Shown: one piece after another, positions 1 to 64,000 of the stretch | Layout: each line of letters begins with the position of its first letter | How positions within the stretch are numbered: position 1 is the first letter of the stretch | NCBI RefSeq assembly: GCF_037976325.1 | Contig: NZ_CP150265.1 | Span: 7,319,501-7,383,500, forward strand | Origin: Paenibacillus sp. FSL K6-3182 | GTDB taxonomy: Bacteria > Bacillota > Bacilli > Paenibacillales > Paenibacillaceae | Length of the DNA stretch: 64,000 nucleotides | Direction of reading: 5' to 3' | Notes under the pieces: model-generated | The model's input: only the letters and a program-made list of their open reading frames with translations | What the model was told of the DNA's origin: nothing | The model's database searches: none | Program-made: the position numbers and the translations under genes

Positions 1-47
1 CTTGGTATGATCTTATTTTACCGTAGGAAACTGGACAGCTGTCTGTC

Positions 48-986
48 TTAGTTCTTATAACGGTTAACAATATTTTGAGCTCGCAATATGATTTGCTCCA
101 CGAGAGCCTGAGGCTGCTCAACCTTAACCTGATCGCCGTAGCTTAGCAGCATCCCATAAAACCAGTCATCTATCGTATGCTTGCCTTCCACACGCAAGCT
201 TCCATCCGCTAATACAGTCACTTGATCCGGATGGAAAGCATCTCCTACACGGTGGCGCACCTGCGGCTGGAAAATAAGCGTTACGATGGTATCGGCATTT
301 TTCGACCATTCTACATCCCATGAGTAACTGTCCAGCGAAGGTGTCTCGCGGCGTTCAAATCGCTCCAGCAATAGATTCAGCTTCTGTATGCGCGATAAAC
401 GGAATACGCGGAACTGCTCACGAAGCGTGCAATAAGCCTGCAAATACCATATGTTTCCCTTCAAAATAAGCGCATACGGCTCAATCACTCGCTCCGTTTC
501 CGTGCCATTCATGTTAATGTAGCTGAGCTCCGCCTTCCGTGTCTCTTCAATCGCCTTCTTGAACAAGTTTACCTTGTCGCGCGCTGCTGGCCCCTGCCCC
601 CAAGGGTTCAAATCAAAAACCAAGCTATCTCCAAGGTGATCGTTCTGAAGCTTATCCGATTTGTGCAGCAATGCTCTTACCTTCTCATGCAAACCAGCAT
701 AGGTCGCATCATCCAATGCGGTGCCTATGCCTTTGACGGCTGCTATAAGCGACGAAATTTCTGCTAATGTTAAATAGTGACGAGACAGCGTATATTGCTC
801 CATAATCTCGAACCCGCCCGTTGTCCCTTGATGAGCCAACACCGGAATGCCGGACTGGCTTAACGTATCCATGTCGCGGTAAATTGTTTTTGTTGATACT
901 TCAAAACGATCCGCCAGCTCCTTGGCGCTTATTCGTCCCCGGTTAAGCAGCAGTACCGTCATCGCGAGTAAACGATCAATCTTCAA
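48..986 (-). CDS. WYL-domain transcriptional regulator (YafY/DeoR-type HTH)
   Basis: DNA-binding regulator of unknown regulon. Residues 1-60 form a DeoR-like winged helix (KELADRFEVSTKTIYRDM). The middle of the protein carries a WYL domain (pattern IEPYALILKGNIWYL then FRVFRLSRI), a fold thought to bind a ligand or nucleic acid, and the C-terminus fits the WCX extension. The 312-aa length is normal for the family. It starts at TTG, preceded by AGGA 6 bases upstream. It is followed on the same strand by the preceding acetyltransferase gene, about 30 bases away, so the two could share a transcript. The target is not visible; such regulators usually control neighbouring genes or themselves. Family assignment is secure, function is not. 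Confidence 0.88.
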   Translation of the reverse strand: MKIDRLLAMTVLLLNRGRISAKELADRFEVSTKTIYRDMDTLSQSGIPVLAHQGTTGGFEIMEQYTLSRHYLTLAEISSLIAAVKGIGTALDDATYAGLHEKVRALLHKSDKLQNDHLGDSLVFDLNPWGQGPAARDKVNLFKKAIEETRKAELSYINMNGTETERVIEPYALILKGNIWYLQAYCTLREQFRVFRLSRIQKLNLLLERFERRETPSLDSYSWDVEWSKNADTIVTLIFQPQVRHRVGDAFHPDQVTVLADGSLRVEGKHTIDDWFYGMLLSYGDQVKVEQPQALVEQIILRAQNIVNRYKN

Positions 987-1015
987 ATCAGTTCCTACTT
1001 TCTAAGCTTTTGCAT

Positions 1016-1825
1016 CTACATAAATCTAATTTCAGCAATCGGCCCACTCTGGACAAAACCTATATTTTGATAGACTTTGTTAGCAGCAGGGTTTTTATTA
1101 TCCGCATACAGCATCGGCTCCCTGTTCTCTTCCTCCAAAATTTCGCAAATTCCCGCTACAACCGCACTGGCATAGCCGTTTCTCCGAAGGACAGACGGCG
1201 TATAAACCGCATTGATCCGTCCGTGCCGCGGAGATCGATGAGCGATGTTGGCCATAGCCACTGGAAGTTCATCAACAGACCAGAAATATAAATTGCCTCT
1301 CATGACCATTCCCTCTGCAGCGGGCATCTGACTGGCAGGTATAACCGAAGCCCCATACGCGTCCTCAGAGAAGCCAGCCAAAAACTCAGCGACAAGCTCT
1401 ACATGCTGGCGTGTTGCTTGAATCATTTTCCCTTTTACCTTCATGGGCTTAATCACCTTTGGGCATGAATAAGCAGTCATCAACATATAAGCGCGATATT
1501 GCAGCTGGTTCGCCTCCGCATACATTTTCGCGAACGGTTCTGCTGTAGATGGAGCTCCGCATATACCCGGCAAATCCGTACCTTCGTAATAAGCGATAAG
1601 CTCCTGCATAAGTATGTCTCTGCGCTCTTCTGTCAAATCCTCCGATAGCCATAACCAAGCGTTATGACCAGGCGAACCTGCAAAGAGCAGCCGTCCGTCA
1701 GACGTCTTCAAGCTCGTTGCGCCTTCCAATGCCGTAATTAAATGAATCAGATTGTATTGCAGCTCATCTCGCATAAATGGAAATTGATTTAAAACATGAT
1801 CGTCCGCATGCAGTTTTTCTAACAT
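1016..1825 (-). CDS. GNAT family N-acetyltransferase
   Basis: Predicted acetyl-CoA-dependent acyltransferase. The C-terminal half (about residues 125-269) has the GNAT layout: RINAVYTPSVLRRNGYASAVV is the beta4 strand plus the acetyl-CoA pyrophosphate loop (R/Q-x-x-G-x-A-like, here RRNGYAS), and YADNKNPAANKVYQNIGF is the classic helix alpha4/beta6 signature. The N-terminal half is a divergent extension as in FR47-like two-part GNATs. I place the start at the ATG at 1825, which has AAAAGGAGG 6 bases upstream; an upstream in-frame ATG at 1858 lacks a ribosome site. Substrate unknown. About 30 bases separate it from the WYL regulator downstream. Confidence 0.85.
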   Translation of the reverse strand: MLEKLHADDHVLNQFPFMRDELQYNLIHLITALEGATSLKTSDGRLLFAGSPGHNAWLWLSEDLTEERRDILMQELIAYYEGTDLPGICGAPSTAEPFAKMYAEANQLQYRAYMLMTAYSCPKVIKPMKVKGKMIQATRQHVELVAEFLAGFSEDAYGASVIPASQMPAAEGMVMRGNLYFWSVDELPVAMANIAHRSPRHGRINAVYTPSVLRRNGYASAVVAGICEILEEENREPMLYADNKNPAANKVYQNIGFVQSGPIAEIRFM

Positions 1826-2018
1826 AGGATCCCTCCTTTTCTCGCTGATAATTAACACTCTCTATACTTTTAGAGCCGTCTAATTAATTCAGTCCAACAC
1901 CAATACCCATAATGAGTAGGGATGTAACAACGATGTCTATTAACTAATCCTTATTTTAGCAAAAAATCCTTAATCGGTATAACGATATTGCTGCGATTAT
2001 ACACGCTCGCTTCAGCTG

Positions 2019-2924
2019 CTAAAATCCAAAATCCTGATGCGACAAATCGGTATTGACCCCAATGGCAGCTTTGCTGCCTTCTCCGGCTGCGACAACAAGC
2101 TGTGCAGGTACAATAATAGAAGAATCGCCTGCTGCATATATGCCCCTTATGCTCGTTCTGCCGTAATCGTCCGTAACGAAGCCGCCTGCCTGTGTCATCG
2201 CACAGCCGAGCGCTTCTCCGAAGTGCGCTGCTTGACCCCATGATGGTGTAACAAAGCCGCCTGTGCGCTCAATCTCGGTGTTATTCGCAAATACGATACG
2301 ATGAAGGCGGCCATTCTCGCCATGGAGAGCTTTAATTTTTTGCTGCGTCACTTGAATCCCTCTTTGCCCTAGTTGACCGATCTGCTGCGAGCTAAGGCTG
2401 TTCATTCCATTCGTACAAACGACTACATTACGACTCCAGTTAAACACCGTTTTCGCCAAATTGAAAATATTCGAGCCCTCCGAAATGACGACGAGCGGTT
2501 GATCACGCAGCTCCCAGCCATCGCAGTATGGGCAGCTGAACAAGCTTCTTCCATAAAAATCTCGTATGCCGGGGATAGCAGGCAAAGATTCCTTCAGACC
2601 TGCTGCCAAAATAAGCGTGCGAGCGTGATAAATAACGCCGTTGCTTGTCATCAGATGGAAGCCCATCTCGCTTCGCTGCACCTCCGTCACTTTGTCAGGC
2701 TTAATGGTAACCGAAGGATACCTAGCAATATCTGCATGGGCTAATCGACGAAGCTCGCGCGGCTCAATGCCATCTCGCGTAATGAAGCCATGCGACTCAT
2801 GGGTTACCGCGTTTCTAGGCTTATTGTGATCAAATACAATAACAACTCTTCGCGACCTGCCCAGCACGAGCGCTGCATTTAAACCAGCAGGCCCGCCGCC
2901 GATGATGGCACAATCCAGCTTCAT
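2019..2924 (-). CDS. NAD(P)/FAD-dependent oxidoreductase, thioredoxin-reductase-like
   Basis: Flavoprotein of the thioredoxin reductase / TrxB-like family, 301 aa, cytosolic. The FAD-binding GGGPAGLNAALVLGR motif is at residues 9-23, a redox CPYC pair at C131/C134 followed by DGWE, and the second FAD motif GIYAAGDSS near residue 265. It keeps the CxxC, so it could pass electrons to a disulfide partner, but the NADPH-binding glycine motif between is degenerate (EGSNIF). It is shorter and more divergent than housekeeping TrxB, so I do not call it trxB; proteins of this class are often paired with ferredoxin or bacillithiol reduction. Start ATG has GGGAG 8 bases upstream. It stands alone between unrelated genes. 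Confidence 0.85.
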   Translation of the reverse strand: MKLDCAIIGGGPAGLNAALVLGRSRRVVIVFDHNKPRNAVTHESHGFITRDGIEPRELRRLAHADIARYPSVTIKPDKVTEVQRSEMGFHLMTSNGVIYHARTLILAAGLKESLPAIPGIRDFYGRSLFSCPYCDGWELRDQPLVVISEGSNIFNLAKTVFNWSRNVVVCTNGMNSLSSQQIGQLGQRGIQVTQQKIKALHGENGRLHRIVFANNTEIERTGGFVTPSWGQAAHFGEALGCAMTQAGGFVTDDYGRTSIRGIYAAGDSSIIVPAQLVVAAGEGSKAAIGVNTDLSHQDFGF

Positions 2925-3147
2925 ATCTATCGCTCCCTTATCAGTCGAACTATTAACAAGCCGATACGTTTAAACAAATTATCGCTTATCTTTATTCAAT
3001 CTGGGCAGGAAGGATGCATCTTGATTGTGTAATGAAGGGTGTGCTGCAGGCAGCTTCTAAAGATTAATATCTTCTCACTTATGTAATCTCCAATCGACAA
3101 TTTTCTTCACGAATTGTATAATTCTGTTGTTCCTTCATTAACTAACG

Positions 3148-4119
3148 GTGGTGACTATTATTTTATATGCAATCTCTTTGTTAGTTTCCTTTGCTATTGT
3201 TTATTTCTTAATTCCTCCGTTTGCAAAGCTGGCTTTCCGTCTTGATTTTGTGGACAAGCCCCGCAAGGATGTTGAGCGAAAACTTCATAGGGAACCGATC
3301 CCTCTTACTGCTAGTTATGTTATTTTCATCGGATTTTTCTTTACTTATTTGCTCGTCACAAGAGATTTCTCCCTACAAACTGGCGCCATATTTTTGGGCG
3401 GCGTACTGCTTCTCTTCATCGGCACGGTTGATGATTGGTACAAGACGAAAGGCAAAGACTTTCCGTCGCTTCCTAAATTTATCGTCCAAATATCAGCAGC
3501 GGTGCTCGTTTATGCTTCAGGCATCGCATTTACCGGCTTTTACAATCCGCTGTCAGGCGAATATGTGCTGCTTCCCGTTATTTTGCAGTTTACGCTTACG
3601 ATTTTGTGGATCTTTGGCGTAACGACGGTCATTAACTTCTCCGATGGCATGGACGGGCTCGCTGGCGGGCTTTCGGCGATTTCTGCCGTAACGCTGTTCG
3701 TTGTAGCACTGGCCAAAGGACAATCCAATTCCGCCATCATGGCTATTATTTTAGTAGGCGTCACGATTGCGTACCTGCGATATAACAAACCTCCTGCAAA
3801 AGTCTTTATGGGCGATGCTGGAGCTACCTTCCTTGGGTTTATTTTGGCGGTCATTGCACTAGACGGCGCGTTTAAGCAAGCTACCGTAATGTCGTTGTTT
3901 ATCCCAATTCTGGCGCTCGGCGTACCGATCTTCGATAATATATTCGTTGTCGTGAAGCGCATGCTGCAAGGCAAAGCGATCTATCAGGCAGATGCCAGCC
4001 AAGCGCATTATCGCTTGCTGCGGGCCGGCCTCAATCATAAGCAGGTCGTCATGTTCCTATGCTTGGTCAGCACATGCTTATGTTTATCATCTATCATTTT
4101 GCTGCTTGTTCAGATATAA
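3148..4119 (+). CDS. MraY/WecA/TagO family undecaprenyl-phosphate sugar-1-phosphate transferase
   Basis: Integral membrane enzyme (323 aa, about 10-11 helices) of glycosyltransferase family 4, which moves a phospho-sugar from a UDP-sugar to undecaprenyl phosphate as first step of cell-wall polymer or glycan synthesis. Visible family motifs: DKPRKDVERKLHREPIP near residue 36, GTVDDWYKTKG around 93-103 (the catalytic aspartate pair DD), NFSDGMDGLAGG near 163-174 (the N-x-x-D-G-x-D-G-L-A motif) and a final IFDN / HYRLLRAG segment. It resembles the TagO/WecA GlcNAc-1-P branch more than MraY. Start must be GTG at 3148 or 3151 because TAA lies in frame at 3139; no good Shine-Dalgarno is visible. 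Ends in a strong terminator. Exact donor sugar is not determined. Confidence 0.88.
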   Translation: MVTIILYAISLLVSFAIVYFLIPPFAKLAFRLDFVDKPRKDVERKLHREPIPLTASYVIFIGFFFTYLLVTRDFSLQTGAIFLGGVLLLFIGTVDDWYKTKGKDFPSLPKFIVQISAAVLVYASGIAFTGFYNPLSGEYVLLPVILQFTLTILWIFGVTTVINFSDGMDGLAGGLSAISAVTLFVVALAKGQSNSAIMAIILVGVTIAYLRYNKPPAKVFMGDAGATFLGFILAVIALDGAFKQATVMSLFIPILALGVPIFDNIFVVVKRMLQGKAIYQADASQAHYRLLRAGLNHKQVVMFLCLVSTCLCLSSIILLLVQI

Positions 4120-4121
4120 GA

Positions 4122-4170
4122 AAAAGGGATGCTCTCAAGCGAATTTATTCGCTTAAGAGCATCCCTTTTA
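4122..4170 (+). terminator. Rho-independent terminator after the MraY/TagO-like gene
   Basis: Near-perfect inverted repeat GGGATGCTCTCAAGCGAA / TTCGCTTAAGAGCATCCC followed by TTTTATTTG. An A-run on the 5' side means it could also act on the opposite strand. Confidence 0.9.
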
Positions 4171-4321
4171 TTTGTTTGACTATATTCAATCTTATTATTG
4201 CCGAACAAGTATGGGCATAAAGCCATTTATCTACTAGAAAGCACTCTTTTTTTGACAATGAAACATTACATTTACTCGGCCCGTTTATAGTTATATCGAG
4301 TGAACTATTGGAGGCGTTTCT

Positions 4322-4837
4322 ATGATAAGTAGGATAAGCAAAACCACTGGAATATGCCTTTTACTATCGATGCTCCTCCTCTCTGCTTGTGCGAAAGCCG
4401 AGGAACCTGCAACACCTCAAATAGAAACGGGTAAAGGGAATGCATGTCGATTCACCCTCGACAATGAGCTTCTGGAAACAGCCGAAAAAGGGCAGCTTAA
4501 GGGCTTGAAAGTAAATTTAAACCACTCTCGGAGCGAACTAGAGCAAGCCTATGGACAGCCTGACGAGGTTGGATTTGAAAATGCTGATTACTTAAAATAT
4601 GATAACTGCTACTTCTATATTTGGGACGAAAATAAGATAGGTGTAATCGATATAAAAATAAACGAATCCGTAGAAGAGGTTAAAAAGGTTTTGGGAGAAC
4701 CAGATTCCGAAGGCAATTCTGATGGCGGGTATGATGAATATGGCATTAGTTATACAACAGGAGATTATTCTTTATATTTTATGTACGAAGACGCGGCATC
4801 AACTGAAGGGATTGTCCGAATAAAGAGTATAAATTAA
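4322..4837 (+). CDS. Lipoprotein, possibly DUF4309/YjgB-like
   Basis: Secreted lipoprotein of 171 aa. The N-terminus has a signal peptide ending in lipobox LLSAC with the lipidated cysteine at residue 23. The mature part holds two similar half-units, each with a G-x-P turn (EQAYGQPDEVGF and KKVLGEPDSEG) followed by a short beta-rich segment with tyrosines; this repeated layout is like SmpA/DUF4309 proteins such as B. subtilis YjgB. That family match is a judgement by eye and could be wrong. GGAGG lies 8 bases before the ATG. It is monocistronic, bounded by terminators on both sides. Function unknown. Confidence 0.75.
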   Translation: MISRISKTTGICLLLSMLLLSACAKAEEPATPQIETGKGNACRFTLDNELLETAEKGQLKGLKVNLNHSRSELEQAYGQPDEVGFENADYLKYDNCYFYIWDENKIGVIDIKINESVEEVKKVLGEPDSEGNSDGGYDEYGISYTTGDYSLYFMYEDAASTEGIVRIKSIN

Positions 4838-4851
4838 CTTGTCATTGCAAG

Positions 4852-4888
4852 AACAGCGGCAGTCTCGAAAGACTGCCGCTGTTTTATA
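4852..4888 (+). terminator. Rho-independent terminator after lipoprotein gene
   Basis: Stem AACAGCGGCAGTC / GACTGCCGCTGTT with a TCGAAA loop and trailing TTTTAT; likely bidirectional with the convergent VOC gene. Confidence 0.9.
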
Positions 4889-4927
4889 GAGCATTCGTTT
4901 CCAAATACAATGAAATTGGAGGGAATA

Positions 4928-5308
4928 TTACTTTTTCTCCATTACAGCAAAGTAGTTTGCTTCATCATCTGCAAAGTTGAATACTCTTCCAGAAGGCATC
5001 GTTACAATGTCACCGACAGTGACACTTTTATTTGACAGGTCGCCATGCAACTGTTCGAAGTTTTCCGTAAAAAACATTAAAGATGGTGTACCAAGATTTA
5101 ATCCTGGTGACATTTTTGCAACGAATTCCTTATTATGTAAAATAATCGTTGTTTCTGAATCCTTTGTAGGAGCAATTTCAATATATCGAAAACCTTGGCC
5201 GTTATTTTCTTCAGAAATGACTTGAAAGCCTACTTTTTCTGTCCAAAACTCCACTGCCTTATCTTGGTTATCTACATACAGCATGATTTGACCGACTTTA
5301 CTAATCAT
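4928..5308 (-). CDS. VOC family (glyoxalase/bleomycin-resistance-like) protein
   Basis: Small 126-aa cytosolic protein with one full vicinal-oxygen-chelate fold: QIMLYVDNQDKAVEFWTEKVGFQV opens the first beta-alpha-beta-beta-beta unit and FNFADDEANYFAVMEK closes the second. These proteins often act as dimeric metalloenzymes or as antibiotic-binding proteins; which applies cannot be told from sequence. The start at 5308 is chosen because GGGAGTGG precedes that ATG; the longer reading frame to 5383 adds 25 residues unlike the family. Confidence 0.82.
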   Translation of the reverse strand: MISKVGQIMLYVDNQDKAVEFWTEKVGFQVISEENNGQGFRYIEIAPTKDSETTIILHNKEFVAKMSPGLNLGTPSLMFFTENFEQLHGDLSNKSVTVGDIVTMPSGRVFNFADDEANYFAVMEKK

Positions 5309-5459
5309 TGATTGTTCCACTCCCTTGATTAAGTAATTATCATAATTGAACTGGGCGTTCCTCAGCCAGCTTGTCTCCATCACCTCCTTATATTATAGCA
5401 TGTAGAATAGGTTATCAATTGAGCATATTATGATCTTTGCGGCATACGTTATGATGCAC

Positions 5460-6701
5460 TCAATAGAATGCAATCACCTCAGACCAGTCCCATTGTCCAT
5501 AATAAGAATCTGCTTGGTCGATACCTTTTACCCATTCCACTGCATGGTGTCCATCTATGTCCGCCATGATTACATCTGCTGTAGTATGATCATCCCTCAC
5601 CCAAAAAAGCTTCGAATGAAGAACTACCGGGTTATAAGCGCCATGCTTTCGGTAGGGCTTAGTCAAATGTTTTTGCACGCCATTATTCAGATCCACCCTC
5701 ACTAAGTAAGGAAATGCTGCAAGGCGTTGATCGCCATCCGGCTTAGATTCCGCTGCTCTCGACACAATAATATGCTGCAAATCCTGCCAAACAAATGCTT
5801 GATCAACGAAATGCTTAGGCGTGTACGCAGCCCCCTTCTCTGAGGTTACTTCCAGCACCTTTAGCTGTTTATTGCTGGTGGCCTCGCGCCCGATCCCTGC
5901 AATGTAAGCGAGCCGGCTGCCGCTCTTTGCCCATGAGAACCACTGGGGATTATTCACCATCTCATCAAGTGTACGAAATACAACGCCGTCAGTTGAAATC
6001 ACACAAAGGATGTTGCTATCGGCCGATAACGACGCGGTTGGCTTAGCAAGAAATGCGATCCATCGACCATCAGCGGACCATTTGAACTCGCTCGTGCCGA
6101 CCGCAAAAAAATCGTCAGATGGTGCTGGCAGCACATGAACGGTTGTATAGGTGCGAGGATCATCCATTGTACGAAGTGGTATTTGATAAAGATGGATCGG
6201 CGTCCATCCATCCGGGAGCAGCTCTGACTGTGAAGAAGCAAAAAAACCTTTACCATACGGCAGCCATGAGAAATTATCTATGGCAGCAGCGGAACCAAGC
6301 GGTTTGTCCGGCGAGCTCGCATCAACGTATTGCAGTTGATCCTTTATCTGATATGCCAGCAGCTTATTCTTCGGTGCCCATTGAAAATTTTTGCCGACAT
6401 TTGCAGCGACGAGCTTGCTCCTGCCTGTTGGCAAATGCAGCACCCATAGCTCTTGCTCTGCATCTCCCTGCGTATATGCAAGCCATTCTCCATCGAATGA
6501 CCACTTGGGATTGCGCACAAGAGGTCCACTTGCAAGCTTCTTCTCCACTTGACCTGTCTTTAGCCAAAGCTCGCCATTTCGCACAAAAGCAGCCCTTAGA
6601 AGTTGTTCTTGTTCCCCATTCGGTGCCGCTGCAATATCTGCTCCACTCGTCATAAATAACAACGCAAAAAACGAAGCGATCCAAAATTTTACGATTCTCA
6701 T
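5460..6701 (-). CDS. Secreted TolB-like beta-propeller protein
   Basis: 413-aa exported protein. Residues 1-27 are a Sec signal peptide (RIVKFWIASFFALLFMTSG...AAA). The mature part is a string of PD40/WD40-like blades, each with the pattern P-x-W/F-S-x-D/K-G-x-x-x-A-Y (NPKWSFDGEWLAYT, NFQWAPKNKLLAYQ, EFKWSADGRWIAFL, WFSWAKSGSRLAYI), as in the TolB/DPP-IV propeller. No catalytic domain follows, so it is probably a binding or scaffold protein at the cell surface. GGGAGG lies 8 bases before the start. It is divergent to the acyltransferase gene at 7004. The bound partner is unknown. Confidence 0.8.
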   Translation of the reverse strand: MRIVKFWIASFFALLFMTSGADIAAAPNGEQEQLLRAAFVRNGELWLKTGQVEKKLASGPLVRNPKWSFDGEWLAYTQGDAEQELWVLHLPTGRSKLVAANVGKNFQWAPKNKLLAYQIKDQLQYVDASSPDKPLGSAAAIDNFSWLPYGKGFFASSQSELLPDGWTPIHLYQIPLRTMDDPRTYTTVHVLPAPSDDFFAVGTSEFKWSADGRWIAFLAKPTASLSADSNILCVISTDGVVFRTLDEMVNNPQWFSWAKSGSRLAYIAGIGREATSNKQLKVLEVTSEKGAAYTPKHFVDQAFVWQDLQHIIVSRAAESKPDGDQRLAAFPYLVRVDLNNGVQKHLTKPYRKHGAYNPVVLHSKLFWVRDDHTTADVIMADIDGHHAVEWVKGIDQADSYYGQWDWSEVIAFY

Positions 6702-7003
6702 CTAGGGAACCTCCCAAAAAAATACTTGTGGTTACGGTTCCCTTTACTGGTGGAAACATGCATTTATTCGTTCTGTAACTTTTCGTTTTTTTTGTTTCCA
6801 GTTTGATACCGATTTGTAACTGTTCTGTTACGAATTATTTTAGCTGCCGCCATATAATTGATTTACAACGATTCATCATCCAGAGGGGCTGAACACCATT
6901 TTTACCATCGGTATTATTCGTAATCATCGCTTTTTCCACCGTCTTATTCTCATCGACCTTGCTGCAATTCTCCCCATTCAAATTCATGTAGGAGGATTCC
7001 GCC

Positions 7004-9031
7004 ATGCCTAAACCAATCGGCAACAGTAGTCGCTATATGCCGGGACTGGATGGCTTGCGCGCCATTGCCGTTCTTGCCGTCATCGCTTATCACTTGAACT
7101 TGCAATGGGTACCGGGCGGACTGCTCGGGGTTACTATGTTTTTTGTCCTCTCTGGATATTTAATCACGGACATTTTGCTGAAACAGCTTCATCCTTCCAA
7201 GAAATTAGATCTCAAAACGTTTTTTATTCGCCGAGCTAGGCGATTGCTGCCTGCGATGTTTCTCATGATAGCTGTCGTTTCATTATGGCTGTTGATTAGT
7301 GATACAGGCCGGTTATTGTCTCTAAAAGGCGATATCGGGTCAGCGCTTCTTTATATAAGCAACTGGTACCTTATTTTCCATGAGGTTTCCTACTTCGAGA
7401 GCTTCGGCCCCGCTTCACCGTTCGGCCATTTATGGTCGCTTGCAGTGGAAGAACAATTTTATTTATTGTGGCCCCTCGTGCTGTTAGCCGTTATCCGCTT
7501 CTCTCCAAAACGGGGCAAACTTGCGCTGTGGACACTGGCGGCAGCTGCGGTATCAGCCGGTGCGATGATACTGCTTTACCAGCCGGGTGTTGATCCAAGC
7601 CGTGTTTACTATGGGACGGACACCAGAGCCTTTGCCCTTCTCATTGGTGCAGCGCTTGCTATCGTTTGGCCGAGTTGGAAGCTGTCATCGACCTTGTCTG
7701 CACGCAGTCGCATGTTTATGGATGCTGTAGGCACATTCGGCTTCGTCATCATTTTGGTTATGATTAATCAGACCAATGAGTATGATTCTTTTCTATATCG
7801 TGGAGGCATGGTGCTGTTCTCCCTTGCTACTGCGGTTGTCGTGGCTGCACTCGCCCATCCCGCAAGTAAATTCGCAAATGTAATCGGAAGTAAAGTGCTT
7901 GCATGGATCGGCGTCCGTTCCTACGGCATTTATTTATACCATTATCCAATTATCGTGTTAACGACTCCAACGGCCGAGAGCGGGGAGCTGCATCCTTTAA
8001 GAGCAATTATTCAAGTAATCCTAACGTTCGTACTTGCTGAGCTTTCTTGGCGGTTTATAGAGGAGCCTATAAGGCATGGTGCGCTTGGAAAAATATATTC
8101 CCTGTTTAAACAGCAAATAACGGAGCGGATTGGATTAAAAAAAGCTAGCAGTTATCTCGCCGTGCTTGTCATTGTATTCTCGAGCGTATCCTGCACAAGT
8201 AGTGTGAATTTGCAGTCAGCCAGCGGCGATAGCACGAACAATGAAACATCTGTAGTTGCGCCCGACAAGACTGGACAACATGAGGCTGTGATCGAGCCGA
8301 AGCCAGCTGAACCAGAAAAACAAACGCCTCCGCAAGCGACGGAACAACCTGGTCAATCTAATACGGCTCCGGGTACAGGAACGGATAAAACCGAACCGTC
8401 TATCACCGATCCCGAGCAGCCGAAAGTTGATACCATTGTGAACGGTACCGATGGCAGTAAGCCAAAACCTGTACCCACTGTTAATGACAAACCAACCAGC
8501 AATCCCGTACAGGGAAACAAAGATCAGAAGCCTGTACCAGACAAACCGACTGTCACCCCTATCGATCAAAACAGCGTGACAGCAATCGGTGATTCCGTCC
8601 TATTGGATGCTGAACCATTCCTAGAGAAGCTGGTTCCGGGTATCGTGGTTGATGGAAAAATAGGAAGACAGTTTGGGCAGGCATTAGATGTGATCGAGGG
8701 CTTGAAAAAAAATGACCAGCTTGGAAATACGGTTGTCATTCAGCTCGGAACGAACGGTGCCTTTACGACAAAACAGATGAATGAGCTTCTTGACACGTTA
8801 GGCACAGAACGTCAAATCATATTCATCAATACGCGTGTCCCGCGCAAATGGCAGGATTCCGTAAATAAAATGCTCGCAGCCACAGCGAAAAAGACGGAGA
8901 ACGTGACCATTGTAGACTGGTATACAGCAAGCAAAGGGAAAAAGGACTTTTTTGCCGCTGATGGCGTGCATTTGAAAAAGCATGGAGCACAGTTTTATGC
9001 AGACCTGCTCATTAAAGCATTAGACAAATAA
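7004..9031 (+). CDS. OatA-like acyltransferase-3 / SGNH O-acetyltransferase
   Basis: 675-aa membrane enzyme that is predicted to O-acetylate a cell-envelope polysaccharide, as OatA does on muramic acid. Residues about 10-385 are an Acyl_transf_3 domain with some ten helices: opening PGLDGLRAIAVLAVIAYH (H30), RRARRLLPAMF, and GHLWSLAVEEQFYLLWP. A proline/threonine-rich linker (about 400-520) leads to an extracytoplasmic SGNH hydrolase-like domain with IGDSV (catalytic Ser531), LGTNG, and DGVH (Asp653, His656), so the triad is intact. AGGAGG precedes the start. Likely a cell-wall modification gene giving lysozyme or envelope-stress protection; acceptor polymer is inference. Confidence 0.9.
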   Translation: MPKPIGNSSRYMPGLDGLRAIAVLAVIAYHLNLQWVPGGLLGVTMFFVLSGYLITDILLKQLHPSKKLDLKTFFIRRARRLLPAMFLMIAVVSLWLLISDTGRLLSLKGDIGSALLYISNWYLIFHEVSYFESFGPASPFGHLWSLAVEEQFYLLWPLVLLAVIRFSPKRGKLALWTLAAAAVSAGAMILLYQPGVDPSRVYYGTDTRAFALLIGAALAIVWPSWKLSSTLSARSRMFMDAVGTFGFVIILVMINQTNEYDSFLYRGGMVLFSLATAVVVAALAHPASKFANVIGSKVLAWIGVRSYGIYLYHYPIIVLTTPTAESGELHPLRAIIQVILTFVLAELSWRFIEEPIRHGALGKIYSLFKQQITERIGLKKASSYLAVLVIVFSSVSCTSSVNLQSASGDSTNNETSVVAPDKTGQHEAVIEPKPAEPEKQTPPQATEQPGQSNTAPGTGTDKTEPSITDPEQPKVDTIVNGTDGSKPKPVPTVNDKPTSNPVQGNKDQKPVPDKPTVTPIDQNSVTAIGDSVLLDAEPFLEKLVPGIVVDGKIGRQFGQALDVIEGLKKNDQLGNTVVIQLGTNGAFTTKQMNELLDTLGTERQIIFINTRVPRKWQDSVNKMLAATAKKTENVTIVDWYTASKGKKDFFAADGVHLKKHGAQFYADLLIKALDK

Positions 9032-9080
9032 AGAAGAGTGCTTTGAAGGTGTAATCGCCTCCGAAGCACTCTTTCTTTAT
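9029..9080. terminator. Bidirectional terminator between convergent oatA-like and bceB
   Basis: Long inverted repeat AAGAAGAGTGCTTTG ... CGAAGCACTCTTTCTT with A-run on the left and T-run on the right, placed between two converging genes. Confidence 0.85.
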
Positions 9081-9089
9081 GATGCTCAA

Positions 9090-10973
9090 TTAGGCAAGCG
9101 CCATCTTTACCTGCCTAATATAGAAGAAACGAACGATGAAGAAGTAAATGACTTGAACGATAAAAAATAGGCCAAGCACGAGTATGGATTCCTTGAGCAG
9201 CGAGTATTTAAACATGTTGGATAGTGTCATGAGGGCAACAGCCCCATGTACTAATGCCACCACGATTGGTGCAAAGAATAGCAATATAATTTGTCGATTC
9301 AGTATTTTTGCAAGCTCTTTGTCGCTTAGGCCCATTTTCGAAACCGCTTTGAACTTCTGCCTATCATCATCCAAATCGCTGTACAGGCGGAAATAAAGAA
9401 AACTGCCTGCGGAGACAAAAAACACGATTCCGATAAACAAACCAATGAACAGTATCGGGCCAAAGCGCTCGCTTAACACGGAATTTTGAAATTCAAGCGC
9501 GTAAAACTCATATTTATCGCTATAGGGAATAAGATTCGTAAGCTTACCGCCTGCCTTTATGGCTTCTTTCTGCCGCAGTGGTCCATGCCATGCATAATAA
9601 TGGCTCTCTTGTACTGGAGGCTGGAGTTTTGCAAATTGTTCATCCGATACAATGAAATAGCCGCTGAAACCATGTACCGCTGGCGATACAACAGCTCGAT
9701 TGGCTTCAATCACAACACTAGGCTGCAGCGTAAATGGCTCGTTAAGCATTGCTTTACCCGCTCGTGACAACCCAAAGTCGACAACCGCTGCTTTGCCGCC
9801 TGAAAGCTTAATCTTATCTATTTTCATTAATTCGGCCAAATGGTTATAGTCGGATTGCTTAACCACTACAATCATTTTATCGCTATTGGAGGCCTTGTAA
9901 TAACCAAGCTTAAGCATTTCTTTTTCATTTGCGATGTTCGATTCTTTCAGTGTGCGATCAATCTGCTCCATATGCTCTTGCTCGATGCTATCTCCATCCG
10001 TCGTTGTCCGGTAGGTGAATAGATAAGGATTACCCTTAACATGATCTCCGCCGATGATGGATTGAAATCCATAAAGCGAGCCTATCGCACAAAACGAGAC
10101 AGTGGAGATAATAGCGACCAGAAAGAACGAACGCGCATTGTCCTTCAAGCGGTAGGCGAGATCGGAAAAAAGCAGCATATTCGTTTTGAGCCAAAAAATC
10201 GATTCCATACTCTTTAGCTTCCGAATGATATAAACGCTAAGCTGTGTAAACAGCAAGTAGGTGCCGATGCAAACCATGATCGTAACCGGAATGAGCAGAA
10301 AAATAGCCTCGGTGCCATCGGCTCGCAAACTAAGAAAGTAGCTTGCTCCAATCAGGATTGGTACTAGCATGGAAAGAAGGAAGGATGACTTTGGCTCACT
10401 TTTCGCTTGCTTGTTTGCCTTTAATAGCGTAACCAGCTGCCCGCTGCGCAGTACGGTAGAAATAAAAAAAGAGATGAGAATAAATAGAATCAAAAATGAA
10501 ACCAGAGTGAGGATAATAGCCTTATAAGGAATATAAAAGGATAGCTTTTCATTGATGGTAAGAACATTTTCCCCTGCAAGCAAAATCGCCTTTGCAAACA
10601 CAAGCCCCAAACCAATGCCGCCGATAATGGCAAATAGGCCAATAATCATATTTTCCAAAAAAATCATCAGACGGAGCTGGACAGTGGTCATGCCCTGCAT
10701 GATCATCAGCCCAAATTCTCTTTTGCGCGATTGTAGAAATGCACTCATGGAGTACAGAACAAAAAAGAAGGAAAATACATAAATAATCCACTTGGATACA
10801 GAAAGCGCAAACGTAGCGCTGGAATGAATATTTTCCCCGCTAAGGACAGGGTGATATGCAAAGATAGAAAAAGTAAAGAAAACCATCACCGTAAATAGAC
10901 TGCTGAGGAAATAACCTGCATAAAGCCGTTTGTTACGAGTGACGTTACGGAATGCGAACTGGCGAAACGTCAT
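9090..10973 (-). CDS. bceB: BceB-type ABC transporter permease
   Basis: 627-aa permease of the FtsX/BceB class with ten membrane helices: four near the N-terminus, pairs in the middle, a large extracellular domain (about residues 310-520) between helices VII and VIII, and three C-terminal helices. These permeases work with a BceA-type ATPase and with a BceS kinase as a flux sensor for peptides that bind lipid II-cycle intermediates (bacitracin, lantibiotics). AGGAGG is 6 bases before the ATG, and the start overlaps the end of the ATPase gene by 29 bases, implying coupled translation. The substrate cannot be read from the extracellular domain, so the symbol names the class, not a proven bacitracin pump. 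Confidence 0.88.
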   Translation of the reverse strand: MTFRQFAFRNVTRNKRLYAGYFLSSLFTVMVFFTFSIFAYHPVLSGENIHSSATFALSVSKWIIYVFSFFFVLYSMSAFLQSRKREFGLMIMQGMTTVQLRLMIFLENMIIGLFAIIGGIGLGLVFAKAILLAGENVLTINEKLSFYIPYKAIILTLVSFLILFILISFFISTVLRSGQLVTLLKANKQAKSEPKSSFLLSMLVPILIGASYFLSLRADGTEAIFLLIPVTIMVCIGTYLLFTQLSVYIIRKLKSMESIFWLKTNMLLFSDLAYRLKDNARSFFLVAIISTVSFCAIGSLYGFQSIIGGDHVKGNPYLFTYRTTTDGDSIEQEHMEQIDRTLKESNIANEKEMLKLGYYKASNSDKMIVVVKQSDYNHLAELMKIDKIKLSGGKAAVVDFGLSRAGKAMLNEPFTLQPSVVIEANRAVVSPAVHGFSGYFIVSDEQFAKLQPPVQESHYYAWHGPLRQKEAIKAGGKLTNLIPYSDKYEFYALEFQNSVLSERFGPILFIGLFIGIVFFVSAGSFLYFRLYSDLDDDRQKFKAVSKMGLSDKELAKILNRQIILLFFAPIVVALVHGAVALMTLSNMFKYSLLKESILVLGLFFIVQVIYFFIVRFFYIRQVKMALA

Positions 10974-11712
10974 TATGATATCCTCCTAACAGCGAAAGCG
11001 TATCAATAATTTTTTGGAAGAAGGTTTGACGATTGTCACCCCGATGGATTTCCGTATAGAACCTGCCGTCCTTAATGAAAACAACGCGATTGCAATAACT
11101 AGCAGCCACCGCATCATGCGTGACTAGCATCATTGTTGCTTTCTGCTCGCGGTTAATTTTCTCCAGCAGCTCCATAACATCCTTCGCTGCTTTGGAGTCA
11201 AGATTTCCTGTCGGCTCATCTGCCAGCAGCAGCTTGGGGGAATGAATCATAGCCCTTGCTATCGCTGCTCGCTGTGCCTGCCCCCCAGATATTTCATACA
11301 TGCGTTTATCCATAATCTCTGTTATGCCTAGCTTCTCTGCTATGGCTTTTACTTTTTTCTTCATTTCGCTAACCTTGTTGCCATCCAGAGTCAGCGGCAG
11401 CACAATATTCTCCTCAACCGTCAAGGTGTGAAGCAGATTGAAATCCTGAAAAACAAATCCAAGCTCACGGCGGCGAAATATAGCTAACTCATTTTTGTCC
11501 AGCTTGCTGGTCGTTTTGCCGTGAAATGATATGTCTCCCGTTGTCGGCTCGTCAATCGTTGCAATTAAGTTCAGCAGCGTTGTTTTCCCGCTTCCAGAGG
11601 GGCCCATAATCCCAACAAAATCACCATCATCAATCGTTAAATTAATGTCGGTCAAAGCCCGATAGGACATTTTACCTTCATATATTTTACTAACCTGTCT
11701 TACATGCAGCAT
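10945..11712 (-). CDS. bceA: BceA-type ABC transporter ATP-binding protein
   Basis: 255-aa ATPase with Walker A GPSGSGKTT (residues 37-45), Q-loop FQDFNLLHTLTV, signature ISGGQAQR, Walker B LLLADEP and H-loop VTHD. It belongs to the MacB/LolD/BceA branch, marked by YRALTDINLTI near the start and NLDSKAAKDVMELL after Walker B. It powers the BceB permease encoded next. The start at ATG 11712 has AAAGGAG 7 bases upstream; a longer frame from a TTG is discarded. A BceR-like operator and a TATACT -10 lie in the 94 bases before it, so the AB pair appears to have its own regulated promoter. Confidence 0.9.
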   Translation of the reverse strand: MLHVRQVSKIYEGKMSYRALTDINLTIDDGDFVGIMGPSGSGKTTLLNLIATIDEPTTGDISFHGKTTSKLDKNELAIFRRRELGFVFQDFNLLHTLTVEENIVLPLTLDGNKVSEMKKKVKAIAEKLGITEIMDKRMYEISGGQAQRAAIARAMIHSPKLLLADEPTGNLDSKAAKDVMELLEKINREQKATMMLVTHDAVAASYCNRVVFIKDGRFYTEIHRGDNRQTFFQKIIDTLSLLGGYHNDVSPVRIP

Positions 11713-11754
11713 ACTTAGATCTCCTTTCAAGAGGAAAACAGTTAATGTGTGATC

Positions 11755-11760
11755 AGTATA
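11755..11760 (-). promoter_or_regulatory. Candidate -10 box of the bceAB promoter
   Basis: Reads TATACT on the minus strand, 42 bases before the bceA ATG. No good -35 hexamer is present at 16-18 bases, which fits an activator-dependent promoter served by the operator at 11806-11819. Confidence 0.5.
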
Positions 11761-11805
11761 CTGTGGACGGTCAGCCGCTAACTATCGATTAGACTTTCAC
11801 TTTTA

Positions 11806-11819
11806 TTACACGCTTGTAA
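11806..11819 (-). promoter_or_regulatory. BceR-like operator (TTACA-N4-TGTAA)
   Basis: Reads TTACAAGCGTGTAA on the minus strand, a perfect inverted repeat matching the published TnACA-N4-TGTAA half-sites of BceR-type regulators. It overlaps the last codons and stop of bceS and sits about 45 bases upstream of the candidate bceAB -10 box. Confidence 0.7.
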
Positions 11820-12816
11820 GCTTCTGATAGGCGGCAAAAATAATACGTACCTCCGTACCCTGATCGACCACTGACGTTAGCTCCATTCCATGCCCAAGAC
11901 GATCAGCAGCCTCCTTCGTCAGATAGAGCCCCATACCCGTTGATTCGCGCATGCCGCGTCCGTTTTCCCCGGTAAAAAAGGGATCAAATACCCGCTTCAT
12001 ATCCGCAGCAGGAATGCCTACCCCACGATCGATAACCTCAATAACAGCTTCGCTCCCGCGCAAATAGCAGGAAATCACGACCTTCTTCCCTTCTGTCTCT
12101 TTGCTCGCAGAATATTTAATCGCATTGATGACGAGCTGGGAGAGCATAAAAAACAGCCATTTCTCATCCGTTTCGACCGTTAATTCAGGCGTACTGATGT
12201 GAACCTCGGGATAAATCTGATTGCGAATAAAAAGTCGTTTGTTGTCATGGACAACGGCGCTGATGATTTGTGACAGAACAACGGGCTTCACGTGGAAATC
12301 CTGTTCGAAGGCGCGGAGCCTAGACATATAAAGGACCGTATGCAATCCCGAGCGCATTCTCTCCAGCTCCTCACGAATGCTGGCAAACTCTGGCTCATCG
12401 ATATTTTGAACAGTGAGCTCGATGACCGAAAGAGGTGTTTTCATTTGGTGAACCCATTGGTCCATGAAAACGAGATGCTCCTCCTGCTGCTTCTTTACCG
12501 TGTATAATTGCTGCTGATAATGACGGTACTGGGCATGCAACAGTTTCTGGAGCGCCTCCGAGATGGGCGACTGCCCGATTTTCTGAAATGAAGCATCTAG
12601 CGATTCGAGAGGCTGACTAAGGCGGAGGTAATAATGTCGCCGACTAAGAAAGTGGTACACAAGGTATCCGCCTAGGATGAAGAAAGCAAGAAAAACAACG
12701 TAAAGTGCTGTCTCCAAATTGTGATAGCCATCGAGCCAATAAATCGAAAAAATGATACCCAATTGCAAAAGCTGAACAACAATGAGCAGAGCGTGTTCTC
12801 TTATAAACAGTTTCAC
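11806..12816 (-). CDS. bceS: BceS-type sensor histidine kinase
   Basis: 336-aa intramembrane-sensing kinase. Two helices at about residues 8-28 and 36-57 are joined by a very short outside loop, so it has no ligand-binding domain of its own and is expected to read the BceB permease. The phosphoacceptor is H123 in VHQMKTPLSV, the degenerate H-box typical of this class. The ATPase domain has NAIKYSAS, DRGVGIP and GMGLYLTKEAADRL. It starts at GTG, overlapping the response-regulator stop by four bases (GTGA), with AAGGAAAG upstream. Part of the bceRS operon. Confidence 0.9.
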   Translation of the reverse strand: MKLFIREHALLIVVQLLQLGIIFSIYWLDGYHNLETALYVVFLAFFILGGYLVYHFLSRRHYYLRLSQPLESLDASFQKIGQSPISEALQKLLHAQYRHYQQQLYTVKKQQEEHLVFMDQWVHQMKTPLSVIELTVQNIDEPEFASIREELERMRSGLHTVLYMSRLRAFEQDFHVKPVVLSQIISAVVHDNKRLFIRNQIYPEVHISTPELTVETDEKWLFFMLSQLVINAIKYSASKETEGKKVVISCYLRGSEAVIEVIDRGVGIPAADMKRVFDPFFTGENGRGMRESTGMGLYLTKEAADRLGHGMELTSVVDQGTEVRIIFAAYQKLTSV

Positions 12817-13520
12817 TTGTCACTTTCCTTCATCCATGTGACGTTCAGCCGATAGCCTGTACCTCTCACCGTCAGCAAAGCATCTTCGATGCCAAGCTCC
12901 TGAAATTTTCTTCTAACGCGGGTAATGTTCACATTCAGCGTATTTTCATCGACGTAAGCCTGATCATCCCACAGCTTCTCAAGCAGAGCCTCGCGGCTGG
13001 CAACCCGTGGATATCGCTCAATGAGGCTTTCTACAATGTCGGATTCTTTTTTCGTGAGCGCAATGATTGCAGCTTCAAGCTTCAGCTCCAACCTTTCGGG
13101 ATAAAGCATGAGCCCTTCGATTTCGAGAACGCGTTCCTCGTATCTGGAGGAATACTCCCCATAGGCACGTCGAAGATGGCTGTGGATTTTGGCCAGCACA
13201 ATTCCAGAGTGAAACGGCTTCGTGATATAATCATCGCCCCCATTTTCAAGAGCCATGATCTGATCCATTTCACCGTCGCGAGCGGATATAAACAACACCG
13301 GGCAGATCGATGCGCTGCGGATTTGCCTGCACCAGTAATAGCCGTCATAACTAGGCAAATTCACATCAAGAAGAACCATGTCCGGCTTGGCTTGATGGAA
13401 CTCATCCATTACATGCTGAAAATCGTTTACACGTATCCCTTCATAGCCATATTTCGTTATAGTAGACAGCAGAAGCTCCGCGATTTTCGGATCATCTTCT
13501 ACAATCATTATTTTGTGCAT
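12813..13520 (-). CDS. bceR: BceR-type response regulator (OmpR family)
   Basis: 235-aa regulator. Receiver domain residues 1-115 with acidic pocket EDD (8-10), phosphorylated D52 in LLDVNLP and lysine in ITKPF. The C-terminal OmpR winged helix ends in VDENTLNVNITRVRRKFQELG and TVRGTGYRLN. On phosphorylation it should bind the operator at 11806-11819 and activate bceAB. AAGGAGAG lies 8 bases before the ATG. First gene of the module; 4-base overlap with bceS. Confidence 0.92.
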   Translation of the reverse strand: MHKIMIVEDDPKIAELLLSTITKYGYEGIRVNDFQHVMDEFHQAKPDMVLLDVNLPSYDGYYWCRQIRSASICPVLFISARDGEMDQIMALENGGDDYITKPFHSGIVLAKIHSHLRRAYGEYSSRYEERVLEIEGLMLYPERLELKLEAAIIALTKKESDIVESLIERYPRVASREALLEKLWDDQAYVDENTLNVNITRVRRKFQELGIEDALLTVRGTGYRLNVTWMKESDK

Positions 13521-13706
13521 CTCACTCTCTCCTTGTATGGACCAGTAATGTCAAAATAAGAATATTGCAACACTATCTATTATGCTTGATCTATTGTCGA
13601 TATGGAAACGGGAAGCTAGCTCTTTTTTTCTCATGTGATAGATTAATGGAATTCTATTCGTATTACCTAGTAGGCGCCAATAATTGTTGCAAGGAGGGGT
13701 GAACGG

Positions 13707-14246
13707 TTGAAACTGACAGAGGACAATGTTGTACAACACATAATAAATAAAAACGAGAAAGCCATTTCTTTTATTATCCATCAATATGGAGGACTGCTTG
13801 CTGCGATAATTAAACGCCATTTAAATGGCCAGCAGCAGGATTACGAGGAATGTCTGGATGATGTGCTGCTTTCGGTATGGAACCATATTTTGCACTTCGA
13901 TCCAGAGAAAAATGGCTTTAAACAATGGCTTGCAGCGATTGCCAAATATAAAGCAATTGATTACCAAAGAAAACAAATCAAGCTTCACAATCACCAATTT
14001 TCGGTTTCCGAAATAGATGATCGCATGTTCAAAACAAGCGAAGCAGCAGGCACAAGCCAAGTAGATGAGCTGTTTGACCAACTATCAGCGCGTGAGCGGG
14101 ATATTTTCGAAAAATATTACTTAGAGGGAACACCTTCCCATGAAATCGCGGAGCACTATAATGCCAAGGAATCTTGGGTACACAACAAGCTTTCCAGAGG
14201 ACGCAAGAAATTGAAAAGCTATCTGCTCAAAAATAATCAAGGATAA
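13707..14246 (+). CDS. RNA polymerase sigma factor, ECF-like sigma-70 family
   Basis: 179-aa alternative sigma factor. Region 2 covers about residues 1-85 (ECLDDVLLSVWNHILHFDPEKNGFKQWLAAIAKYKAIDYQRKQ, the -10 recognition segment), and region 4 about 115-175 (LSARERDIFEKYYLEGTPSHEIAEHYNAKESWVHNKLSRGRKKL, the -35 recognition helix-turn-helix). No region 1 or 3, as in ECF factors. It starts at TTG 13707 with AAGGAGG 10 bases upstream. The next gene, 11 bases on, is its membrane-bound anti-sigma factor. The inducing signal is unknown; autoregulation is usual but I could not read a convincing ECF promoter upstream. Confidence 0.88.
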   Translation: MKLTEDNVVQHIINKNEKAISFIIHQYGGLLAAIIKRHLNGQQQDYEECLDDVLLSVWNHILHFDPEKNGFKQWLAAIAKYKAIDYQRKQIKLHNHQFSVSEIDDRMFKTSEAAGTSQVDELFDQLSARERDIFEKYYLEGTPSHEIAEHYNAKESWVHNKLSRGRKKLKSYLLKNNQG

Positions 14247-14257
14247 GGAGTGAGACT

Positions 14258-15268
14258 ATGTCGATTTATAAAGAGCTAAATGATCTTAATCTGGATGTAA
14301 GCCAGTATGAAGAACAGGAGCTCACGAGCCTCCAAAAAAAAAGCTGGGACCGCCGTGTACGGAGCAAGATCAGAAAACATAAAACCAATAATAAAAAGAA
14401 ATATGCGGGTGTTGCGGCGGCCATAATTTTGGCAGTAGGTATTTCAATCAGCACGGGGACTGTGACTTTTGCCAATGTTCCATTCGTCGGAGGGTTGATG
14501 GAGCGATTGATGGCAACTAATGCAGATGAGAACGCGGACTACTCTCCGTTCAAAACCGAAATTGGTGCCACTGCTGAAAATAAGTACGGGAAATGGACCT
14601 TAGATGAAGCGTTGATTGATAACGGACGTTTACTTATTAGCTCCACTTTTGAGCCTGCAGAGGGGGTCAAATTTAATTACAAAATGCATCCGATGCCGAC
14701 CGTACTCATGAATGGACAGAATCTCACTTCAGGAACCGCTGGACAATCCATTAAAGTTCACGATTCCATGTATACGGTCTATAATGAGCTGCGAATTTCA
14801 GAGCTTCCGATCGGTGAAACCATTGCTTTCCAAATTAGATACGATAATCTAGACTGGAGCATCGACTCGAAAGTGAAGCTGATTGAGAATCCGTGGTCCT
14901 TTGACATTAAGGTTCCGACGAATCAATTGGCTGCAACAAGTGAAACGATTGCATTTAATAAGGATATATCACTTGGTAACGGACAATCCATTCATCTAAA
15001 AAACATGGTCGTATCACCTATTTCAACGATTTTATATTATGACTGGACCGAGCAGTCCAACCACATTGCATTTAAAATTATCAGTGAATCCGGGGTGGAG
15101 CTATTGCCAAACACTGCGGAAATATCTGCAGAGGGTTCTTATAACCGCTACGTTCCGATTGATTTGAAAGCTGAGAAATACTATTTGGTTCCTTTCGAGA
15201 GTTCAGAGAACCCTCATGCTGAGAATCCAGGAGAGGTGCCGGAGCAATCGATACCGATTAATCCATAG
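14258..15268 (+). CDS. DUF4179-type anti-sigma factor
   Basis: 336-aa single-pass membrane protein. The basic cytoplasmic N-terminus (residues 1-47, helical, with KKSWDRRVRSKIRKHKTNNKKK just before the membrane) should hold the sigma factor; one helix spans about 49-70 (YAGVAAAIILAVGISISTGTVTFA); the rest is an outside beta-rich DUF4179 domain that probably senses an envelope signal. The gene follows the sigma gene by 11 bases with AAGGAG before the ATG. Family assignment rests on layout and context. A clear terminator follows. Confidence 0.82.
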   Translation: MSIYKELNDLNLDVSQYEEQELTSLQKKSWDRRVRSKIRKHKTNNKKKYAGVAAAIILAVGISISTGTVTFANVPFVGGLMERLMATNADENADYSPFKTEIGATAENKYGKWTLDEALIDNGRLLISSTFEPAEGVKFNYKMHPMPTVLMNGQNLTSGTAGQSIKVHDSMYTVYNELRISELPIGETIAFQIRYDNLDWSIDSKVKLIENPWSFDIKVPTNQLAATSETIAFNKDISLGNGQSIHLKNMVVSPISTILYYDWTEQSNHIAFKIISESGVELLPNTAEISAEGSYNRYVPIDLKAEKYYLVPFESSENPHAENPGEVPEQSIPINP

Positions 15269-15317
15269 CATAGCAGCACCGCATACCGCCAATTCGGCTC
15301 ACGAGCGTGAAATTCTC

Positions 15318-15354
15318 AGAAATAGGGCTAGAAACTAGCCCTATTTCTCTTTAA
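15318..15354 (+). terminator. Terminator after the sigma/anti-sigma operon
   Basis: Perfect 14-bp stem AGAAATAGGGCTAG / CTAGCCCTATTTCT with an AAA loop, then CTTT. Confidence 0.85.
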
Positions 15355-15514
15355 ACAGCCAATTCAGCACAATTAGATATAGAAACTAGTCTTATACCTG
15401 CAATACACCTTGCCAATTCTCCCAAAAAAAGAGATATTCATAGAATAGCTCTTTAAGCTTAACGTTTAAAAAGCTGCCGTGGATTTGAGATGAAATTTAG
15501 GAGGCGGCACGATC

Positions 15515-16273
15515 ATGCCCTACATTCCATTCAAGGATTTGAACGTTTTTTATGAAAAAATGGGAAACGGTGAACCTGTCATTTTTTTGCACAGCGGCTA
15601 CTCTCGGGGACTTCTAGCCTTCGCCAGCCAATTGCTTGATTTTCAGAGCAAATATACTTGTTATTATCCGGATTTCAGAGGTCATGGACGAACAAAGTGC
15701 AGCAGTCTCGAATGGAATACGCCTCAGCTTGTAGAGGACACGATCGGTTTTATGGATGCGCTTGGCATTTCTAGAGCACATTTGATCGGGTACAGCTTGG
15801 GGGCGAATGTTGGATTGTATGGCGCTGTTCATTATCCCGAAAGAGTTGCTACTTTAACTACGATAGGAACTAGCGGTTATGCAGATCCAACGGGTGTAGA
15901 GCAATTCGAGCCAGAGTGGCTTTTGGAACATAAGCAGCAACTGACTATCAATCAAATGATTGAAAGGCATGCAGAAGCTCATCGAGGGAATTGGCAGGAG
16001 CATATGCGGCAGTCTGCGAACGATTGGCGTCTCTATCCTCAGCTTACGAGCGAGCAGCTAAGCAGCATTCGTTGTCCATCCTTGCTTATTACTGGGGAAA
16101 ATGATCCATTTGTAGGTGAAGCGAAGATAAAACAATTGAGTTCCCTGATTAAAGGATCTCGATATCTCGTCGTTCAGGGAGGCAGTCACAGGCCTCATAT
16201 GCTTAGAGAAAACCCGGTTTTGGTTAATGACGCCATACTAGATTTTATTGGCTCATACCCGATTTCCGAATGA
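15515..16273 (+). CDS. Alpha/beta hydrolase
   Basis: 252-aa cytosolic hydrolase. Oxyanion-hole HSGYSR near residue 26, DFRGHGRT at 53-60, nucleophile elbow GYSLG with Ser94, acid Asp197 in GENDPF, and His225 in GGSHRP, so the catalytic triad is complete. The cap is short. Esters, lactones or epoxides are all possible substrates. AGGAGG lies 9 bases before the ATG. Transcribed alone, with terminators on both sides. Confidence 0.87.
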   Translation: MPYIPFKDLNVFYEKMGNGEPVIFLHSGYSRGLLAFASQLLDFQSKYTCYYPDFRGHGRTKCSSLEWNTPQLVEDTIGFMDALGISRAHLIGYSLGANVGLYGAVHYPERVATLTTIGTSGYADPTGVEQFEPEWLLEHKQQLTINQMIERHAEAHRGNWQEHMRQSANDWRLYPQLTSEQLSSIRCPSLLITGENDPFVGEAKIKQLSSLIKGSRYLVVQGGSHRPHMLRENPVLVNDAILDFIGSYPISE

Positions 16274-16306
16274 GATTATCTAATCAAAATTGAAGCTTAC
16301 GATTAA

Positions 16307-16347
16307 GCAAAAAAGCTGCCGAGTATAACAATCGGCAGCTTTTGCTG
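16307..16347 (+). terminator. Terminator after alpha/beta hydrolase gene
   Basis: Stem GCAAAAAAGCTGCCGA ... TCGGCAGCTTTTGC with loop GTATAACAA; A- and T-runs on both sides suggest bidirectional action with the convergent mhq cluster. Confidence 0.8.
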
Positions 16348-16433
16348 TGTTAGCGGGGCGATTGGTTTGCATAGCAGCCACGGACGTTTTCTTGTCCGCA
16401 GCTGCCGCTGCATTTTTCTACCGCACATTACGT

Positions 16434-17048
16434 TTATGTTGGCCGTACAATAGTGAATTGCTCGCCTAGCTTCGCATAATCGTTTCCAGCAAGCCGGCTC
16501 ACCGGCTTCAATGCCTCGGCGTTAATTCGCCCGTTCTCGTACAAAGCCTCATCCACATGGAAACGTACAACTCTGCCAATTAATAAATCGCAGGCTGGCG
16601 AATCCTCTGTGCCGCCAAGCGATAACGATTGGTCGAGTACACATTCCATACGAATTCTCGCTTCAGCTACACCCGGCACACGCACAAGGTCGCTAACGAT
16701 AGCCGTTAAGCCTGCAAGCGCAACTTCACTCTCTTCCGAAGGCAAAGCTGCTGCCGTTATATTAATCGCTTCGATATAGCTCTCATCAGAAATATGTACA
16801 ACAAATTCGCCTTGGGCGATGGCATTTCGGGAGGTATCCTTCTGGATACCTCCCGGCTTGCGCTGTACAGATACCGCAACCATAGGCGGATTAGCGGTAA
16901 CGATATTGAAGAAGCTGAACGGAGCTGCATTCAGCACGCCTTCGCTTGAGAGCGTAGTGACAAAAGCAATGGGTCTTGGCACAATGCTGCCAATCAACAG
17001 CTTATAATTGTCCTGCACACTTTGACTCGTTGGATCAATCGATAACAT
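16434..17048 (-). CDS. Flavin reductase-like FMN-binding protein
   Basis: 204-aa protein with the split-barrel flavin reductase fold: NYKLLIGSIVPRPIAFVTTLSSEGVLNAAPFSFFNIVTANPPMV is the FMN-binding opening typical of the DIM6/NTAB group, followed by KDTSRNAIAQGEFVVHI. It is likely to bind FMN and act on a redox substrate or supply reduced flavin. It is the last gene of the mhqPOD-like cluster, 38 bases after mhqD, so a role in quinone or electrophile detoxification is inferred from context. GGGGAG precedes the start. Confidence 0.87.
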   Translation of the reverse strand: MLSIDPTSQSVQDNYKLLIGSIVPRPIAFVTTLSSEGVLNAAPFSFFNIVTANPPMVAVSVQRKPGGIQKDTSRNAIAQGEFVVHISDESYIEAINITAAALPSEESEVALAGLTAIVSDLVRVPGVAEARIRMECVLDQSLSLGGTEDSPACDLLIGRVVRFHVDEALYENGRINAEALKPVSRLAGNDYAKLGEQFTIVRPT

Positions 17049-17086
17049 GATGGGCTCCCCTTTATAAACGAAATGCTTGCTTTATA

Positions 17087-17701
17087 TTAACCTGTGAAGG
17101 TTTCGTTAAACCAAGCCGCTGCCGCAGCTACCTCTGAACTCGTTAGCTGATGCCCAAATGTCTCCCAATGTACCATAACCGGCGCCCCAGCTGCTTGCAG
17201 CATACGATCCAGCTCCTCTGTCTCCTGCGGCGTGCAAAGCGGATCATTCGAACCCGCGCCAATGAAACAAGGTACGCCAGCTAGATCAGGCAGATTAACA
17301 TCCCGAATCGGCACCATCGGGTGATGCAAGATCGCTCCGCGAAGCGTACCTTGATAGTGGAACAATAGGCTGCCTGCGATATTCGCTCCATTGGAATAAC
17401 CGATCGCCACGATATTATTGCGGTCGAATCCATATTCGACTGCGGCTTGATCTAGAAATTCATTAAGCTCCTGCGTGCGGAATTTAAGGTCCTCTAGATC
17501 AAATACGCCTTCAGCAAGCCGTCTGAAATAACGCGGCATACCATTCTCGAGCACATTTCCTCTGACACTCAGCACGGACGAAGCAGTCGAGACCAGCTCT
17601 GCAAGCGGGAGCAAATCCCGCTCGGTACCACCCGTTCCATGCAAGAGCAGCAGTACTGGTGCAGTTGCATCTGTTCCTTGTTTGAATATATGTTTCATCA
17701 T
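17087..17701 (-). CDS. mhqD: MhqD-like carboxylesterase/hydrolase
   Basis: 204-aa alpha/beta hydrolase of the phospholipase/carboxylesterase type. HGTGG oxyanion motif at 21-25, Ser103 in GYSNG, Asp153 in SNDPL and His184 in FGHQL complete the triad. Its sequence (LLLLHGTGGTERDLL, GYSNGANIA) is close to B. subtilis MhqD, one of the MhqR-controlled proteins induced by methylhydroquinone and catechol. The start overlaps the mhqO-like stop by four bases and has GGAGGAGG upstream. Confidence 0.85.
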   Translation of the reverse strand: MMKHIFKQGTDATAPVLLLLHGTGGTERDLLPLAELVSTASSVLSVRGNVLENGMPRYFRRLAEGVFDLEDLKFRTQELNEFLDQAAVEYGFDRNNIVAIGYSNGANIAGSLLFHYQGTLRGAILHHPMVPIRDVNLPDLAGVPCFIGAGSNDPLCTPQETEELDRMLQAAGAPVMVHWETFGHQLTSSEVAAAAAWFNETFTG

Positions 17702-18645
17702 TTGTCCTCCTCCAATACTCTTACTTCAAATGGTGACAATAATTGCTCAATTTGCGTACGATGCTCCTCATACCATTCCGGCAGCATCAGCTTTTCACCG
17801 AGATGCTCCGGCTCTTCATCACGAGCAAAGCCCGGTGGATCTGTAGCAATCTCGAATAAAATGCCGCCGGCTTCACGGAAATAGATCGCGTTAAAATATT
17901 GGCGATCCACGATCGGAGTAGGCTGGAAGCCATGGCTCTCAACGTGGCTTCTCCATAGCGCGTGCTCCGCGTCGTCTTTTGCCCGCCAAGCGATATGATG
18001 GACGGTGCCAGCTCCTCCATGTCCGTGCTCCATATCCTCTACATTGATGTCAATTAGATTGCCCAGATCACCTGTTGCTTTAAAACGAGCATAACCTTCA
18101 TCTTCCCCGACTTTCTCCAGTCCCATCACGTTAACAAGGAGCTCCGCGGTTTTAGCCGAAGCCGTCGTATATAATACGGCACCGCCAAAGCCCTTAATCG
18201 CTTGCTGCGCCGGAACGCCGCCAAACGACCATTTACTGTCCTCTCCTTGTTCCCTAGCTACGATCTCAAGCTTTAAGCCATCAGGATCTTCGAATTGCAA
18301 ATACTGCTCTCCAAATCTTGATGTTTGAGCAAAATCCACATTAAGCTTAGCTAGACGCTCTTTCCAAAAACCGAATGCACCTGCGGGAACTACATAAGTG
18401 GTTATACCCACCTGGCCCCCGCCTATTTTGCCTTTGCGTGAATTCTCCCAAGGAAAAAACGTAATAATAGTGCCTGGACTTCCGATCTCATTGCCAAAAT
18501 ATAAATGATAAACCTCTGGCGCATCAAAGTTAATCGTCTTCTTAATCAACCTTAGACCTAATACGCCTGAATAAAAATCTGCCGTCGTCTGAGCGTTTCT
18601 AACAAAAGCAGTTATATGGTGAATACCAGCTGTTTGATTTGTCAT
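17698..18645 (-). CDS. mhqO: MhqO-like ring-cleaving dioxygenase
   Basis: 315-aa extradiol-type dioxygenase built of two VOC halves: residues 1-140 open with GIHHITAFVRNAQTTADFYSGVLG (metal ligand His9/His10) and residues 150-315 with GTVHHIAWRAKDDAEHALW (His ligand) and FEIATDPPGFARDE (Glu ligand), so the 2-His-1-Glu iron site is present. It probably opens hydroquinone or catechol rings in the cytosol. AAGGAG precedes the start; 4-base overlap with mhqD implies coupled translation. Confidence 0.87.
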   Translation of the reverse strand: MTNQTAGIHHITAFVRNAQTTADFYSGVLGLRLIKKTINFDAPEVYHLYFGNEIGSPGTIITFFPWENSRKGKIGGGQVGITTYVVPAGAFGFWKERLAKLNVDFAQTSRFGEQYLQFEDPDGLKLEIVAREQGEDSKWSFGGVPAQQAIKGFGGAVLYTTASAKTAELLVNVMGLEKVGEDEGYARFKATGDLGNLIDINVEDMEHGHGGAGTVHHIAWRAKDDAEHALWRSHVESHGFQPTPIVDRQYFNAIYFREAGGILFEIATDPPGFARDEEPEHLGEKLMLPEWYEEHRTQIEQLLSPFEVRVLEEDK

Positions 18646-18706
18646 GGTAATGACACTCCTTATTTTATAGGAATATGAAAAGCAACGTAACTAACTCCAC
18701 TTCTGA

Positions 18707-19108
18707 TTAGCCAATAAGCGCATCAATGGAATATTCACCAGCACCTGTTAATGCGATGCCTATAGCAATGGCTACGAGAACAAGATTATATTCATAACCG
18801 TTTGCGGTTGCCCATATTCCGTTAGGACCATGTACTTTCACAATAGCACCAAGCATAGTAAGCACGATCAATACCGCAGCAAGAGGTGTAAGAAGACCAG
18901 CGACGAATAATAGGCCGCCGATCAGTTCCATCAATCCAGCGGCAACAGCCATAGCAACCCCTGGCTTAATGCCAATCGACTCCATCCAGCCGCCTGTTCC
19001 CTTTGGCCCATAACCGCCAAACCAGCCAAACAGCTTTTGTGCACCATGCCCCACGAACAACAGACCTACAACGACACGAACAACCAATAATCCCAATGCA
19101 ATACTCAA
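18707..19108 (-). CDS. mhqP: MhqP-like DoxX family membrane protein
   Basis: 133-aa DoxX/SURF4-type protein with four membrane helices; VGHGAQKLFGWFGGYGPKGTGGWMESIG after helix I is the family mark. DoxX proteins are tied to quinone or thiol redox at the membrane. I choose TTG at 19108 because GGAGGAG sits exactly 6 bases before it; an ATG at 19123 begins inside that ribosome site and has none of its own. First gene of the mhqP-mhqO-mhqD-flavin reductase cluster, with an MhqR-like palindrome 75-92 bases upstream. Confidence 0.85.
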   Translation of the reverse strand: MSIALGLLVVRVVVGLLFVGHGAQKLFGWFGGYGPKGTGGWMESIGIKPGVAMAVAAGLMELIGGLLFVAGLLTPLAAVLIVLTMLGAIVKVHGPNGIWATANGYEYNLVLVAIAIGIALTGAGEYSIDALIG

Positions 19109-19182
19109 TGTAAACTCCTCCATTTTGTTTATAATGTTTAAACTACTGCTTGCACCACAGCTCTTTTTGCCACAATTTAAAG

Positions 19183-19200
19183 AATCTCTAACTTAAGATA
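19183..19200. promoter_or_regulatory. MhqR-like operator upstream of mhqP
   Basis: AATCTCTAACTTAAGATA matches 13 of 18 positions of the TATCTCGAATTCGAGATA palindrome as I recall it for MhqR of B. subtilis. Position fits repression of the mhqPOD cluster. Confidence 0.55.
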
Positions 19201-19301
19201 TATGATGTGCATAAATGATCGCTGCTACCCTATAACAGCCATCATTGATATGCAACAAACGCTTGCGCGCGTGATTTTACCTTTACAGCTAGTTAAACCC
19301 G

Positions 19302-19748
19302 CTACTTGTAGTGCTCCTGAGCAAACTTTCCTAGCTTCTTGAGCAGCTTGCTTGCCAATTGCTTCTCTTCTGTTGTCAGCCCATTTACCGCTTGCTTGAT
19401 CGCGTCTTCGTGAGCAGGAAATACATCCTCTACGAACTGTTTGCCATCATCGGTTAGTTCTGCATAAATGAGGCGCCTATCCGTAGTCGAAGCTCTCCGG
19501 CGTACCATTTGCTTCTTCTCCAGCTTATCCACGACATAAGTAATGTTGCCGCTGCTCATAAGCACTTTCTCACCGATTTGCTGCAATGGCTGCGGTCCGC
19601 GGTGGTAGAGTAATTCAAGCACTCCAAATTCCGTGCGGTTCAAGCCGTTTTTACGAATATCACGATCCGCATGGGCATTCACCCATTGGCTCGCTCTAGA
19701 CAGCGCAATGAAGAGATCTAATGAATCATTTTGTTTTTCATTTGCCAT
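19302..19748 (-). CDS. mhqR: MhqR-like MarR family regulator
   Basis: 148-aa MarR-type repressor. Winged helix at about residues 45-105 (FGVLELLYHRGPQPLQQIGEKVLMSSGNITYVVDKLEKKQMVRRRASTTDRR) between dimerisation helices. It lies next to mhqP-like, mhqO-like and mhqD-like genes, which MhqR represses in B. subtilis until quinones disable it. Start ATG 19748 has AGGGGAG 9 bases upstream; the frame opens three codons earlier at a GTG inside that site. A palindrome at 19790-19807, just upstream, suggests autoregulation. Confidence 0.83.
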   Translation of the reverse strand: MANEKQNDSLDLFIALSRASQWVNAHADRDIRKNGLNRTEFGVLELLYHRGPQPLQQIGEKVLMSSGNITYVVDKLEKKQMVRRRASTTDRRLIYAELTDDGKQFVEDVFPAHEDAIKQAVNGLTTEEKQLASKLLKKLGKFAQEHYK

Positions 19749-19789
19749 GATGATCACTCCCCTCTGCGCCGTTTTATCTTTAATTAATT

Positions 19790-19807
19790 TATCTTGATTT
19801 AAAGATA
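19790..19807. promoter_or_regulatory. MhqR-like operator upstream of mhqR
   Basis: TATCTTGATTTAAAGATA, an imperfect palindrome with 14 of 18 matches to the recalled MhqR box and similar to the copy at 19183-19200. It is 42 bases before the mhqR start. Confidence 0.55.
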
Positions 19808-19877
19808 ATACATTTTGAAACAGTTGTCAACGCTTATGTCGAATCTTTTTGATTAGGCCATAACAGACATGCTTCTC

Positions 19878-19916
19878 AAAAAATAAAACGGCTTGAGATT
19901 TCACCTCAAACCGTTC
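19878..19916 (-). terminator. Terminator after the LacI-family gene
   Basis: On the minus strand AACGGTTTGAG / CTCAAGCCGTT with loop GTGAAAT then TTTATTTTTTG. Confidence 0.85.
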
Positions 19917-19935
19917 CGCCGTCGATGGCTTCCAT

Positions 19936-20919
19936 TTAGCTTTCTTTGGCCGACCTGACCGAATTCCCTTTAATAAGAGAAACATAAATCCGTTCATGTT
20001 CCACTTCGTCGCCGCTGATCAGCTTGATCAGCTGTTCGGCAGCAAGAGCCCCCCATTTGCGCTTGGAATAATCAATCGTAGACAAGCGCGGCTGAGTGTA
20101 AGAAGCCAGCTCCATATTATCAAACCCAACGATATGAATATGTTCACCGATCCGAATATCAGGATGATGCGCCGCCAAATAATTGAACATACCGATAGCC
20201 ATCTCATCGTTGAAGCAAAACACTGCCGCAGCCGTGCCGCTGTTCTCAGCTATGATTGACGCTGCAGCCTGCTCCCCAGCCGATTTATTGAAATCTCCTT
20301 CAATTACAGTCAGCTTAACGCCAGCGGATCGTTCCACCGCTTGCGTAACAGCTTGCAGCCTCTGCCTTGAATCATAAGAGCCGCTAGGGCCAGTCACTAC
20401 ATAAAGCGTCCGATGGCCTTGCTCGATCAAATATTCGGCTGCCAACCTCGCCCCTGCTTTGTTATCGAGCAGCACTTGATTGATGTTCGAATGCTGCAGT
20501 TCACGATCCAGCACGACAAGCTTATGTCCGCGCTCCGCGTAGCTCAGCAGCTCAGTGCTGCCAAACGTCTCGTCCAGTATAATCGCTCCATCAATCATTC
20601 GCTCGGGCAGCATCCGATGAGATTGCTTACCGCTGCACACGATCAGATCATAGCCCTTTTCCGATAAAATCTCCTTTGTTCCTTGCAAGAGATCGCCGTA
20701 GAATGCGCCGCTGAAGTCGGTAAGAAAGACACCGATAATTTTTGTTTCTCTCGTCTTGAGCGACCTTGCAGCAGCGTTCGGGATGTAGTTCAATTCCTTG
20801 GCAACAGCCAAAATTCTTGCTGTCGTCTCATCCGTCACCTTGGGGCTGCCGTTAAGCGCGTAAGATACCGTCGAGATCGAGACCCCCGCTTGTTTAGCGA
20901 TATCCTTAATACTAACCAC
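19936..20919 (-). CDS. LacI family transcriptional regulator
   Basis: 327-aa repressor. N-terminal helix-turn-helix and hinge (SIKDIAKQAGVSISTVSYALNGSPKVTDETTARILAVAKELNYIPNAAARSLK) then a periplasmic-binding-protein-like sensor domain ending in VGFDNMELASYTQPRLSTIDY. It is the third gene after GH3 and GH94 enzymes on the same strand, 78 bases past the GH94 stop with a hairpin between. Likely controls the beta-glucan locus through the GAAACGTTTC palindromes at 26676-26914, whose central CG is what LacI-family hinge helices recognise. Its inducer would be a glucan oligosaccharide; both points are inference. Confidence 0.88.
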   Translation of the reverse strand: MVSIKDIAKQAGVSISTVSYALNGSPKVTDETTARILAVAKELNYIPNAAARSLKTRETKIIGVFLTDFSGAFYGDLLQGTKEILSEKGYDLIVCSGKQSHRMLPERMIDGAIILDETFGSTELLSYAERGHKLVVLDRELQHSNINQVLLDNKAGARLAAEYLIEQGHRTLYVVTGPSGSYDSRQRLQAVTQAVERSAGVKLTVIEGDFNKSAGEQAAASIIAENSGTAAAVFCFNDEMAIGMFNYLAAHHPDIRIGEHIHIVGFDNMELASYTQPRLSTIDYSKRKWGALAAEQLIKLISGDEVEHERIYVSLIKGNSVRSAKES

Positions 20920-20960
20920 AGCATTCGCTCCTATCTTTCATTGTTCCTTCACTATATCAC

Positions 20961-20993
20961 AAAGACTGGCGGTTCTTGGAGACCGCCAGTCTG
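20961..20993 (-). terminator. Hairpin between GH94 gene and lacI-type gene
   Basis: Perfect 11-bp stem AGACTGGCGGT / ACCGCCAGTCT directly after the GH94 stop. The following minus-strand run (TTGTGATA) is T-poor, so it may attenuate or stabilise mRNA and not stop transcription fully. Confidence 0.6.
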
Positions 20994-20997
20994 CTTC

Positions 20998-23900
20998 TTA
21001 CATAAATATTTCGATTCGGTTGGATTCCGATTGAAGATTAGCTTTCAATTGTTCTTCGGAAATTTGTACTCCACCTACACGATAACGGTTAGCTGAAGGC
21101 TTCCCTTCCGCTTCCTTACCGTTAATGATGACCTTCGTTACCTGTCCTGCATCGCTAAGGCGATAAACAAAAGTAATCGGCAAGCCGTTCCACATGAAAT
21201 CGAATTGCATGCCATCCAGCTTAGCTGGCAGAATCGGATCGATAACCAGATTGCCTTCTGATTGTCGGATACCGAGGGCATTCGAAATCAATTGGTTCAT
21301 ATAGATTCCGGGACCGCTCGAATAAATTCTCCAGCCGCCCTTAACAGGTACAGTTCCTTCACGAAGCTCACCGAAACGCTCCTGCGCTTCATATCGGTTG
21401 TTGAACTTGCCGTCGGAGCTGCTGAAGTAAGAGTTGCTTTGACGCAGCTCTGCATTAGGTACAACATCACGCAATCCAACCGGATTAATCATGAGTAGAC
21501 CTTGCCATACTTCATCCGTCTTGCCCAGCTTCGCCATAGCTTCTACATAACGAATATGAGCATGAACATATTGGAGGCCGACTTCCCGGCCGAAATTAGA
21601 TGCCTGCTCTGCCCGCTTAAAGTTAGTGCTTACGCCGCCTGCATATTGTGCAGGACGGTTCATCAGCCGTACGCCATCTGGGCAATACAGCTGCTCTTTA
21701 ATAACACGGTAATGCTCAGCTGCTTGCTCCTCTGTAAGCAATTCGCTAATCATACTGCGTGTCATTGGAAGCAAGCGGTATTGAATGCCTGTAGTTGTGT
21801 CAGTCGGGTGAAGCATCAGCTTCGCATCGCCCGGCTCCTCCATGTATACAAAGCCAGGAATGACATCCTGTTGCAGCATATACTGATTAAAGTCCGCTTG
21901 AATAGCTGATGCAAGCTCCTTAAGCTCGGCTGCCTGCATCGCATCAACTTCCTCCAGCACGCGGCCAAACTGTGCGATAACCTGATACGTAAGCGCCACT
22001 GTCCAGCTGCTGATCATATATTGCTTAAGCTGTGCATTAGCCGGCTGCAGCGTATCATCCCAATCTCCGTCGCCATAGGAAGACAAATGCGTGTCGTGCA
22101 GGAAGTGGCTCTTCATATAGGCAATTTCCTTCATCGCATGGTCAAGCAGCGTCGCAGATTCTGTCGTGAATTCGCCTTTGTGACGGACCGTATAAGGAAC
22201 ACGCTCCTGCAAAATGCTATAGTCCTTTGTTGCTGACAAGTAGTCGCCAAGCACCTTCAGCGGCCAAACAATAATATCGCCATGGCTTTCTTCTTGTTGA
22301 ATGTGGAAATACTTGTCGAACATGAACCATTGCGGCCAATTTCCGTCATCCTCGTATTGATGGGAATAAACGGTCTTCAAGATTTCAGCAACCTGCTCGT
22401 ATTTGTTCATAGCCATGAAGTACTCCGTCGGTCCTTGGCAAACGTCGCGCGTTCCCCATGCTGCACCGCCGTATTGCTCCAAGCCATGAGGCACAGAGTA
22501 GTGAACGAGCATATTATGCGTATACCACCATGCCAATGCATTCACTTTATCCAGCTCAGCTGAAGCTGCTTCAGTACCCTCAGCGGATAAGCGGAAGCCA
22601 TTCATCACTTGACGGAAAAACTCACGGTAGCGCTCGATTTCAAGCTCTGCCTTCCGCTCTGACTGCGGCAATGCCTCGCCACGCAAGAGACCTTGCATCG
22701 TAATTGTCCATTCCGCACTTTGGCCAAGCTGCATCACCACAAGCGATGCTGAGCCTGATGCCGTACCGCTAACAAGCAAGCTTTCATCTCCTGCAGTCAT
22801 GTCTGCCCCGCTCACGAACATCCGATATTGCAGATTAGGGAAAATCGGAGCGCTGATAGAAGCTTGGTCAGCCTTGAAAGTAAACACGCCGTCCTCCAGC
22901 TCCATATGGAACGGAAGCTCGTATTCATTGTTATTCATGGATACTTGATTCGTAACTAAATAGCGGTAAGCCTGTCCTTTTTCCGAACGAAGGTGAAGGC
23001 GGACCTCAGGCGAATCAACCGTTGTATAATTTGTAATGATGATTGTGTCATCTGCTGTTTTGTAGAACCAACGAGCATAGTTAAAGCCGATCTCAAACAT
23101 CGAAGGCATAGTAAGAAGGCGGTATGAACCTTCCAACTCGACATAAATGCGTTGTCCAGATGTCTTTAAATTATTGAGCGCATTGCGCGCATTCGTAAAC
23201 AGCTTGTGGAAGCTGGTATTGCCTACTAGCAATTGTGAGTTGAAAATACCGTACATATAGGAAGTTGTCGTCATAACATCCTCTGTCATGCGGTCATTGC
23301 CGCCAGACATAAGAATATGACCGTGCGGACGCTCAACTAGCAGTTCCTTCTCCTTAAGCACAACATGCTCATGGCTCTCTGTAAAGAAAGACAGCAGCTT
23401 GCCGTCTTGCCATTCCTCCTGATGACGGTTAGGGAAATAAGCGTTAACTTCCTCCATCGTCATTGATGCCGTGCGTACTGGCGTTCCAATCGCATTTGCA
23501 ACCTCAGACTTAGCTACAGGTGTTGCCGCCGCAGCGAAGCCGGTCTCATTCGAACGCTCAACTTCTTCCCAAGCCTTCTGAATTTCAGCGCTGAACTCTA
23601 TTTCACTCACAGCTGATGGATGATCAGCCTTGAACATGCCGTAAAATACAAAGCGAGCTTTATCCTTCAACAAGACAGGCTCAGCTTGAAGCACCGCATA
23701 AGTGAATTCATATTGATATACCTCATTCGCTAGTTCAACCTTGCCAAGTGCTTCCGGCACGTCCGTTTCTTTATAGCTAAGACCAAAGAATTGGAATCCG
23801 TCCGTTGAGTAGCTGGCTGCTCCTGTTAGTGCACCGTGCTGCATGTAAGGAAATGATCCCTGCATCGGCTGATTCTGACGGAAGCAAAGAACATAACCCA

Positions 23901-24387
23901 GCTTCTCATCTTTAAAAGCTTTATGGTCAACGTACTGCGACATGTATGCTTCGTTCGACCGCACTGCGCCAATATCCGCGAGTCCAATATCTTGTCCATA
24001 AATGATGTCGATCTTCGCTTCTTTTCCTTGCGATTGTGCGGTTACATCCCAGAACCAGATGCCATGGTTCGTTAATGTGAAGACTACGCGATAGGCGATG
24101 CCATCAAATGCAGTCCCTTCCCATAGCAGACGACCATCCACCGCTGACATGCGGCTTGACGAATGAATCCCAAGCAAAGGCTCATAAGAAATTCCTTCTT
24201 CGGTATGCATGCGCAAGTAAAGATTGTTAAGCGAGCCATCTACATTGTTCGACACCACTTGATTCAGCATCGTTCCTTTATGGACAGCTTGCGCAAGGTC
24301 TCCGCTGCTTAAAAAATCAAACGTCAGCTCTCCTGCTTTTATTTGCAATTTATTCATCGCTTTCAACGCATTCACTATAGCTTCCAT
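20998..24387 (-). CDS. GH94 phosphorylase, probable 1,2-beta-oligoglucan phosphorylase
   Basis: 1129-aa cytosolic enzyme of glycoside hydrolase family 94. N-terminal beta-sandwich domains (about 1-560) precede an (alpha/alpha)6 barrel (about 600-1040). The barrel holds GGAAWGTRDVCQGPTEY, YEDDGNWPQW, SHGDIIVWPL and GDGDWDD at residues 772-778, where family members have the general-acid aspartate. No signal peptide. The length, long N-terminus and company (GH3, LacI, sugar ABC importer) match 1,2-beta-oligoglucan phosphorylase (SOGP) of Listeria innocua, which splits sophorooligosaccharides with phosphate to give glucose 1-phosphate. Other GH94 activities are possible but less likely. Starts 18 bases after the GH3 stop; the ribosome site is weak, and an ATG at 24357 is an alternative start. 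Confidence 0.85.
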   Translation of the reverse strand: MEAIVNALKAMNKLQIKAGELTFDFLSSGDLAQAVHKGTMLNQVVSNNVDGSLNNLYLRMHTEEGISYEPLLGIHSSSRMSAVDGRLLWEGTAFDGIAYRVVFTLTNHGIWFWDVTAQSQGKEAKIDIIYGQDIGLADIGAVRSNEAYMSQYVDHKAFKDEKLGYVLCFRQNQPMQGSFPYMQHGALTGAASYSTDGFQFFGLSYKETDVPEALGKVELANEVYQYEFTYAVLQAEPVLLKDKARFVFYGMFKADHPSAVSEIEFSAEIQKAWEEVERSNETGFAAAATPVAKSEVANAIGTPVRTASMTMEEVNAYFPNRHQEEWQDGKLLSFFTESHEHVVLKEKELLVERPHGHILMSGGNDRMTEDVMTTTSYMYGIFNSQLLVGNTSFHKLFTNARNALNNLKTSGQRIYVELEGSYRLLTMPSMFEIGFNYARWFYKTADDTIIITNYTTVDSPEVRLHLRSEKGQAYRYLVTNQVSMNNNEYELPFHMELEDGVFTFKADQASISAPIFPNLQYRMFVSGADMTAGDESLLVSGTASGSASLVVMQLGQSAEWTITMQGLLRGEALPQSERKAELEIERYREFFRQVMNGFRLSAEGTEAASAELDKVNALAWWYTHNMLVHYSVPHGLEQYGGAAWGTRDVCQGPTEYFMAMNKYEQVAEILKTVYSHQYEDDGNWPQWFMFDKYFHIQQEESHGDIIVWPLKVLGDYLSATKDYSILQERVPYTVRHKGEFTTESATLLDHAMKEIAYMKSHFLHDTHLSSYGDGDWDDTLQPANAQLKQYMISSWTVALTYQVIAQFGRVLEEVDAMQAAELKELASAIQADFNQYMLQQDVIPGFVYMEEPGDAKLMLHPTDTTTGIQYRLLPMTRSMISELLTEEQAAEHYRVIKEQLYCPDGVRLMNRPAQYAGGVSTNFKRAEQASNFGREVGLQYVHAHIRYVEAMAKLGKTDEVWQGLLMINPVGLRDVVPNAELRQSNSYFSSSDGKFNNRYEAQERFGELREGTVPVKGGWRIYSSGPGIYMNQLISNALGIRQSEGNLVIDPILPAKLDGMQFDFMWNGLPITFVYRLSDAGQVTKVIINGKEAEGKPSANRYRVGGVQISEEQLKANLQSESNRIEIFM

Positions 24388-24405
24388 CTTCTTCTCACTG
24401 CCTTT

Positions 24406-26562
24406 CTATTTGCTTAGTTTGAATTTAAGCGTTTCTACATCACGGCTGTTTGGCCCAATGTACAGTTCAAAGTCACCAGGGTCGCTTGTGAAGGTTAGAT
24501 CAGCATGATAATAACGCAGCTGTTTTTCCTCCAGCGTAAACGAGATTTCTTTGCTCTCTCCTGGCTGCAGCATCACCTTGCGGAATGCCTTTAGCTCTTG
24601 TAACGGACGGACAACATCCCCCGCCATGTCGCGTACATACAGCTGTACGGTTTCCTCACCAGCGCGAGCCCCAGTGTTCGTTACTGTGATGTTTACATGC
24701 AATGGCTTAGAAGCACTCATCGTATCCATCGCCATCTTCGCTCCGCTGTAGGTAAAGGTTGTATAACCAAGCCCATAACCAAACGGCAGCAGCGGCTCAT
24801 TCGGAACATCCAAGTATTGAGATACGTATTTCACCTGCGCATCAGGTGCGCCCTGCGGCCTTCCCGTATTGAACCGGTTATAGTAAACCGGCACTTGGCC
24901 TACGGAATAAGGGAACGACATCGACAGCCGCCCTGTCGGTTCCGACTCGCCAAACAATAATTCCGCGATGGCAGCGCCGCCTTCGGTACCTGGGAACCAC
25001 GCCTCTAATACAGCATCCGATTGATCAATTACACCGTGCAGATCAAGCGGTCTTCCGTTGAATAGGACAGTCACCATCGGCTTGCCTAGCTGTTTCAGCT
25101 GAGCGATTAGCTCAAGCTGTACCTGCGGCAATCTAATATTCGACCGGCTAGCCGCTTCCCCGCTCATATCCGAATGCTCACCTAAAGCAAGCACCACGAT
25201 ATCTGCATCTTTAGCTGCAGCATATGCCGCTTGCCACTGCGCATCCGTTGCGTCTTCAATACCGCAGCCTTCTGTCACAGACAACAATGATGCATCTACT
25301 TTGCTTGCGATGCCTGTTGCTAGTTGAACCGCCTCTTCCTTGGAGCCAAGCCAAGACCAAGGCCCAAGAATATCGCCGCTAGCCGCGAAAGGACCAATCA
25401 ACGCAATTTTCTGCTCGCGACCAAGCGGAAGAACGCCATCATTTTTTACGAGGACACAGGATTTAAGAGCCAGCTCACGCGCAGCCTTGCGATGTGCTGC
25501 TGAGCCTACAATTTCCTGCTCACGCTCTTCATTCGCACCACGATACGGTTGATCGAACAAGCCCAGCTTCTGCTTCAGCTCCAGAATGCGAAGTACAGCT
25601 TCGTCGATCAAAGCAACATCGATTTCATTCTCCTCAACAAGCCGCTGCAAATGATCCGTGTAACAGGTCGTCATCATTTCAATATCGACGCCGGCTTTGA
25701 TCGCCTTCATTGCCGCTTCTGACTCATCTGCTGCAACACCGTGCGGGATCAGCTCTTTTACTGCGCCCCAATCGGAGATCAGCACACCGTCAAACGCCCA
25801 TTCGCCGCGAAGAAGATCACGCATCAGCCACTTGTTTCCTGAAGCTGGAATGCCATCCACTGTATTGAATGCCGTCATGACCATTTCGCAGCCTTCATCC
25901 AGCGCCGCTTTATATGCAGGCAAATAAAACTCGCGAAGCTGACGCTCGGACAAATCAACCGTGTTATAGTCGCGTCCACCTTCTGCAGCTCCATATGCGG
26001 CAAAGTGTTTCACGCATGCTGCCACGCGGTTAATATCATTTGCAAGGTCTTTTCCTTGGAAGCCTCTTACGAAGGCTCTGGCGAATTCACTGTTCAAATA
26101 CGGGTCCTCGCCAGTCGATTCCATGACTCGGCCCCATCTTGGGTCCCTTACGAGATCGACCATCGGAGCGAACGTAACGTGTACACCTGCCGCAGCAGCT
26201 TCCTTAGCAGCGATCTCGGCACTTTGTTCCGCCAGTTCCATATCCCATGAGCAGCCGATTGCCAGCGGTACAGGAAAGATCGTTTTGTAGCCATGGACGA
26301 TATCCGCCATCACTAGAAGCGGAATGCCTAAGCGGTTGTTCGCCAAATGCTGCTTCTGTATGTTAATGACTTCCCTCGCTCCTGTTAAGCCAAGCACGGA
26401 GCCTGTATTGCGAACCGTTTCTTCCGTTACGCCCATTTCAGCCATCGGTCCGGTAATCTGTCCATCCGCGCCTTCAAAGAATGGCGTCGCCAGCTGCAGC
26501 AGCTGCCCGATCTTCTCCTCGAGCGTCATGAGCTTTAGAAGAGCCGCAGGTTGCTTTTCCAT
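24406..26562 (-). CDS. GH3 beta-glucosidase
   Basis: 718-aa cytosolic beta-glucosidase. The TIM barrel and alpha/beta sandwich carry DLVRDPRWGRVMESTGEDPYLN, KHFAAYGAAEGGRDYN and VLISDWGAV with the nucleophile at Asp264; a C-terminal fibronectin-III-like domain (about 620-718) ends the protein. No signal peptide, so substrates must be imported. Beside the GH94 phosphorylase it would hydrolyse short beta-1,2-gluco-oligosaccharides such as sophorose, as the neighbouring GH3 enzyme does in L. innocua. Start ATG 26562 has AGGAGG 9 bases upstream; the longer frame from 26589 begins upstream of that site. Confidence 0.9.
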   Translation of the reverse strand: MEKQPAALLKLMTLEEKIGQLLQLATPFFEGADGQITGPMAEMGVTEETVRNTGSVLGLTGAREVINIQKQHLANNRLGIPLLVMADIVHGYKTIFPVPLAIGCSWDMELAEQSAEIAAKEAAAAGVHVTFAPMVDLVRDPRWGRVMESTGEDPYLNSEFARAFVRGFQGKDLANDINRVAACVKHFAAYGAAEGGRDYNTVDLSERQLREFYLPAYKAALDEGCEMVMTAFNTVDGIPASGNKWLMRDLLRGEWAFDGVLISDWGAVKELIPHGVAADESEAAMKAIKAGVDIEMMTTCYTDHLQRLVEENEIDVALIDEAVLRILELKQKLGLFDQPYRGANEEREQEIVGSAAHRKAARELALKSCVLVKNDGVLPLGREQKIALIGPFAASGDILGPWSWLGSKEEAVQLATGIASKVDASLLSVTEGCGIEDATDAQWQAAYAAAKDADIVVLALGEHSDMSGEAASRSNIRLPQVQLELIAQLKQLGKPMVTVLFNGRPLDLHGVIDQSDAVLEAWFPGTEGGAAIAELLFGESEPTGRLSMSFPYSVGQVPVYYNRFNTGRPQGAPDAQVKYVSQYLDVPNEPLLPFGYGLGYTTFTYSGAKMAMDTMSASKPLHVNITVTNTGARAGEETVQLYVRDMAGDVVRPLQELKAFRKVMLQPGESKEISFTLEEKQLRYYHADLTFTSDPGDFELYIGPNSRDVETLKFKLSK

Positions 26563-26675
26563 ATCCGTGTTCCTCCTCGTAATAGCCAATCAAATTTATC
26601 GTTCTTATCGTTAATGTTTACAGGTCCTTCTGTCTTTACCACGCTTATGTCTTATGGCCAATAATTATAACAATC

Positions 26676-26685
26676 GAAACGTTTC
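26676..26685. promoter_or_regulatory. LacI-type operator O1
   Basis: Perfect palindrome GAAACGTTTC, about 20 bases downstream of the -10 box of the minus-strand GH3 promoter, where a bound repressor would block transcription. CcpA cre elements share the AAnCGnTT core and cannot be excluded. Confidence 0.65.
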
Positions 26686-26703
26686 TATTTACTCCTAATT
26701 TGG

Positions 26704-26732
26704 ATTATAAACAATTCAAAAAGAGCCGTCAA
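26704..26732 (-). promoter_or_regulatory. Sigma-A promoter for GH3-GH94-lacI operon
   Basis: On the minus strand TTGACG (26727-26732), a 17-base spacer, and TATAAT (26704-26709). The leader to the GH3 ATG is about 135 bases. Confidence 0.75.
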
Positions 26733-26752
26733 TTGCTGTTTCATCTTTAATA

Positions 26753-26762
26753 GAAACGTTTA
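26753..26762. promoter_or_regulatory. LacI-type operator O2 (imperfect)
   Basis: GAAACGTTTA, nine of ten positions of the palindrome, between the two divergent promoters. Confidence 0.5.
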
Positions 26763-26803
26763 TATCACTAATATGAGACTATTTTCCTGAATTAAAAAAA
26801 CGC

Positions 26804-26832
26804 TTGAACCCGTCAAAACTTTGATCTATAAT
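26804..26832 (+). promoter_or_regulatory. Sigma-A promoter for the sugar ABC importer operon
   Basis: TTGAAC (26804-26809), a 17-base spacer, and perfect TATAAT (26827-26832). The leader to the binding-protein ATG would be about 265 bases. Confidence 0.78.
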
Positions 26833-26836
26833 GATG

Positions 26837-26850
26837 TCGAAACGTTTCGA
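26837..26850. promoter_or_regulatory. LacI-type operator O3
   Basis: Perfect 14-bp palindrome TCGAAACGTTTCGA starting four bases after the importer -10 box, covering the predicted transcription start. Confidence 0.72.
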
Positions 26851-26904
26851 ATCAATAAGCAGGTCTGGTTCTAAAGTTGTAAACGGTAATATATTTTGTT
26901 TATA

Positions 26905-26914
26905 GAAACGTTTC
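26905..26914. promoter_or_regulatory. LacI-type operator O4
   Basis: Perfect palindrome GAAACGTTTC about 70 bases downstream of the importer promoter, in the leader. The remaining leader to 27105 shows no riboswitch-like or coding structure I can support. Confidence 0.62.
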
Positions 26915-27105
26915 ACCACATCAATTAGTATTTCTATATACTTGTGGCGAACGTTTTTGCTGCGGCAGGGAAAGCAACATTTACCTGCTTATCAACACCC
27001 AGCTTAGGCTTATATATACGGCAAACAACAGCCGCCTGCGTGCATAACTTGCACGGATTCACAGCATAGTACTGATAACAATCATTCACACGGGAGGAAT
27101 AATTA

Positions 27106-28353
27106 ATGTTTAAGAAATCAGTGGCAACTGCACTAGCTAGCTCTATGCTGCTTATCGGCGCCCTCACTGCTTGCGGAAGCAACAACAGCAATGAAGGAGC
27201 AGCAAATGATAAAGTAACCATCAACGTATGGGGTATGGGTGAAGAAGCCAAATCCTTGCCGAAGATTGCAGAGCAATTCATGGTTGAGAACCCTAACATT
27301 AAGGTCAATGTACAAGCACTTCCTTGGGATACGGCACATGACAAGCTGTTGACGGCTGTCGCTTCCAAAAAAGGTCCAGACGTGCTTCAAATGGGAACAA
27401 CTTGGATTCCTGAGTTCGCATCCGCTAAAGCGCTTATGGATATCACTCCTTACGTAACTGAATATCCAGAACTTGCTGAAGCAAACTTCTACCCAGGATC
27501 GGTATCAACGACTAAATACGAAGATGCAACTGTAGGCGTGCCTTGGTACATCGACACTCGCGTGCTTTATTACCGTACAGATCTACTGAAAGAAGTAGGC
27601 TACGATAAAGCTCCACAAACATGGGATGAGCTTAAAGATGCTGCAACAAAGCTTAAAGCTCGCGGCAAAAACAAATACGGCATCAGCCTTGATGTTAAAG
27701 AACAATCGCTACTATTCATGTTCGCTCGTCAAAACGGCTCGAAACTTATCGAGAACAACAAACCACAATTCAACCAACCAGAATTCGTGGAAGCCGTTGA
27801 ATATTTGGACAGCTTCTTCAAAGACGGCTCTGCACCGATTGATCTAGGTATGGATATTATCCCTGCATTTAAGGGTGAAGGTATCTCGCCGATGTTCATC
27901 AGCGGACCTTGGATGATTAAACTAATTAATGACCAAGCACCTGAGCTTGCAGGCAAATGGGCAACAGCTGTACTTCCTAAGAAAGAGAACAACCTTTCTT
28001 CTCTAGGCGGCTCTAACTTGTCTATTTTCCAACATACAACACACAAAGAAGAAGCCTTGAAATTCCTTGCTTACATGAGCAAGCCTGAGACACAGCTGAA
28101 ATGGCTGGAGCTTACAAACTCGCTTCCTTCCACGAAAAAAGCATGGGAGAACGAAGCTTTGACGAAAGATCCTAATGTAAAAGTTATCGGTGAGCAGTTG
28201 AACAGCTCGGAGCCTATGCCGCTTATCAAGCCATGGGAAGAAATTGCTCAAAACGTGCTATCGACATTCGAGAGAATTTACCGCGGCAAGTCTGAAATTA
28301 AGAAGGAACTTGACAGCTTCAACGCCAAAGCTGAACAAATTTTGAATAAATAA
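27106..28353 (+). CDS. Sugar ABC transporter substrate-binding lipoprotein
   Basis: 415-aa extracellular binding protein, family 1. Signal peptide with lipobox ALTAC (lipidated Cys23). The mature part shows VTINVWGMGEEAKSLPKIAEQF, GPDVLQMGTTWIPEF, VPWYIDTRVLYYRTDLLKEVGY, a hinge-spanning layout of oligosaccharide binders. It delivers sugar to the two permeases encoded next. Divergence from GH3/GH94 genes points to 1,2-beta-gluco-oligosaccharides as ligand (inference; the Listeria homologue in this position binds sophorooligosaccharides). GGGAGG precedes the ATG. Codon use is richer in highly expressed codons than its neighbours. No dedicated ATPase gene is in the operon, so a shared MsmX-type ATPase is likely. 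Confidence 0.9.
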   Translation: MFKKSVATALASSMLLIGALTACGSNNSNEGAANDKVTINVWGMGEEAKSLPKIAEQFMVENPNIKVNVQALPWDTAHDKLLTAVASKKGPDVLQMGTTWIPEFASAKALMDITPYVTEYPELAEANFYPGSVSTTKYEDATVGVPWYIDTRVLYYRTDLLKEVGYDKAPQTWDELKDAATKLKARGKNKYGISLDVKEQSLLFMFARQNGSKLIENNKPQFNQPEFVEAVEYLDSFFKDGSAPIDLGMDIIPAFKGEGISPMFISGPWMIKLINDQAPELAGKWATAVLPKKENNLSSLGGSNLSIFQHTTHKEEALKFLAYMSKPETQLKWLELTNSLPSTKKAWENEALTKDPNVKVIGEQLNSSEPMPLIKPWEEIAQNVLSTFERIYRGKSEIKKELDSFNAKAEQILNK

Positions 28354-28365
28354 TGATCGCCATCG

Positions 28366-28398
28366 CCGGCAGCGGTTCTGGAACAGAGCCGCTGCCGG
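28366..28398 (+). ncRNA. Intercistronic mRNA hairpin
   Basis: 15-bp stem CCGGCAGCGGTTCTG / CAGAGCCGCTGCCGG with a GAA loop and one G-U pair, 13 bases after the binding-protein stop. No T-tract follows. Such hairpins protect the upstream message so that binding protein is made in excess over permeases. Confidence 0.65.
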
Positions 28399-28450
28399 TT
28401 CCATTAGAAATGGATAAAGCCAGGCGCTCATAGCAAAGGAAGGGTCGTTT

Positions 28451-29338
28451 ATGAAAGGCATCTCTCAGAGTAAGGCACCGTATTTCTTTATCGCTCCAAC
28501 GCTTATTTTGCTTACCTTATTTTCGTTATTGCCGATCCTTGTAGCCTTAATAATAAGCTTTACGGACATGGACTTGGCAGGCCTTGCTGACTGGTCCAAT
28601 ATTTCATTCGTCGGATTCAAAAACTATGTAGACGTGCTGGCTGATCCTATTTTCGTAAAAGCCATACTTAATACGTTGTTCTACGTAATCATCGGTGTTC
28701 CACTTGTTATCTTATGTTCACTTGCTATTGCGATCATGATTAATTTCGGTGCAAACCGTGCATTTAAAGCTTTCCGAGTCATCTATTATATGCCATCAGT
28801 TACAAACGTTGTTGCCGTTGCTGTTGTATGGGGTTTCCTTTACAATCCGGCTTTCGGTCTGCTCAACTATATTCTTGATTCGATTAATCTGCCTACGGTT
28901 CCATGGCTTCAAGATCCAGTCATGGCTAAAATATCGCTTATTCTGATGGCGGTATGGAGAGGGATCGGCCTCAATATGATCATCTTCATCGCCGCGCTTC
29001 AAGGTATTCCGAAGTCTTATTACGAGGCGGCACAGCTCGACGGTGCCAGCACATGGAAACAACTGACTTACATCACGATTCCAATGCTGCGCTTCGCGAT
29101 CTTCTTTGTATCGATCACTACCATGATCGGTTGGCTGCAATTTTTCGAAGAGCCATTCATTATGACCGACGGTGGTCCGCTCGACAGCACAACATCTGTG
29201 GCCCTGTTTATTTATCGGAACGGCTTCCAGCTTAGCAACTTCGGATACGCGGCAGCAGGATCATTTGTCCTGTTCATCGCAATCATTATTATTACGCTCG
29301 TACAATTCAGATTTCAAAATAAAGAAACGGATTTATAA
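28451..29338 (+). CDS. Sugar ABC transporter permease (MalF/UgpA-like)
   Basis: 295-aa inner-membrane permease with six helices. The EAA loop that docks the ATPase reads YYEAAQLDGASTWKQLTYITIPML (about residues 193-216), the canonical form for carbohydrate importers. AAGGAAGGG precedes the ATG. It is the second gene of the importer operon and pairs with the permease that starts 20 bases after its stop. Confidence 0.92.
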   Translation: MKGISQSKAPYFFIAPTLILLTLFSLLPILVALIISFTDMDLAGLADWSNISFVGFKNYVDVLADPIFVKAILNTLFYVIIGVPLVILCSLAIAIMINFGANRAFKAFRVIYYMPSVTNVVAVAVVWGFLYNPAFGLLNYILDSINLPTVPWLQDPVMAKISLILMAVWRGIGLNMIIFIAALQGIPKSYYEAAQLDGASTWKQLTYITIPMLRFAIFFVSITTMIGWLQFFEEPFIMTDGGPLDSTTSVALFIYRNGFQLSNFGYAAAGSFVLFIAIIIITLVQFRFQNKETDL

Positions 29339-29358
29339 TCCAAACGGAGGTGTAATGG

Positions 29359-30207
29359 ATGAGTTCGCAAGCAAAAGCGTCAAGCGCCTCAAAAGGCGAA
29401 AAAGCGCTCAAGTGGATACTAGGCATATGCCTCGCGGTCGGCGGGGTATTGGTCATCCTTCCTTTCGTATGGATGATCCTTTCTTCCTTCAAACCAGAGA
29501 GCGAGATTCAGAATATCCCGCCTACCTTACTGCCTGAGCGCTTCACGACGGAAAATTTCAAGAACTTATTTGAGAATATGAACTTTGGCGTTTATTTGAA
29601 AAATACGCTCATTATCGTTTTCTTCTCCTTTATTGGCTTATTCCTGAATGCGATGGCTGGTTTCGGCTTCGCGAAGTACAAATTCAAAGGCAGTAATAAC
29701 TTGTTCTATATCGTACTTGCTACGATGATGATTCCTGGTCAGGTGACGATGATTCCGGTCTATCTGATCCTAAATGAAATGCATCTGACGAATACGATGA
29801 TCGGTATCGTTCTGCCCGGACTTGTCGGCGCCTTCGGTATATTCCTGTTCCGTCAGTTCATGGCTACCATTCCAGATGAGCTGCTTGAAGCAACCCGTCT
29901 TGACGGTGCAAGTGAATTCCGGACGTTCATGCAAATCGTGCTTCCTATTTCGAAGCCCATACTTGCGGTACAAGGCATATTAGCCTTTATTGGCGGATGG
30001 AACAGCTTCCTTTGGCCGCTTATTATCGCGAATGATGAGAAGCTCTACACTCTCTCCGTTGGCCTGTCATTGCTCAAAGGGCAATACGGCGGCAACTATG
30101 CGCTCCAAATGGCTGGATCAACGTTTATGGTTGTGCCTATCATCATCATCTTTATCTTCTTCCAGAAGCATATTATCGAGAACTACGCGATCTCAGGCAT
30201 CAAATAA
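29359..30207 (+). CDS. Sugar ABC transporter permease (MalG/UgpE-like)
   Basis: 282-aa permease with six helices and the EAA loop LLEATRLDGASEFRTFMQIVLPISKP (about residues 175-200). Start ATG 29359 has GGAGG 8 bases upstream; another ATG lies at 29355 out of frame. Last gene of the importer operon, closed by a terminator. Typical of carbohydrate uptake transporters that borrow a multitask ATPase. Confidence 0.92.
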   Translation: MSSQAKASSASKGEKALKWILGICLAVGGVLVILPFVWMILSSFKPESEIQNIPPTLLPERFTTENFKNLFENMNFGVYLKNTLIIVFFSFIGLFLNAMAGFGFAKYKFKGSNNLFYIVLATMMIPGQVTMIPVYLILNEMHLTNTMIGIVLPGLVGAFGIFLFRQFMATIPDELLEATRLDGASEFRTFMQIVLPISKPILAVQGILAFIGGWNSFLWPLIIANDEKLYTLSVGLSLLKGQYGGNYALQMAGSTFMVVPIIIIFIFFQKHIIENYAISGIK

Positions 30208-30210
30208 TAA

Positions 30211-30270
30211 CAGCAGGGGCTGTCTCTAAAGGTATGTTTAGACCTTTGAAGACAGCCCCTGCTATATTTT
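30211..30270 (+). terminator. Terminator of the sugar importer operon
   Basis: Stem AGCAGGGGCTGTCT / AGACAGCCCCTGCT with an inner CTAAAGGT / ACCTTTGA stem, then ATATTTTAT. Confidence 0.85.
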
Positions 30271-30299
30271 ATAAGCTTTTCCGCTATAACTTATTTAGG

Positions 30300-31394
30300 C
30301 TACCGCCACCACGCTGAGGATGGGTATTCAGCCGCTTGAAGCAGTACAGTCTCTCCGATTTTCGGAGTCGAAATACGTGTTTTCATCTTCTGAGCTGCCT
30401 TTACCGCTCGCTCCACAGGGTCAGTCCAATCATGCATGGCAAGTGTGAATGCACCCCAGTGTATCGGAATCATAATCTTTCCGCGTACGTCCAAGTGAGC
30501 CTGTACCGTTTCTTCCGGCATCATGTGGATAGCTGCCCAGCGCTCATCATATTGTCCACATTCCATTAATGTGAGATCGAAGGGTCCATATTTGTCGCCT
30601 ATTTCTTTAAAGTGAGGACCATAGCCGCTATCTCCGCTGAAGAAGATGCGTGCCTCCCGGCCATGTATTACCCAGGAGCACCAAAGCGTTGCATCGCGAT
30701 CCGTCAAACTTCTACCTGAGAAATGCCTTGCAGGCGTACAAGCCAGTTGAATCCCCTCATATGAAAACTCATCCCACCAATCATGCTCCTCTATAAGGGA
30801 TGGATCTACTCCCCATCTTACCAAATGAGGCGCAACGCCAAGCGGCACAATAAAGCGTCTCACCTTATCCTTAAGCTTTACAATGGAGCCATAGTCCAAA
30901 TGATCGTAATGATCATGTGAAATGAGTACCGCATCGATCATCGGAAGCTGCTCCATCTCAAATGGCAGCTTATCGCTGAATCTTTTACCGCCTATAAACG
31001 GAAACGGGGACGGCGCTTTGCCGAACATCGGATCAAGCAGCAGTGTTTTCCCGTCGATTGCAAGCAAAGCTGCAGAATGGCCAAACCAGGTCAGCTTAGG
31101 CTGATGCTGCCCGGCACCATATCCTTCACTCATCGACTCAATGACTAGCGCTTTGCTTGGCCTTGCCATCTTATTGCCTTTCATAAATTGAACGAGCAGC
31201 TTCAGCTTCTCGCTTGTTGTCGTATCCATGGCTGTAGGAATCGCATTTATAAATTTTTTACGCCCATATTGGTTCGAACGGCTTAACTGCTGCCGCCGCT
31301 CCTTTGATTGTGCTGCCCCAAAAGCAGGGTAATACTGGAGGACCAAATACACAACAACTATGACTACCGCAATGATACTAACGAATATGAGCAT
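30300..31394 (-). CDS. Membrane-anchored metallo-beta-lactamase-fold hydrolase
   Basis: 364-aa protein of the NAPE-phospholipase-D-like / RomA branch. One N-terminal helix (residues 1-22, MLIFVSIIAVVIVVVYLVLQYY) anchors it. The zinc site is intact: SHDHYDHLD with His160, His162, Asp164, His165, then TPARHFSGR, FSGDSGYGPHF and IPIHWGAF. It probably hydrolyses a phosphodiester or related ester, perhaps of lipids, at the membrane; substrate unknown. Start ATG 31394 follows GGGGAGAGG; the longer frame from 31424 opens at a TTG upstream of that site. Confidence 0.87.
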   Translation of the reverse strand: MLIFVSIIAVVIVVVYLVLQYYPAFGAAQSKERRQQLSRSNQYGRKKFINAIPTAMDTTTSEKLKLLVQFMKGNKMARPSKALVIESMSEGYGAGQHQPKLTWFGHSAALLAIDGKTLLLDPMFGKAPSPFPFIGGKRFSDKLPFEMEQLPMIDAVLISHDHYDHLDYGSIVKLKDKVRRFIVPLGVAPHLVRWGVDPSLIEEHDWWDEFSYEGIQLACTPARHFSGRSLTDRDATLWCSWVIHGREARIFFSGDSGYGPHFKEIGDKYGPFDLTLMECGQYDERWAAIHMMPEETVQAHLDVRGKIMIPIHWGAFTLAMHDWTDPVERAVKAAQKMKTRISTPKIGETVLLQAAEYPSSAWWR

Positions 31395-31437
31395 GCCTTT
31401 TAACCTCTCCCCTTGCCGTATCAATATCTACACGCAG

Positions 31438-31482
31438 AAAAACCGCTATTGAAGTATACGTTACTACTTCAACAACGGTTTT
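31438..31482 (-). terminator. Terminator after glsB-like gene
   Basis: Minus-strand stem AAAACCGTTGTTGAAGTA / TACTTCAATAGCGGTTTTT, 24 bases after the stop. Confidence 0.75.
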
Positions 31483-31505
31483 ATCAAGTTTACGTAATGA
31501 TTAGA

Positions 31506-31757
31506 CTACGCGCGTCTTGTTCCTCGCAAGATTGCACTTAGCAGCAGCACAACTACAACAGCTCCAATGATAGCCGGGATGAGAGCAAATCCGCCCATCG
31601 TCGGTCCCCACGAGCCAAGAATCAGCGTACCTAACCAAGCTCCGATGAAGCCAGCTACGATGTTGCCGATAATTCCTCCCGGTACGTCGCGCCCAACAAG
31701 CAAACCACCTAACCAACCAATTACTCCGCCAACGATTAATGTCCACAATAGACCCAT
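31506..31757 (-). CDS. GlsB/YeaQ/YmgE family stress-response membrane protein
   Basis: 83-aa protein with three hydrophobic glycine-rich helices: LLWTLIVGGVIGWLGGLLVG, GIIGNIVAGFIGAWLGTLIL and ALIPAIIGAVVVVLLLSAIL. This is the transglycosylase-associated (GlsB/YeaQ) family, small envelope proteins raised under general stress; the molecular role is not known. Start ATG 31757 follows GAGAGGGG. Confidence 0.85.
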   Translation of the reverse strand: MGLLWTLIVGGVIGWLGGLLVGRDVPGGIIGNIVAGFIGAWLGTLILGSWGPTMGGFALIPAIIGAVVVVLLLSAILRGTRRA

Positions 31758-31896
31758 ATTTTTTTGCCCCTCTCTGTCATTCGATATAGCTATGATTAAC
31801 CTCATATGGCTATTTTGAAACAAAACAGTCGAGTGTAATATATGGAAGAACAGAACTCGTTGTCATTTCAAGGCACTTTCTATGAATAGCTGGCTG

Positions 31897-32958
31897 CTAA
31901 GTAAGCGGCAGCGTCACCTCAAAAGAAGAACCCTCATTCAACCTGCTGTCTACACGAATATTCCCCTGGTGGAGCTCAACGATTTTATGGACGATCGACA
32001 AGCCTAATCCGCTGCCATCAGCCGTTCTCGTCCGCTGCTTGTCACCCTTATAGAAACGTTCAAAGATGCGGAGCTGATCCTCCGAAGAAATGCCAATACC
32101 CGTGTCTGTAATCTTTACTTTGACCTTATCGCCTATGCGCTCCAGTACAATTTTAATGCTCCCTTTGGCAGGTGTAAATTTAATCGCATTATGAAAGAGA
32201 TTTACCCAAACCTGACTAAGCATCTCTTCGCTGGCCGCAATCTCTACTTCCTCCAGCTCTAGTTCAAGCTCAAGCGCTTTGTCCAGCCACTGAGGCTCAC
32301 TTGCGAGCACGATGTTCTCAAGCTGCGCATCAAGCCTGTATCGCTTCGTGTCCATCTGCTGCTGCTCGGATTCGAGCGTTGTCAGCTTAAGCAGATTGTC
32401 GCTTATTTTGGACAACCGCGTCGTTTCCTGCTCAATAATCGACAAGTAATGACGCTGCTCCTCAGGGCTAAGATCCTCGCGCTGCAGCGTGCTCGCAAAT
32501 CCGCGTATCGAGGTCAGAGGTGATTGAATTTCATGCGATACGTTAGAAATAAACTCCTGACGAAGCAGCTCTACCTGCTTCAGGTCATGCGCCATATCGT
32601 TGATGGACTGAATAACGTCCCCGAATTGGCCATGAAATTTCTTGTCACGATCCAAGGCCACGTTGAAATCTCCCTTTGCCATTCGTTTTAGCGCATCGAT
32701 CATTTCAACCCAAACTTCCCTTTGCTTCGGTCGTATCACCAAATTAACGATAGCGAACAGCACTATGATAAATAAAATGCCCAGTCCCCAGTTCACCAGC
32801 TGCACTATATATTCAGGAAAGCGGACCTCATGTCTCGTGTAAAACCACTTCGTCAACCAATACGCCAGCGAGAAGGCACTTCCGCTCAGTAGGAATACCA
32901 TCGACGTAGCTCCTACAACACGCAGTGAAACTTCCCATTTTGACATTTTACGATTCAT
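31897..32958 (-). CDS. Sensor histidine kinase with HAMP domain
   Basis: 353-aa membrane kinase. Helices at about 12-33 and 53-76 enclose only some 20 outside residues, so little room for an external sensor. HAMP about 77-130, phosphoacceptor His142 in FISNVSHEIQSPLTSIRGFAS (Q replaces the usual K of HELKTP), then ATPase motifs NAIKFTP, DTGIGIS and GSGLGLSIV. Overlaps the response regulator by four bases, with GGAGG before the ATG. The ABC exporter encoded upstream may be its target or its sensor, as in Bce systems, but this is conjecture. Confidence 0.9.
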   Translation of the reverse strand: MNRKMSKWEVSLRVVGATSMVFLLSGSAFSLAYWLTKWFYTRHEVRFPEYIVQLVNWGLGILFIIVLFAIVNLVIRPKQREVWVEMIDALKRMAKGDFNVALDRDKKFHGQFGDVIQSINDMAHDLKQVELLRQEFISNVSHEIQSPLTSIRGFASTLQREDLSPEEQRHYLSIIEQETTRLSKISDNLLKLTTLESEQQQMDTKRYRLDAQLENIVLASEPQWLDKALELELELEEVEIAASEEMLSQVWVNLFHNAIKFTPAKGSIKIVLERIGDKVKVKITDTGIGISSEDQLRIFERFYKGDKQRTRTADGSGLGLSIVHKIVELHQGNIRVDSRLNEGSSFEVTLPLT

Positions 32959-33629
32959 TGGAGTACCTCCAGCCGATAACCGAGTCCACGGATCGTACTG
33001 ATCTTAATCGATACCTCCCAAGCGACAAAACGCTCACGCAGCCGATTGATGTGTACATCCAACGTTCGTTCGTTGCCGTCAAAATCATAACCCCAAATCG
33101 CTTCGATCAGTTGGTTGCGTGTCAATGTACGGCCTAGATGGCTAACGAGCTTGAACAGCAGCTCAAATTCCTTCGGAGGAAGCGTCGTATAATCCGAATG
33201 AATCTTCACTTCATAAGTCTGCCGATCGAGCATGATCTCCGCTACGGAAACCTGCTGCGACACCGCGATTCGGTAACGCTTCAATAGCGCTTTAACTCTG
33301 ACAGTCAGCTCCGCGGGATCAAACGGCTTTACTAAATAATCGTCCGTTCCGAGGTGGAACCCTCGCACCTTATCGCCCATTTCCCCCTTGGCCGTCAGCA
33401 TGAGCAGCGGAATATCGTACTGCTCCCGCAGCTCACGGCACAGCTCCCAGCCGTCCATATTCGGCATCATAATATCCAATATGACCATATCTGCCGGAGA
33501 GGCTTCCATTTGAGCAAGCGCCGATTGCCCATCCGGAGCCTCCTGCACGCTTAAAGCCTCTTTCTCCAAAATAACCCGAACCAGCTCACGAATATGCGGA
33601 TCATCGTCTACAATCAGCACATAGCCCAT
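32955..33629 (-). CDS. OmpR/PhoB-family response regulator
   Basis: 224-aa regulator. Receiver with DDD at 8-10, phosphorylated Asp52 in LDIMMPNMDG and VKPFDP, then an OmpR winged helix ending in RTLDVHINRLRERF and TIRGLGYRLE. Sits 25 bases after the ABC exporter stop and overlaps the kinase start by four bases, so all three are probably one operon. GGGTGGAG precedes the ATG. Confidence 0.92.
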   Translation of the reverse strand: MGYVLIVDDDPHIRELVRVILEKEALSVQEAPDGQSALAQMEASPADMVILDIMMPNMDGWELCRELREQYDIPLLMLTAKGEMGDKVRGFHLGTDDYLVKPFDPAELTVRVKALLKRYRIAVSQQVSVAEIMLDRQTYEVKIHSDYTTLPPKEFELLFKLVSHLGRTLTRNQLIEAIWGYDFDGNERTLDVHINRLRERFVAWEVSIKISTIRGLGYRLEVLQ

Positions 33630-33653
33630 TTCTCCACCCTCTTCTCTGCTTAC

Positions 33654-35399
33654 TTAAGAAGCCGTTTTATTCACTCGAAGCTGTCCATTAGCGAATTCTC
33701 GATACATGGTATGGCTAGCATACAATTGATCATGCGTTCCTACCCCGGTAATGACGCCTTTCTCTAGGAAAACGATCGAATCCGCATCAACAACCGTCGA
33801 CAAGCGATGGGCGATAACGACAGTCGTCCGTCCGATCATTAGATTTTTCAGCGCGTCCTGCACCACTTCTTCTGACTTGCTGTCGAGATTAGACGTCGCT
33901 TCGTCGAGCATAAGGATTTGCGGATCACGCAGCAGCGCCCTTGCAATGGCAATCCGCTGCCGCTGCCCACCCGATAGCTTAATGCCGCGCTCGCCAACTT
34001 CGGTTTCATAGCTCTCAGGCAATGCTTCAATAAAGCCGTCTGCATAAGCCATTCGTGCAGCCTGCTCGATTTCCTGCTGCGTCACCTCATGCGTCAGACC
34101 GTAGCATAAGTTATCTTTGATCGTGCCTGCGATAATCGGGCTCTCCTGCGAAACGTAGCCAATCTGGCTGCGCCATGAACGCAGAGACGCGTCTCGGATG
34201 TCAGTTCCGCCAAGCCTAATCGCCCCGGATGTCGGGTCGTAGAACCTCTCCAGCAGCGAGAATAGCGTCGTTTTGCCGCTGCCGCTCGGGCCGACCAATG
34301 CCGTTACTTTGCCCGCTTCAATTGTCAGGCTCACATCCCGCAGGATTGGCTCATCGGGCTTATAGGCAAATGATACATTTTCCACCTGCAAGGTTTGGTC
34401 CATCTGAGTTACTTCCTTGCCATTATCTTGATCTTCTTCATCGGATTCTAATATACCAATAATGCTGTCCGTCGCGCCCATTGCCTTCTGAAATTGTGTG
34501 AAAAATTGTGAGATCTGCGTAATCGGCAGCATGATTTGGAACAGGTACATAATAAAGGCGACTAACTCACCCGCAGTCATCTTACCTGATGATACTTGAA
34601 CACCGCCAAAGCCGATTAAGCATACCAGCAGCAATAAGATGATAAAAGTGACGATTGGCGAAATAAGCGCCTGCATGCGTGCTTCCTTTAAACCAAATCC
34701 AAACAAATTCTGAATGCCGACGCGTCCTTGCTCATATTCAGCAGGCTCGGAACCGGATGCTTTGACCAGCCGAATCTCGGATACCACACGATTTACGACG
34801 GAAGTAAATCTTGCGTTCTCCGCCTGCGTGGATTTGGATATGCTGTACATTTTCCGTCCAATTGGCACCATAATGAGTGCGGCCAAAGGGAAGACAGTTA
34901 ACATGATAAGCGTCATCTGCCAGTTCATATAGAAAAGAATCGACAATGCACCGATAATGGACAAAATGCCTGTGAAAAAACCAGTTACATGCTCCGTAAT
35001 AAGACCCTTCAGCAGCGCTGTATCATTAGTCAGCCGACTAATCGTATCGCCTGAGGATTTGTTGTCATAATACGGGACTGGCAAGCGCAGCAACTTGCTC
35101 CATAACCGCTCTCGGATAGACGAGACGATCTTATTGCCGCTGTAATGCAGCAGGTAAACAGACACGCCTCCAGACACAACCTGCGCGATAAAAGCAGCCG
35201 CCATCCAGACAATCTGCCCCGTGCTCAATGACCCCAGCGAGAAGCCATTAACCATATTTTTCGTGAATATAGGTATGGTCAAGCTAACTAGCGTCGTAAT
35301 GACGCTCAAAATAACCGCAATAGACAGCATCATCTTCGGGGGATTCGTCTCCATAATCAGCCCTATGAATCGCTTAACGTTGCTATTTTTATTTTTCAT
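33654..35399 (-). CDS. ABC exporter, fused permease and ATPase (BmrA/MsbA type)
   Basis: 581-aa half-transporter. Residues about 20-310 form six helices; the ATPase has Walker A GPSGSGKTT (about 366), signature KLSGGQRQRIAIARALL, Walker B ILMLDEATSNLD and H-loop IAHRLSTV, all intact, so a homodimer should be active. Likely exports a drug, lipid or peptide; no peptidase domain. Start ATG 35399 follows AGGAG at 8 bases; the longer frame opens at a GTG inside that site. First gene of an operon with a two-component system. Confidence 0.9.
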   Translation of the reverse strand: MKNKNSNVKRFIGLIMETNPPKMMLSIAVILSVITTLVSLTIPIFTKNMVNGFSLGSLSTGQIVWMAAAFIAQVVSGGVSVYLLHYSGNKIVSSIRERLWSKLLRLPVPYYDNKSSGDTISRLTNDTALLKGLITEHVTGFFTGILSIIGALSILFYMNWQMTLIMLTVFPLAALIMVPIGRKMYSISKSTQAENARFTSVVNRVVSEIRLVKASGSEPAEYEQGRVGIQNLFGFGLKEARMQALISPIVTFIILLLLVCLIGFGGVQVSSGKMTAGELVAFIMYLFQIMLPITQISQFFTQFQKAMGATDSIIGILESDEEDQDNGKEVTQMDQTLQVENVSFAYKPDEPILRDVSLTIEAGKVTALVGPSGSGKTTLFSLLERFYDPTSGAIRLGGTDIRDASLRSWRSQIGYVSQESPIIAGTIKDNLCYGLTHEVTQQEIEQAARMAYADGFIEALPESYETEVGERGIKLSGGQRQRIAIARALLRDPQILMLDEATSNLDSKSEEVVQDALKNLMIGRTTVVIAHRLSTVVDADSIVFLEKGVITGVGTHDQLYASHTMYREFANGQLRVNKTAS

Positions 35400-35628
35400 C
35401 AGTATCACTCCTGTATCTCTCTATTCTCTCCACTACAGTTCCTACTTTACCTTGCCTGTTTAAACGCAATATAAACAACGAGGCTGTCGCTGGTTATTTA
35501 AGCAAGCCATTCTCACTTTTTGTAATCCACCACTTCCTCTATATGGTAAATTGAGGTAAAATAATGCGATAGTTTGACCAAGCGTTCGTTCGACGCCTCA
35601 CAAGCCACTACGAATAGGAGTGCTACCT

Positions 35629-36618
35629 ATGCATTTGCAAGAAGAGCAGGTTGTAATTGGAATAGACGGCGGCGGAACTCATACCCGCGTCATGGTGTGC
35701 AGTCATAGAGGACATGTGCTTTCATATTTGGAACGAGGCTCCGCCTCTATTTACAAAGACGAGATGGCAGCTGAAAATGTGCAAGGAGCTATTACCCAAG
35801 CACTCCAGCAAGCTGGCCGCACTCCCTATCATGCGCTCGCGCTGGTTGCTGGTATTGCAGGCCTCGATTCGCCATCTGACCTCGAATGGATTAAGACATT
35901 AACAAAGCTTCCGGGACTCACCTGCCCGATGTGGCATGTGAACGATGCGGTCTCGGCTCATAGAGGCGCATTAATGGGTGAACAAGGCATCGTCGTTATC
36001 GCTGGAACAGGCTCGATTATCGTAGGCATGACGGACGATGGACAAATGATTCGCAACTATGATTTTCACCATTATGCAGCTAGCGCAGCGAGATTTGTTG
36101 CCTATGATGCTGTATATGAGATGCTGGCAGGCAATTGTGATGATACGGACCGCGAGCTTCGCGAAGCCATGCTTGTTCATTGGAATGTTTCAACGGCCCA
36201 GCAGCTTGCTGATATAGCCAAAAAAGGCTTTGCGGATGATCGCCGTACGCGAGACAAGCAGTTTGGGAAGTTCGCTCCTGCGGTTACGGAAGCCGCCGAG
36301 CGTGGAAGCTCTCTCGCTATCCGCGTGTGCAACCGTGCCATCGATCAAATCAAGGTAGGCATCGAGATGATTGCTTCCTCCTTCTATAGTGAAGAGGTCG
36401 CTGTTACTTTCACAGGCAGCGTTGCAAACAGCCCTTATTTTATTCGCGAGCTGGGCGAGAAGCTTCGGCAAGGAAACAACAAGCGCTACACCGTTGTTCA
36501 GCCTAAATTTCCGCCTGTAGTCGGCTCTGTTTTACTCGCGTTGAAACAGCTGGATATTGCCATAGATGATGACGTTATCCATAACCTAAGTGAATATACA
36601 TTTGAGACTGCCGAATAA
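35629..36618 (+). CDS. BadF/BadG/BcrA/BcrD ATPase family sugar kinase-like protein
   Basis: 329-aa ASKHA-fold protein, most like bacterial N-acetylglucosamine kinases. VIGIDGGGTHTRVMVCS is the phosphate-1 motif, AGIAGLDSP and NDAVSAHRGAL carry the likely catalytic Asp, VIAGTGSIIVG is phosphate-2 and VTFTGSVANSPYF the adenosine motif. It should phosphorylate an amino sugar or similar molecule from cell-wall turnover. ATG 35629 is preceded by AGGAG 8 bases away; the frame opens 9 bases earlier at a GTG. Single gene. Confidence 0.85.
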   Translation: MHLQEEQVVIGIDGGGTHTRVMVCSHRGHVLSYLERGSASIYKDEMAAENVQGAITQALQQAGRTPYHALALVAGIAGLDSPSDLEWIKTLTKLPGLTCPMWHVNDAVSAHRGALMGEQGIVVIAGTGSIIVGMTDDGQMIRNYDFHHYAASAARFVAYDAVYEMLAGNCDDTDRELREAMLVHWNVSTAQQLADIAKKGFADDRRTRDKQFGKFAPAVTEAAERGSSLAIRVCNRAIDQIKVGIEMIASSFYSEEVAVTFTGSVANSPYFIRELGEKLRQGNNKRYTVVQPKFPPVVGSVLLALKQLDIAIDDDVIHNLSEYTFETAE

Positions 36619-36726
36619 GAGTTTATTCCCAAGTCAACAGTTTAAAACATGGCTATTGACCTTTCCGTTACGTATACCTTTAAGCTAGGGATGAATCATT
36701 TTGAACCCTACTGAGGAGGAATTGCG

Positions 36727-37413
36727 ATGCCAGACCATGATGCTATTTATAAGGAAGAAGCGGCGCGTTATCATGAATTAATCGCTAGGCAGCCGAGCGT
36801 GCAGCATTGGATCGAAGAGATAAGACCAATTAGAGGATTGGATATTGTAGATCTTGGTGCCGGCTCCGGCAGACTCACTGCCGTACTAGCCGATCAGGCC
36901 AAAACGATTGTTGCACTTGATGCGTATGAGCCTATGCTGCATGTAGCGGCAGAACGATTACGTTCTGCTGGCTATACGAATTGGAGAACGCAGGCTGCTG
37001 ATCATCGCGAGCTGCCTCTTGCGAGCCAAAGCGCGGATCTAATCGTTTCCGGCTGGAGTATTTGTTACTTAGGCAGCGATAATCTACCAAACTGGGAGCA
37101 GAACCTACGGCAGGTAATGAGCGAAATGAAACGTGTGCTCCGCGATAACGGAACCATTATTATTTTTGAGACGATGGGCACTGGCTTCGAAACACCAAAC
37201 CCGCCTGACTTTTTGAAGAAATACTACGCTGCACTTGAGCAGGATTATGGATTCTCGCACAAATGGGTACGAACGGATTATGCCTTTGACAGCGTGGAAC
37301 AAGCGGAGCAATTAACACGTTTCTTCTTTAGTGATGAATTAGCAGATAGGGTAGCGCGGGACAAGCTCGTCCACCTGCCAGAATGCGCTGGTATTTGGTG
37401 GCTTCATTTGTAA
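36727..37413 (+). CDS. Class I SAM-dependent methyltransferase
   Basis: 228-aa Rossmann methyltransferase. Motif I DIVDLGAGSGRL (about residues 36-47), acidic end of beta2 VALDAYEP, motif II/III DLIVSGWSICYL and LRDNGTIIIFETMG. Methyl acceptor unknown; the layout is like small-molecule or quinone-type methyltransferases. GAGGAGG lies 7 bases before the ATG. It converges with a second methyltransferase gene 9 bases downstream. Confidence 0.87.
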   Translation: MPDHDAIYKEEAARYHELIARQPSVQHWIEEIRPIRGLDIVDLGAGSGRLTAVLADQAKTIVALDAYEPMLHVAAERLRSAGYTNWRTQAADHRELPLASQSADLIVSGWSICYLGSDNLPNWEQNLRQVMSEMKRVLRDNGTIIIFETMGTGFETPNPPDFLKKYYAALEQDYGFSHKWVRTDYAFDSVEQAEQLTRFFFSDELADRVARDKLVHLPECAGIWWLHL

Positions 37414-37422
37414 TCATGCATA

Positions 37423-38040
37423 TTAACCTGACTTTTCAACACACCAAGTAGTCATGCAGCGTTTGTCTGCTACGATAACGGTTTTGAGCGGCTCGAATAA
37501 ATGCCCGCTCAGCTTTGCCGTCATTCCAAGCAGTTTTTCCTCCGTAACCAGAAAACGTCTGCTTCCGTCAGGAAGCAGATATTGTCCTTCACCAAGCGGC
37601 TGCATACGGGACTCCATGCCAATGGAGGAGGCCAACCTAGCGAACAGCTTCCCGCCTGGCTTAAGCACGCGCCAGAGCTCATTAACCATTTGATCAAAAT
37701 GCTCCTCATTGTCGGCAAAATGCAGAACCGCGCTGCTAATAATAAAATCAAAGCTCGCATCGGCGAAGCTCATCTGCTCTACCGCCTCCACGCGTGCCTG
37801 CTCTTTCGCCCATTTAGGAGCTATCAAGTCCGCTAACCGCTGCAACTCTTGAATAGCTGTCTCTGATCGATCGATTGCAAATACATCATAGCCGCTGCGA
37901 AGCAAATACGTCAGGTTTCTCCCTGAGCCGCAGCCTGCATCAAGAATACGCATATCCTTTGTAAGTGATCCCTTCAGCAGCTGATCAAATAAATAAATAT
38001 CGATGCCGCCAAATTGCTCCTTCAATTCCATCTCCATCAT
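37423..38040 (-). CDS. Class I SAM-dependent methyltransferase
   Basis: 205-aa methyltransferase. Motif I ILDAGCGSGRNLTYLLRSGY (about 32-51), FAIDRS, FDFIISSAVLHFAD and WRVLKPGGKLFARL. Similar in type to Methyltransf_11 proteins, substrate unknown. Starts 12 bases after the membrane-anchored methyltransferase-like gene, with GGAGGAG before the ATG, forming the end of a dbpA-led operon. Confidence 0.87.
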   Translation of the reverse strand: MMEMELKEQFGGIDIYLFDQLLKGSLTKDMRILDAGCGSGRNLTYLLRSGYDVFAIDRSETAIQELQRLADLIAPKWAKEQARVEAVEQMSFADASFDFIISSAVLHFADNEEHFDQMVNELWRVLKPGGKLFARLASSIGMESRMQPLGEGQYLLPDGSRRFLVTEEKLLGMTAKLSGHLFEPLKTVIVADKRCMTTWCVEKSG

Positions 38041-38052
38041 TTGCTCCTCCTT

Positions 38053-38613
38053 CTATGATGTCTTCTTTACCTTGTATACATAAACCTTGGTCCGATACAT
38101 ATCACGGCAAATAAGGATACGCTCAGGCTCCCAGTCCGGCAGCGCAAAACATACGCTTATAACATATGCACCCGGCTTTAATTGCTCGTGAAAAATGGGG
38201 CTTAAACGCCGCATCGCACCCGGATAGAGGTAACACACAACCATATCCACATCCCGGTACGAATATGTGTACAAGTCGCCCTTTTTGAACGATACATTCG
38301 TCCGTTTTTCGAGTTTCGCTGCCATAAAAGATATCCACATGGGGATAACTGAATTTTCGATCCCAATGATCCGCAGGTTTCTGCTGGTTCTCCCCGCTTG
38401 AAACGCGAGCGTACCCCAGCCAGAGCCCGCTTCCACCATAACGCCGCGGCTTTGCAGCCGTCTGATCTCATCAACTACAACCCGCCGCACCGGCGCTGAG
38501 GAAGGCATAGGCGATATGCCGTTCCGCCAGCTTGCATATACGATGGACAGCAAGGCAATCAGCACGATAGCTGCCACGACCAGCAATACATTCTGATAGA
38601 TGAAGCTTTCCAC
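38053..38613 (-). CDS. Membrane-anchored methyltransferase-like protein
   Basis: About 186 aa. An N-terminal helix (MESFIYQNVLLVVAAIVLIALLSIVYAS) is followed by a compact Rossmann domain with VMVEAGSGWGTLAFQAGR as SAM motif I, IGIENS, and VDMVVCYLYPGAM. The core is about 150 residues, minimal for a methyltransferase. I choose GTG 38613, which has GGGAG 6 bases upstream, over the ATG at 38637, which has no ribosome site. Substrate unknown; membrane tethering suggests a lipid or envelope target, but that is inference. Confidence 0.72.
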   Translation of the reverse strand: MESFIYQNVLLVVAAIVLIALLSIVYASWRNGISPMPSSAPVRRVVVDEIRRLQSRGVMVEAGSGWGTLAFQAGRTSRNLRIIGIENSVIPMWISFMAAKLEKRTNVSFKKGDLYTYSYRDVDMVVCYLYPGAMRRLSPIFHEQLKPGAYVISVCFALPDWEPERILICRDMYRTKVYVYKVKKTS

Positions 38614-38647
38614 GATGATCTCCCTATCTTGTTTCATGGAGGATTAG

Positions 38648-40096
38648 TTAAGATTTATTCCCTCTGCGAACCTTCAGCTGCTTGCCCTTCACTGTCGTAT
38701 TTCGCATAACCTCCAGCACTAGCGAGCCTTTGCCATTCAAAATTTCAACATCGGTAACATTATCCAAAATCGTAATAATACCGATATCTTCTGCAGACAC
38801 GCCTTCTATTTTGGCAATGGTTCCGACAAAATCGACCGCTCTAAGCTTCTTTTTCTTGCCGCCGTTAAAGTTAAGCTTCATAATCTGTTTGTTCAGCTGC
38901 TCGCGCTTGTCTTTTTTGAGAACGGGACCGATATTGAGCTTCTGTTCAAAATCTTCTCTGCGAAGGTCAACCGCTTCTTCCGATGGCGCCTTCGCTTTGT
39001 TAATGCTAAATCCGATGTAGCCTTCTATTTCAGCTAGACGCCTTGCATCCTTAGATGCTGCGAAGGTGATCGCTTTACCCGTCTTGCCAGCCCGTCCCGT
39101 TCTGCCCGTACGATGAACATAACTTTCCTTCTCCAGCGGAATATCGAAGTTGATGACATGCGTAATATTCGTAATATCAATGCCTCTTGCTGCTACATCC
39201 GTTGCAACCAAATAACGGAATTGCCCTCTGCGGAACGCATTCATTACTTCAAAACGCTCATCCTGCTCCATGCCGCCATGGATGCGGTCGCACGGATATT
39301 CGAGCTCCGCCATTTGTCTGAACACTTGATCCACGTTCTCCTGTGTCCGGCAAAAAATAATACAGCTGTCCGGATTTTCGACGATCATCACGTCTTGGAG
39401 CAGCTTAAACTTGTCTGCTTCCTTCACTTCAATAACCGAGTGCTCAATCGTAGCAGTCGTAAGTCCCTCTGCCTTGATCTCTACTTGTACAGGAGTGTTC
39501 ATATATCTATGCGCTAGCTTAGCTACATCCTCAGGGAACGTTGCAGAGAACAGCATTGTCACTCGATCCGTAGGCAGCTGCTGAATAATAGCTTGTACCT
39601 GCTCGATAAAGCCCATGTTCAGCATTTCGTCCGCTTCGTCAATGACTAAATATTTGATTCGTTCGATGGGAAGTGTTCCACGCTCAATATGATCATGTAC
39701 GCGTCCAGGCGTCCCTACGACCATATGCGTTCTTTGCTTAAGCTCGGCTCTTTGGATATGGAAAGGCGCTTTACCGTAGACGGCCATCGATTTGATTCGC
39801 TTGAAACGGCCGATATTGGTAATGTCCTCGTTGACTTGCAGTGCCAGCTCCCTCGTTGGTGTCAGCACAAGCACCTGAGGTTTGTTTTCGTTCCAATCGA
39901 CCAGCTCGCATAATGGAATGCCGTAGGCTGCTGTCTTACCGCTGCCCGTCTGTGATTTAACGACCAAATCCTTTTGCTCAAGCGCAACGGGAATAACCTC
40001 TCGCTGCACCTCTGTTGGCGTTTCGTAGGACAGGCTCTCCAACGCTCGAACGATTTCTTGGCTTAACGCATAATCCGCAAACTTTATTTCACTCAT
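38648..40096 (-). CDS. dbpA: DEAD-box RNA helicase DbpA/YxiN-like
   Basis: 482-aa ATP-dependent RNA helicase. Motifs in order: Q motif TPTEVQ, motif I SQTGSGKT, Ia [41 protein letters not shown] and [10 protein letters not shown]. Residues about 405-480 ([42 protein letters not shown]) form the DbpA RNA-binding domain that targets hairpin 92 of 23S rRNA in the family's studied members. Acts in 50S subunit assembly. GAGG lies 7 bases before the ATG. Confidence 0.93.
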
Positions 40097-40356
40097 CTAT
40101 AGACCTCTTCCGCACTTTAGTAGTTAAAACTTTCGTAACCTTAAGAATAGCATAATAACGGCCCATTTGATTCATAAACCTTTGTACAGCCCTGCTTTCA
40201 AAATTTATTTGTTAGATCAACCGCTAAATCGGGTTATATCGTATAAGAGCTTGCTTCGCTCTAAACAAGGCAGTACTACAAAAAGTGAGTACTAGTTCAC
40301 TTTAGATTGGGTCATTATAATAAAAGCAAGATCAACTAGAAAGGCTTGTGAGTGCT

Positions 40357-42597
40357 ATGCTTCGATTAAATGTTGCGCGTGTTGGGTTTCTAATGGGCGT
40401 TTCACTTCTGCTTGCTTCCATCATCTATTTCTTCGCGGCGAACTGGGGCGGCCTAGTCCGCGCCGATAAAATTCTCGCGTCAGCCGGCATCATGGTGTTA
40501 TTCTATGGCGCAGCTTTCGTTTTTTCCAAAATGAAAATAATGCTTGGGCATCACGATTTTTTGTCTGTTACTTTTCTAGTCGGCGGCTGTGTTGCGTTTG
40601 GCGTGGCGGTTGCCCTTCTAAATCAAATATATAATTCACATGCGGACACCTATGAGCTGTTTCTCGTTTGGTCCATTCCTGCTCTGCTGCTCGCGTTCAT
40701 TACCCGCTTTAATCCTTTTTATATCCTTGCCTATATACTCGTTCATCTAACCCTGTGGCAATACTTTTTCCCAAGCGCGTATTCTATCGTCCATAGCGAC
40801 CAAGAAATTTTGCTGATTGGCTGGTTATTTGCGCTTATCAATCTTATTCTATTCGCATTAATAGAAGCCAAACGTCTCTCATCAGTACCACTTAAATTCA
40901 TTAGCTTTACTGCCTTTCATATTTCTTTGCTCGTCTTGACAAGTTCCGATCTATACGAACATTATGGCGCATGGATGAACGTCGCAAGCGCTGCGGCAAT
41001 CGCGTTCGGATTCTATTATTTCACCCAAGTTCGCCTGGATAAAATCATGCTTACCCTTAACGCGCTGGCTGCTTCCGCTTTCGCTGTATTTAAATATTTC
41101 GAGCTGATGTCCGAGCATTATTCCACCTTGTTTTTTATATTCGGACTCCTCTTTGTCGCTTTATTACTCACAGCCAACGTCTTATTCTTCCGTTACTTAA
41201 ACAAGCTCGGCAAGCATCAGTCAAGCTCTAATGAACGAGATGACCAAGCATCCCATCCATCAGAAGAACATAAGAGCACTCTTGTTGGCAAAATCGCATT
41301 CACAATCGTTACCGTAATCGGTGTTTTGATTGGCAGTATCTCCTTAGTAGGCTTAGTACTATTAGCCGCTGGTGAAATCCCGCCCGAAAACATTTTATTT
41401 GTAGTGTCACTGCTGTTTATTATTCCAACACTGCTGCTGACTCGCTTAAATACGGCTGTACGCTACACAGTGCTTACGATTGGATATATAGCTGGACTTA
41501 TCTCTACCGCTTGGATTGATACTTCAGCCTTATCTATTTTTTTCATAACGGTACTGCTGGTCGGATGGTTCAAATGGCAAGGAAGGGTACCGCATTTCTT
41601 TATCTATACCTTACTGAATATCAATATCGCTATTCTTCTGTTTCAGTTATTTGGATCTGTTCATAATGCAGCTTCCTTCATCGTGTTCATCGTGACGTCG
41701 CTCAATGCAGTCATTTACGCTAGTCACCATCTGCTCAGAGAAGGCGCCTTCAAGATTCATGTAAGAGAATGCGGTTGGCTCTTTACTTTGCTGCTTCTAT
41801 TTTGGCTAACCTTTATGGATAACATTTTCCCTTACTCATATGAGCTATTTAATATATTGAATTTCATTGTAGTTACGATCGCAGCCTTTCTATTTGTTAG
41901 GCGCAGCCAAGCTCTTGAAGCAGCCATAAGCTTCGTATTCTGGTTCATTTTCCTTGCGTTCAAATATTACGACTTGTTCTGGACGTTATTGCACAAGTCG
42001 ATTACACTCGCCCTGCTTGGCGTGATTATCATAGCAGCTACTTATATTTACGCCTATAGAACACGCGCAGCAGTGTCTGAACAAGCGGACTCATTCAGCC
42101 GATTGCTGCGCAGAAGCCCCGCTCTCATTGCTATCGTTGTAGTGCTGCAGCTCGGTTATGTCGGTTACCATGCCGCAGTAAGCGAAATATTGCTCTCGAG
42201 CGGCACTCCGATTAAGCTGGCCATCGTTCCGCTTGATCCACGATCCATTTTGCAAGGCGATTATGTAGCGCTCCAATATAATATTTCGGTACCGCCAGAT
42301 CACATCACTCAGGAACTGGAAAGACGTCCAAGCAACAGCCGAATTAAGGTCGTGCTTCAACAAGGTGCCGGCGGCGTATACAACTTGGATCGTTTATATA
42401 AAAAAGGTGAGCCTTTAGCTGACAAGGAAATCATTATTAACGGTTCCACTAGCGGCTGGAGAAACATCCAGTACGGCATAGAATCTTATTTTGTACCCGA
42501 AGGCACTGGGCTGGAAACGGAGCAAAATGCCCGCTTTGCGTATGTAATGGTTGGAACAAAAGGCGACGCTATACTAGAGAAATTAACAAAAGAATAG
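40357..42597 (+). CDS. DUF2157 membrane protein fused to a GDYXXLXY domain
   Basis: 746-aa polytopic protein with about 16-18 hydrophobic helices. The N-terminus matches DUF2157 (ANWGGLVRADKILAS, then many helices); the middle fits DUF4401; the C-terminal 170 residues leave the membrane and contain LAIVPLDPRSILQGDYVALQY, the GDYXXLXY signature. In many bacteria these two parts are separate adjacent genes. Function is unknown. Start ATG 40357 or GTG 40348; AAAGG lies 3 bases before the GTG and 12 before the ATG, so the start is uncertain. Confidence 0.82.
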   Translation: MLRLNVARVGFLMGVSLLLASIIYFFAANWGGLVRADKILASAGIMVLFYGAAFVFSKMKIMLGHHDFLSVTFLVGGCVAFGVAVALLNQIYNSHADTYELFLVWSIPALLLAFITRFNPFYILAYILVHLTLWQYFFPSAYSIVHSDQEILLIGWLFALINLILFALIEAKRLSSVPLKFISFTAFHISLLVLTSSDLYEHYGAWMNVASAAAIAFGFYYFTQVRLDKIMLTLNALAASAFAVFKYFELMSEHYSTLFFIFGLLFVALLLTANVLFFRYLNKLGKHQSSSNERDDQASHPSEEHKSTLVGKIAFTIVTVIGVLIGSISLVGLVLLAAGEIPPENILFVVSLLFIIPTLLLTRLNTAVRYTVLTIGYIAGLISTAWIDTSALSIFFITVLLVGWFKWQGRVPHFFIYTLLNINIAILLFQLFGSVHNAASFIVFIVTSLNAVIYASHHLLREGAFKIHVRECGWLFTLLLLFWLTFMDNIFPYSYELFNILNFIVVTIAAFLFVRRSQALEAAISFVFWFIFLAFKYYDLFWTLLHKSITLALLGVIIIAATYIYAYRTRAAVSEQADSFSRLLRRSPALIAIVVVLQLGYVGYHAAVSEILLSSGTPIKLAIVPLDPRSILQGDYVALQYNISVPPDHITQELERRPSNSRIKVVLQQGAGGVYNLDRLYKKGEPLADKEIIINGSTSGWRNIQYGIESYFVPEGTGLETEQNARFAYVMVGTKGDAILEKLTKE

Positions 42598-42623
42598 TGC
42601 TGTATAATTGACCGCCCATAAAC

Positions 42624-42680
42624 AAAAAAAGAAGCAGGACCTATACAGCGCAACAGCTGTGCAGGTCCTGCTTCTTTCAA
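42624..42680. terminator. Bidirectional terminator
   Basis: Stem AAAGAAGCAGGACCT / AGGTCCTGCTTCTTT around an inner ACAGC / GCTGT stem, between converging genes. Confidence 0.85.
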
Positions 42681-42785
42681 AATAGAAGGAAATATTTCCG
42701 TTGCTTCTACTTAGCTTATATTTGCCCAACAACGCTGCTTCCGTTTGCTGAGTACGTTGAAGGCTTTTTTTGCATATTCTTTCGA

Positions 42786-43247
42786 TTATCCGTGCATCAA
42801 TTTGTTCAATTCCGTAAATTCCTCTAAATAACCGTTTCTCTCCAGCTCCATCAATGCCTTCCGAATGCTGACCTCATCCTCGCCAGATTGATCTGATAGT
42901 GCTAAGAGCTCAGGCAATGTAATGTTTTTATGCTCCTTGCAATACGTGAGCAGCCCTTTAGCTGCCCAAGATAAGCGATCATCCTGGAATTCACCGATCA
43001 TTTTACGGAACAATTTATGTGGGATTAGCTGCTCGTCAACTAAGGCTTGCATCGCTTTTATTGCAAGTTTTGTCGTCATACGGCCTTTTTTGGCAACCTC
43101 GTCTAAGGTGAGCGATGCGGAATCCGCCGTGCTTGAGCTGAGTACGATATAAATCATTTGCGAATAAATATCCAAGCTTTGATTATAAAAGATTTCGGTG
43201 GAAACAGTGAAGTTTCTAACGTTTCCCGGTGCAATTTCTGTTGTCAT
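42786..43247 (-). CDS. Hypothetical winged-helix-like protein
   Basis: 153 aa, not recognised by name. Two helix-turn-helix-like segments are visible: LTLDEVAKKGRMTTKLAIKAMQALVDEQLI (about 47-76) and ITLPELLALSDQSGEDEVSIRKALMELERNGYLEEF (about 109-145), and DRLSWAAKGLLTYCKEHK between them is like the central helix of DnaD or replication-initiator winged helices. A DNA-binding or regulatory role is plausible. GGGAGAG precedes the ATG. Confidence 0.7.
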   Translation of the reverse strand: MTTEIAPGNVRNFTVSTEIFYNQSLDIYSQMIYIVLSSSTADSASLTLDEVAKKGRMTTKLAIKAMQALVDEQLIPHKLFRKMIGEFQDDRLSWAAKGLLTYCKEHKNITLPELLALSDQSGEDEVSIRKALMELERNGYLEEFTELNKLMHG

Positions 43248-43380
43248 GTTCTTTCTCTCCCTTCCGAATGGTCTATACCATAATAAAGGTTCGGATACGG
43301 GGTTTCAAATGGGGCTTCATTAGAAAAAGTTAATCGCAGCCGCTTAACCGCGAAGAAACATAATTTTCATCCGGGTAAGG

Positions 43381-43704
43381 TCATCTTTCTTCTTCTCTTT
43401 CCGGATTGTAGCGGTATTTTTCCAAATCAATTCGCCCGTCCTCGCTCGCTGCAACACCTTCCTCTTTTAAATAAAAGATCTGCATGTAACGAGCTTCCTC
43501 CTCTTGAATCGATATCTCCCCTTTTGCATTAACAACTCTGTGCCAGGGAAGATTATAAATGCCGCTCATCGAATGCAGAACTCGGACAACCTGCCTTGCC
43601 CCCCTGCGATTGCCAGCCAGTTCTGCGACTTGACCATACGTCATTACGGTGCCTTCCGGAATCGCCTTAATGATGGATACAACTCTTTGCGTATAGGGCT
43701 GCAT
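43381..43704 (-). CDS. Alkyltransferase-like protein (ATL), MGMT family
   Basis: 107-aa protein with the DNA-binding domain of O6-alkylguanine-DNA alkyltransferase: GTVMTYGQVAELAGNRRGARQVVRVLH holds the helix-turn-helix and arginine finger. The active-site PCHRV is here PWHRV (Trp54 in place of Cys), so it cannot accept an alkyl group. ATL proteins of this kind (E. coli YbaZ, yeast Atl1) bind O6-alkylguanine and hand it to nucleotide excision repair. AAGGAG lies 7 bases before the ATG. Confidence in the class is high because the Cys-to-Trp change is its hallmark. Confidence 0.9.
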   Translation of the reverse strand: MQPYTQRVVSIIKAIPEGTVMTYGQVAELAGNRRGARQVVRVLHSMSGIYNLPWHRVVNAKGEISIQEEEARYMQIFYLKEEGVAASEDGRIDLEKYRYNPEREEER

Positions 43705-44158
43705 ATTAGAACTCCTTTATGTATGTTTTTAATCATTGTTTTTTATTATCATAACTGAATTGCGCTTCATTTACGCTTATTGAACGATAAAGCGTTTAAA
43801 ATCACGGTACATCATTCGATTTAATATCCATAAATTGGATGATTAATCAACGAACAGCAGCTATATGCCTGAATGACAGCAATATTCCAAATCTTTTTAC
43901 CGAAAGCAATAAATTTCTTTTTAACTTTTGGTGAAAACGATGTAGAATAGAAACAAAGGGTTTAATCCGATTACGTCATACGCGCATTCACATCCTTCTG
44001 CCTCACGCAGAAATAAGACTGTTACGTCCGCATAAACATTTTTTGAATAACTATGTGAAAAGTGTAACAATCTTTCAGGATGCATCTTTATCTTTAGCGG
44101 CTGACACAATTGAGACTACAACTTACTTTCAAATTTACGTAAAGGAGGACATTCTATT
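43705..44158. other. Long intergenic region upstream of DUF1641-ndh
   Basis: About 450 bases without a supportable gene. A candidate promoter and Rex-like palindrome lie at 44043-44071; elsewhere it is AT-rich with no clear hairpin. Short open frames here (such as 43921-44109 on the minus strand) lack ribosome sites and protein-like composition. Confidence 0.5.
44043..44071 (+). promoter_or_regulatory. Candidate promoter with Rex-like operator in the spacer
   Basis: TTGAAT (44043-44048), 17 bases, AACAAT (44066-44071). Within it ATGTGAAAAGTGTAACAA (44053-44070) resembles the Rex box TTGTGAA-N4-TTCACAA (left half 6 of 7, right half 5 of 7). In B. subtilis the orthologous yjlC-ndh operon is under Rex. 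Confidence 0.4.
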
Positions 44159-44599
44159 ATGTCACAACCATCTGCTGGACAAGAGGTTGCAGCTAGCCTC
44201 GTCGAAGAAAAACAAACGTTGGATGTACTTGATCAATTGATGAAGCCGGAGGTTCAAGAGTCTCTAACTGTACTCGTGGACAGCCTGCCAAAATTAGCTG
44301 AAATGGTTACTCTAATGACCAAAGCTTATGATTTTGCACAAAACATCGCTACAGACAAAGTGTTGATCAACGATTTCGCTCAAGGTATCGGTGAATTCGT
44401 TAAACCGGTTCAAGAGAAAGCAAAAGGTATCGCAACAGCAGCTATTGAAGCTGGCGAGCGCTCGCAAGAAGCGGCTAACTCTTCTGTTGGCCTATTCGCT
44501 ATGTTGAAAATGCTTAAAGATCCGGAAGTTCAAAAAACGCTTCGTTTCGCGCAAGCTTTCCTAAGTGTTTTGTCTGAACGCAAAAACGATAAAGTATAA
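44159..44599 (+). CDS. yjlC: DUF1641 protein (YjlC-like)
   Basis: 146-aa helical cytosolic protein of the DUF1641 family: LDQLMKPEVQESLTVLVDSLPKLAEMV near residues 23-50 and LFAMLKMLKDPEVQKTLRFAQAFLSVL near the end give the family's two repeated helices. It lies 36 bases before an NADH dehydrogenase gene, the same pair as yjlC-ndh in B. subtilis, so it is probably a partner or regulator of that enzyme. AAAGGAGG is 10 bases before the ATG. Codon choice suggests high expression. Confidence 0.87.
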   Translation: MSQPSAGQEVAASLVEEKQTLDVLDQLMKPEVQESLTVLVDSLPKLAEMVTLMTKAYDFAQNIATDKVLINDFAQGIGEFVKPVQEKAKGIATAAIEAGERSQEAANSSVGLFAMLKMLKDPEVQKTLRFAQAFLSVLSERKNDKV

Positions 44600-44635
44600 T
44601 ACACCGAATACGTATAGAACGAACGGAGGATGAAC

Positions 44636-45817
44636 ATGTCGAAGCAAATACTAATTCTTGGTGGCGGTTATGGCGGTCTTCTTACTGCTCTAACAGCACG
44701 CAAACATTTGACTGCAGCAGAAGCTAGCATCACAATCGTAAACCGTTTTCCAACTCACCAAATCATTACTGAGCTGCACAGACTTGCTGGGGACACAATT
44801 GCTGAGCAAGCAGTTGCTCTACCGCTTAGCAAGCTTCTAGGCGACAAACAAGTTAACATCATCGTTGACTCGGTTAAAGAAATTAAACCTAACGAGAAGC
44901 AAGTGGTTCTTGAAAGCGGACAAGTGCAAAAGTACGACACTCTTGTTGTAGCACTTGGAAGTGAAACAAACTACTTCGGCATTCCAGGATTGGAAGAGAA
45001 CAGCCTTGTTCTTAAATCCGTTGCTGATGCTAACAAAATCCGCAAGCATGTTGAAGATCGTCTTGACGCTTACAAAAAATCAGGCAATAAAGCTGACGCA
45101 ACAATCGTTGTTGGCGGCGGCGGCTTGACTGGCGTTGAGCTTGTTGGCGAATTCGCTGACAGACTTCCTGAGGTTTGCCGCAGCAAAGGCATCGACTTCA
45201 ATGATATTTCGCTGTATTGCGTAGAAGCCGGCCCTGCCGTTCTGCCAATCTTCCCGAAAGTATTGATCGATCGCGCTGTAACAAGCCTTGAGAAACGTGG
45301 CGTTAACTTCATCACTAGCGTAGCGATTACAGAAGCGACAAAAAGCTCCGTATCGCTTAAAGACGGTCGTACGATTGAATCCAGCACAATCATTTGGACT
45401 GGCGGCGTTAAAGGTAATCCAGTTGTCGGCAGCAGCGGTCTTGCAGAAGACCGTGGTCGTTCACTTGTTACACCAACGCTTCAATCGACTTCACACGCTG
45501 ATGTATTCCTTGCTGGCGACTGCGCAGTTGTATTCCCAGAAGGCAGCGAACGTCCTTACCCTCCAACAGCTCAGCTTGCTTGGCAAATGGGCGAAACGGT
45601 AGGCTACAACCTAGCGGTTCAAATCAAAGGCGGCGTTATGGATAAGTTTGTACCTGTATTCTCCGGAACACTGGGCAGCCTTGGCCGTAAAGATGGCGTG
45701 GGCACAATCGGCGGCAACGCGACTCAGCTTAAGGGCTTGCCTGCTTCCCTAATGAAGGAAGCAAGTAACGTTCGTTACTTGTCGCATATTCACGGTTTGT
45801 TCGCACTAGCTTACTAA
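44636..45817 (+). CDS. ndh: Type II NADH dehydrogenase (NDH-2)
   Basis: 393-aa flavoenzyme that passes electrons from NADH to menaquinone at the inner face of the membrane without pumping protons. FAD motif LILGGGYGGLLTALTA near residue 6, NADH motif ATIVVGGGGLTGVELVGEFADRL near 155-178, FAD-binding GDCAVVFPEG and quinone-side TAQLAWQMGETVGYNLA. ATG 44636 has CGGAGG 6 bases upstream and is preferred over ATG 44630. Forms an operon with the DUF1641 gene; NADH/NAD-responsive control by Rex is likely from the upstream site. Confidence 0.9.
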   Translation: MSKQILILGGGYGGLLTALTARKHLTAAEASITIVNRFPTHQIITELHRLAGDTIAEQAVALPLSKLLGDKQVNIIVDSVKEIKPNEKQVVLESGQVQKYDTLVVALGSETNYFGIPGLEENSLVLKSVADANKIRKHVEDRLDAYKKSGNKADATIVVGGGGLTGVELVGEFADRLPEVCRSKGIDFNDISLYCVEAGPAVLPIFPKVLIDRAVTSLEKRGVNFITSVAITEATKSSVSLKDGRTIESSTIIWTGGVKGNPVVGSSGLAEDRGRSLVTPTLQSTSHADVFLAGDCAVVFPEGSERPYPPTAQLAWQMGETVGYNLAVQIKGGVMDKFVPVFSGTLGSLGRKDGVGTIGGNATQLKGLPASLMKEASNVRYLSHIHGLFALAY

Positions 45818-45825
45818 TATACACA

Positions 45826-45867
45826 AACAAAAAGAAGGAGGGCAGCGGCCCTCCTTCTTTTTGTTTT
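45826..45867 (+). terminator. Terminator after ndh
   Basis: Stem AACAAAAAGAAGGAGGGC / GCCCTCCTTCTTTTTGTT with loop AGCG and trailing TTTTA. Confidence 0.92.
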
Positions 45868-45882
45868 ACCCTTCAGCTAACC

Positions 45883-46209
45883 TTACTTCTGCAATGCCTG
45901 CCATTCTTTAAATTGCTTCTGATATTCAGCGATAACCTTGTCTAATCCAGCAGCCTTTAAGCTTTGAAGAGCTGCCGGGAAGTATTTATCGTAGGATACC
46001 ACGCCCATTTTAATTGGAATGATCTTCGATTTCACTTCGGATAGCACATTCGCATATTCAACAGCAATCGGCTCCGTATTGAGGCGGAAACCAAGAACAG
46101 GTGAGAATTCAACTGGATTCGAAGTCTCTGTCGTTTGCATTTTCAAATAATCTTCCGGCGTCTTCACATCAAACAACATGTAGTTAATGTTGCCGATCAT
46201 CCATGAATC
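45883..46209 (-). pseudogene. 3' remnant of a DUF3502-type solute-binding protein gene
   Basis: The reading frame gives about 108 residues: SWMIGNINYMLFDVKTPEDYL ... KVIAEYQKQFKEWQALQK. This matches only the C-terminal end of LplA/YtcQ-like extracellular binding proteins (usually some 500 aa). The protein-like sequence stops at the junction near 46205, with no ribosome site, signal peptide or lipobox. Directly beyond the junction lies an oppositely oriented AraC gene remnant, so the 5' part was lost by deletion. Unlikely to be functional. Confidence 0.75.
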
Positions 46210-46454
46210 AAAATAATAAGTTATCTCCCGGCTACCTCGGCAAGCTGTTCCGCAGCCATACGCAGCTGTCGTTTAATGATTATTTAAAGAAAATTCGGCT
46301 GGAGGAAGCTACGCGGCTTCTTACGACAACAAATGATTCCATTGCGGTCATCAGCGAAAGTGTCGGCGTGCTCAACACAACCTATTTCTTCACCCTGTTC
46401 AAAAAAACATACGGCATTTCACCCGCTCAGTACCGCGAACAACATACAAAATAA
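46203..46454 (+). pseudogene. 3' remnant of an AraC-family regulator gene
   Basis: Codes for 83 residues of the C-terminal AraC DNA-binding domain only: LSPGYLGKLFRSHTQLSFNDYLKKIRLEEATRLL and the second helix-turn-helix IAVISESVGVLNTTYFFTLFKKTYGISPAQYR. The first helix-turn-helix lacks its leading helices and the whole sensor/receiver part is absent. No ribosome site precedes the first ATG. Intact relatives (YesN-like) are several hundred residues and commonly sit beside LplA-type binding-protein genes. Confidence 0.75.
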
Positions 46455-46458
46455 ACAC

Positions 46459-46512
46459 AAAAAAGGCTGTTTGCACGAGAAGGGTACACCCTTCCTGCAA
46501 ACAGCCCTTTGG
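46459..46512 (-). terminator. Terminator of the 934-aa protein / YbjN-like operon
   Basis: Minus-strand stem AAAGGGCTGTTTGCA / TGCAAACAGCCTTTT with inner GGAAGGG / CCCTTC, then TTTTGTG; 13 bases after the stop of the gene at 46525. Confidence 0.8.
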
Positions 46513-46524
46513 TTATCGATGATA

Positions 46525-47472
46525 TTAGCGTTTAAGCACTTCACGAATTTCAGAGAAATAAGACTCTACCGCTTCAAGGTGATTGCCGAGTATTCTGCTG
46601 AATACCTCAGAATCATACGTTTTCCCGGCATAATAGGAGGATCGGAATCTTAGCTCGCCATCCTCATCATCCAGCTCGAAGCTGCCACTTAGCAGGTCCA
46701 TGTTCTCGTTCAATAATAACAAGGCAAGCTCCTGGCGCTGATGCTCAGGGACGAGCTCCGGATAGACGGAATACACCGCACAATAATCCTGGACTTCCTC
46801 GATCCGAATGAGACCAACCCAGCTTTCGCCTCTACTAGTAAATATAAGCTTGTACAGTTGATCGTCTATAACCTCATGTTTCAGTTCATTGTCCGTTAGA
46901 AATGATGTGATATGCTCATTCAAAGCCCCATTTGCAATAGAAGGCTCTTCGGGTACTGAATTTCCTTGATCCATTTCTGCAGCCCACGCCGTCCTGAATC
47001 CTATCTTTAAGATGCCTTCATCCTTCAACGCTTCAGGCAAAACGACGCTTTGCTTTAATTCCAGCGCAAGCCAGCTCTCGGTATGATCTAAGCTCAGCAG
47101 CTTGCTCGTTGGCTCCGTACTTGAGCGCACACTATCGAATATAGCTTCTGCATCGAATCCATGCTGAGCAGCCAGCTTCGTCAGACTTGGCCTTAGCGCG
47201 ACATGAACTTCTACGGGCTGATTCTCATCCATAGCCGCGCTGCTGCCTGTCCTCATGCTGGCGAACAAGTTAAACCACTCGTTCTCCATAATATCTTGAT
47301 AAGTTTGGCCGCTAACCTCGATCATCATCTGACAAGAAAGCGACTCCTCGAAGCTTTGAAAATTAATTTTTCGCAAGACAGCAGGCACTAACTCTCCCGT
47401 CAGCGTATGGAAATTTATCGGCAGCTCTGTAGTAATGCTTGTATCTCCCGTATACTTATGTTGTTTGGACAT
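46525..47472 (-). CDS. Hypothetical protein with YbjN-like C-terminal domain
   Basis: 315-aa soluble acidic protein. The N-terminal half (about 1-170) is not recognised; it opens with TELPINFHTLTGELVPAVLRKINFQSFEES. Residues about 185-315 resemble the YbjN / type III secretion chaperone fold: ITSFLTDNELKHEVIDDQLYKLIF, then ELALLLLNENMDLLSGSFELDDEDGELRFRSSYY and a C-terminal helix IRE. No signal peptide or membrane helix. It begins 24 bases after the stop of the 934-aa gene, with AGGAG 11 bases before ATG 47472. Best guess is a chaperone or partner for that protein; this is inference from fold and position. Confidence 0.68.
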   Translation of the reverse strand: MSKQHKYTGDTSITTELPINFHTLTGELVPAVLRKINFQSFEESLSCQMMIEVSGQTYQDIMENEWFNLFASMRTGSSAAMDENQPVEVHVALRPSLTKLAAQHGFDAEAIFDSVRSSTEPTSKLLSLDHTESWLALELKQSVVLPEALKDEGILKIGFRTAWAAEMDQGNSVPEEPSIANGALNEHITSFLTDNELKHEVIDDQLYKLIFTSRGESWVGLIRIEEVQDYCAVYSVYPELVPEHQRQELALLLLNENMDLLSGSFELDDEDGELRFRSSYYAGKTYDSEVFSRILGNHLEAVESYFSEIREVLKR

Positions 47473-47496
47473 GACTACGATCACTCCTAGCAAATA

Positions 47497-50301
47497 TTAA
47501 CCTATTTCGTGCCCTGCCAATTCTCCTGAAATGGATCCCGATCCACTCGCATCCTGCTCATATTGCAGTTTTCCAAGTCGCTTGGACTTCTCTACCGCTA
47601 CATTCACGATGCCTGCTTCCACTTCGAATGACTTCGTTTGCGTAACTTCCAATGCAATTTCCCAGCCTTTGGACTTATTATCTTTATCCCACTTTTTGCT
47701 AAACCCAATACTCAAATCTAGCGAGCTTGCGAGCGCTATTTTGTTGCCTTGTTCAATCGCGCTAGCACTTGAATCACCCGTTAGCCAACCGCGAATCGTA
47801 TCATTGACGGTTTCGTCGCCTTGGATTTTTGAGGCAAGGCTTTTGCCGGCTGCTTCAAATTGCGGAACTACAAATAACAGATCCGTCCCGGTATCCAGAG
47901 CTGAGCCTGCACCCTTCGCCACCAGATCCTTATCCTTTTTCACTTTGCTAGTGATAAGGCCAACGAGATTTTTGGCCGAGCCAGCTACAGGTGTCGCTAC
48001 TTTCGATGCAATCTTCACCCATTCGCCCGCATCTTCACCAAATTGGAATGGAATAGAGCCGCTAGCTGTAATTTCGAGCGATCTCAAATTATTATTGATG
48101 ACGGAACCTGCTGCTTCGAGTCCAAAGGCGATGTCGTTGCCGCCCAGCTTCACCTTCGCTTCGGCAGAGGCTTCCATAACATGCACATTCATACCTCTGC
48201 GGAGGGTTGCTGCCTTTTCCTTCAGCTTCGTCAGATCCGTTGCCCCGCCAAATCCGTTAGGCGATTGTTTCTCAAGAGCTTCTTTGTCAAAGCGGCCTAA
48301 GAACTTATAGCCAAGGGCTGCTCCCATCTCGGCTACCCCTGCATTCGCTTCAGCCTCTCCCTTAAAGGTCAAGCCAATATCAACATGATTGCCTGCTTTT
48401 TGCAGCTCCTTTTCCTCGATCATAGCTGCCCATATTTCCGCTTCTTCGACCTCGGCCATACCGGACTTACCTCCCATACCCCAGAGATAATCCGCTGCCC
48501 TATCGGAAATGTTTCTTATTTGCCTGTACATACCGTACGAGGTTAAATTCATGACACCGGCTGAATCCGTTCCTATACTCTCTAGGAAGAAGCCCGCACG
48601 GAAATTGGCGTCGAAGCCAAACGACTGGAAGCCTGCTCCGAAAGTAATTTCAGCAGCCATCGTTAATTCTTTGTCTTCTCTGCCTACCGAGCCTGCCAGT
48701 CCGAACAGAACATAGACGCCGCTAGCATGAACGGGTATTTTCAAATCAAAGCTGAACGAGCTGGAGTCGCCAATATTCGGCGCGGCAAGATCAAGCACCT
48801 TGCCTATAACGAAGAGCCCTTTGTTTAGCGTAGGAGCCTCTACTGTTTTTTTAATGGCTTTGCCGGCTATATCATCCGCCGTAACCTGCTCCTTCGTTTT
48901 CTCAGCAAGTGCCGCAAGCTGCGCAGCATCCGGCTTCGAGCCTGGCACCTTTTTATCGCCTTTCGTAATGCTTCGAACAGCGTTCACCGCTTCGGTTTGT
49001 TTGCTCTTCAGCAGTTCAATCGCTTTCTTCTCAGCACCAACTAAAGCAGCTTCATTTACTTTTACACCCGGAGCGTTTGTACGTGCTACGCCATATGCTG
49101 AGGTTTGTGCTGCTTCTTTCAGCAGCTTCTTAATATCCCCTTCAGGCAGCACTCTTTTCGTGATATTGACTGCCTCAGTAGTCATAGCTGCATCGACAGA
49201 GCCCTTGGAGGTTGCATGTGATTCCTTCTTTGCCATCATGCCGGTAAACTTCTTATCGAGCTGCGTTTTGCCCGATGTTAGTGCATTCGTGTCCAATTGA
49301 TTGTCAATATCCGTTCTCGACTGCTCTCGCGCAGCATCTTTCATCTTCTGACGGAATGCATTAAGTTCTTTGGATCTTCGCCAAGCGCCTCGTCCTACGC
49401 CGAGCTTCATAACGACAGCTTCTTTGATGGGTTCATACAGCTTATTCGTATAAACCGTATTAATAACAGCTGGCTGAACAAGCGTACTATCCATTTGATG
49501 CCGATTTTCCACTTCTGCCTTACCCAAATCGCCAACGTTTACACTGCTATCGAGAAATGCTGCACTTTGCTTAACCTTGTCCACAGCATCTTTTTTAATC
49601 TGTGCAAGAGATACATTAGACAACCGTTCAGCCTCAGCAGTTGCCTCCCTCGTCGCCTGTGCGTTCGCAGCTAACACTTGTTTAGCTAAAGGAACCTCAG
49701 GCCTTGCCTCCGTCTTGTTATAGCCTTCAATGAACTTATTCGCCAGCAGGCTCTTTTGGCTCGATGGAAGCTTGCTCACGACAGTATCGCTCGCATATTT
49801 CTTTAACGTATCGGATACGATGCCTTTTGCAGCTACATGTTCTGCAGCATAAAGCTTTTCATCTGCCTTCTCATGGGCCTCTGCTACACCGTTCTGATCG
49901 ATATTCGCTTCTACCGCCGTCTTGGCTTTAGCCTGCAGACTGGCTCTTAGCGATGCTGTTTGTTTATCACTATTTAAGAACGTATGTATATGCTGACTCG
50001 TTTGCTGAATAAGCCCATCAAAGAGCTGCTGTGGTTTGACAGTGACCTGCGCATCACGATCTGCTTTGAGCTCATCCTTTCGCACATCTTTAGGTGACTT
50101 CTGAGGGGCAGTCGCAGCTCCGCCTACTTGTGCACTCGTAGACTGATTGCCTGCCGTCTGCTGCAATTGCAGGAGCTGCCCAGGATTCACAGCCGGTGAT
50201 TGAGGCGATTGCTGTGGCTGCGCAGGTGCAGTGCTTTGCGCTGGAGGAGCTGGTTTTGGTTTAGCAACGGTTGGATTCGAGCTTCGTGAGAAAAAAGGCA
50301 T
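47497..50301 (-). CDS. Large hypothetical protein with eCIS-type LQxxxGNQ tag
   Basis: 934 aa, not assigned to a named family. Residues 1-60 are Pro/Gln/Ala-rich and contain LLQLQQTAGNQ (43-53), like the LQRTAGN-type motif near the N-terminus of proteins tied to extracellular contractile injection systems and DUF4157 proteins. Residues about 70-520 are helical, polar and Lys/Ala-rich with coiled-coil character. Residues about 530-934 are rich in alternating beta-strands (VYVLFGLAGSVG, FGFDANFRAGFF, IAFGLEAAGSV, LDLSIGFSKKW). No signal peptide, membrane helix or catalytic motif was found. GAGGTGG lies 6-8 bases before the ATG. Leads a two-gene operon with the YbjN-like protein; no eCIS structural genes are in the window. 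Confidence 0.7.
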   Translation of the reverse strand: MPFFSRSSNPTVAKPKPAPPAQSTAPAQPQQSPQSPAVNPGQLLQLQQTAGNQSTSAQVGGAATAPQKSPKDVRKDELKADRDAQVTVKPQQLFDGLIQQTSQHIHTFLNSDKQTASLRASLQAKAKTAVEANIDQNGVAEAHEKADEKLYAAEHVAAKGIVSDTLKKYASDTVVSKLPSSQKSLLANKFIEGYNKTEARPEVPLAKQVLAANAQATREATAEAERLSNVSLAQIKKDAVDKVKQSAAFLDSSVNVGDLGKAEVENRHQMDSTLVQPAVINTVYTNKLYEPIKEAVVMKLGVGRGAWRRSKELNAFRQKMKDAAREQSRTDIDNQLDTNALTSGKTQLDKKFTGMMAKKESHATSKGSVDAAMTTEAVNITKRVLPEGDIKKLLKEAAQTSAYGVARTNAPGVKVNEAALVGAEKKAIELLKSKQTEAVNAVRSITKGDKKVPGSKPDAAQLAALAEKTKEQVTADDIAGKAIKKTVEAPTLNKGLFVIGKVLDLAAPNIGDSSSFSFDLKIPVHASGVYVLFGLAGSVGREDKELTMAAEITFGAGFQSFGFDANFRAGFFLESIGTDSAGVMNLTSYGMYRQIRNISDRAADYLWGMGGKSGMAEVEEAEIWAAMIEEKELQKAGNHVDIGLTFKGEAEANAGVAEMGAALGYKFLGRFDKEALEKQSPNGFGGATDLTKLKEKAATLRRGMNVHVMEASAEAKVKLGGNDIAFGLEAAGSVINNNLRSLEITASGSIPFQFGEDAGEWVKIASKVATPVAGSAKNLVGLITSKVKKDKDLVAKGAGSALDTGTDLLFVVPQFEAAGKSLASKIQGDETVNDTIRGWLTGDSSASAIEQGNKIALASSLDLSIGFSKKWDKDNKSKGWEIALEVTQTKSFEVEAGIVNVAVEKSKRLGKLQYEQDASGSGSISGELAGHEIG

Positions 50302-50842
50302 GGACGGCCCACCTCTATATAGTCTTATATACTAAACGGATATGATGAAAATAAATGGAACATATTACTATTATACACTAGGGTTACTAGACATAAAGGG
50401 TTGTTCTCTGCTCTCTCTGCTTTTATTAGTCATTTTTTGTGCTTGTATGGTGGTAACATACCACGAAATATTACTAAGAACGACAAAGTCATTCTAAATA
50501 TCACTTTATATTATTAAGTATTACTCTGTGTTACATAGTGTCTCTTTGTGTGGTTTTTTTAATTGTCTTTTATTTTTCTTCCGATGATTTTTAATACTTA
50601 CACACTCATTACAGCTTGAAATAAGCTCGTAGGTCTAAATAAAATACAGCGTAATTTGTCATACTGATATGAGGAAAATAACATTAGGAAATTGTCGAGG
50701 ATTCCATTCTCAATTTAAAAGTGAAAGAGTCAAACATCTCATTTATTCTAATTTACTTTGACTTTTTGAACATAATTATATTGTTTTTATGTTTATCCAT
50801 CTTTTAATCCATAATTCAGATAAGAATACTCGGAAAAAAAGA
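50302..50842. other. AT-rich intergenic region
   Basis: About 540 bases, visibly poorer in G+C than the genes around it, with no supportable gene. It holds the palindrome GTGGTAACATACCAC at 50450-50464 (perfect 5-bp arms, 5-base loop) and the first copy of a 12-base direct repeat at 50817-50828. The promoter of the 934-aa gene must lie here but I could not place it with confidence. Confidence 0.5.
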
Positions 50843-50910
50843 TTGACACACCTTCACCTGCGTTATACTATTCATGTAGTCGTTCAATCCACACAATACA
50901 GATAAGAATA
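50817..50910. repeat. Direct repeat CAGATAAGAATA flanking the Tcy-like promoter
   Basis: CAGATAAGAATA occurs at 50817-50828 and 50899-50910, each preceded by AATCCA within 8 bases. The spacing is 82 bases, and the promoter at 50843-50871 lies between them. Could be regulator half-sites; no known consensus is claimed. Confidence 0.45.
50843..50871 (+). promoter_or_regulatory. Sigma-A promoter of the amino-acid importer operon
   Basis: Perfect TTGACA (50843-50848) with TACTAT at 17 bases (50866-50871) or TATACT at 15 bases (50864-50869). Confidence 0.65.
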
Positions 50911-50925
50911 GTGAGGGGTAATTTT

Positions 50926-51786
50926 ATGAAGAGAATAAGCACACTTACATTGTTGATATCACTTACCGTATTGCTGCTAGCAGCTTGCGGCACCAAGAAT
51001 GACAATAACACTGGAGGCTCCAAGGAGCCAGCAGTAAGCCCGACTGCGGAAGCTTCCAATTCAGCAGAGCAAGCACCGGGGCAAGAAGCATGGGATTCAA
51101 TTAAAGCAAGCGGCAAGCTCCGCATCGGTACGGAGGGCACGTACGCCCCATTTACATTTCATGATGAGTCAGGCAAGCTCACCGGCTTCGACATCGAAAT
51201 TGCTGAAGAGGTTACTAAGCGACTTGGTTTAAAGGCTGAATTCATTGAGACTTCGTGGGATTCCATTATCGCCGGCCTTGATGCAAAGCGGTTTGATACT
51301 ATTTTTAACCAAGTAGGTATTACAGATGAACGAAAAGAGAAATATGATTTCTCTGATGATTATATCGTTTCCAAAGCCGTATTAATCGTTGCTGAAGACA
51401 ATAATGATATTAAAACGTTCGCGGACCTAAAAGGCAAGAAAGCGGGACAATCGTTAACTAGCAACCTCGCTGATATTGCTCGTGAGAATGGGGCAGAGAT
51501 TGTAACAACGGATGGTTTCAGTCAAGCGATTGATTTACTTGCTTCGAAACGCATCGATGCTACCGTAAATGACGGATTATCCTTCTTGGATCTAAAGAAG
51601 CAAAAGCCTGAACTACCGCTTAAAATTGTTGCTGAAGCACCGGATGCAGCCAAAAATGCCGCTCTTTTCAGAAAAGGAAATGAAGCATTAATTGAAGCGG
51701 TTAACGGCGCGCTTGCCGAAATCAAGAGTGATGGCACTTACTTGAAAATCTCCGAGAAATATTTTGGAGCAGACGTCTCCAAATAA
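50926..51786 (+). CDS. Amino-acid (probably cystine) ABC transporter substrate-binding lipoprotein
   Basis: 286-aa family 3 binding protein. Signal peptide with lipobox LLAAC (lipidated Cys21). Mature domain begins LRIGTEGTYAPFTFHDESGKLTGFDIEIAEEV, the polar amino-acid binder signature, then GLDAKRFDTIFNQVGITDERKEKYDFSDDY, typical of L-cystine binders such as TcyA/FliY. Ligand assignment is moderate. ATG 50926 has GAGGGG 7 bases upstream; the longer frame opens at a GTG. First gene of a three-gene importer operon. Confidence 0.87.
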   Translation: MKRISTLTLLISLTVLLLAACGTKNDNNTGGSKEPAVSPTAEASNSAEQAPGQEAWDSIKASGKLRIGTEGTYAPFTFHDESGKLTGFDIEIAEEVTKRLGLKAEFIETSWDSIIAGLDAKRFDTIFNQVGITDERKEKYDFSDDYIVSKAVLIVAEDNNDIKTFADLKGKKAGQSLTSNLADIARENGAEIVTTDGFSQAIDLLASKRIDATVNDGLSFLDLKKQKPELPLKIVAEAPDAAKNAALFRKGNEALIEAVNGALAEIKSDGTYLKISEKYFGADVSK

Positions 51787-51838
51787 TGAACGCTGCCTTG
51801 CTGACTAACAGCCCACAGGCGTAAAGGATGATTATAAT

Positions 51839-52507
51839 ATGACTGACCGTCAAATAGAGATTCTTATTGATTCACTGCTACCCCTGCTCAAAGCAGGGGT
51901 AGTTTTTACAATTCCACTCGCACTAGTTTCATTTATTTTAGGTCTAATATTAGCTATTGCTACTGCTCTTGCAAGACTATCCTCCATAAAAGTACTGCGG
52001 CTTGTTGCTCGCTTCTATGTATGGATCATTCGCGGAACTCCGCTGCTTGTCCAATTGTTTATTATTTTCTATGGTCTTCCTTATGTCGGCATTATATTAG
52101 ATCCGTTTATTGCCGCTGTCATCGGCTTTACGCTCAGTGTAGGCGCCTACGGCTCCGAGATTGTCCGTGCATCGATTCAGTCGATCCCGAAAGGGCAATG
52201 GGAAGCCTCATATTCAGTAGGAATGACAAGGTGGCAGGCGCTTCGGCGAGTCATTTTACCGCAGGCGGCTCGGGTGTCCATTCCCCCGCTAGGCAACTCG
52301 TTCATCAGCCTAGTAAAGGATACTTCACTTGCCGCTACCATTACTTATGTGGAAATGTTCCGTGTAGCACAGCAAATTAACGCGGCTAAGTACGAGCCAC
52401 TTCTAATTTATTGCGCCGCTGGGGCCTTCTATCTGTTGTTCTGCTCTGTTCTGTCATGGCTGCAGAATATTACCGAGAAGCGATTGGCGCGGTTTTCCGC
52501 AAGCTAA
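51839..52507 (+). CDS. Amino-acid ABC transporter permease (TcyB-like)
   Basis: 222-aa permease with about five helices, His/Glu/Gln/Arg/opine family. Marks: WIIRGTPLLVQLFIIFYGLP and the EAA loop GQWEASYSVGMTRWQALRRVILPQAARVSIPPLGNSFISLVKDTSL. The latter is the usual signature for polar amino-acid permeases. Follows the binding protein by 52 bases with AAAGGATG before the ATG. Forms a homodimer in the predicted transporter. Confidence 0.9.
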   Translation: MTDRQIEILIDSLLPLLKAGVVFTIPLALVSFILGLILAIATALARLSSIKVLRLVARFYVWIIRGTPLLVQLFIIFYGLPYVGIILDPFIAAVIGFTLSVGAYGSEIVRASIQSIPKGQWEASYSVGMTRWQALRRVILPQAARVSIPPLGNSFISLVKDTSLAATITYVEMFRVAQQINAAKYEPLLIYCAAGAFYLLFCSVLSWLQNITEKRLARFSAS

Positions 52508-52521
52508 GGGAGAGATAATTG

Positions 52522-53274
52522 ATGATAGAAGTACGCAATTTGCATAAATCCTTCGGTTCTTTGGAAGTTTTGAAGGGAATTAATTTGACGTTGGAGAAAG
52601 GCAAGGTGCTCGCGATAATAGGGCCCTCCGGTTCCGGCAAGACTACGCTGCTTCGATGCTTCAACCTACTAGAAGTGCCTGATCGAGGCCTATTAACGAT
52701 CGGTAAGCAATCTTTGGATTTTGAGGCGAAGAAGAAAGTTCGGGAGAAAGAAGCCGTAGCCTTGCGCAAGCAAACGGGTATGGTATTTCAATCGTTTAAC
52801 CTTTTTCCACACAAAACGGCGATTGAGAATATTATGGAAGCCCAACTGACTGTGCAGAAGAAGAGCAAATTAGAATCTCGGCAACGCGCCGCAGAGCTAT
52901 TGGATAAAGTTGGATTGGGCGAAAAGGCTGATTTTTACCCGCATCAATTGTCAGGCGGACAACAACAACGGATTGCCATTGCAAGAGCTATGGCCATTGA
53001 TCCTGAGGTACTGCTGTTTGATGAGCCGACATCGGCACTTGATCCCGAATTGGTTGGCGAAGTGCTCAAGGTTATAAAGAAGCTTGCTGCCGATGGAATG
53101 ACGATGATAATCGTCACCCACGAGATGAAGTTCGCAGCGGATGTAGCGGATTGTGTCATTCTTATGGATGGCGGAGTTATTATAGAAGAAGGGCCTCCGG
53201 AACATGTTTTGGAAAATCCTCAGAGCATACGCGCCGTTCAATTTTTAAATCGATTAGCCAGCTATGAAATCTAG
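52522..53274 (+). CDS. Amino-acid ABC transporter ATP-binding protein (TcyC-like)
   Basis: 250-aa ATPase with Walker A GPSGSGKTT, Q-loop MVFQSFNLFPHKTAIENIMEA, signature LSGGQQQRIAIARAMA, Walker B VLLFDEPTSALDPELVGEVL and H-loop VTHEM. All sequence marks are those of polar amino-acid importers. ATG 52522 follows GGGAGAG by 7 bases. Last gene of the operon; a terminator follows within 12 bases. Confidence 0.92.
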   Translation: MIEVRNLHKSFGSLEVLKGINLTLEKGKVLAIIGPSGSGKTTLLRCFNLLEVPDRGLLTIGKQSLDFEAKKKVREKEAVALRKQTGMVFQSFNLFPHKTAIENIMEAQLTVQKKSKLESRQRAAELLDKVGLGEKADFYPHQLSGGQQQRIAIARAMAIDPEVLLFDEPTSALDPELVGEVLKVIKKLAADGMTMIIVTHEMKFAADVADCVILMDGGVIIEEGPPEHVLENPQSIRAVQFLNRLASYEI

Positions 53275-53283
53275 CTCTCATCT

Positions 53284-53339
53284 AGAACAGCAGAAGTAAT
53301 TGACATTTTTGCGTCCTATACTTCCGCTGTTCTTTTATC
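53284..53339 (+). terminator. Terminator of the amino-acid importer operon
   Basis: Stem AGAACAGC-GAAGTA / TACTTC-GCTGTTCT with one internal mismatch, then TTTTATC. Confidence 0.8.
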
Positions 53340-53575
53340 AACTCGGTTTTGTTTGAAACCTTATCCTCCAGCAATTCGCGCAGTTCCTCGGCCTCTTCAA
53401 ATCGATGAAAGAGCAGCATTTGATGCCATTAAGATGTCGATGGGGTAACCACTCTGGGGTTTGCTCAAAACGCTTCTAGCTTTGCTGATTTCCCATCCAT
53501 ACGGTTGAAGCTTTTAAAAAACGTTCTTAACAACAAATAGAGTGACTAAATGCTCAAATGGCACTAATTAAAAAA
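53340..53575. other. Intergenic stretch with a possible gene remnant
   Basis: No intact gene. On the minus strand a 45-codon frame (about 53286-53423) gives MLLFHRFEEAEELRELLEDK, charged and protein-like, but it opens after a stop and has no ribosome site. It may be the decayed end of a lost gene; I could not name a parent family. Confidence 0.3.
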
Positions 53576-53620
53576 AGAGCGACAGTCAGGACGATGTTTT
53601 CTCGTCATGGCTGTCGCTGT
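53570..53620 (-). terminator. Terminator of the actin-like operon
   Basis: Minus-strand stem GCGACAGCCATGACGA / TCGTCCTGACTGTCGC followed by CTCTTTTTTTAATT, downstream of the gene ending at 53703. Confidence 0.8.
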
Positions 53621-53702
53621 TTCTAATACTTCCGGAAAAATTTTTATCGCCATACTCTGAAGCTCAAAGGCTGTTGGTGTCGATTTGAATAGAACCTACG
53701 AT

Positions 53703-54074
53703 CTAGCTCCATGCTTCAATATCATCATCATCAATTTCTTCCTCTACAACCGGAGAAGCTTTTGGGTCAGGAATGGGAGCAGTGACAGCGGCGCTAACTT
53801 CAGCGATCGCTGCTGACAATTGTTCCTCCCCTGTTAATGGAGACCTGATTTCGCTGCCTTGCTGCAAGGCCGATGAGCCTTGCAATCGACTTCTCTCCAT
53901 CGGAACAAAAGCTTGCAAATTCCGAACGCCATTTACGGCGATCTCATTTTCAACCAAATATCGAAGAGAATCCATGAGATTCGATTGTGAATTCAACCAA
54001 AGCATAATTAAGGGATCCTCTGATTTCTTGGTTTTCAAGCTTATATTTTCACCGGGCAGTTTTGTTTTCTTCAT
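53703..54074 (-). CDS. Small partner protein of the actin-like ParM homologue
   Basis: 123 aa, no named family. The N-terminal basic stretch (KKTKLPGENISLKTKKSEDPLIMLWLNSQSNLMDSLRYLVENEIAVNGVRNLQ) has the size and pattern of a small ribbon-helix-helix-type ParR (LIMLWLNSQSNLMDSLRYLVE), and the C-terminal third is Ala/Pro-rich and ends in a very acidic EEEIDDDDIEAW tail. In ParMRC loci the gene after parM encodes the DNA-binding adaptor ParR whose acidic tail touches the filament. It begins 53 bases after the actin gene's stop, with GAGAGG directly before ATG 54074. ParR role is inferred from position and layout. Confidence 0.65.
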   Translation of the reverse strand: MKKTKLPGENISLKTKKSEDPLIMLWLNSQSNLMDSLRYLVENEIAVNGVRNLQAFVPMERSRLQGSSALQQGSEIRSPLTGEEQLSAAIAEVSAAVTAPIPDPKASPVVEEEIDDDDIEAWS

Positions 54075-54126
54075 ACCTCTCACCTACCAGAATCCGTTAG
54101 ATTATACCTCAACCTGATGATTAAGC

Positions 54127-55323
54127 TTATGCAGGCTGAACCGCTTTATTTTTTAATGCCTCATAGATTTTGCCACGCACAAATGCATCAAGACCCATTG
54201 CATTCAGCTGCACTGCGTACTCGGCAGGAATATACAGCAGCTGCATCTCTCTTTCCGTACACAGCTCTTTCAGCTGTCCGTAGAGTACTGAGCGCATAAG
54301 TATGCTTCCGCCGCCGTAAACGCAAATCAGATCGATTTCATTGCGTGCTTTGGTCAGCTGTTTTTTGACATGCTGCACGATTTGTCTAACCTGGCTCTCA
54401 AGCGGTCTTCTTAATGTCTTAAGCGCACGTGCATGGTATTTATGGTTAGGATTTTTGATAACATCGCTGAAAAATTGACGCGGGCTGTCCGCCAAATGAA
54501 TGAGTCGGTTAAACTCCTGCAGCGCTTCTTCAATCGCATAACCGGCGCCATGATGGCTGCCATGCACGAATTGACGAAGAAACTTATTCCCCTCCGTAAT
54601 CGGATATTCCGTAGAACCGTCTCCGATATCCACATGAAGAATGCGTTTGTCTTTGAAATAACTGCCGTTGAATTTCTTATCTACTTCATAGGATTCAAGG
54701 AAATCTCCAAAGATTTCGCCCTCTCTCCAGCCGCCCGCCGAATCCTTCTGCAGCGTGAAAATAACCGGAGTGGCTTCTGGAACGACCTTCGCAAACGGGA
54801 ACACGATTTTTACAGCTACGCGCTGCATGCCCAAATGAACCGTCACATGGTGCAAGCCAGACGTAAATCGTTTCTCAAACTTAGCAGAGGTCTCATCCGT
54901 GTGCTGCGTAACCGGAAGCGCCGTTGCCATATCTACTTCCACATCGATTTGTGCAGGTATTTTTTTCTCTTCCTCGTACGCCTTCTGAACAGCCATCGCC
55001 GCAATTTGGGCAAGCGTATTGATAACCGGCAAATCCATATCGCTCTTCAGATCAATTCCGATTTGCAGATTGTCCAGCACTTCTCCGCTCTCTAGAGCGA
55101 ACTTCCCGACATAGTACATCCCTGGTCTTGCTGATGGCGAATCGATGGTTACAACCAGCTGATCCTGCAAATTCTTAATAAAGCTCTCTGGTGTTTGCTC
55201 TTCGCTCCATGGAAGCTCGTCCACCGTACAATTTACATTAGGCTGCTGAACCAGCTTGCCGTCAATGATAAGATCATGCTCACTGTTTCCGTTATCGTTG
55301 CCTACAAAGAAATGATAGTTCAT
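54127..55323 (-). CDS. ParM/StbA-family actin-like protein
   Basis: 398-aa actin-fold ATPase. Phosphate-1 region at the N-terminus FFVGNDNGNSEHDLIIDGK, phosphate-2 ILHVDIGDGSTEYPI (about 240) and adenosine motif LICVYGGGSILMRSVLYGQL (about 335) follow the ASKHA order, and the length fits ParM/Alp proteins that form DNA-segregating filaments. Start ATG 55323 has AGGAGG 9 bases upstream; the longer frame to 55401 is discarded. It sits next to a small acidic-tailed protein gene and beside core genes (greA, rlmN), so it is probably chromosomal here or came from an integrated plasmid. Confidence 0.8.
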   Translation of the reverse strand: MNYHFFVGNDNGNSEHDLIIDGKLVQQPNVNCTVDELPWSEEQTPESFIKNLQDQLVVTIDSPSARPGMYYVGKFALESGEVLDNLQIGIDLKSDMDLPVINTLAQIAAMAVQKAYEEEKKIPAQIDVEVDMATALPVTQHTDETSAKFEKRFTSGLHHVTVHLGMQRVAVKIVFPFAKVVPEATPVIFTLQKDSAGGWREGEIFGDFLESYEVDKKFNGSYFKDKRILHVDIGDGSTEYPITEGNKFLRQFVHGSHHGAGYAIEEALQEFNRLIHLADSPRQFFSDVIKNPNHKYHARALKTLRRPLESQVRQIVQHVKKQLTKARNEIDLICVYGGGSILMRSVLYGQLKELCTEREMQLLYIPAEYAVQLNAMGLDAFVRGKIYEALKNKAVQPA

Positions 55324-55403
55324 AATGGCTTTCCTCCTAGAAAAGGTTTTTGGAAACTTGTACAGCTTCCAAAGATTATGTTTTTTTGTTGCAACAGTCA
55401 TGG

Positions 55404-55428
55404 TAATACTTTGCCATACAAAGTATTA
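55404..55428. promoter_or_regulatory. Perfect inverted repeat upstream of the actin-like gene
   Basis: TAATACTTTG / CAAAGTATTA, 10-bp arms with a CCATA centre, 81-105 bases before the start of the actin-like gene. No T-run follows, so more like an operator or partition site than a terminator. Confidence 0.55.
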
Positions 55429-55540
55429 GTTTACATCAAGCTATAGTCCCAATGCCCGTTAATCTTTTCTCATCTGTTTCTGTCGCAATATGTTTGTATC
55501 GATCGGTTCTTTAACGATGCTGTCGTTTCTGCCCTTTTTC

Positions 55541-55577
55541 GTCAAAAAAAGCTAACCCGCTTCAGGCGGATTAGCTG
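55541..55577 (-). terminator. Terminator after greA
   Basis: Minus-strand stem GCTAATCCGC / GCGGGTTAGC with loop CTGAA followed by TTTTTTTGACG, 29 bases after the greA stop. Confidence 0.88.
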
Positions 55578-55604
55578 TGATGCAATGATCTATAGGATAA
55601 TGAA

Positions 55605-56081
55605 TTATGCTCTGATTTCGAGAAGCTCGTATTTAATAACACCCATAGGAGCACTTACGTTAATGATGCTGCCTACCGTCTGACCAAGCAGCTCTTTGCC
55701 CAGTGGACTCTCGTAGGAAATTTTGTTCTCCGCAACATCTGCTTCCTCAGTACCTACGATTTTGTACTCGATCTTCTCAGAAAATTCGATATCGTTTAAA
55801 ATGACGGTTAAACCGATGCTTACTTTCGATAGGTCTAAGGTTTTCGCTTCGATCACGCGAGCCTTCTTCAGCATTTTATCTAAAATAAGAATTCTCGTTT
55901 CCATGAAGGACTGATCATTTTTGGCTGAGTGATATTCGCTGTTTTCCTTTAAGTCGCCATAACTGATCGCGAGTTTAATCCGTGCAGCCAATTCCTTGCG
56001 CTTCACATATTTTAGATCATCCAGCTCAGCTTGCAGCTGCTCTAAGCCTTCTTGCGTCAAAATTACTTCGTCTTTCGACAT
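55605..56081 (-). CDS. greA: Transcription elongation factor GreA
   Basis: 158-aa factor that enters the RNA polymerase secondary channel and triggers cleavage of backtracked RNA. N-terminal coiled coil residues about 8-75 (LEQLQAELDDLKYVKRKELAARIKLAISYGDLKENSEYHSAKNDQ) with the catalytic acidic tip GDLKENSEY (Asp and Glu present); C-terminal FKBP-like domain about 80-158 (YESPLGKELLGQTVGSIINVSAP). Length is standard. GGAG lies 8 bases before the ATG. Single gene with its own terminator. Confidence 0.95.
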   Translation of the reverse strand: MSKDEVILTQEGLEQLQAELDDLKYVKRKELAARIKLAISYGDLKENSEYHSAKNDQSFMETRILILDKMLKKARVIEAKTLDLSKVSIGLTVILNDIEFSEKIEYKIVGTEEADVAENKISYESPLGKELLGQTVGSIINVSAPMGVIKYELLEIRA

Positions 56082-56178
56082 TTAAACAACTCCTATCTGC
56101 TATCTTGTTTTAATTTTACTCTATATCCCGAAAATAAGCGAAATTCCACGACCTTCTTTTTTATACCAATCGCTGTAA

Positions 56179-57015
56179 TCATTTTGAAATATCAATAAAT
56201 CCTTCGCCAAATACGTCCCGCACATCATGAATCGTAATAAACGCATTTTTGTCGCATGCCTTCACAATTTTTTTCAACTGGCTCAGTTCCTGCTTGCTAA
56301 TGACAATATATAAAATTTCCTGCGGTGTTTTCGTATAGTGCCCGCGGCCATAAATAACAGTAACTCCTCTATCCATCACCACATTAACCTGCTCAGCAAT
56401 TTTGCCTTGCTCCTTGGATATAATGGTGACCGCTTTTTTCGGATTAACCCCTTCAATGATGAAGTCCATCACCTTGGTACCGATGTATAACATGACAATA
56501 GTAAGCATCAGCGCCTCGGCACCGATAATGAAATAAGAGGAGAACGCGACGATTAAGTCAAAAAACAACAAGGCATAGCTAATGTTCCAGTCCAAATACT
56601 TATTCGCAATACGTGCCAAAATTGTTGTTCCTGCAGTCGTGCCTCCAACGCGGATAATGAGCCCAATTCCCGCTCCGCCAAACAAGCCGCCAAACAGCGC
56701 ATTTACGATTAATTCATCGGATTGAATACTCCAGTCTGCTGTTAAATGGAGAAATAAAGAATGGAAAAGCACCGCTGCGATCGTATAAATGACCGTCTGT
56801 CGATCCAGAAAACGATAGCCTACAATGAGCAGGAAGGAGTTGAAAATTAAGCTCATTAACCATGGTGCCCATCCGAAAACATAATATAAAATAATCGTTA
56901 TCCCGGTAACCCCGCCTTCGCCAAACTCGTTCGGAATAACAAATAAGTTGATTGCTAATGCAAAAATAAGTGCGCCAACCATAATTGTAATGACATCCAT
57001 TATTCTCTTCTTCAT
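56179..57015 (-). CDS. YitT family membrane protein (DUF161/DUF2179)
   Basis: 278-aa protein with five or six N-terminal helices (IMVGALIFALAINLFVIPNEFGEGGVTGITIILYYVFG, the family hallmark) and a C-terminal cytoplasmic DUF2179 domain (about 215-278: AVTIISKEQGKIAEQVNVVMDRGVTVIYGRGHYTKTPQEILYIVISKQEL). Probably a transporter or membrane regulator; function unproven. Two ATGs, 57021 and 57015, are possible; 57015 has AAGGG at better spacing. Confidence 0.9.
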   Translation of the reverse strand: MKKRIMDVITIMVGALIFALAINLFVIPNEFGEGGVTGITIILYYVFGWAPWLMSLIFNSFLLIVGYRFLDRQTVIYTIAAVLFHSLFLHLTADWSIQSDELIVNALFGGLFGGAGIGLIIRVGGTTAGTTILARIANKYLDWNISYALLFFDLIVAFSSYFIIGAEALMLTIVMLYIGTKVMDFIIEGVNPKKAVTIISKEQGKIAEQVNVVMDRGVTVIYGRGHYTKTPQEILYIVISKQELSQLKKIVKACDKNAFITIHDVRDVFGEGFIDISK

Positions 57016-57110
57016 ATGCATACACCCTTCTTATCTAAAAATATATGATCGTAGTATGTCCATCTTATCCGAAATTGTAAATATTCAGAAAAAATGGCTG
57101 TATAAACAAA

Positions 57111-57142
57111 TAAAAAGAACACCTCTTTTAGAAGGTGTTCTC
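57111..57142 (-). terminator. Terminator after rlmN
   Basis: Minus-strand stem AGAACACCT / AGGTGTTCT with loop TCTAAAAG, then TTTTATTTG. Confidence 0.85.
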
Positions 57143-57198
57143 ATATTATTCACATGATTATCTTTTAAAAGCAGCAGCTGCAAAGGTATGATACGCTT

Positions 57199-58302
57199 CT
57201 AGAGGGACGCTGCTGCTGAGCTTTCTTGCCCCAATTTCTGCTCTTTGGATTTTTTGATCTGTTTGCTCCGCAGCTGTCCGCAAGCGGCATCAATATCCGT
57301 ACCATGCTCAAGGCGAACGCTGCAGCTGATACCCTGTTTCTTAAGCGTATCATAGAAAGCTCGCACCGTTTCGCGATCCGTTCGTTGGTATTGACTATGC
57401 TCATCCACCGGATTGTAGGGAATGAGGTTTACATTAGCGAGGTTACCTCTATGACCAATAAGCTGTGCAAGCTCTATTGCATGCTCTCTTTGGTCATTAA
57501 CGTCCTTCAGCAATATATATTCAAGCGTAATTCTCCGATTCGTTTTCTCCAAATAATAATCGATGGATTGCATCAATTTCGCAATGGGAATCGCTCGGTT
57601 TATTTTCATAATACGTGTTCTAAGCTCGTCATTCGGTGCATGCAAGGAAACGGCAAGGTTAACCTGTAGATCCGAATCGGCGAACTCCACGATTTTGTTC
57701 GCTAAGCCACTCGTTGATACGGTAATATGTCTAGCAGCGATCGCAAGCCCCTTCTGGCTCTTAATTACACCGATAAAGTCTGTCAGGTTCTCAAAATTAT
57801 CGAATGGCTCGCCGATGCCCATGACAACGACGTGACTGACATGCTCGCCCTTCTGCGCCTGATCCAAATGAAGCTGCACCTTCATAATCTGCTCCACGAT
57901 CTCTCCGCCCGTTAAATCACGGCTCTTTGCAAGCAGACCGCTCGCACAGAAGCTGCAGCCAATATTACAGCCTACTTGTGTCGTCACACAAACCGATAAG
58001 CCGAATTTATGTCTCATCAATACCGTCTCTATTAAGTTGCCATCATGCAGCTTGAACAAAAATTTATTCGTTCCGTCCGCTGATTCCTGCCTCGTATGCT
58101 CGGTAAGCGTTTGAATGACAAAATGCTCGGAAAGCAGCTGAATGATCTCTTGCTTCACATCCGTCATATCCTCAAAAGCCGTTACACGCTTCCGATAAAG
58201 CCAATCCCATACTTGTGATGCCCGAAACTTTGTATACTCTCGTTCTTTCAGCCACTCCGTCAGCTGATCAAACGTTAATCCATATATAGATGCTTTAGTC
58301 AT
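57199..58302 (-). CDS. rlmN: 23S rRNA (adenine2503-C2)-methyltransferase RlmN
   Basis: 367-aa radical-SAM enzyme that methylates C2 of A2503 in 23S rRNA (and A37 of some tRNAs). The cluster cysteines are C112, C116 and C119 (GCNIGCSFC), the methylene-carrying and resolving cysteines C341 (DAACGQL) and C105 (SVCVTTQ) are present, and GIGEPFDN binds SAM. Overall sequence is nearer RlmN than the antibiotic-resistance relative Cfr, which acts on C8. ATG 58302 has AAGAGG 6 bases upstream; the longer frame opens at a TTG. The C-terminal 20 residues are a variable Lys/Ser/Ala tail. Confidence 0.9.
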
Positions 58303-58521
58303 AACTAATCCTCTTTTCAAAACTGCTAAAAAGCAGCCCTATTCTAGCTAGTAGGCCGAAACAAACAATCTGCTTATTATTGTCCCAAAATTACCTCATT
58401 AAAACAAGGGGGGAAAGCGCCCAATTATTATGTTAATGCCCCTCCCTTGGCCTATAATGTTACATTTCTTTTAAAAGTACCGTCTTCCTATTTTAAAATA
58501 GACCCGTTAGGAGGTGCCGAA

Positions 58522-59265
58522 TTGCCGTTCACCTTTGCTCATCCGCTATATATTGCACCTTTAAAAGCGGCAAAGCCTGCTTATTTTAGCTTAACTGGTC
58601 TCGTTCTCGGGAGTATGTCTCCTGATTTTGAATATTTTATTGCGCTTGAGCCCTATCAGACGATCGGCCATTCCTTTGGCGGGTTGATCTATCAAGCGAT
58701 ACCGCTGAGCATTATGCTCGCTTATTTGTTTCATTGTGTTGTAAAAGTTCCCTTAGCTATAAACCTGCCTGCGCTTGGGAGTTTAGATCGTAAAGCCTAT
58801 AGCCTCGCCCATGAATGGAAACTAAATTCGGTGCAGAGCTGGCTGGTGTTTCTCATCTCCGTCGTCATTGGCTTCTATTCACATCTTTTAATCGATGCAT
58901 GCACGCACTATTCAGGCATGTTTGTTACTATATTTCCTGTTCTTCGTGAATCAATTGCCGGGATACCGCTATATAAATGGTTTCAGCGAACGTTATCCAT
59001 CGTCGGTCTAGTTATAGAAGCAATGCTGTTATACCGCTTTATAAATAAAGCTAAATTGGAATCTGTTTATACAGGCGCTGCCACAAAACACAAAATGTTA
59101 TATTGGGCAATTGTTTTATTTTGTATATTGCTGACTTTAACGTTAAAGCTCATCTTCACGTCCAGCTCCAACTATATCGGGATAGCTGTTGTAGCTCCGA
59201 TTTCAGGGTTTATGCTCGGCATTCTCCTGGCCAGCATCGTTCATCGTCTGTATAGGAGAAAATGA
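58522..59265 (+). CDS. DUF4184 family membrane protein
   Basis: 247-aa membrane protein with about six helices. It opens with PFTFAHPLYIAPLK and GLVLGSMSPDFEYF, the conserved start of DUF4184, and has HLLIDACTHY with conserved His and Asp that resemble a metal-binding site as in YdjM-like hydrolases. I choose TTG 58522 because GGAGGTG lies 6 bases before it and the family begins M-PFTF; the longer frame to 58447 adds unlike sequence. Function unknown. Confidence 0.82.
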   Translation: MPFTFAHPLYIAPLKAAKPAYFSLTGLVLGSMSPDFEYFIALEPYQTIGHSFGGLIYQAIPLSIMLAYLFHCVVKVPLAINLPALGSLDRKAYSLAHEWKLNSVQSWLVFLISVVIGFYSHLLIDACTHYSGMFVTIFPVLRESIAGIPLYKWFQRTLSIVGLVIEAMLLYRFINKAKLESVYTGAATKHKMLYWAIVLFCILLTLTLKLIFTSSSNYIGIAVVAPISGFMLGILLASIVHRLYRRK

Positions 59266-59282
59266 GTCTATCCCAATTTAGC

Positions 59283-59314
59283 ATAAGCTCTCCTAATGAG
59301 GGCTTATTTTTTTT
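59283..59314 (+). terminator. Terminator after DUF4184 gene
   Basis: Stem ATAAGCTCTC / GAGGGCTTAT (one G-U pair) with loop CTAAT then TTTTTTTTG. Confidence 0.85.
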
Positions 59315-59432
59315 GTAAATAGAACCGCTATCGCATGACCTAATGCCGTTTATGGTTTTTGCCATATTGGTGTAACATTCAAACTTTATGCTTGTTCTTA
59401 TTAATCGTTCATATAAACGGGAGGAACAAGCT

Positions 59433-59917
59433 TTGAAAAAAAACGATGGTCGTTACAAAGCCGTATATAAAGGCCCAATATTGAAGCAAAATTTTAAGTC
59501 GGACAATATTCAGCGCGCGCTCCATGCTTGCGACTTTACTTCCGAGAAGCCCGTTTTTCTAAGAATGGGAGGCAGCCTAGGGGCCGATAGCATTAACCAA
59601 ATGGTGAAAACAACAAGGCATGAGCTGCTTGCGCTGCAGAAGCCAATGCTGCTTATTTCGCATACAAGGGGGGAAGCCGCGCGGGGCAGCTTATGAATGC
59701 ACAATATTTTGAGCAGGCCGGCTTTGCCAAGCTGCTGCTTCAAGAGCAAATGACCGCTCAAAGCTTTGTTAAGGCGATTATGCAGCTGTATGAGCACCGA
59801 TTCGTATACGCCGAGCATATGAGCAGTTTTGAAAATGGGGAAGGTGCCTATAAAATCATGGAGCTGATTAAAGTGGCCGCGAACCGAGAAGAGCTGATCA
59901 ACGAGACAGGTTTATAA
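59433..59917 (+). pseudogene. Decayed murG-like glycosyltransferase gene
   Basis: Pieces of MurG (lipid II GlcNAc transferase, about 360 aa) remain. The first frame starts at TTG 59433 after GGAGG and keeps KAVYKGPILKQNF and KPVFLRMGGSLGADSINQ (end of the N-domain and start of the C-domain), then jumps to ELLALQKPMLLIS, missing about 70 residues that should hold the UDP-GlcNAc site. The frame shifts by one base near 59688 (ARG then QLMNA) and goes on as NAQYFEQAGFAKLLLQEQMT to the end. About 160 of 360 residues survive, so it cannot be active. An intact murG is expected elsewhere. Confidence 0.82.
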
Positions 59918-59921
59918 TAAG

Positions 59922-60005
59922 ATGAAAATAGCTGCTTGCTTGGTTGTCTTATTTTTTCTCATTGTCGTAGTCGTATTTAGTTATGGTTTTCTTACAGCCG
60001 CTTGA
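59922..60005 (+). CDS. Possible 27-aa single-helix membrane peptide
   Basis: A short frame between the murG remnant and the response regulator encodes KIAACLVVLFFLIVVVVFSY plus seven residues, one membrane helix. No ribosome site precedes it, so it may be only a by-product of AT-rich sequence. Reported because small membrane peptides often sit beside sensor kinases. Confidence 0.25.
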   Translation: MKIAACLVVLFFLIVVVVFSYGFLTAA

Positions 60006-60116
60006 CCTGAGGCTCCGCTGGTATGAAACAAAAACAAGATGTACAGCTTATTCTAATAACAGGTATCATATTCCTTACGTATTCTATCTCTCTACATTGC
60101 TGGGAAGGAGCCCTTA

Positions 60117-60764
60117 ATGAATATATTAATTGCCGATGATGAGCCCTTTATGCTCAAGATTTTAAAAGCGTATTTTGAGAAAGAAGCCTTTCATACCTTC
60201 CTAGCACAGGATGGAGAGGAAGCGCTGAACATTTTCTATTCAAACAACATCCATTTAGCTGTATTAGATTGGATGATGCCTAAAGTAAATGGTATTGAGG
60301 TATGCAAAGAAATCAAAAAACAAAGCAAAACGAAGGTATTGATGCTGACGGCAAAAGGGGAAGACGAGGATGAACTCATCGCCCTTCAATCTGGAGCAGA
60401 TGAGTATGTCAGCAAGCCGTTTGACCCGCGTATTTTGATTTTGCGAGTAAAGAAGCTGCTTCATATGGACAATCAAATTGCGATAGGAAATATAAAAGTA
60501 GATATCGATAGCCAAAAAATTTTTAGAGATGAGACCGACCTACAGGCTACGAATAAAGAGTTTCACTTAATGAAGTACCTCATTGAAAACAGAGGGATCA
60601 TCGTTTCACGGAAAGCTCTGCTCGATCGTATTTGGGGATTCGATTATTTTGGCGAAGAACGAACTGTCGATACGCATATCCGCAGGCTTAGAGCAAAGAT
60701 CGGCGATCATTTGATCAGAACACATAGAGGGATGGGCTACAGCTTGGAAGAACCTCATGAATAA
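60117..60764 (+). CDS. OmpR-family response regulator
   Basis: 215-aa regulator. Receiver with ADDE (6-9), phosphorylated Asp51 in VLDWMMPKVNG and VSKPFDP; OmpR winged helix ends in RTVDTHIRRLRAKIG and HRGMGYSLE. AAGGAG lies 6 bases before the ATG. Overlaps the kinase gene by eight bases. Targets unknown; the YkuE-like gene after the terminator and the gene itself are candidates. Confidence 0.92.
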   Translation: MNILIADDEPFMLKILKAYFEKEAFHTFLAQDGEEALNIFYSNNIHLAVLDWMMPKVNGIEVCKEIKKQSKTKVLMLTAKGEDEDELIALQSGADEYVSKPFDPRILILRVKKLLHMDNQIAIGNIKVDIDSQKIFRDETDLQATNKEFHLMKYLIENRGIIVSRKALLDRIWGFDYFGEERTVDTHIRRLRAKIGDHLIRTHRGMGYSLEEPHE

Positions 60765-62148
60765 GCTAAACAAAAAGTTGATTGGGCGCATTTTATTTGT
60801 GTTCTGTATCGTCGTTATTTTCTCAATTGTGATGAATTCGTTTTTCTTGCCCAAATACCTTTTGTACAAAAAAAAGCATGCCCTTGCAGCTATAACTGAG
60901 CAGCTTGATGCTATGGATACAAAGCAGTTATTGCAAAATATGGAGGCTCTTGAGAACAAATACGATGTCACCATTGTAAACACACCAATTACAGCAAATT
61001 TGAATGCGCTAAACGAAACAATTATAGGTCTTTTAAATAAAAAAGGCATTACGCTGAGCAAGTTTTGGATCACGGATGAAAGTCTTGGTAAGCTTAACGA
61101 ATATCAAATGGTCAGAAAAATTTACAATCAAGAGAAACTGAAATCCAGCTTTCTCGTTACCTTTATGAAAAAAGATGAGATCGTTTTTGTAGTCGGTGAA
61201 TCGATATCCCACTCGGCAGAAACATTAACCATCGTCAATCAATTTACCCTCTATACTTATGCAGGCGAGCTGCTGCTGTTAATCATCCTGTCAGCACTTT
61301 TCACAAGAAGCATCGTTCGTCCGCTTGCCAAAATACAAGATGCAGCTGAAGCCATTTCAAGCTTATCGTTTACCAAGGTTCATATTCGTACGGGCGATGA
61401 AATTGAAGCCTTAGCAGAGAGCATCAATCAAATGAGTGATAAATTAGAGCATGCCCATCATGAGCTCGAAGCGAGAAATGAGAACTTGCGGCAGTTTATA
61501 GCCAACATTTCGCATGAACTGAAGACCCCGCTGTCCTTAATAAAGGCTTATTCTTCAGGAATAAAGGACGGAATGGACGACGGTACCTATATTGATGTGA
61601 TCCAGCAGCAAACCGATGACATTGCGATGCTGGTGGGCAAGCTGCTTGAGCTCTCCAAGCTGCAAACCGACCTTTATCGGATGAACACCTTTGATTTCAA
61701 ACAGCTGCTCCATCGAACCTTGCAAAAATATCGTTTTTCCATTCAACAGGAAGCTATTCAGCTATCTGTAGATGACAGCTTGCTAAACCAGCACCATATA
61801 TTCGCTGATGAGCAGAAGATAGAGATGGTTTTGAACAATTTCATTTCCAATGCAATGAAATATTCAACCAATCAACAAATTCGTATTACTGCTCTGAATA
61901 AAGATGATTTTTTACATTTCTCGATCACGAATGGGATTGAAAATGATGAGCAGCGACAATGGGATTTGATATGGGAACCCTTTTATGTAATGGAGAGCTC
62001 CCGCAACAAACAGCTTAGCGGAACGGGCTTAGGCTTATCGATCGCGAGAACGATTTTGCAAAAGCATGAAGCACCGTTTGGCTTTCATATCGAAAACGAG
62101 GAAATTACATTTTATTTCTCGTTGCCTATAGATACGAGTACGAATTAA
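60757..62148 (+). CDS. Sensor histidine kinase with extracellular domain and HAMP
   Basis: 463-aa kinase. Helix 1 at about 10-30, an outside sensor of about 135 residues (31-165), helix 2 at about 166-186, HAMP about 187-238, His253 in FIANISHELKTPLSLIKAYSSG, then NNFISNAMKYS, and GTGLGLSIARTIL. Intact and active by motif. The D-box NGIENDEQRQ is degenerate (usual DxGxG is INGIEN), as seen in some VanS-like kinases. Operon with the regulator upstream, closed by a terminator. Confidence 0.9.
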   Translation: MNKLNKKLIGRILFVFCIVVIFSIVMNSFFLPKYLLYKKKHALAAITEQLDAMDTKQLLQNMEALENKYDVTIVNTPITANLNALNETIIGLLNKKGITLSKFWITDESLGKLNEYQMVRKIYNQEKLKSSFLVTFMKKDEIVFVVGESISHSAETLTIVNQFTLYTYAGELLLLIILSALFTRSIVRPLAKIQDAAEAISSLSFTKVHIRTGDEIEALAESINQMSDKLEHAHHELEARNENLRQFIANISHELKTPLSLIKAYSSGIKDGMDDGTYIDVIQQQTDDIAMLVGKLLELSKLQTDLYRMNTFDFKQLLHRTLQKYRFSIQQEAIQLSVDDSLLNQHHIFADEQKIEMVLNNFISNAMKYSTNQQIRITALNKDDFLHFSITNGIENDEQRQWDLIWEPFYVMESSRNKQLSGTGLGLSIARTILQKHEAPFGFHIENEEITFYFSLPIDTSTN

Positions 62149-62188
62149 AGGCACTGCGACAACCCTGTTGCGGTGCCTTATTTTTTTG
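62148..62188 (+). terminator. Terminator of the two-component operon
   Basis: 14-bp stem AAGGCACTGCGACA / TGTTGCGGTGCCTT (two G-U pairs) with loop ACCC, then ATTTTTTTG. Confidence 0.92.
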
Positions 62189-62270
62189 TCACATTGACGT
62201 AACAAAAAAGGACTATGATTGCACTTAAAGATCATCATTGGAAGACATCAACAAGGAAAATGGAGGCATT

Positions 62271-63143
62271 ATGCAATCAACTTCAGCACCTATGAGTAGA
62301 CGGACGTTTTTGAAGAAGAGCTTGCATGTAACTTTGGGGCTGATGGGAACCGCTGGTTTATCCGGCGTATACTCGCATCTAGTTGAGCCGTATTGGATTG
62401 AGGTTAAACAGGTGAAGGTTGCCATCCCAAAGCTGCCTCCCTCCTTCAACTCCTTTCGCATCGTTCATTTCAGTGACCTGCATCTCGGCTTTCATTCTAA
62501 ACCTGAACTGCTGACTGAGCTTGCAGAGCAAGTTAGGCGGGCAAAACCAGACCTTATTTGCTTCACAGGTGATTTGCTCGATCAATCCACCGCGTATATG
62601 CCGGAAGCCATTGCCTTCCTCTCAAAGCTCTCGAAGCTGCAAGCGCCCTTTGGGCAATATGCCGTTCTAGGCAATCACGATGCCTTCGGCACTCGAAGAG
62701 CAGTTACCAGGGGGCTATCAAAAGCTGGATTCCATGTGCTCGATAACCAGCATGTCGCGTTAACAAAGGGCTCAGCGCAGCTCTATATTGCCGGGGTCGA
62801 TGATCCGATGGTTGGACATCCAAATATCGATCAGGCTTTGCAAGGCATTCCAGACGGTTCCAGTACCATTCTGCTCGCGCATGAGCCGGATTTTGCTGAT
62901 GAGTATGCCCGCTATCCGGTCGACCTGCAATTGTCAGGCCATAGTCATGGCGGACAAGTGCGTATTCCTTTAGTCGGGGCACTGTATACACCTCCCTACG
63001 GGAGCAAGTATACTGCTGGTTTGTATCAGGTACCGAACAGCAAATTGCAAGTGTATACCACTCACGGGATAGGAATGACACGCATTCCCGTTCGTTTTCA
63101 TTGCCGGCCAGAGCTTACCGTCCTTACGTTAAAGGCACAATAA
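62271..63143 (+). CDS. Tat-exported YkuE-like metallophosphoesterase
   Basis: 290-aa calcineurin-like phosphoesterase. The N-terminus MSRRTFLKKSLHVTLGLMGTAG is a twin-arginine signal (RRTFLKK), so it should be exported folded. The dimetal site is complete: DLHLG (Asp), GDLLD (Asp), GNHD (Asn, His), AHEPDF (His) and GHSHGGQ (His pair). B. subtilis YkuE, of the same layout, is a Tat substrate with phosphoesterase activity. ATG 62271 has TGGAGG 4 bases upstream; the longer frame to 62238 precedes it. Substrate unknown. Confidence 0.88.
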   Translation: MQSTSAPMSRRTFLKKSLHVTLGLMGTAGLSGVYSHLVEPYWIEVKQVKVAIPKLPPSFNSFRIVHFSDLHLGFHSKPELLTELAEQVRRAKPDLICFTGDLLDQSTAYMPEAIAFLSKLSKLQAPFGQYAVLGNHDAFGTRRAVTRGLSKAGFHVLDNQHVALTKGSAQLYIAGVDDPMVGHPNIDQALQGIPDGSSTILLAHEPDFADEYARYPVDLQLSGHSHGGQVRIPLVGALYTPPYGSKYTAGLYQVPNSKLQVYTTHGIGMTRIPVRFHCRPELTVLTLKAQ

Positions 63144-63230
63144 AGAGAATTGGATACTAGCACCAATTCAACATGGAAATAATACGATGGAGTATGCAGC
63201 ATGACATTAGCCTAGGAAGGTGTGACGGTT

Positions 63231-64000
63231 ATGACTGGAATCATCAAAAACTTCTATGTGAACGGAAATACAGCTCGAGGCTTGACCAGCCTGTACGACT
63301 CGTCTTTGCAAGATTTGGAGCGTTTATTTATTTTGAAAGAAGGACCTGCTTTAGAACGATCAAACCTCATTCTTTCTATAGCTGACGACATCGCGCAGGG
63401 TGGCTATGACATTTGGCTGCTGCACTCCCCCTTCGATAATGGCTCGCTAGATGGACTCATCGTTCCCTCACTCCGTCTCGGCCTTGTTGATGGAACACCG
63501 CCGCGCTTTATTGATCCCGCTTTGCTAGGAGCATCCGTTCAATACATTCATCTCGGCGAGGCCGCAGATGCAGCAGAGCTGCAAGCGCTAAAGCCAGAGA
63601 TCGAGATTTTAAGTACACAAATTACGCAGGCGTACGATCAAGCTTATGCTGGCTTTGCTGAGGCGCTTCGTATTCATGACGACTGGGAGAGCATCTATAT
63701 TCAGAACATGAATTTCCAAGCAGCCGATGAGCTGACAGCCTCGTACATCGATACATTTTATGGCGATAACAGGCTGGAGAAAACAAGTCGTGTTGATCAC
63801 CGTTTTTTGGGCGCTGCTACAGCTAAGGGCTCATTCGATTTTGTCCCGAATCTGACGGATGGCTTAAAACGATATTTCGTTAAAGGCAGAGCTGGTTCAG
63901 GCAAATCCACCATGCTCAAAAAAATAGCTGCAGCCGGGGTCGATCGCGGACTGGATGTGGAGATTTATCATTGCGGCTTCGATCCGAACAGCTTAGATAT
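63231..64000 (+). CDS. PRK06851-like P-loop ATPase (3' end beyond window)
   Basis: Partial gene, at least 256 residues visible and running off the window end in frame. It opens TGIIKNFYVNGNTARGLTSLYD, continues in soluble protein-like sequence, and reaches Walker A GRAGSGKST at 219-226, then VEIYHCGFDPNSLD. This late P-loop after an unusual 200-residue N-terminal part matches the PRK06851 family of Bacilli and Clostridia, whose members carry two related P-loop halves; function unknown. Start ATG 63231 has GGAAGG about 9 bases upstream. Here GRAGSGKST is probably the second half's P-loop; the first half's motif is degenerate. Confidence 0.75.
   Translation, partial: MTGIIKNFYVNGNTARGLTSLYDSSLQDLERLFILKEGPALERSNLILSIADDIAQGGYDIWLLHSPFDNGSLDGLIVPSLRLGLVDGTPPRFIDPALLGASVQYIHLGEAADAAELQALKPEIEILSTQITQAYDQAYAGFAEALRIHDDWESIYIQNMNFQAADELTASYIDTFYGDNRLEKTSRVDHRFLGAATAKGSFDFVPNLTDGLKRYFVKGRAGSGKSTMLKKIAAAGVDRGLDVEIYHCGFDPNSLD

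Follow-up and report, generated by a model that had tools for sequence, protein, structure and literature searches.

A candidate eCIS cargo gene and its probable chaperone partner, encoded away from the eCIS locus in Paenibacillus sp. FSL K6-3182

In the 64,000-nt stretch of the chromosome of the soil bacterium Paenibacillus sp. FSL K6-3182 that we analyzed (the window), two adjacent genes, for proteins of 934 and 315 residues, probably form a cargo module that is sited away from the genome's own locus for an extracellular contractile injection system (eCIS), which resembles a phage-tail-like syringe. We consider it very likely that the 934-residue protein is an eCIS cargo. The observed basis is the pairing of the two genes, their co-occurrence and co-localization with eCIS genes, leader features that recur in other eCIS-linked proteins, and predicted folds. 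The preliminary description had proposed an orphan eCIS cargo with a partner, a reading that the co-occurrence, the co-localization and the shared leader motif support.

The gene pair and the resident eCIS

The candidate cargo gene occupies 47497..50301 on the reverse strand, as first described, and starts at an ATG with an AGGTGG ribosome site. The partner reading frame was listed as 322 residues from a TTG; begun instead at the ATG of 47472, which is preceded by an AGGAG site, it has the originally reported 315 residues (46525..47472, reverse strand). The genes are 24 nt apart, and at about 46461..46510 on the same strand lies a hairpin with a U-run, likely the terminator of the pair (-34 kcal/mol, z -6.6, with 0 of 200 shuffles equally stable), which was absent from the output of a consensus terminator scanner. 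The pair had been described as a co-transcribed unit with its own terminator; the terminator and the short gap were found, and from these we infer co-transcription.

No eCIS genes lie near the pair, as had been noted, and the resident eCIS expected for an effector of this class is encoded elsewhere on the chromosome, at about 1,898,000-1,923,100, whereas the pair is at about 7,366,000-7,369,800 of 7,559,925, a distance of about 2 Mb. A SpoIIE-type phosphatase gene (Pfam) precedes the AAA gene of this eCIS, with STAS and HATPase genes there by reading, an arrangement suggestive of a trigger linked to stress or development. These genes would suit an effector acting inside the producing cell, as proposed for Streptomyces CIS, whose effectors are tied to producer development in the available text of PMC11126660 and PMC13277306. 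We regard this as an unlikely account of the 934-residue protein, since a Paenibacillus eCIS tail fibre is described as able to direct binding to foreign cells (available text of PMC12923769) and the beta-barrel predicted below is hard to fit in a Gram-positive membrane system.

Co-occurrence of the pair with eCIS genes

Homologues of both proteins, about 26-98% identical, were found in Paenibacillus, Cohnella and cyanobacteria, so the pair is real beyond chance, and the two genes were paired in 20 of 22 loci. The trees of cargo and partner agreed (Mantel r 0.91 for 19 pairs without cyanobacteria, 0.84 with the two cyanobacteria), an agreement that speaks for co-inheritance only. The expectation that carriers of the pair would have eCIS genes held: the eCIS marker Pvc16_N was present in 25 of 26 examined genomes with the 934-residue gene (14/14 in the family sample and 11/12 others). 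A Cytophagales homologue had neither partner nor Pvc16_N. The cargo gene adjoined the eCIS operon in half of the 14 family genomes, and the partner was seen at six of these seven loci, the contig of the seventh (G277) ending before the partner position. In both cyanobacteria the cargo gene was near an eCIS-type AAA ATPase gene. In six of the 14 genomes, our own among them, the pair was far from Pvc16_N or on a different contig, and in G361 it lay about 192 kb away. According to the available text of PMC11297309, 88% of the eCIS toxins known so far are encoded no more than ten genes from the operon; seven of the 14 family homologues are inside this range and the pair in the window is outside it, proximity being a tendency of the effector class and not a requirement. 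The orphan position in this genome would suit a surface or regulatory pair that merely shares a genome niche with eCIS, a reading we strongly disfavor and hold to be extremely improbable given the 14/14 co-occurrence, the 7/14 physical linkage, the renewed linkage in cyanobacteria and the common LQxxxGN leader.

The presence of Pvc16_N in every carrier of the family sample, together with a helical middle region resembling tape measures, might instead point to a structural or accessory eCIS component, such as a tape measure or baseplate part. We rejected it as the principal reading, since of the 77 Pvc16_N-bearing family genomes 63 lack the gene. The gene is also often remote from the operon, and in the mapped loci the slot between the tube 2 gene and the CIS_tube/LysM gene is already filled by a separate open reading frame of 1056-1663 residues (618 in our genome), leaving a structural role improbable. 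A sorting of eCIS loci into two types, one marked by the pair, was also dropped, because the pair itself had been the route to the loci of that type and because the ~1000-residue MFS/HEAT/cNMP protein that served as a sign of it also has homologues in three (G005, G338 and G319) of 20 further eCIS neighbourhoods that lack the pair. G269, a possible exception to the sorting, carries a homologue of ORF278 of our own eCIS type.

The N-terminal leader and its LQxxxGN motif

By structure model and composition, residues 1-66 of the candidate cargo (50104..50301, reverse strand) form a disordered basic leader (pI 11.2). The LLQLQQTAGNQ noted in the preliminary description begins at residue 43, LQQTAGNQ being residues 46-53. 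The reported absence of a signal peptide was confirmed by reading of the N-terminus (MPFFSRSSNPTVAKPKPAPP...), which is hydrophilic and has no hydrophobic signal; because the maximal 19-residue Kyte-Doolittle mean of the protein is 1.37, there is also no clear transmembrane helix. The disordered, hydrophilic leader with early aromatic residues is found here as in eCIS toxins and the cargo of PVC and Afp, for which the available texts of PMC8213781, PMC11495950 and PMC11297309 describe a leader of about 50-70 residues with aromatic residues at its very start, and coupling with the eCIS and its AAA ATPase. For the eCIS-leader charge feature, the comparison did not reach significance (p 0.053). 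Its p-values are rough because the background, all open reading frames of at least 250 residues in the fetched loci, includes spurious frames and family members; disorder was scored by counting residues (A, R, G, Q, S, P, E and K) in a measure of ours that differs from the published index.

The available text of PMC11297309 reports biochemical tendencies for eCIS leaders and no specific conserved sequence, whereas here LQxxxGN is recognizable. The strict motif was missing in 6 of 23 homologues and in all five DUF4157 relatives. It also occurred N-terminally in other protein families encoded next to further eCIS operons, one of them with eCIS_core (DUF4157), in a motif scan of open reading frames rather than a profile comparison of residues 1-60, and this supports the earlier linking of LQ-type motifs to eCIS proteins. 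The motif is not universal in eCIS neighbourhoods, as 16 of 20 others scanned had no such open reading frame. Two degenerate-DNA searches of our own genome for LQ-leader genes, with patterns covering part of the motif's codons, gave four and then two matches. None of the first four was cargo-like and one had no motif-bearing frame; the second search returned the window gene and L112.

DUF4157 (PF13699) was not found in the 934-residue protein by Pfam search. A search for DUF4157 in our own genome found nothing, a weak null because no control genome gave a match either. DUF4157 lies within the protein or within two genes of it in the cyanobacterial relatives and was not found so in our genome; since only 36% of known eCIS toxins carry it (available text of PMC11297309), it is not obligatory for this class.

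A predicted beta-barrel in the C-terminal half

The structure model was disordered over residues 1-66 and mostly helical over 67-506, while residues 512-933 were chiefly long beta strands interrupted by helical insertions, in line with the helical middle and beta-rich end first described. For the helical middle (48784..50103, reverse strand), delimited by the model and homologue comparison, we claim no fold because fold matches hardly cover it; short homologues lack its part at about residues 60-270, where cyanobacterial ones carry DUF4157. Residues 507-934 with the stop (47497..48783, reverse strand) are predicted from the model and fold matches to form an outer-membrane-like beta-barrel, up-and-down and antiparallel, of 12 long strands. 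The model was built from 27 sequences (pTM 0.55) and has low confidence over residues 753-853 (101 residues), and Foldseek alone gave weak matches for this half. Of the 12 strands, 7 showed alternation at p < 0.05 when the family mean was used and 5 when the single sequence was, in a test silent on which barrel face points outward. The best-conserved block of the protein by homologue comparison, residues 580-633 (48403..48564, reverse strand; SYGxYR...WGxGGKS...EAExWA), is modelled as a helical segment inserted between strands 4 and 5. The earlier reading of the sequence had missed the predicted barrel.

Known barrels with a like antiparallel architecture are the BrkA and EspP autotransporter translocators, CymA and OmpG, to which the protein is only 9-11% identical in the best match to each of the four, and from which it differs in the insertion after strand 4 and the absence of a signal peptide. 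Outer-membrane beta-barrels typically carry a Sec signal peptide and a C-terminal aromatic BAM signal; the 934-residue protein has neither, by reading of its hydrophilic N-terminus and its GELAGHEIG end, and Paenibacillus, as producer, is not known to have an outer membrane. Domain searches gave no Pfam or NCBIfam family above cut-off, no PHROGs match below E 0.1 and no relative in a PDB profile search up to E 1; the Pfam match HI0933_like was dismissed (14.5 bits against a cut-off of 50). A third, wider search that started from just the core returned 18 matches, and no known toxin was named among them.

The partner protein

The YbjN-like C-terminal part ascribed to the partner was recovered by Pfam (PF10722, residues 186-311, E 1.5e-10, 41.8 bits against a curated cut-off of 22), and 22 of 28 members of the partner family matched YbjN at E 0.01. 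The domain at residues 184-314 has a predicted YbjN/type III secretion chaperone fold, alike in the class I chaperones SicP, CesT, SycE and VecA and in YbjN proteins, and present also in regulators (AmyR and PA14_16140). Low pI (4.6; 4.27-5.19 in 21 of 21 cases) and a gene adjoining the likely client are further likenesses to class I chaperones, from which the partner differs in its 315 residues and in an additional domain of some 170 residues at the N-terminus (about 9-169), for which no fold is claimed because fold matches hardly cover it. Paenibacillus is not expected to have a type III secretion system. The predicted fold, the acidity and the pairing in 20 of 22 loci favour the proposed dedicated chaperone, which would bind its cargo, and the partner is likely a chaperone of the 934-residue protein.

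Immunity genes usually lie directly downstream of the effector gene, and this is the partner's position in the 20 paired loci. An antibacterial eCIS effector with an immunity protein that protects the producer, rather than a loader, would also suit the agreeing trees (r 0.91) and the way the partner accompanies the cargo core under any N-terminal module (absent in G342, G346 and G356, helical in the window protein, DUF4157 in cyanobacteria). Agreeing trees are expected for any linked gene pair, however; immunity to a membrane pore would more often be expected from a membrane protein, and the chaperone-like fold and pI argue for a chaperone, so we think immunity a rather unlikely function.

Discussion

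In the mechanism we propose for a cargo and its chaperone, the type III-chaperone-like domain would bind the newly made 934-residue protein and keep it soluble and threadable. The eCIS loading machinery, probably the Pvc15-type AAA ATPase, may read the disordered basic LQxxxGN leader, and the cargo would be packed, by analogy with PVC and Afp, in the tube of the eCIS whose genes lie about 2 Mb off, loading by the resident eCIS being our assumption. Contraction would release the cargo in the target, where the C-terminal half might fold as an outer-membrane-type barrel and then insert into or permeabilize a membrane, a weaker step; that the predicted barrel acts in the target membrane has, in our estimate, slightly less than an even chance. 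Still more tentative is the full picture of a Gram-positive's cytoplasmic, cysteine-free barrel cargo, held unfolded by a type III-fold chaperone, loaded via LQxxxGN as an address tag shared by many cargoes, and delivered as a ready-to-insert pore to another cell's membrane.

Relative to the PVC and Afp cargo described in the available texts cited above, the protein has a predicted barrel in place of a recognized toxin domain, a dedicated chaperone-fold partner, and a gene often far from the eCIS. Streptomyces lividans Sle1/Sle2 (available text of PMC13277306) are a tandem cargo and partner encoded immediately upstream of the CIS structural genes and in opposite orientation to them. The N-terminal part of the cargo is helical in both systems, but the partner there is a DUF4157 protein and here a YbjN/type III-chaperone-fold protein, DUF4157 appearing only in cyanobacteria, fused to the cargo or neighbouring it. 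Our literature searches found no report joining eCIS with a type III secretion chaperone or YbjN with contractile injection systems, none containing LQRTAGN, and, among the matches listed, none of a beta-barrel eCIS payload; judged by those matches such a payload, if true, would represent a new class among injected proteins.

How eCIS recognize their cargo is an open problem. A short motif common to several otherwise unlike eCIS-linked families, with a chaperone-fold partner conserved in lineages as far apart as Paenibacillus and cyanobacteria, would offer a handle on cargo choice and threadability. The position of the pair suggests that cargo genes may lie megabases away from those for the particle, where searches of operon neighbourhoods would miss it.

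Organization of the gene pair

The 934-residue candidate cargo and its 315-residue partner are encoded on the reverse strand (47497-50301 and 46525-47472, respectively), with 24 nt between them and a good ribosome site for each. Downstream, at about 46461-46510 on the reverse strand, a strong hairpin runs into a U tract (-34 kcal/mol, z -6.6), a likely terminator that agrees with the preliminary description of a pair with its own terminator. The GC content of the pair (0.482) was inside the window spread (mean 0.455, sd 0.021), and its neighbors look like ordinary chromosomal genes. An oxidoreductase gene (Pfam) flanks one side, and three genes that we take to encode an amino-acid ABC transporter (50911-53274) adjoin the cargo gene; the transporter was absent from the same place in a near relative, G357. 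Short ORFs at 45883-46454 resemble remnants of what are presumably a solute-binding protein and an AraC-type regulator, and because G357 has long ORFs of these kinds at the matching place, we read this flank as remodeled. Elsewhere in the window, a 424-residue protein (54127-55401, reverse strand) with weak, below cut-off Pfam matches to actin-like families (ALP_N and MreB-like_C) is followed just downstream by a 126-residue gene (53703-54083, reverse strand), and the two look like a chromosomal segregation-type actin pair.

Relatives of the 934-residue protein

No family in Pfam or NCBIfam reached its cut-off with the 934-residue protein, nor did any PHROGs entry match it below E 0.1. Searching 5.8 billion proteins turned up 28: the window protein itself, 22 further relatives at 42-84% identity (of which the two with organism names were from Paenibacillus and Cohnella), and another five that carry the eCIS_core domain PF13699 (DUF4157), Planktothricoides being named for one of them. 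With the core as query, a wider search yielded 18 matches, those named being from Paenibacillus and cyanobacteria. Genomes of 84,980 species were also scanned, which gave 22 loci (19 in Paenibacillus/Cohnella, those of two cyanobacteria, Spirulina and Planktothricoides, and one in a Cytophagales MAG). One core (residues about 280-934) was common to three N-terminal designs: a leader only (about 720-783 residues), a leader plus about 200 helical residues (the window protein), and DUF4157 at the N-terminus (cyanobacteria).

Linkage to extracellular contractile injection systems

The pair had been described as lying away from structural genes of an extracellular contractile injection system (eCIS), and this held: the 7.56-Mb single-contig genome encodes its eCIS at about 1,898,000-1,923,100 (loci L004 and L005). 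The eCIS genes encode an AAA ATPase, the marker Pvc16_N, a sheath, two tubes, a CIS_tube/LysM protein, hub, spike, gp25, two baseplate J proteins and one tail protein I, and there is a DUF4280 protein about 5 kb beyond them. Since a SpoIIE-type phosphatase gene (Pfam) and genes we take to encode STAS and HATPase proteins precede the AAA gene, partner-switching control is suggested; homologs of the three precede the AAA gene in all seven cargo-bearing eCIS loci and in some other eCIS loci. A 618-residue ORF with no Pfam match stands between the tube 2 and CIS_tube/LysM genes; in other mapped eCIS loci this slot is filled by an ORF of 1056-1663 residues, and the ORF in the slot is a candidate tape measure.

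Among 394 genomes of the family, 14 had a homolog of the 934-residue gene and 77 had Pvc16_N. The marker was present in all 14 genomes with the homolog versus 63 of the 380 others (Fisher p 4.3e-11, uncorrected for kinship), which supports the proposed link to eCIS. Twelve more genomes were reached through loci, and 11 had Pvc16_N; the exception was the Cytophagales MAG, where a single sheath match fell short of the family cut-off.

In 7 of the 14 genomes the cargo gene is divergent from the eCIS operon, 7.6-9.4 kb from Pvc16_N, and adjoins HATPase, STAS and SpoIIE homologs and a 1002-1025-residue protein. Two of these proteins were tested: both exceeded the cut-off for HEAT and cNMP-binding families and matched MFS more weakly, below its cut-off. 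The protein stands at the operon start in these loci, for example in L056 (5181-8207, reverse strand). Homologs of this protein were also seen in eCIS neighborhoods of G005, G338 and G319. In an eighth genome, G339, the pair and an eCIS operon fall on two different short contigs, whose gene order is compatible with a single locus. The cargo gene and Pvc16_N are about 192 kb apart on the same contig in G361, and megabases apart or on different contigs in the other five of the 14 (the window genome, G357, G332, G350 and G311). In G396 (P. whitsoniae), one of the 12 additional genomes, they are about 29 kb apart on seemingly the same 35-kb contig. Since the window protein clusters in the cargo tree with eCIS-adjacent L043, L048 and L057, and a separate clade (n=12) consists of loci with no eCIS structural gene seen in the fetched flanks, the cargo gene probably parted from eCIS more than once.

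The leader and the LQxxxGN motif

Residues 1-66 of the 934-residue protein are disordered in the structure model and basic (pI 11.2). In published eCIS toxins the first 35 residues are hydrophilic and aromatics occur within the first eight (PMC11297309); these two features averaged -1.06 and 1.35 in 23 homologs, and a rough background set gave -0.09 and 0.49. Strict LQxxxGN occurred in 17 of 23 homologs without DUF4157 and none of five with it. Among 5.39 million papers searched, none contained LQRTAGN.

In five loci (G346, G342, G356, G339 and G277; L056, L055 and L046 among them) the pair is accompanied by a further ORF (441-495 residues) led by LQxxxGN or MQxxxGN; the one tested had no Pfam match. 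This additional ORF is probably another cargo. Directly adjoining the eCIS AAA gene of G311 is a 485-residue protein (L071 18057-19514, reverse strand) with an LQRKLGNQ leader and an Endonuclea_NS_2 domain, a likely nuclease cargo. Across 20 other eCIS neighborhoods, 4 of 659 ORFs carried LQxxxGN and none of the 659 carried the reversed pattern; the four, of which one has DUF4157, all lie 0.9-3.8 kb from an eCIS gene. Compared with each other, the LQxxxGN/MQxxxGN proteins form families (G239 with G211; the five 441-495-residue ORFs). Between some families, including those of the G010 665-residue protein and the window protein, there were short matches only (39-66 residues, E 0.002-0.004), and the 485-residue and 441-495-residue proteins have 13 residues in common around the motif (E 0.44). 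The leader resemblance may reflect either common descent or convergence.

Reading of the pair

We observed gene pairing, eCIS linkage, leader features and predicted folds; the pair is best explained as an eCIS cargo and its dedicated chaperone, whose genes lie apart from those of the particle. The partner, with its predicted type III chaperone fold, would bind the cargo as a chaperone; the rival reading makes it an immunity protein instead. On the cargo-chaperone account, the AAA ATPase would drive loading, as described for Pvc15 (PMC11495950), the eCIS would deliver the cargo, and its barrel would insert into a membrane. The Streptomyces Sle1/Sle2 pair has a similar layout, but the partner there is a DUF4157 protein rather than a type III-fold protein (PMC13277306). 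The cargo-plus-chaperone interpretation of the preliminary description is supported, and a firmer statement than was made there is possible. New here are a chaperone-fold partner retained across two phyla, the occurrence of one motif in several protein families linked to eCIS, and a payload with a predicted barrel.
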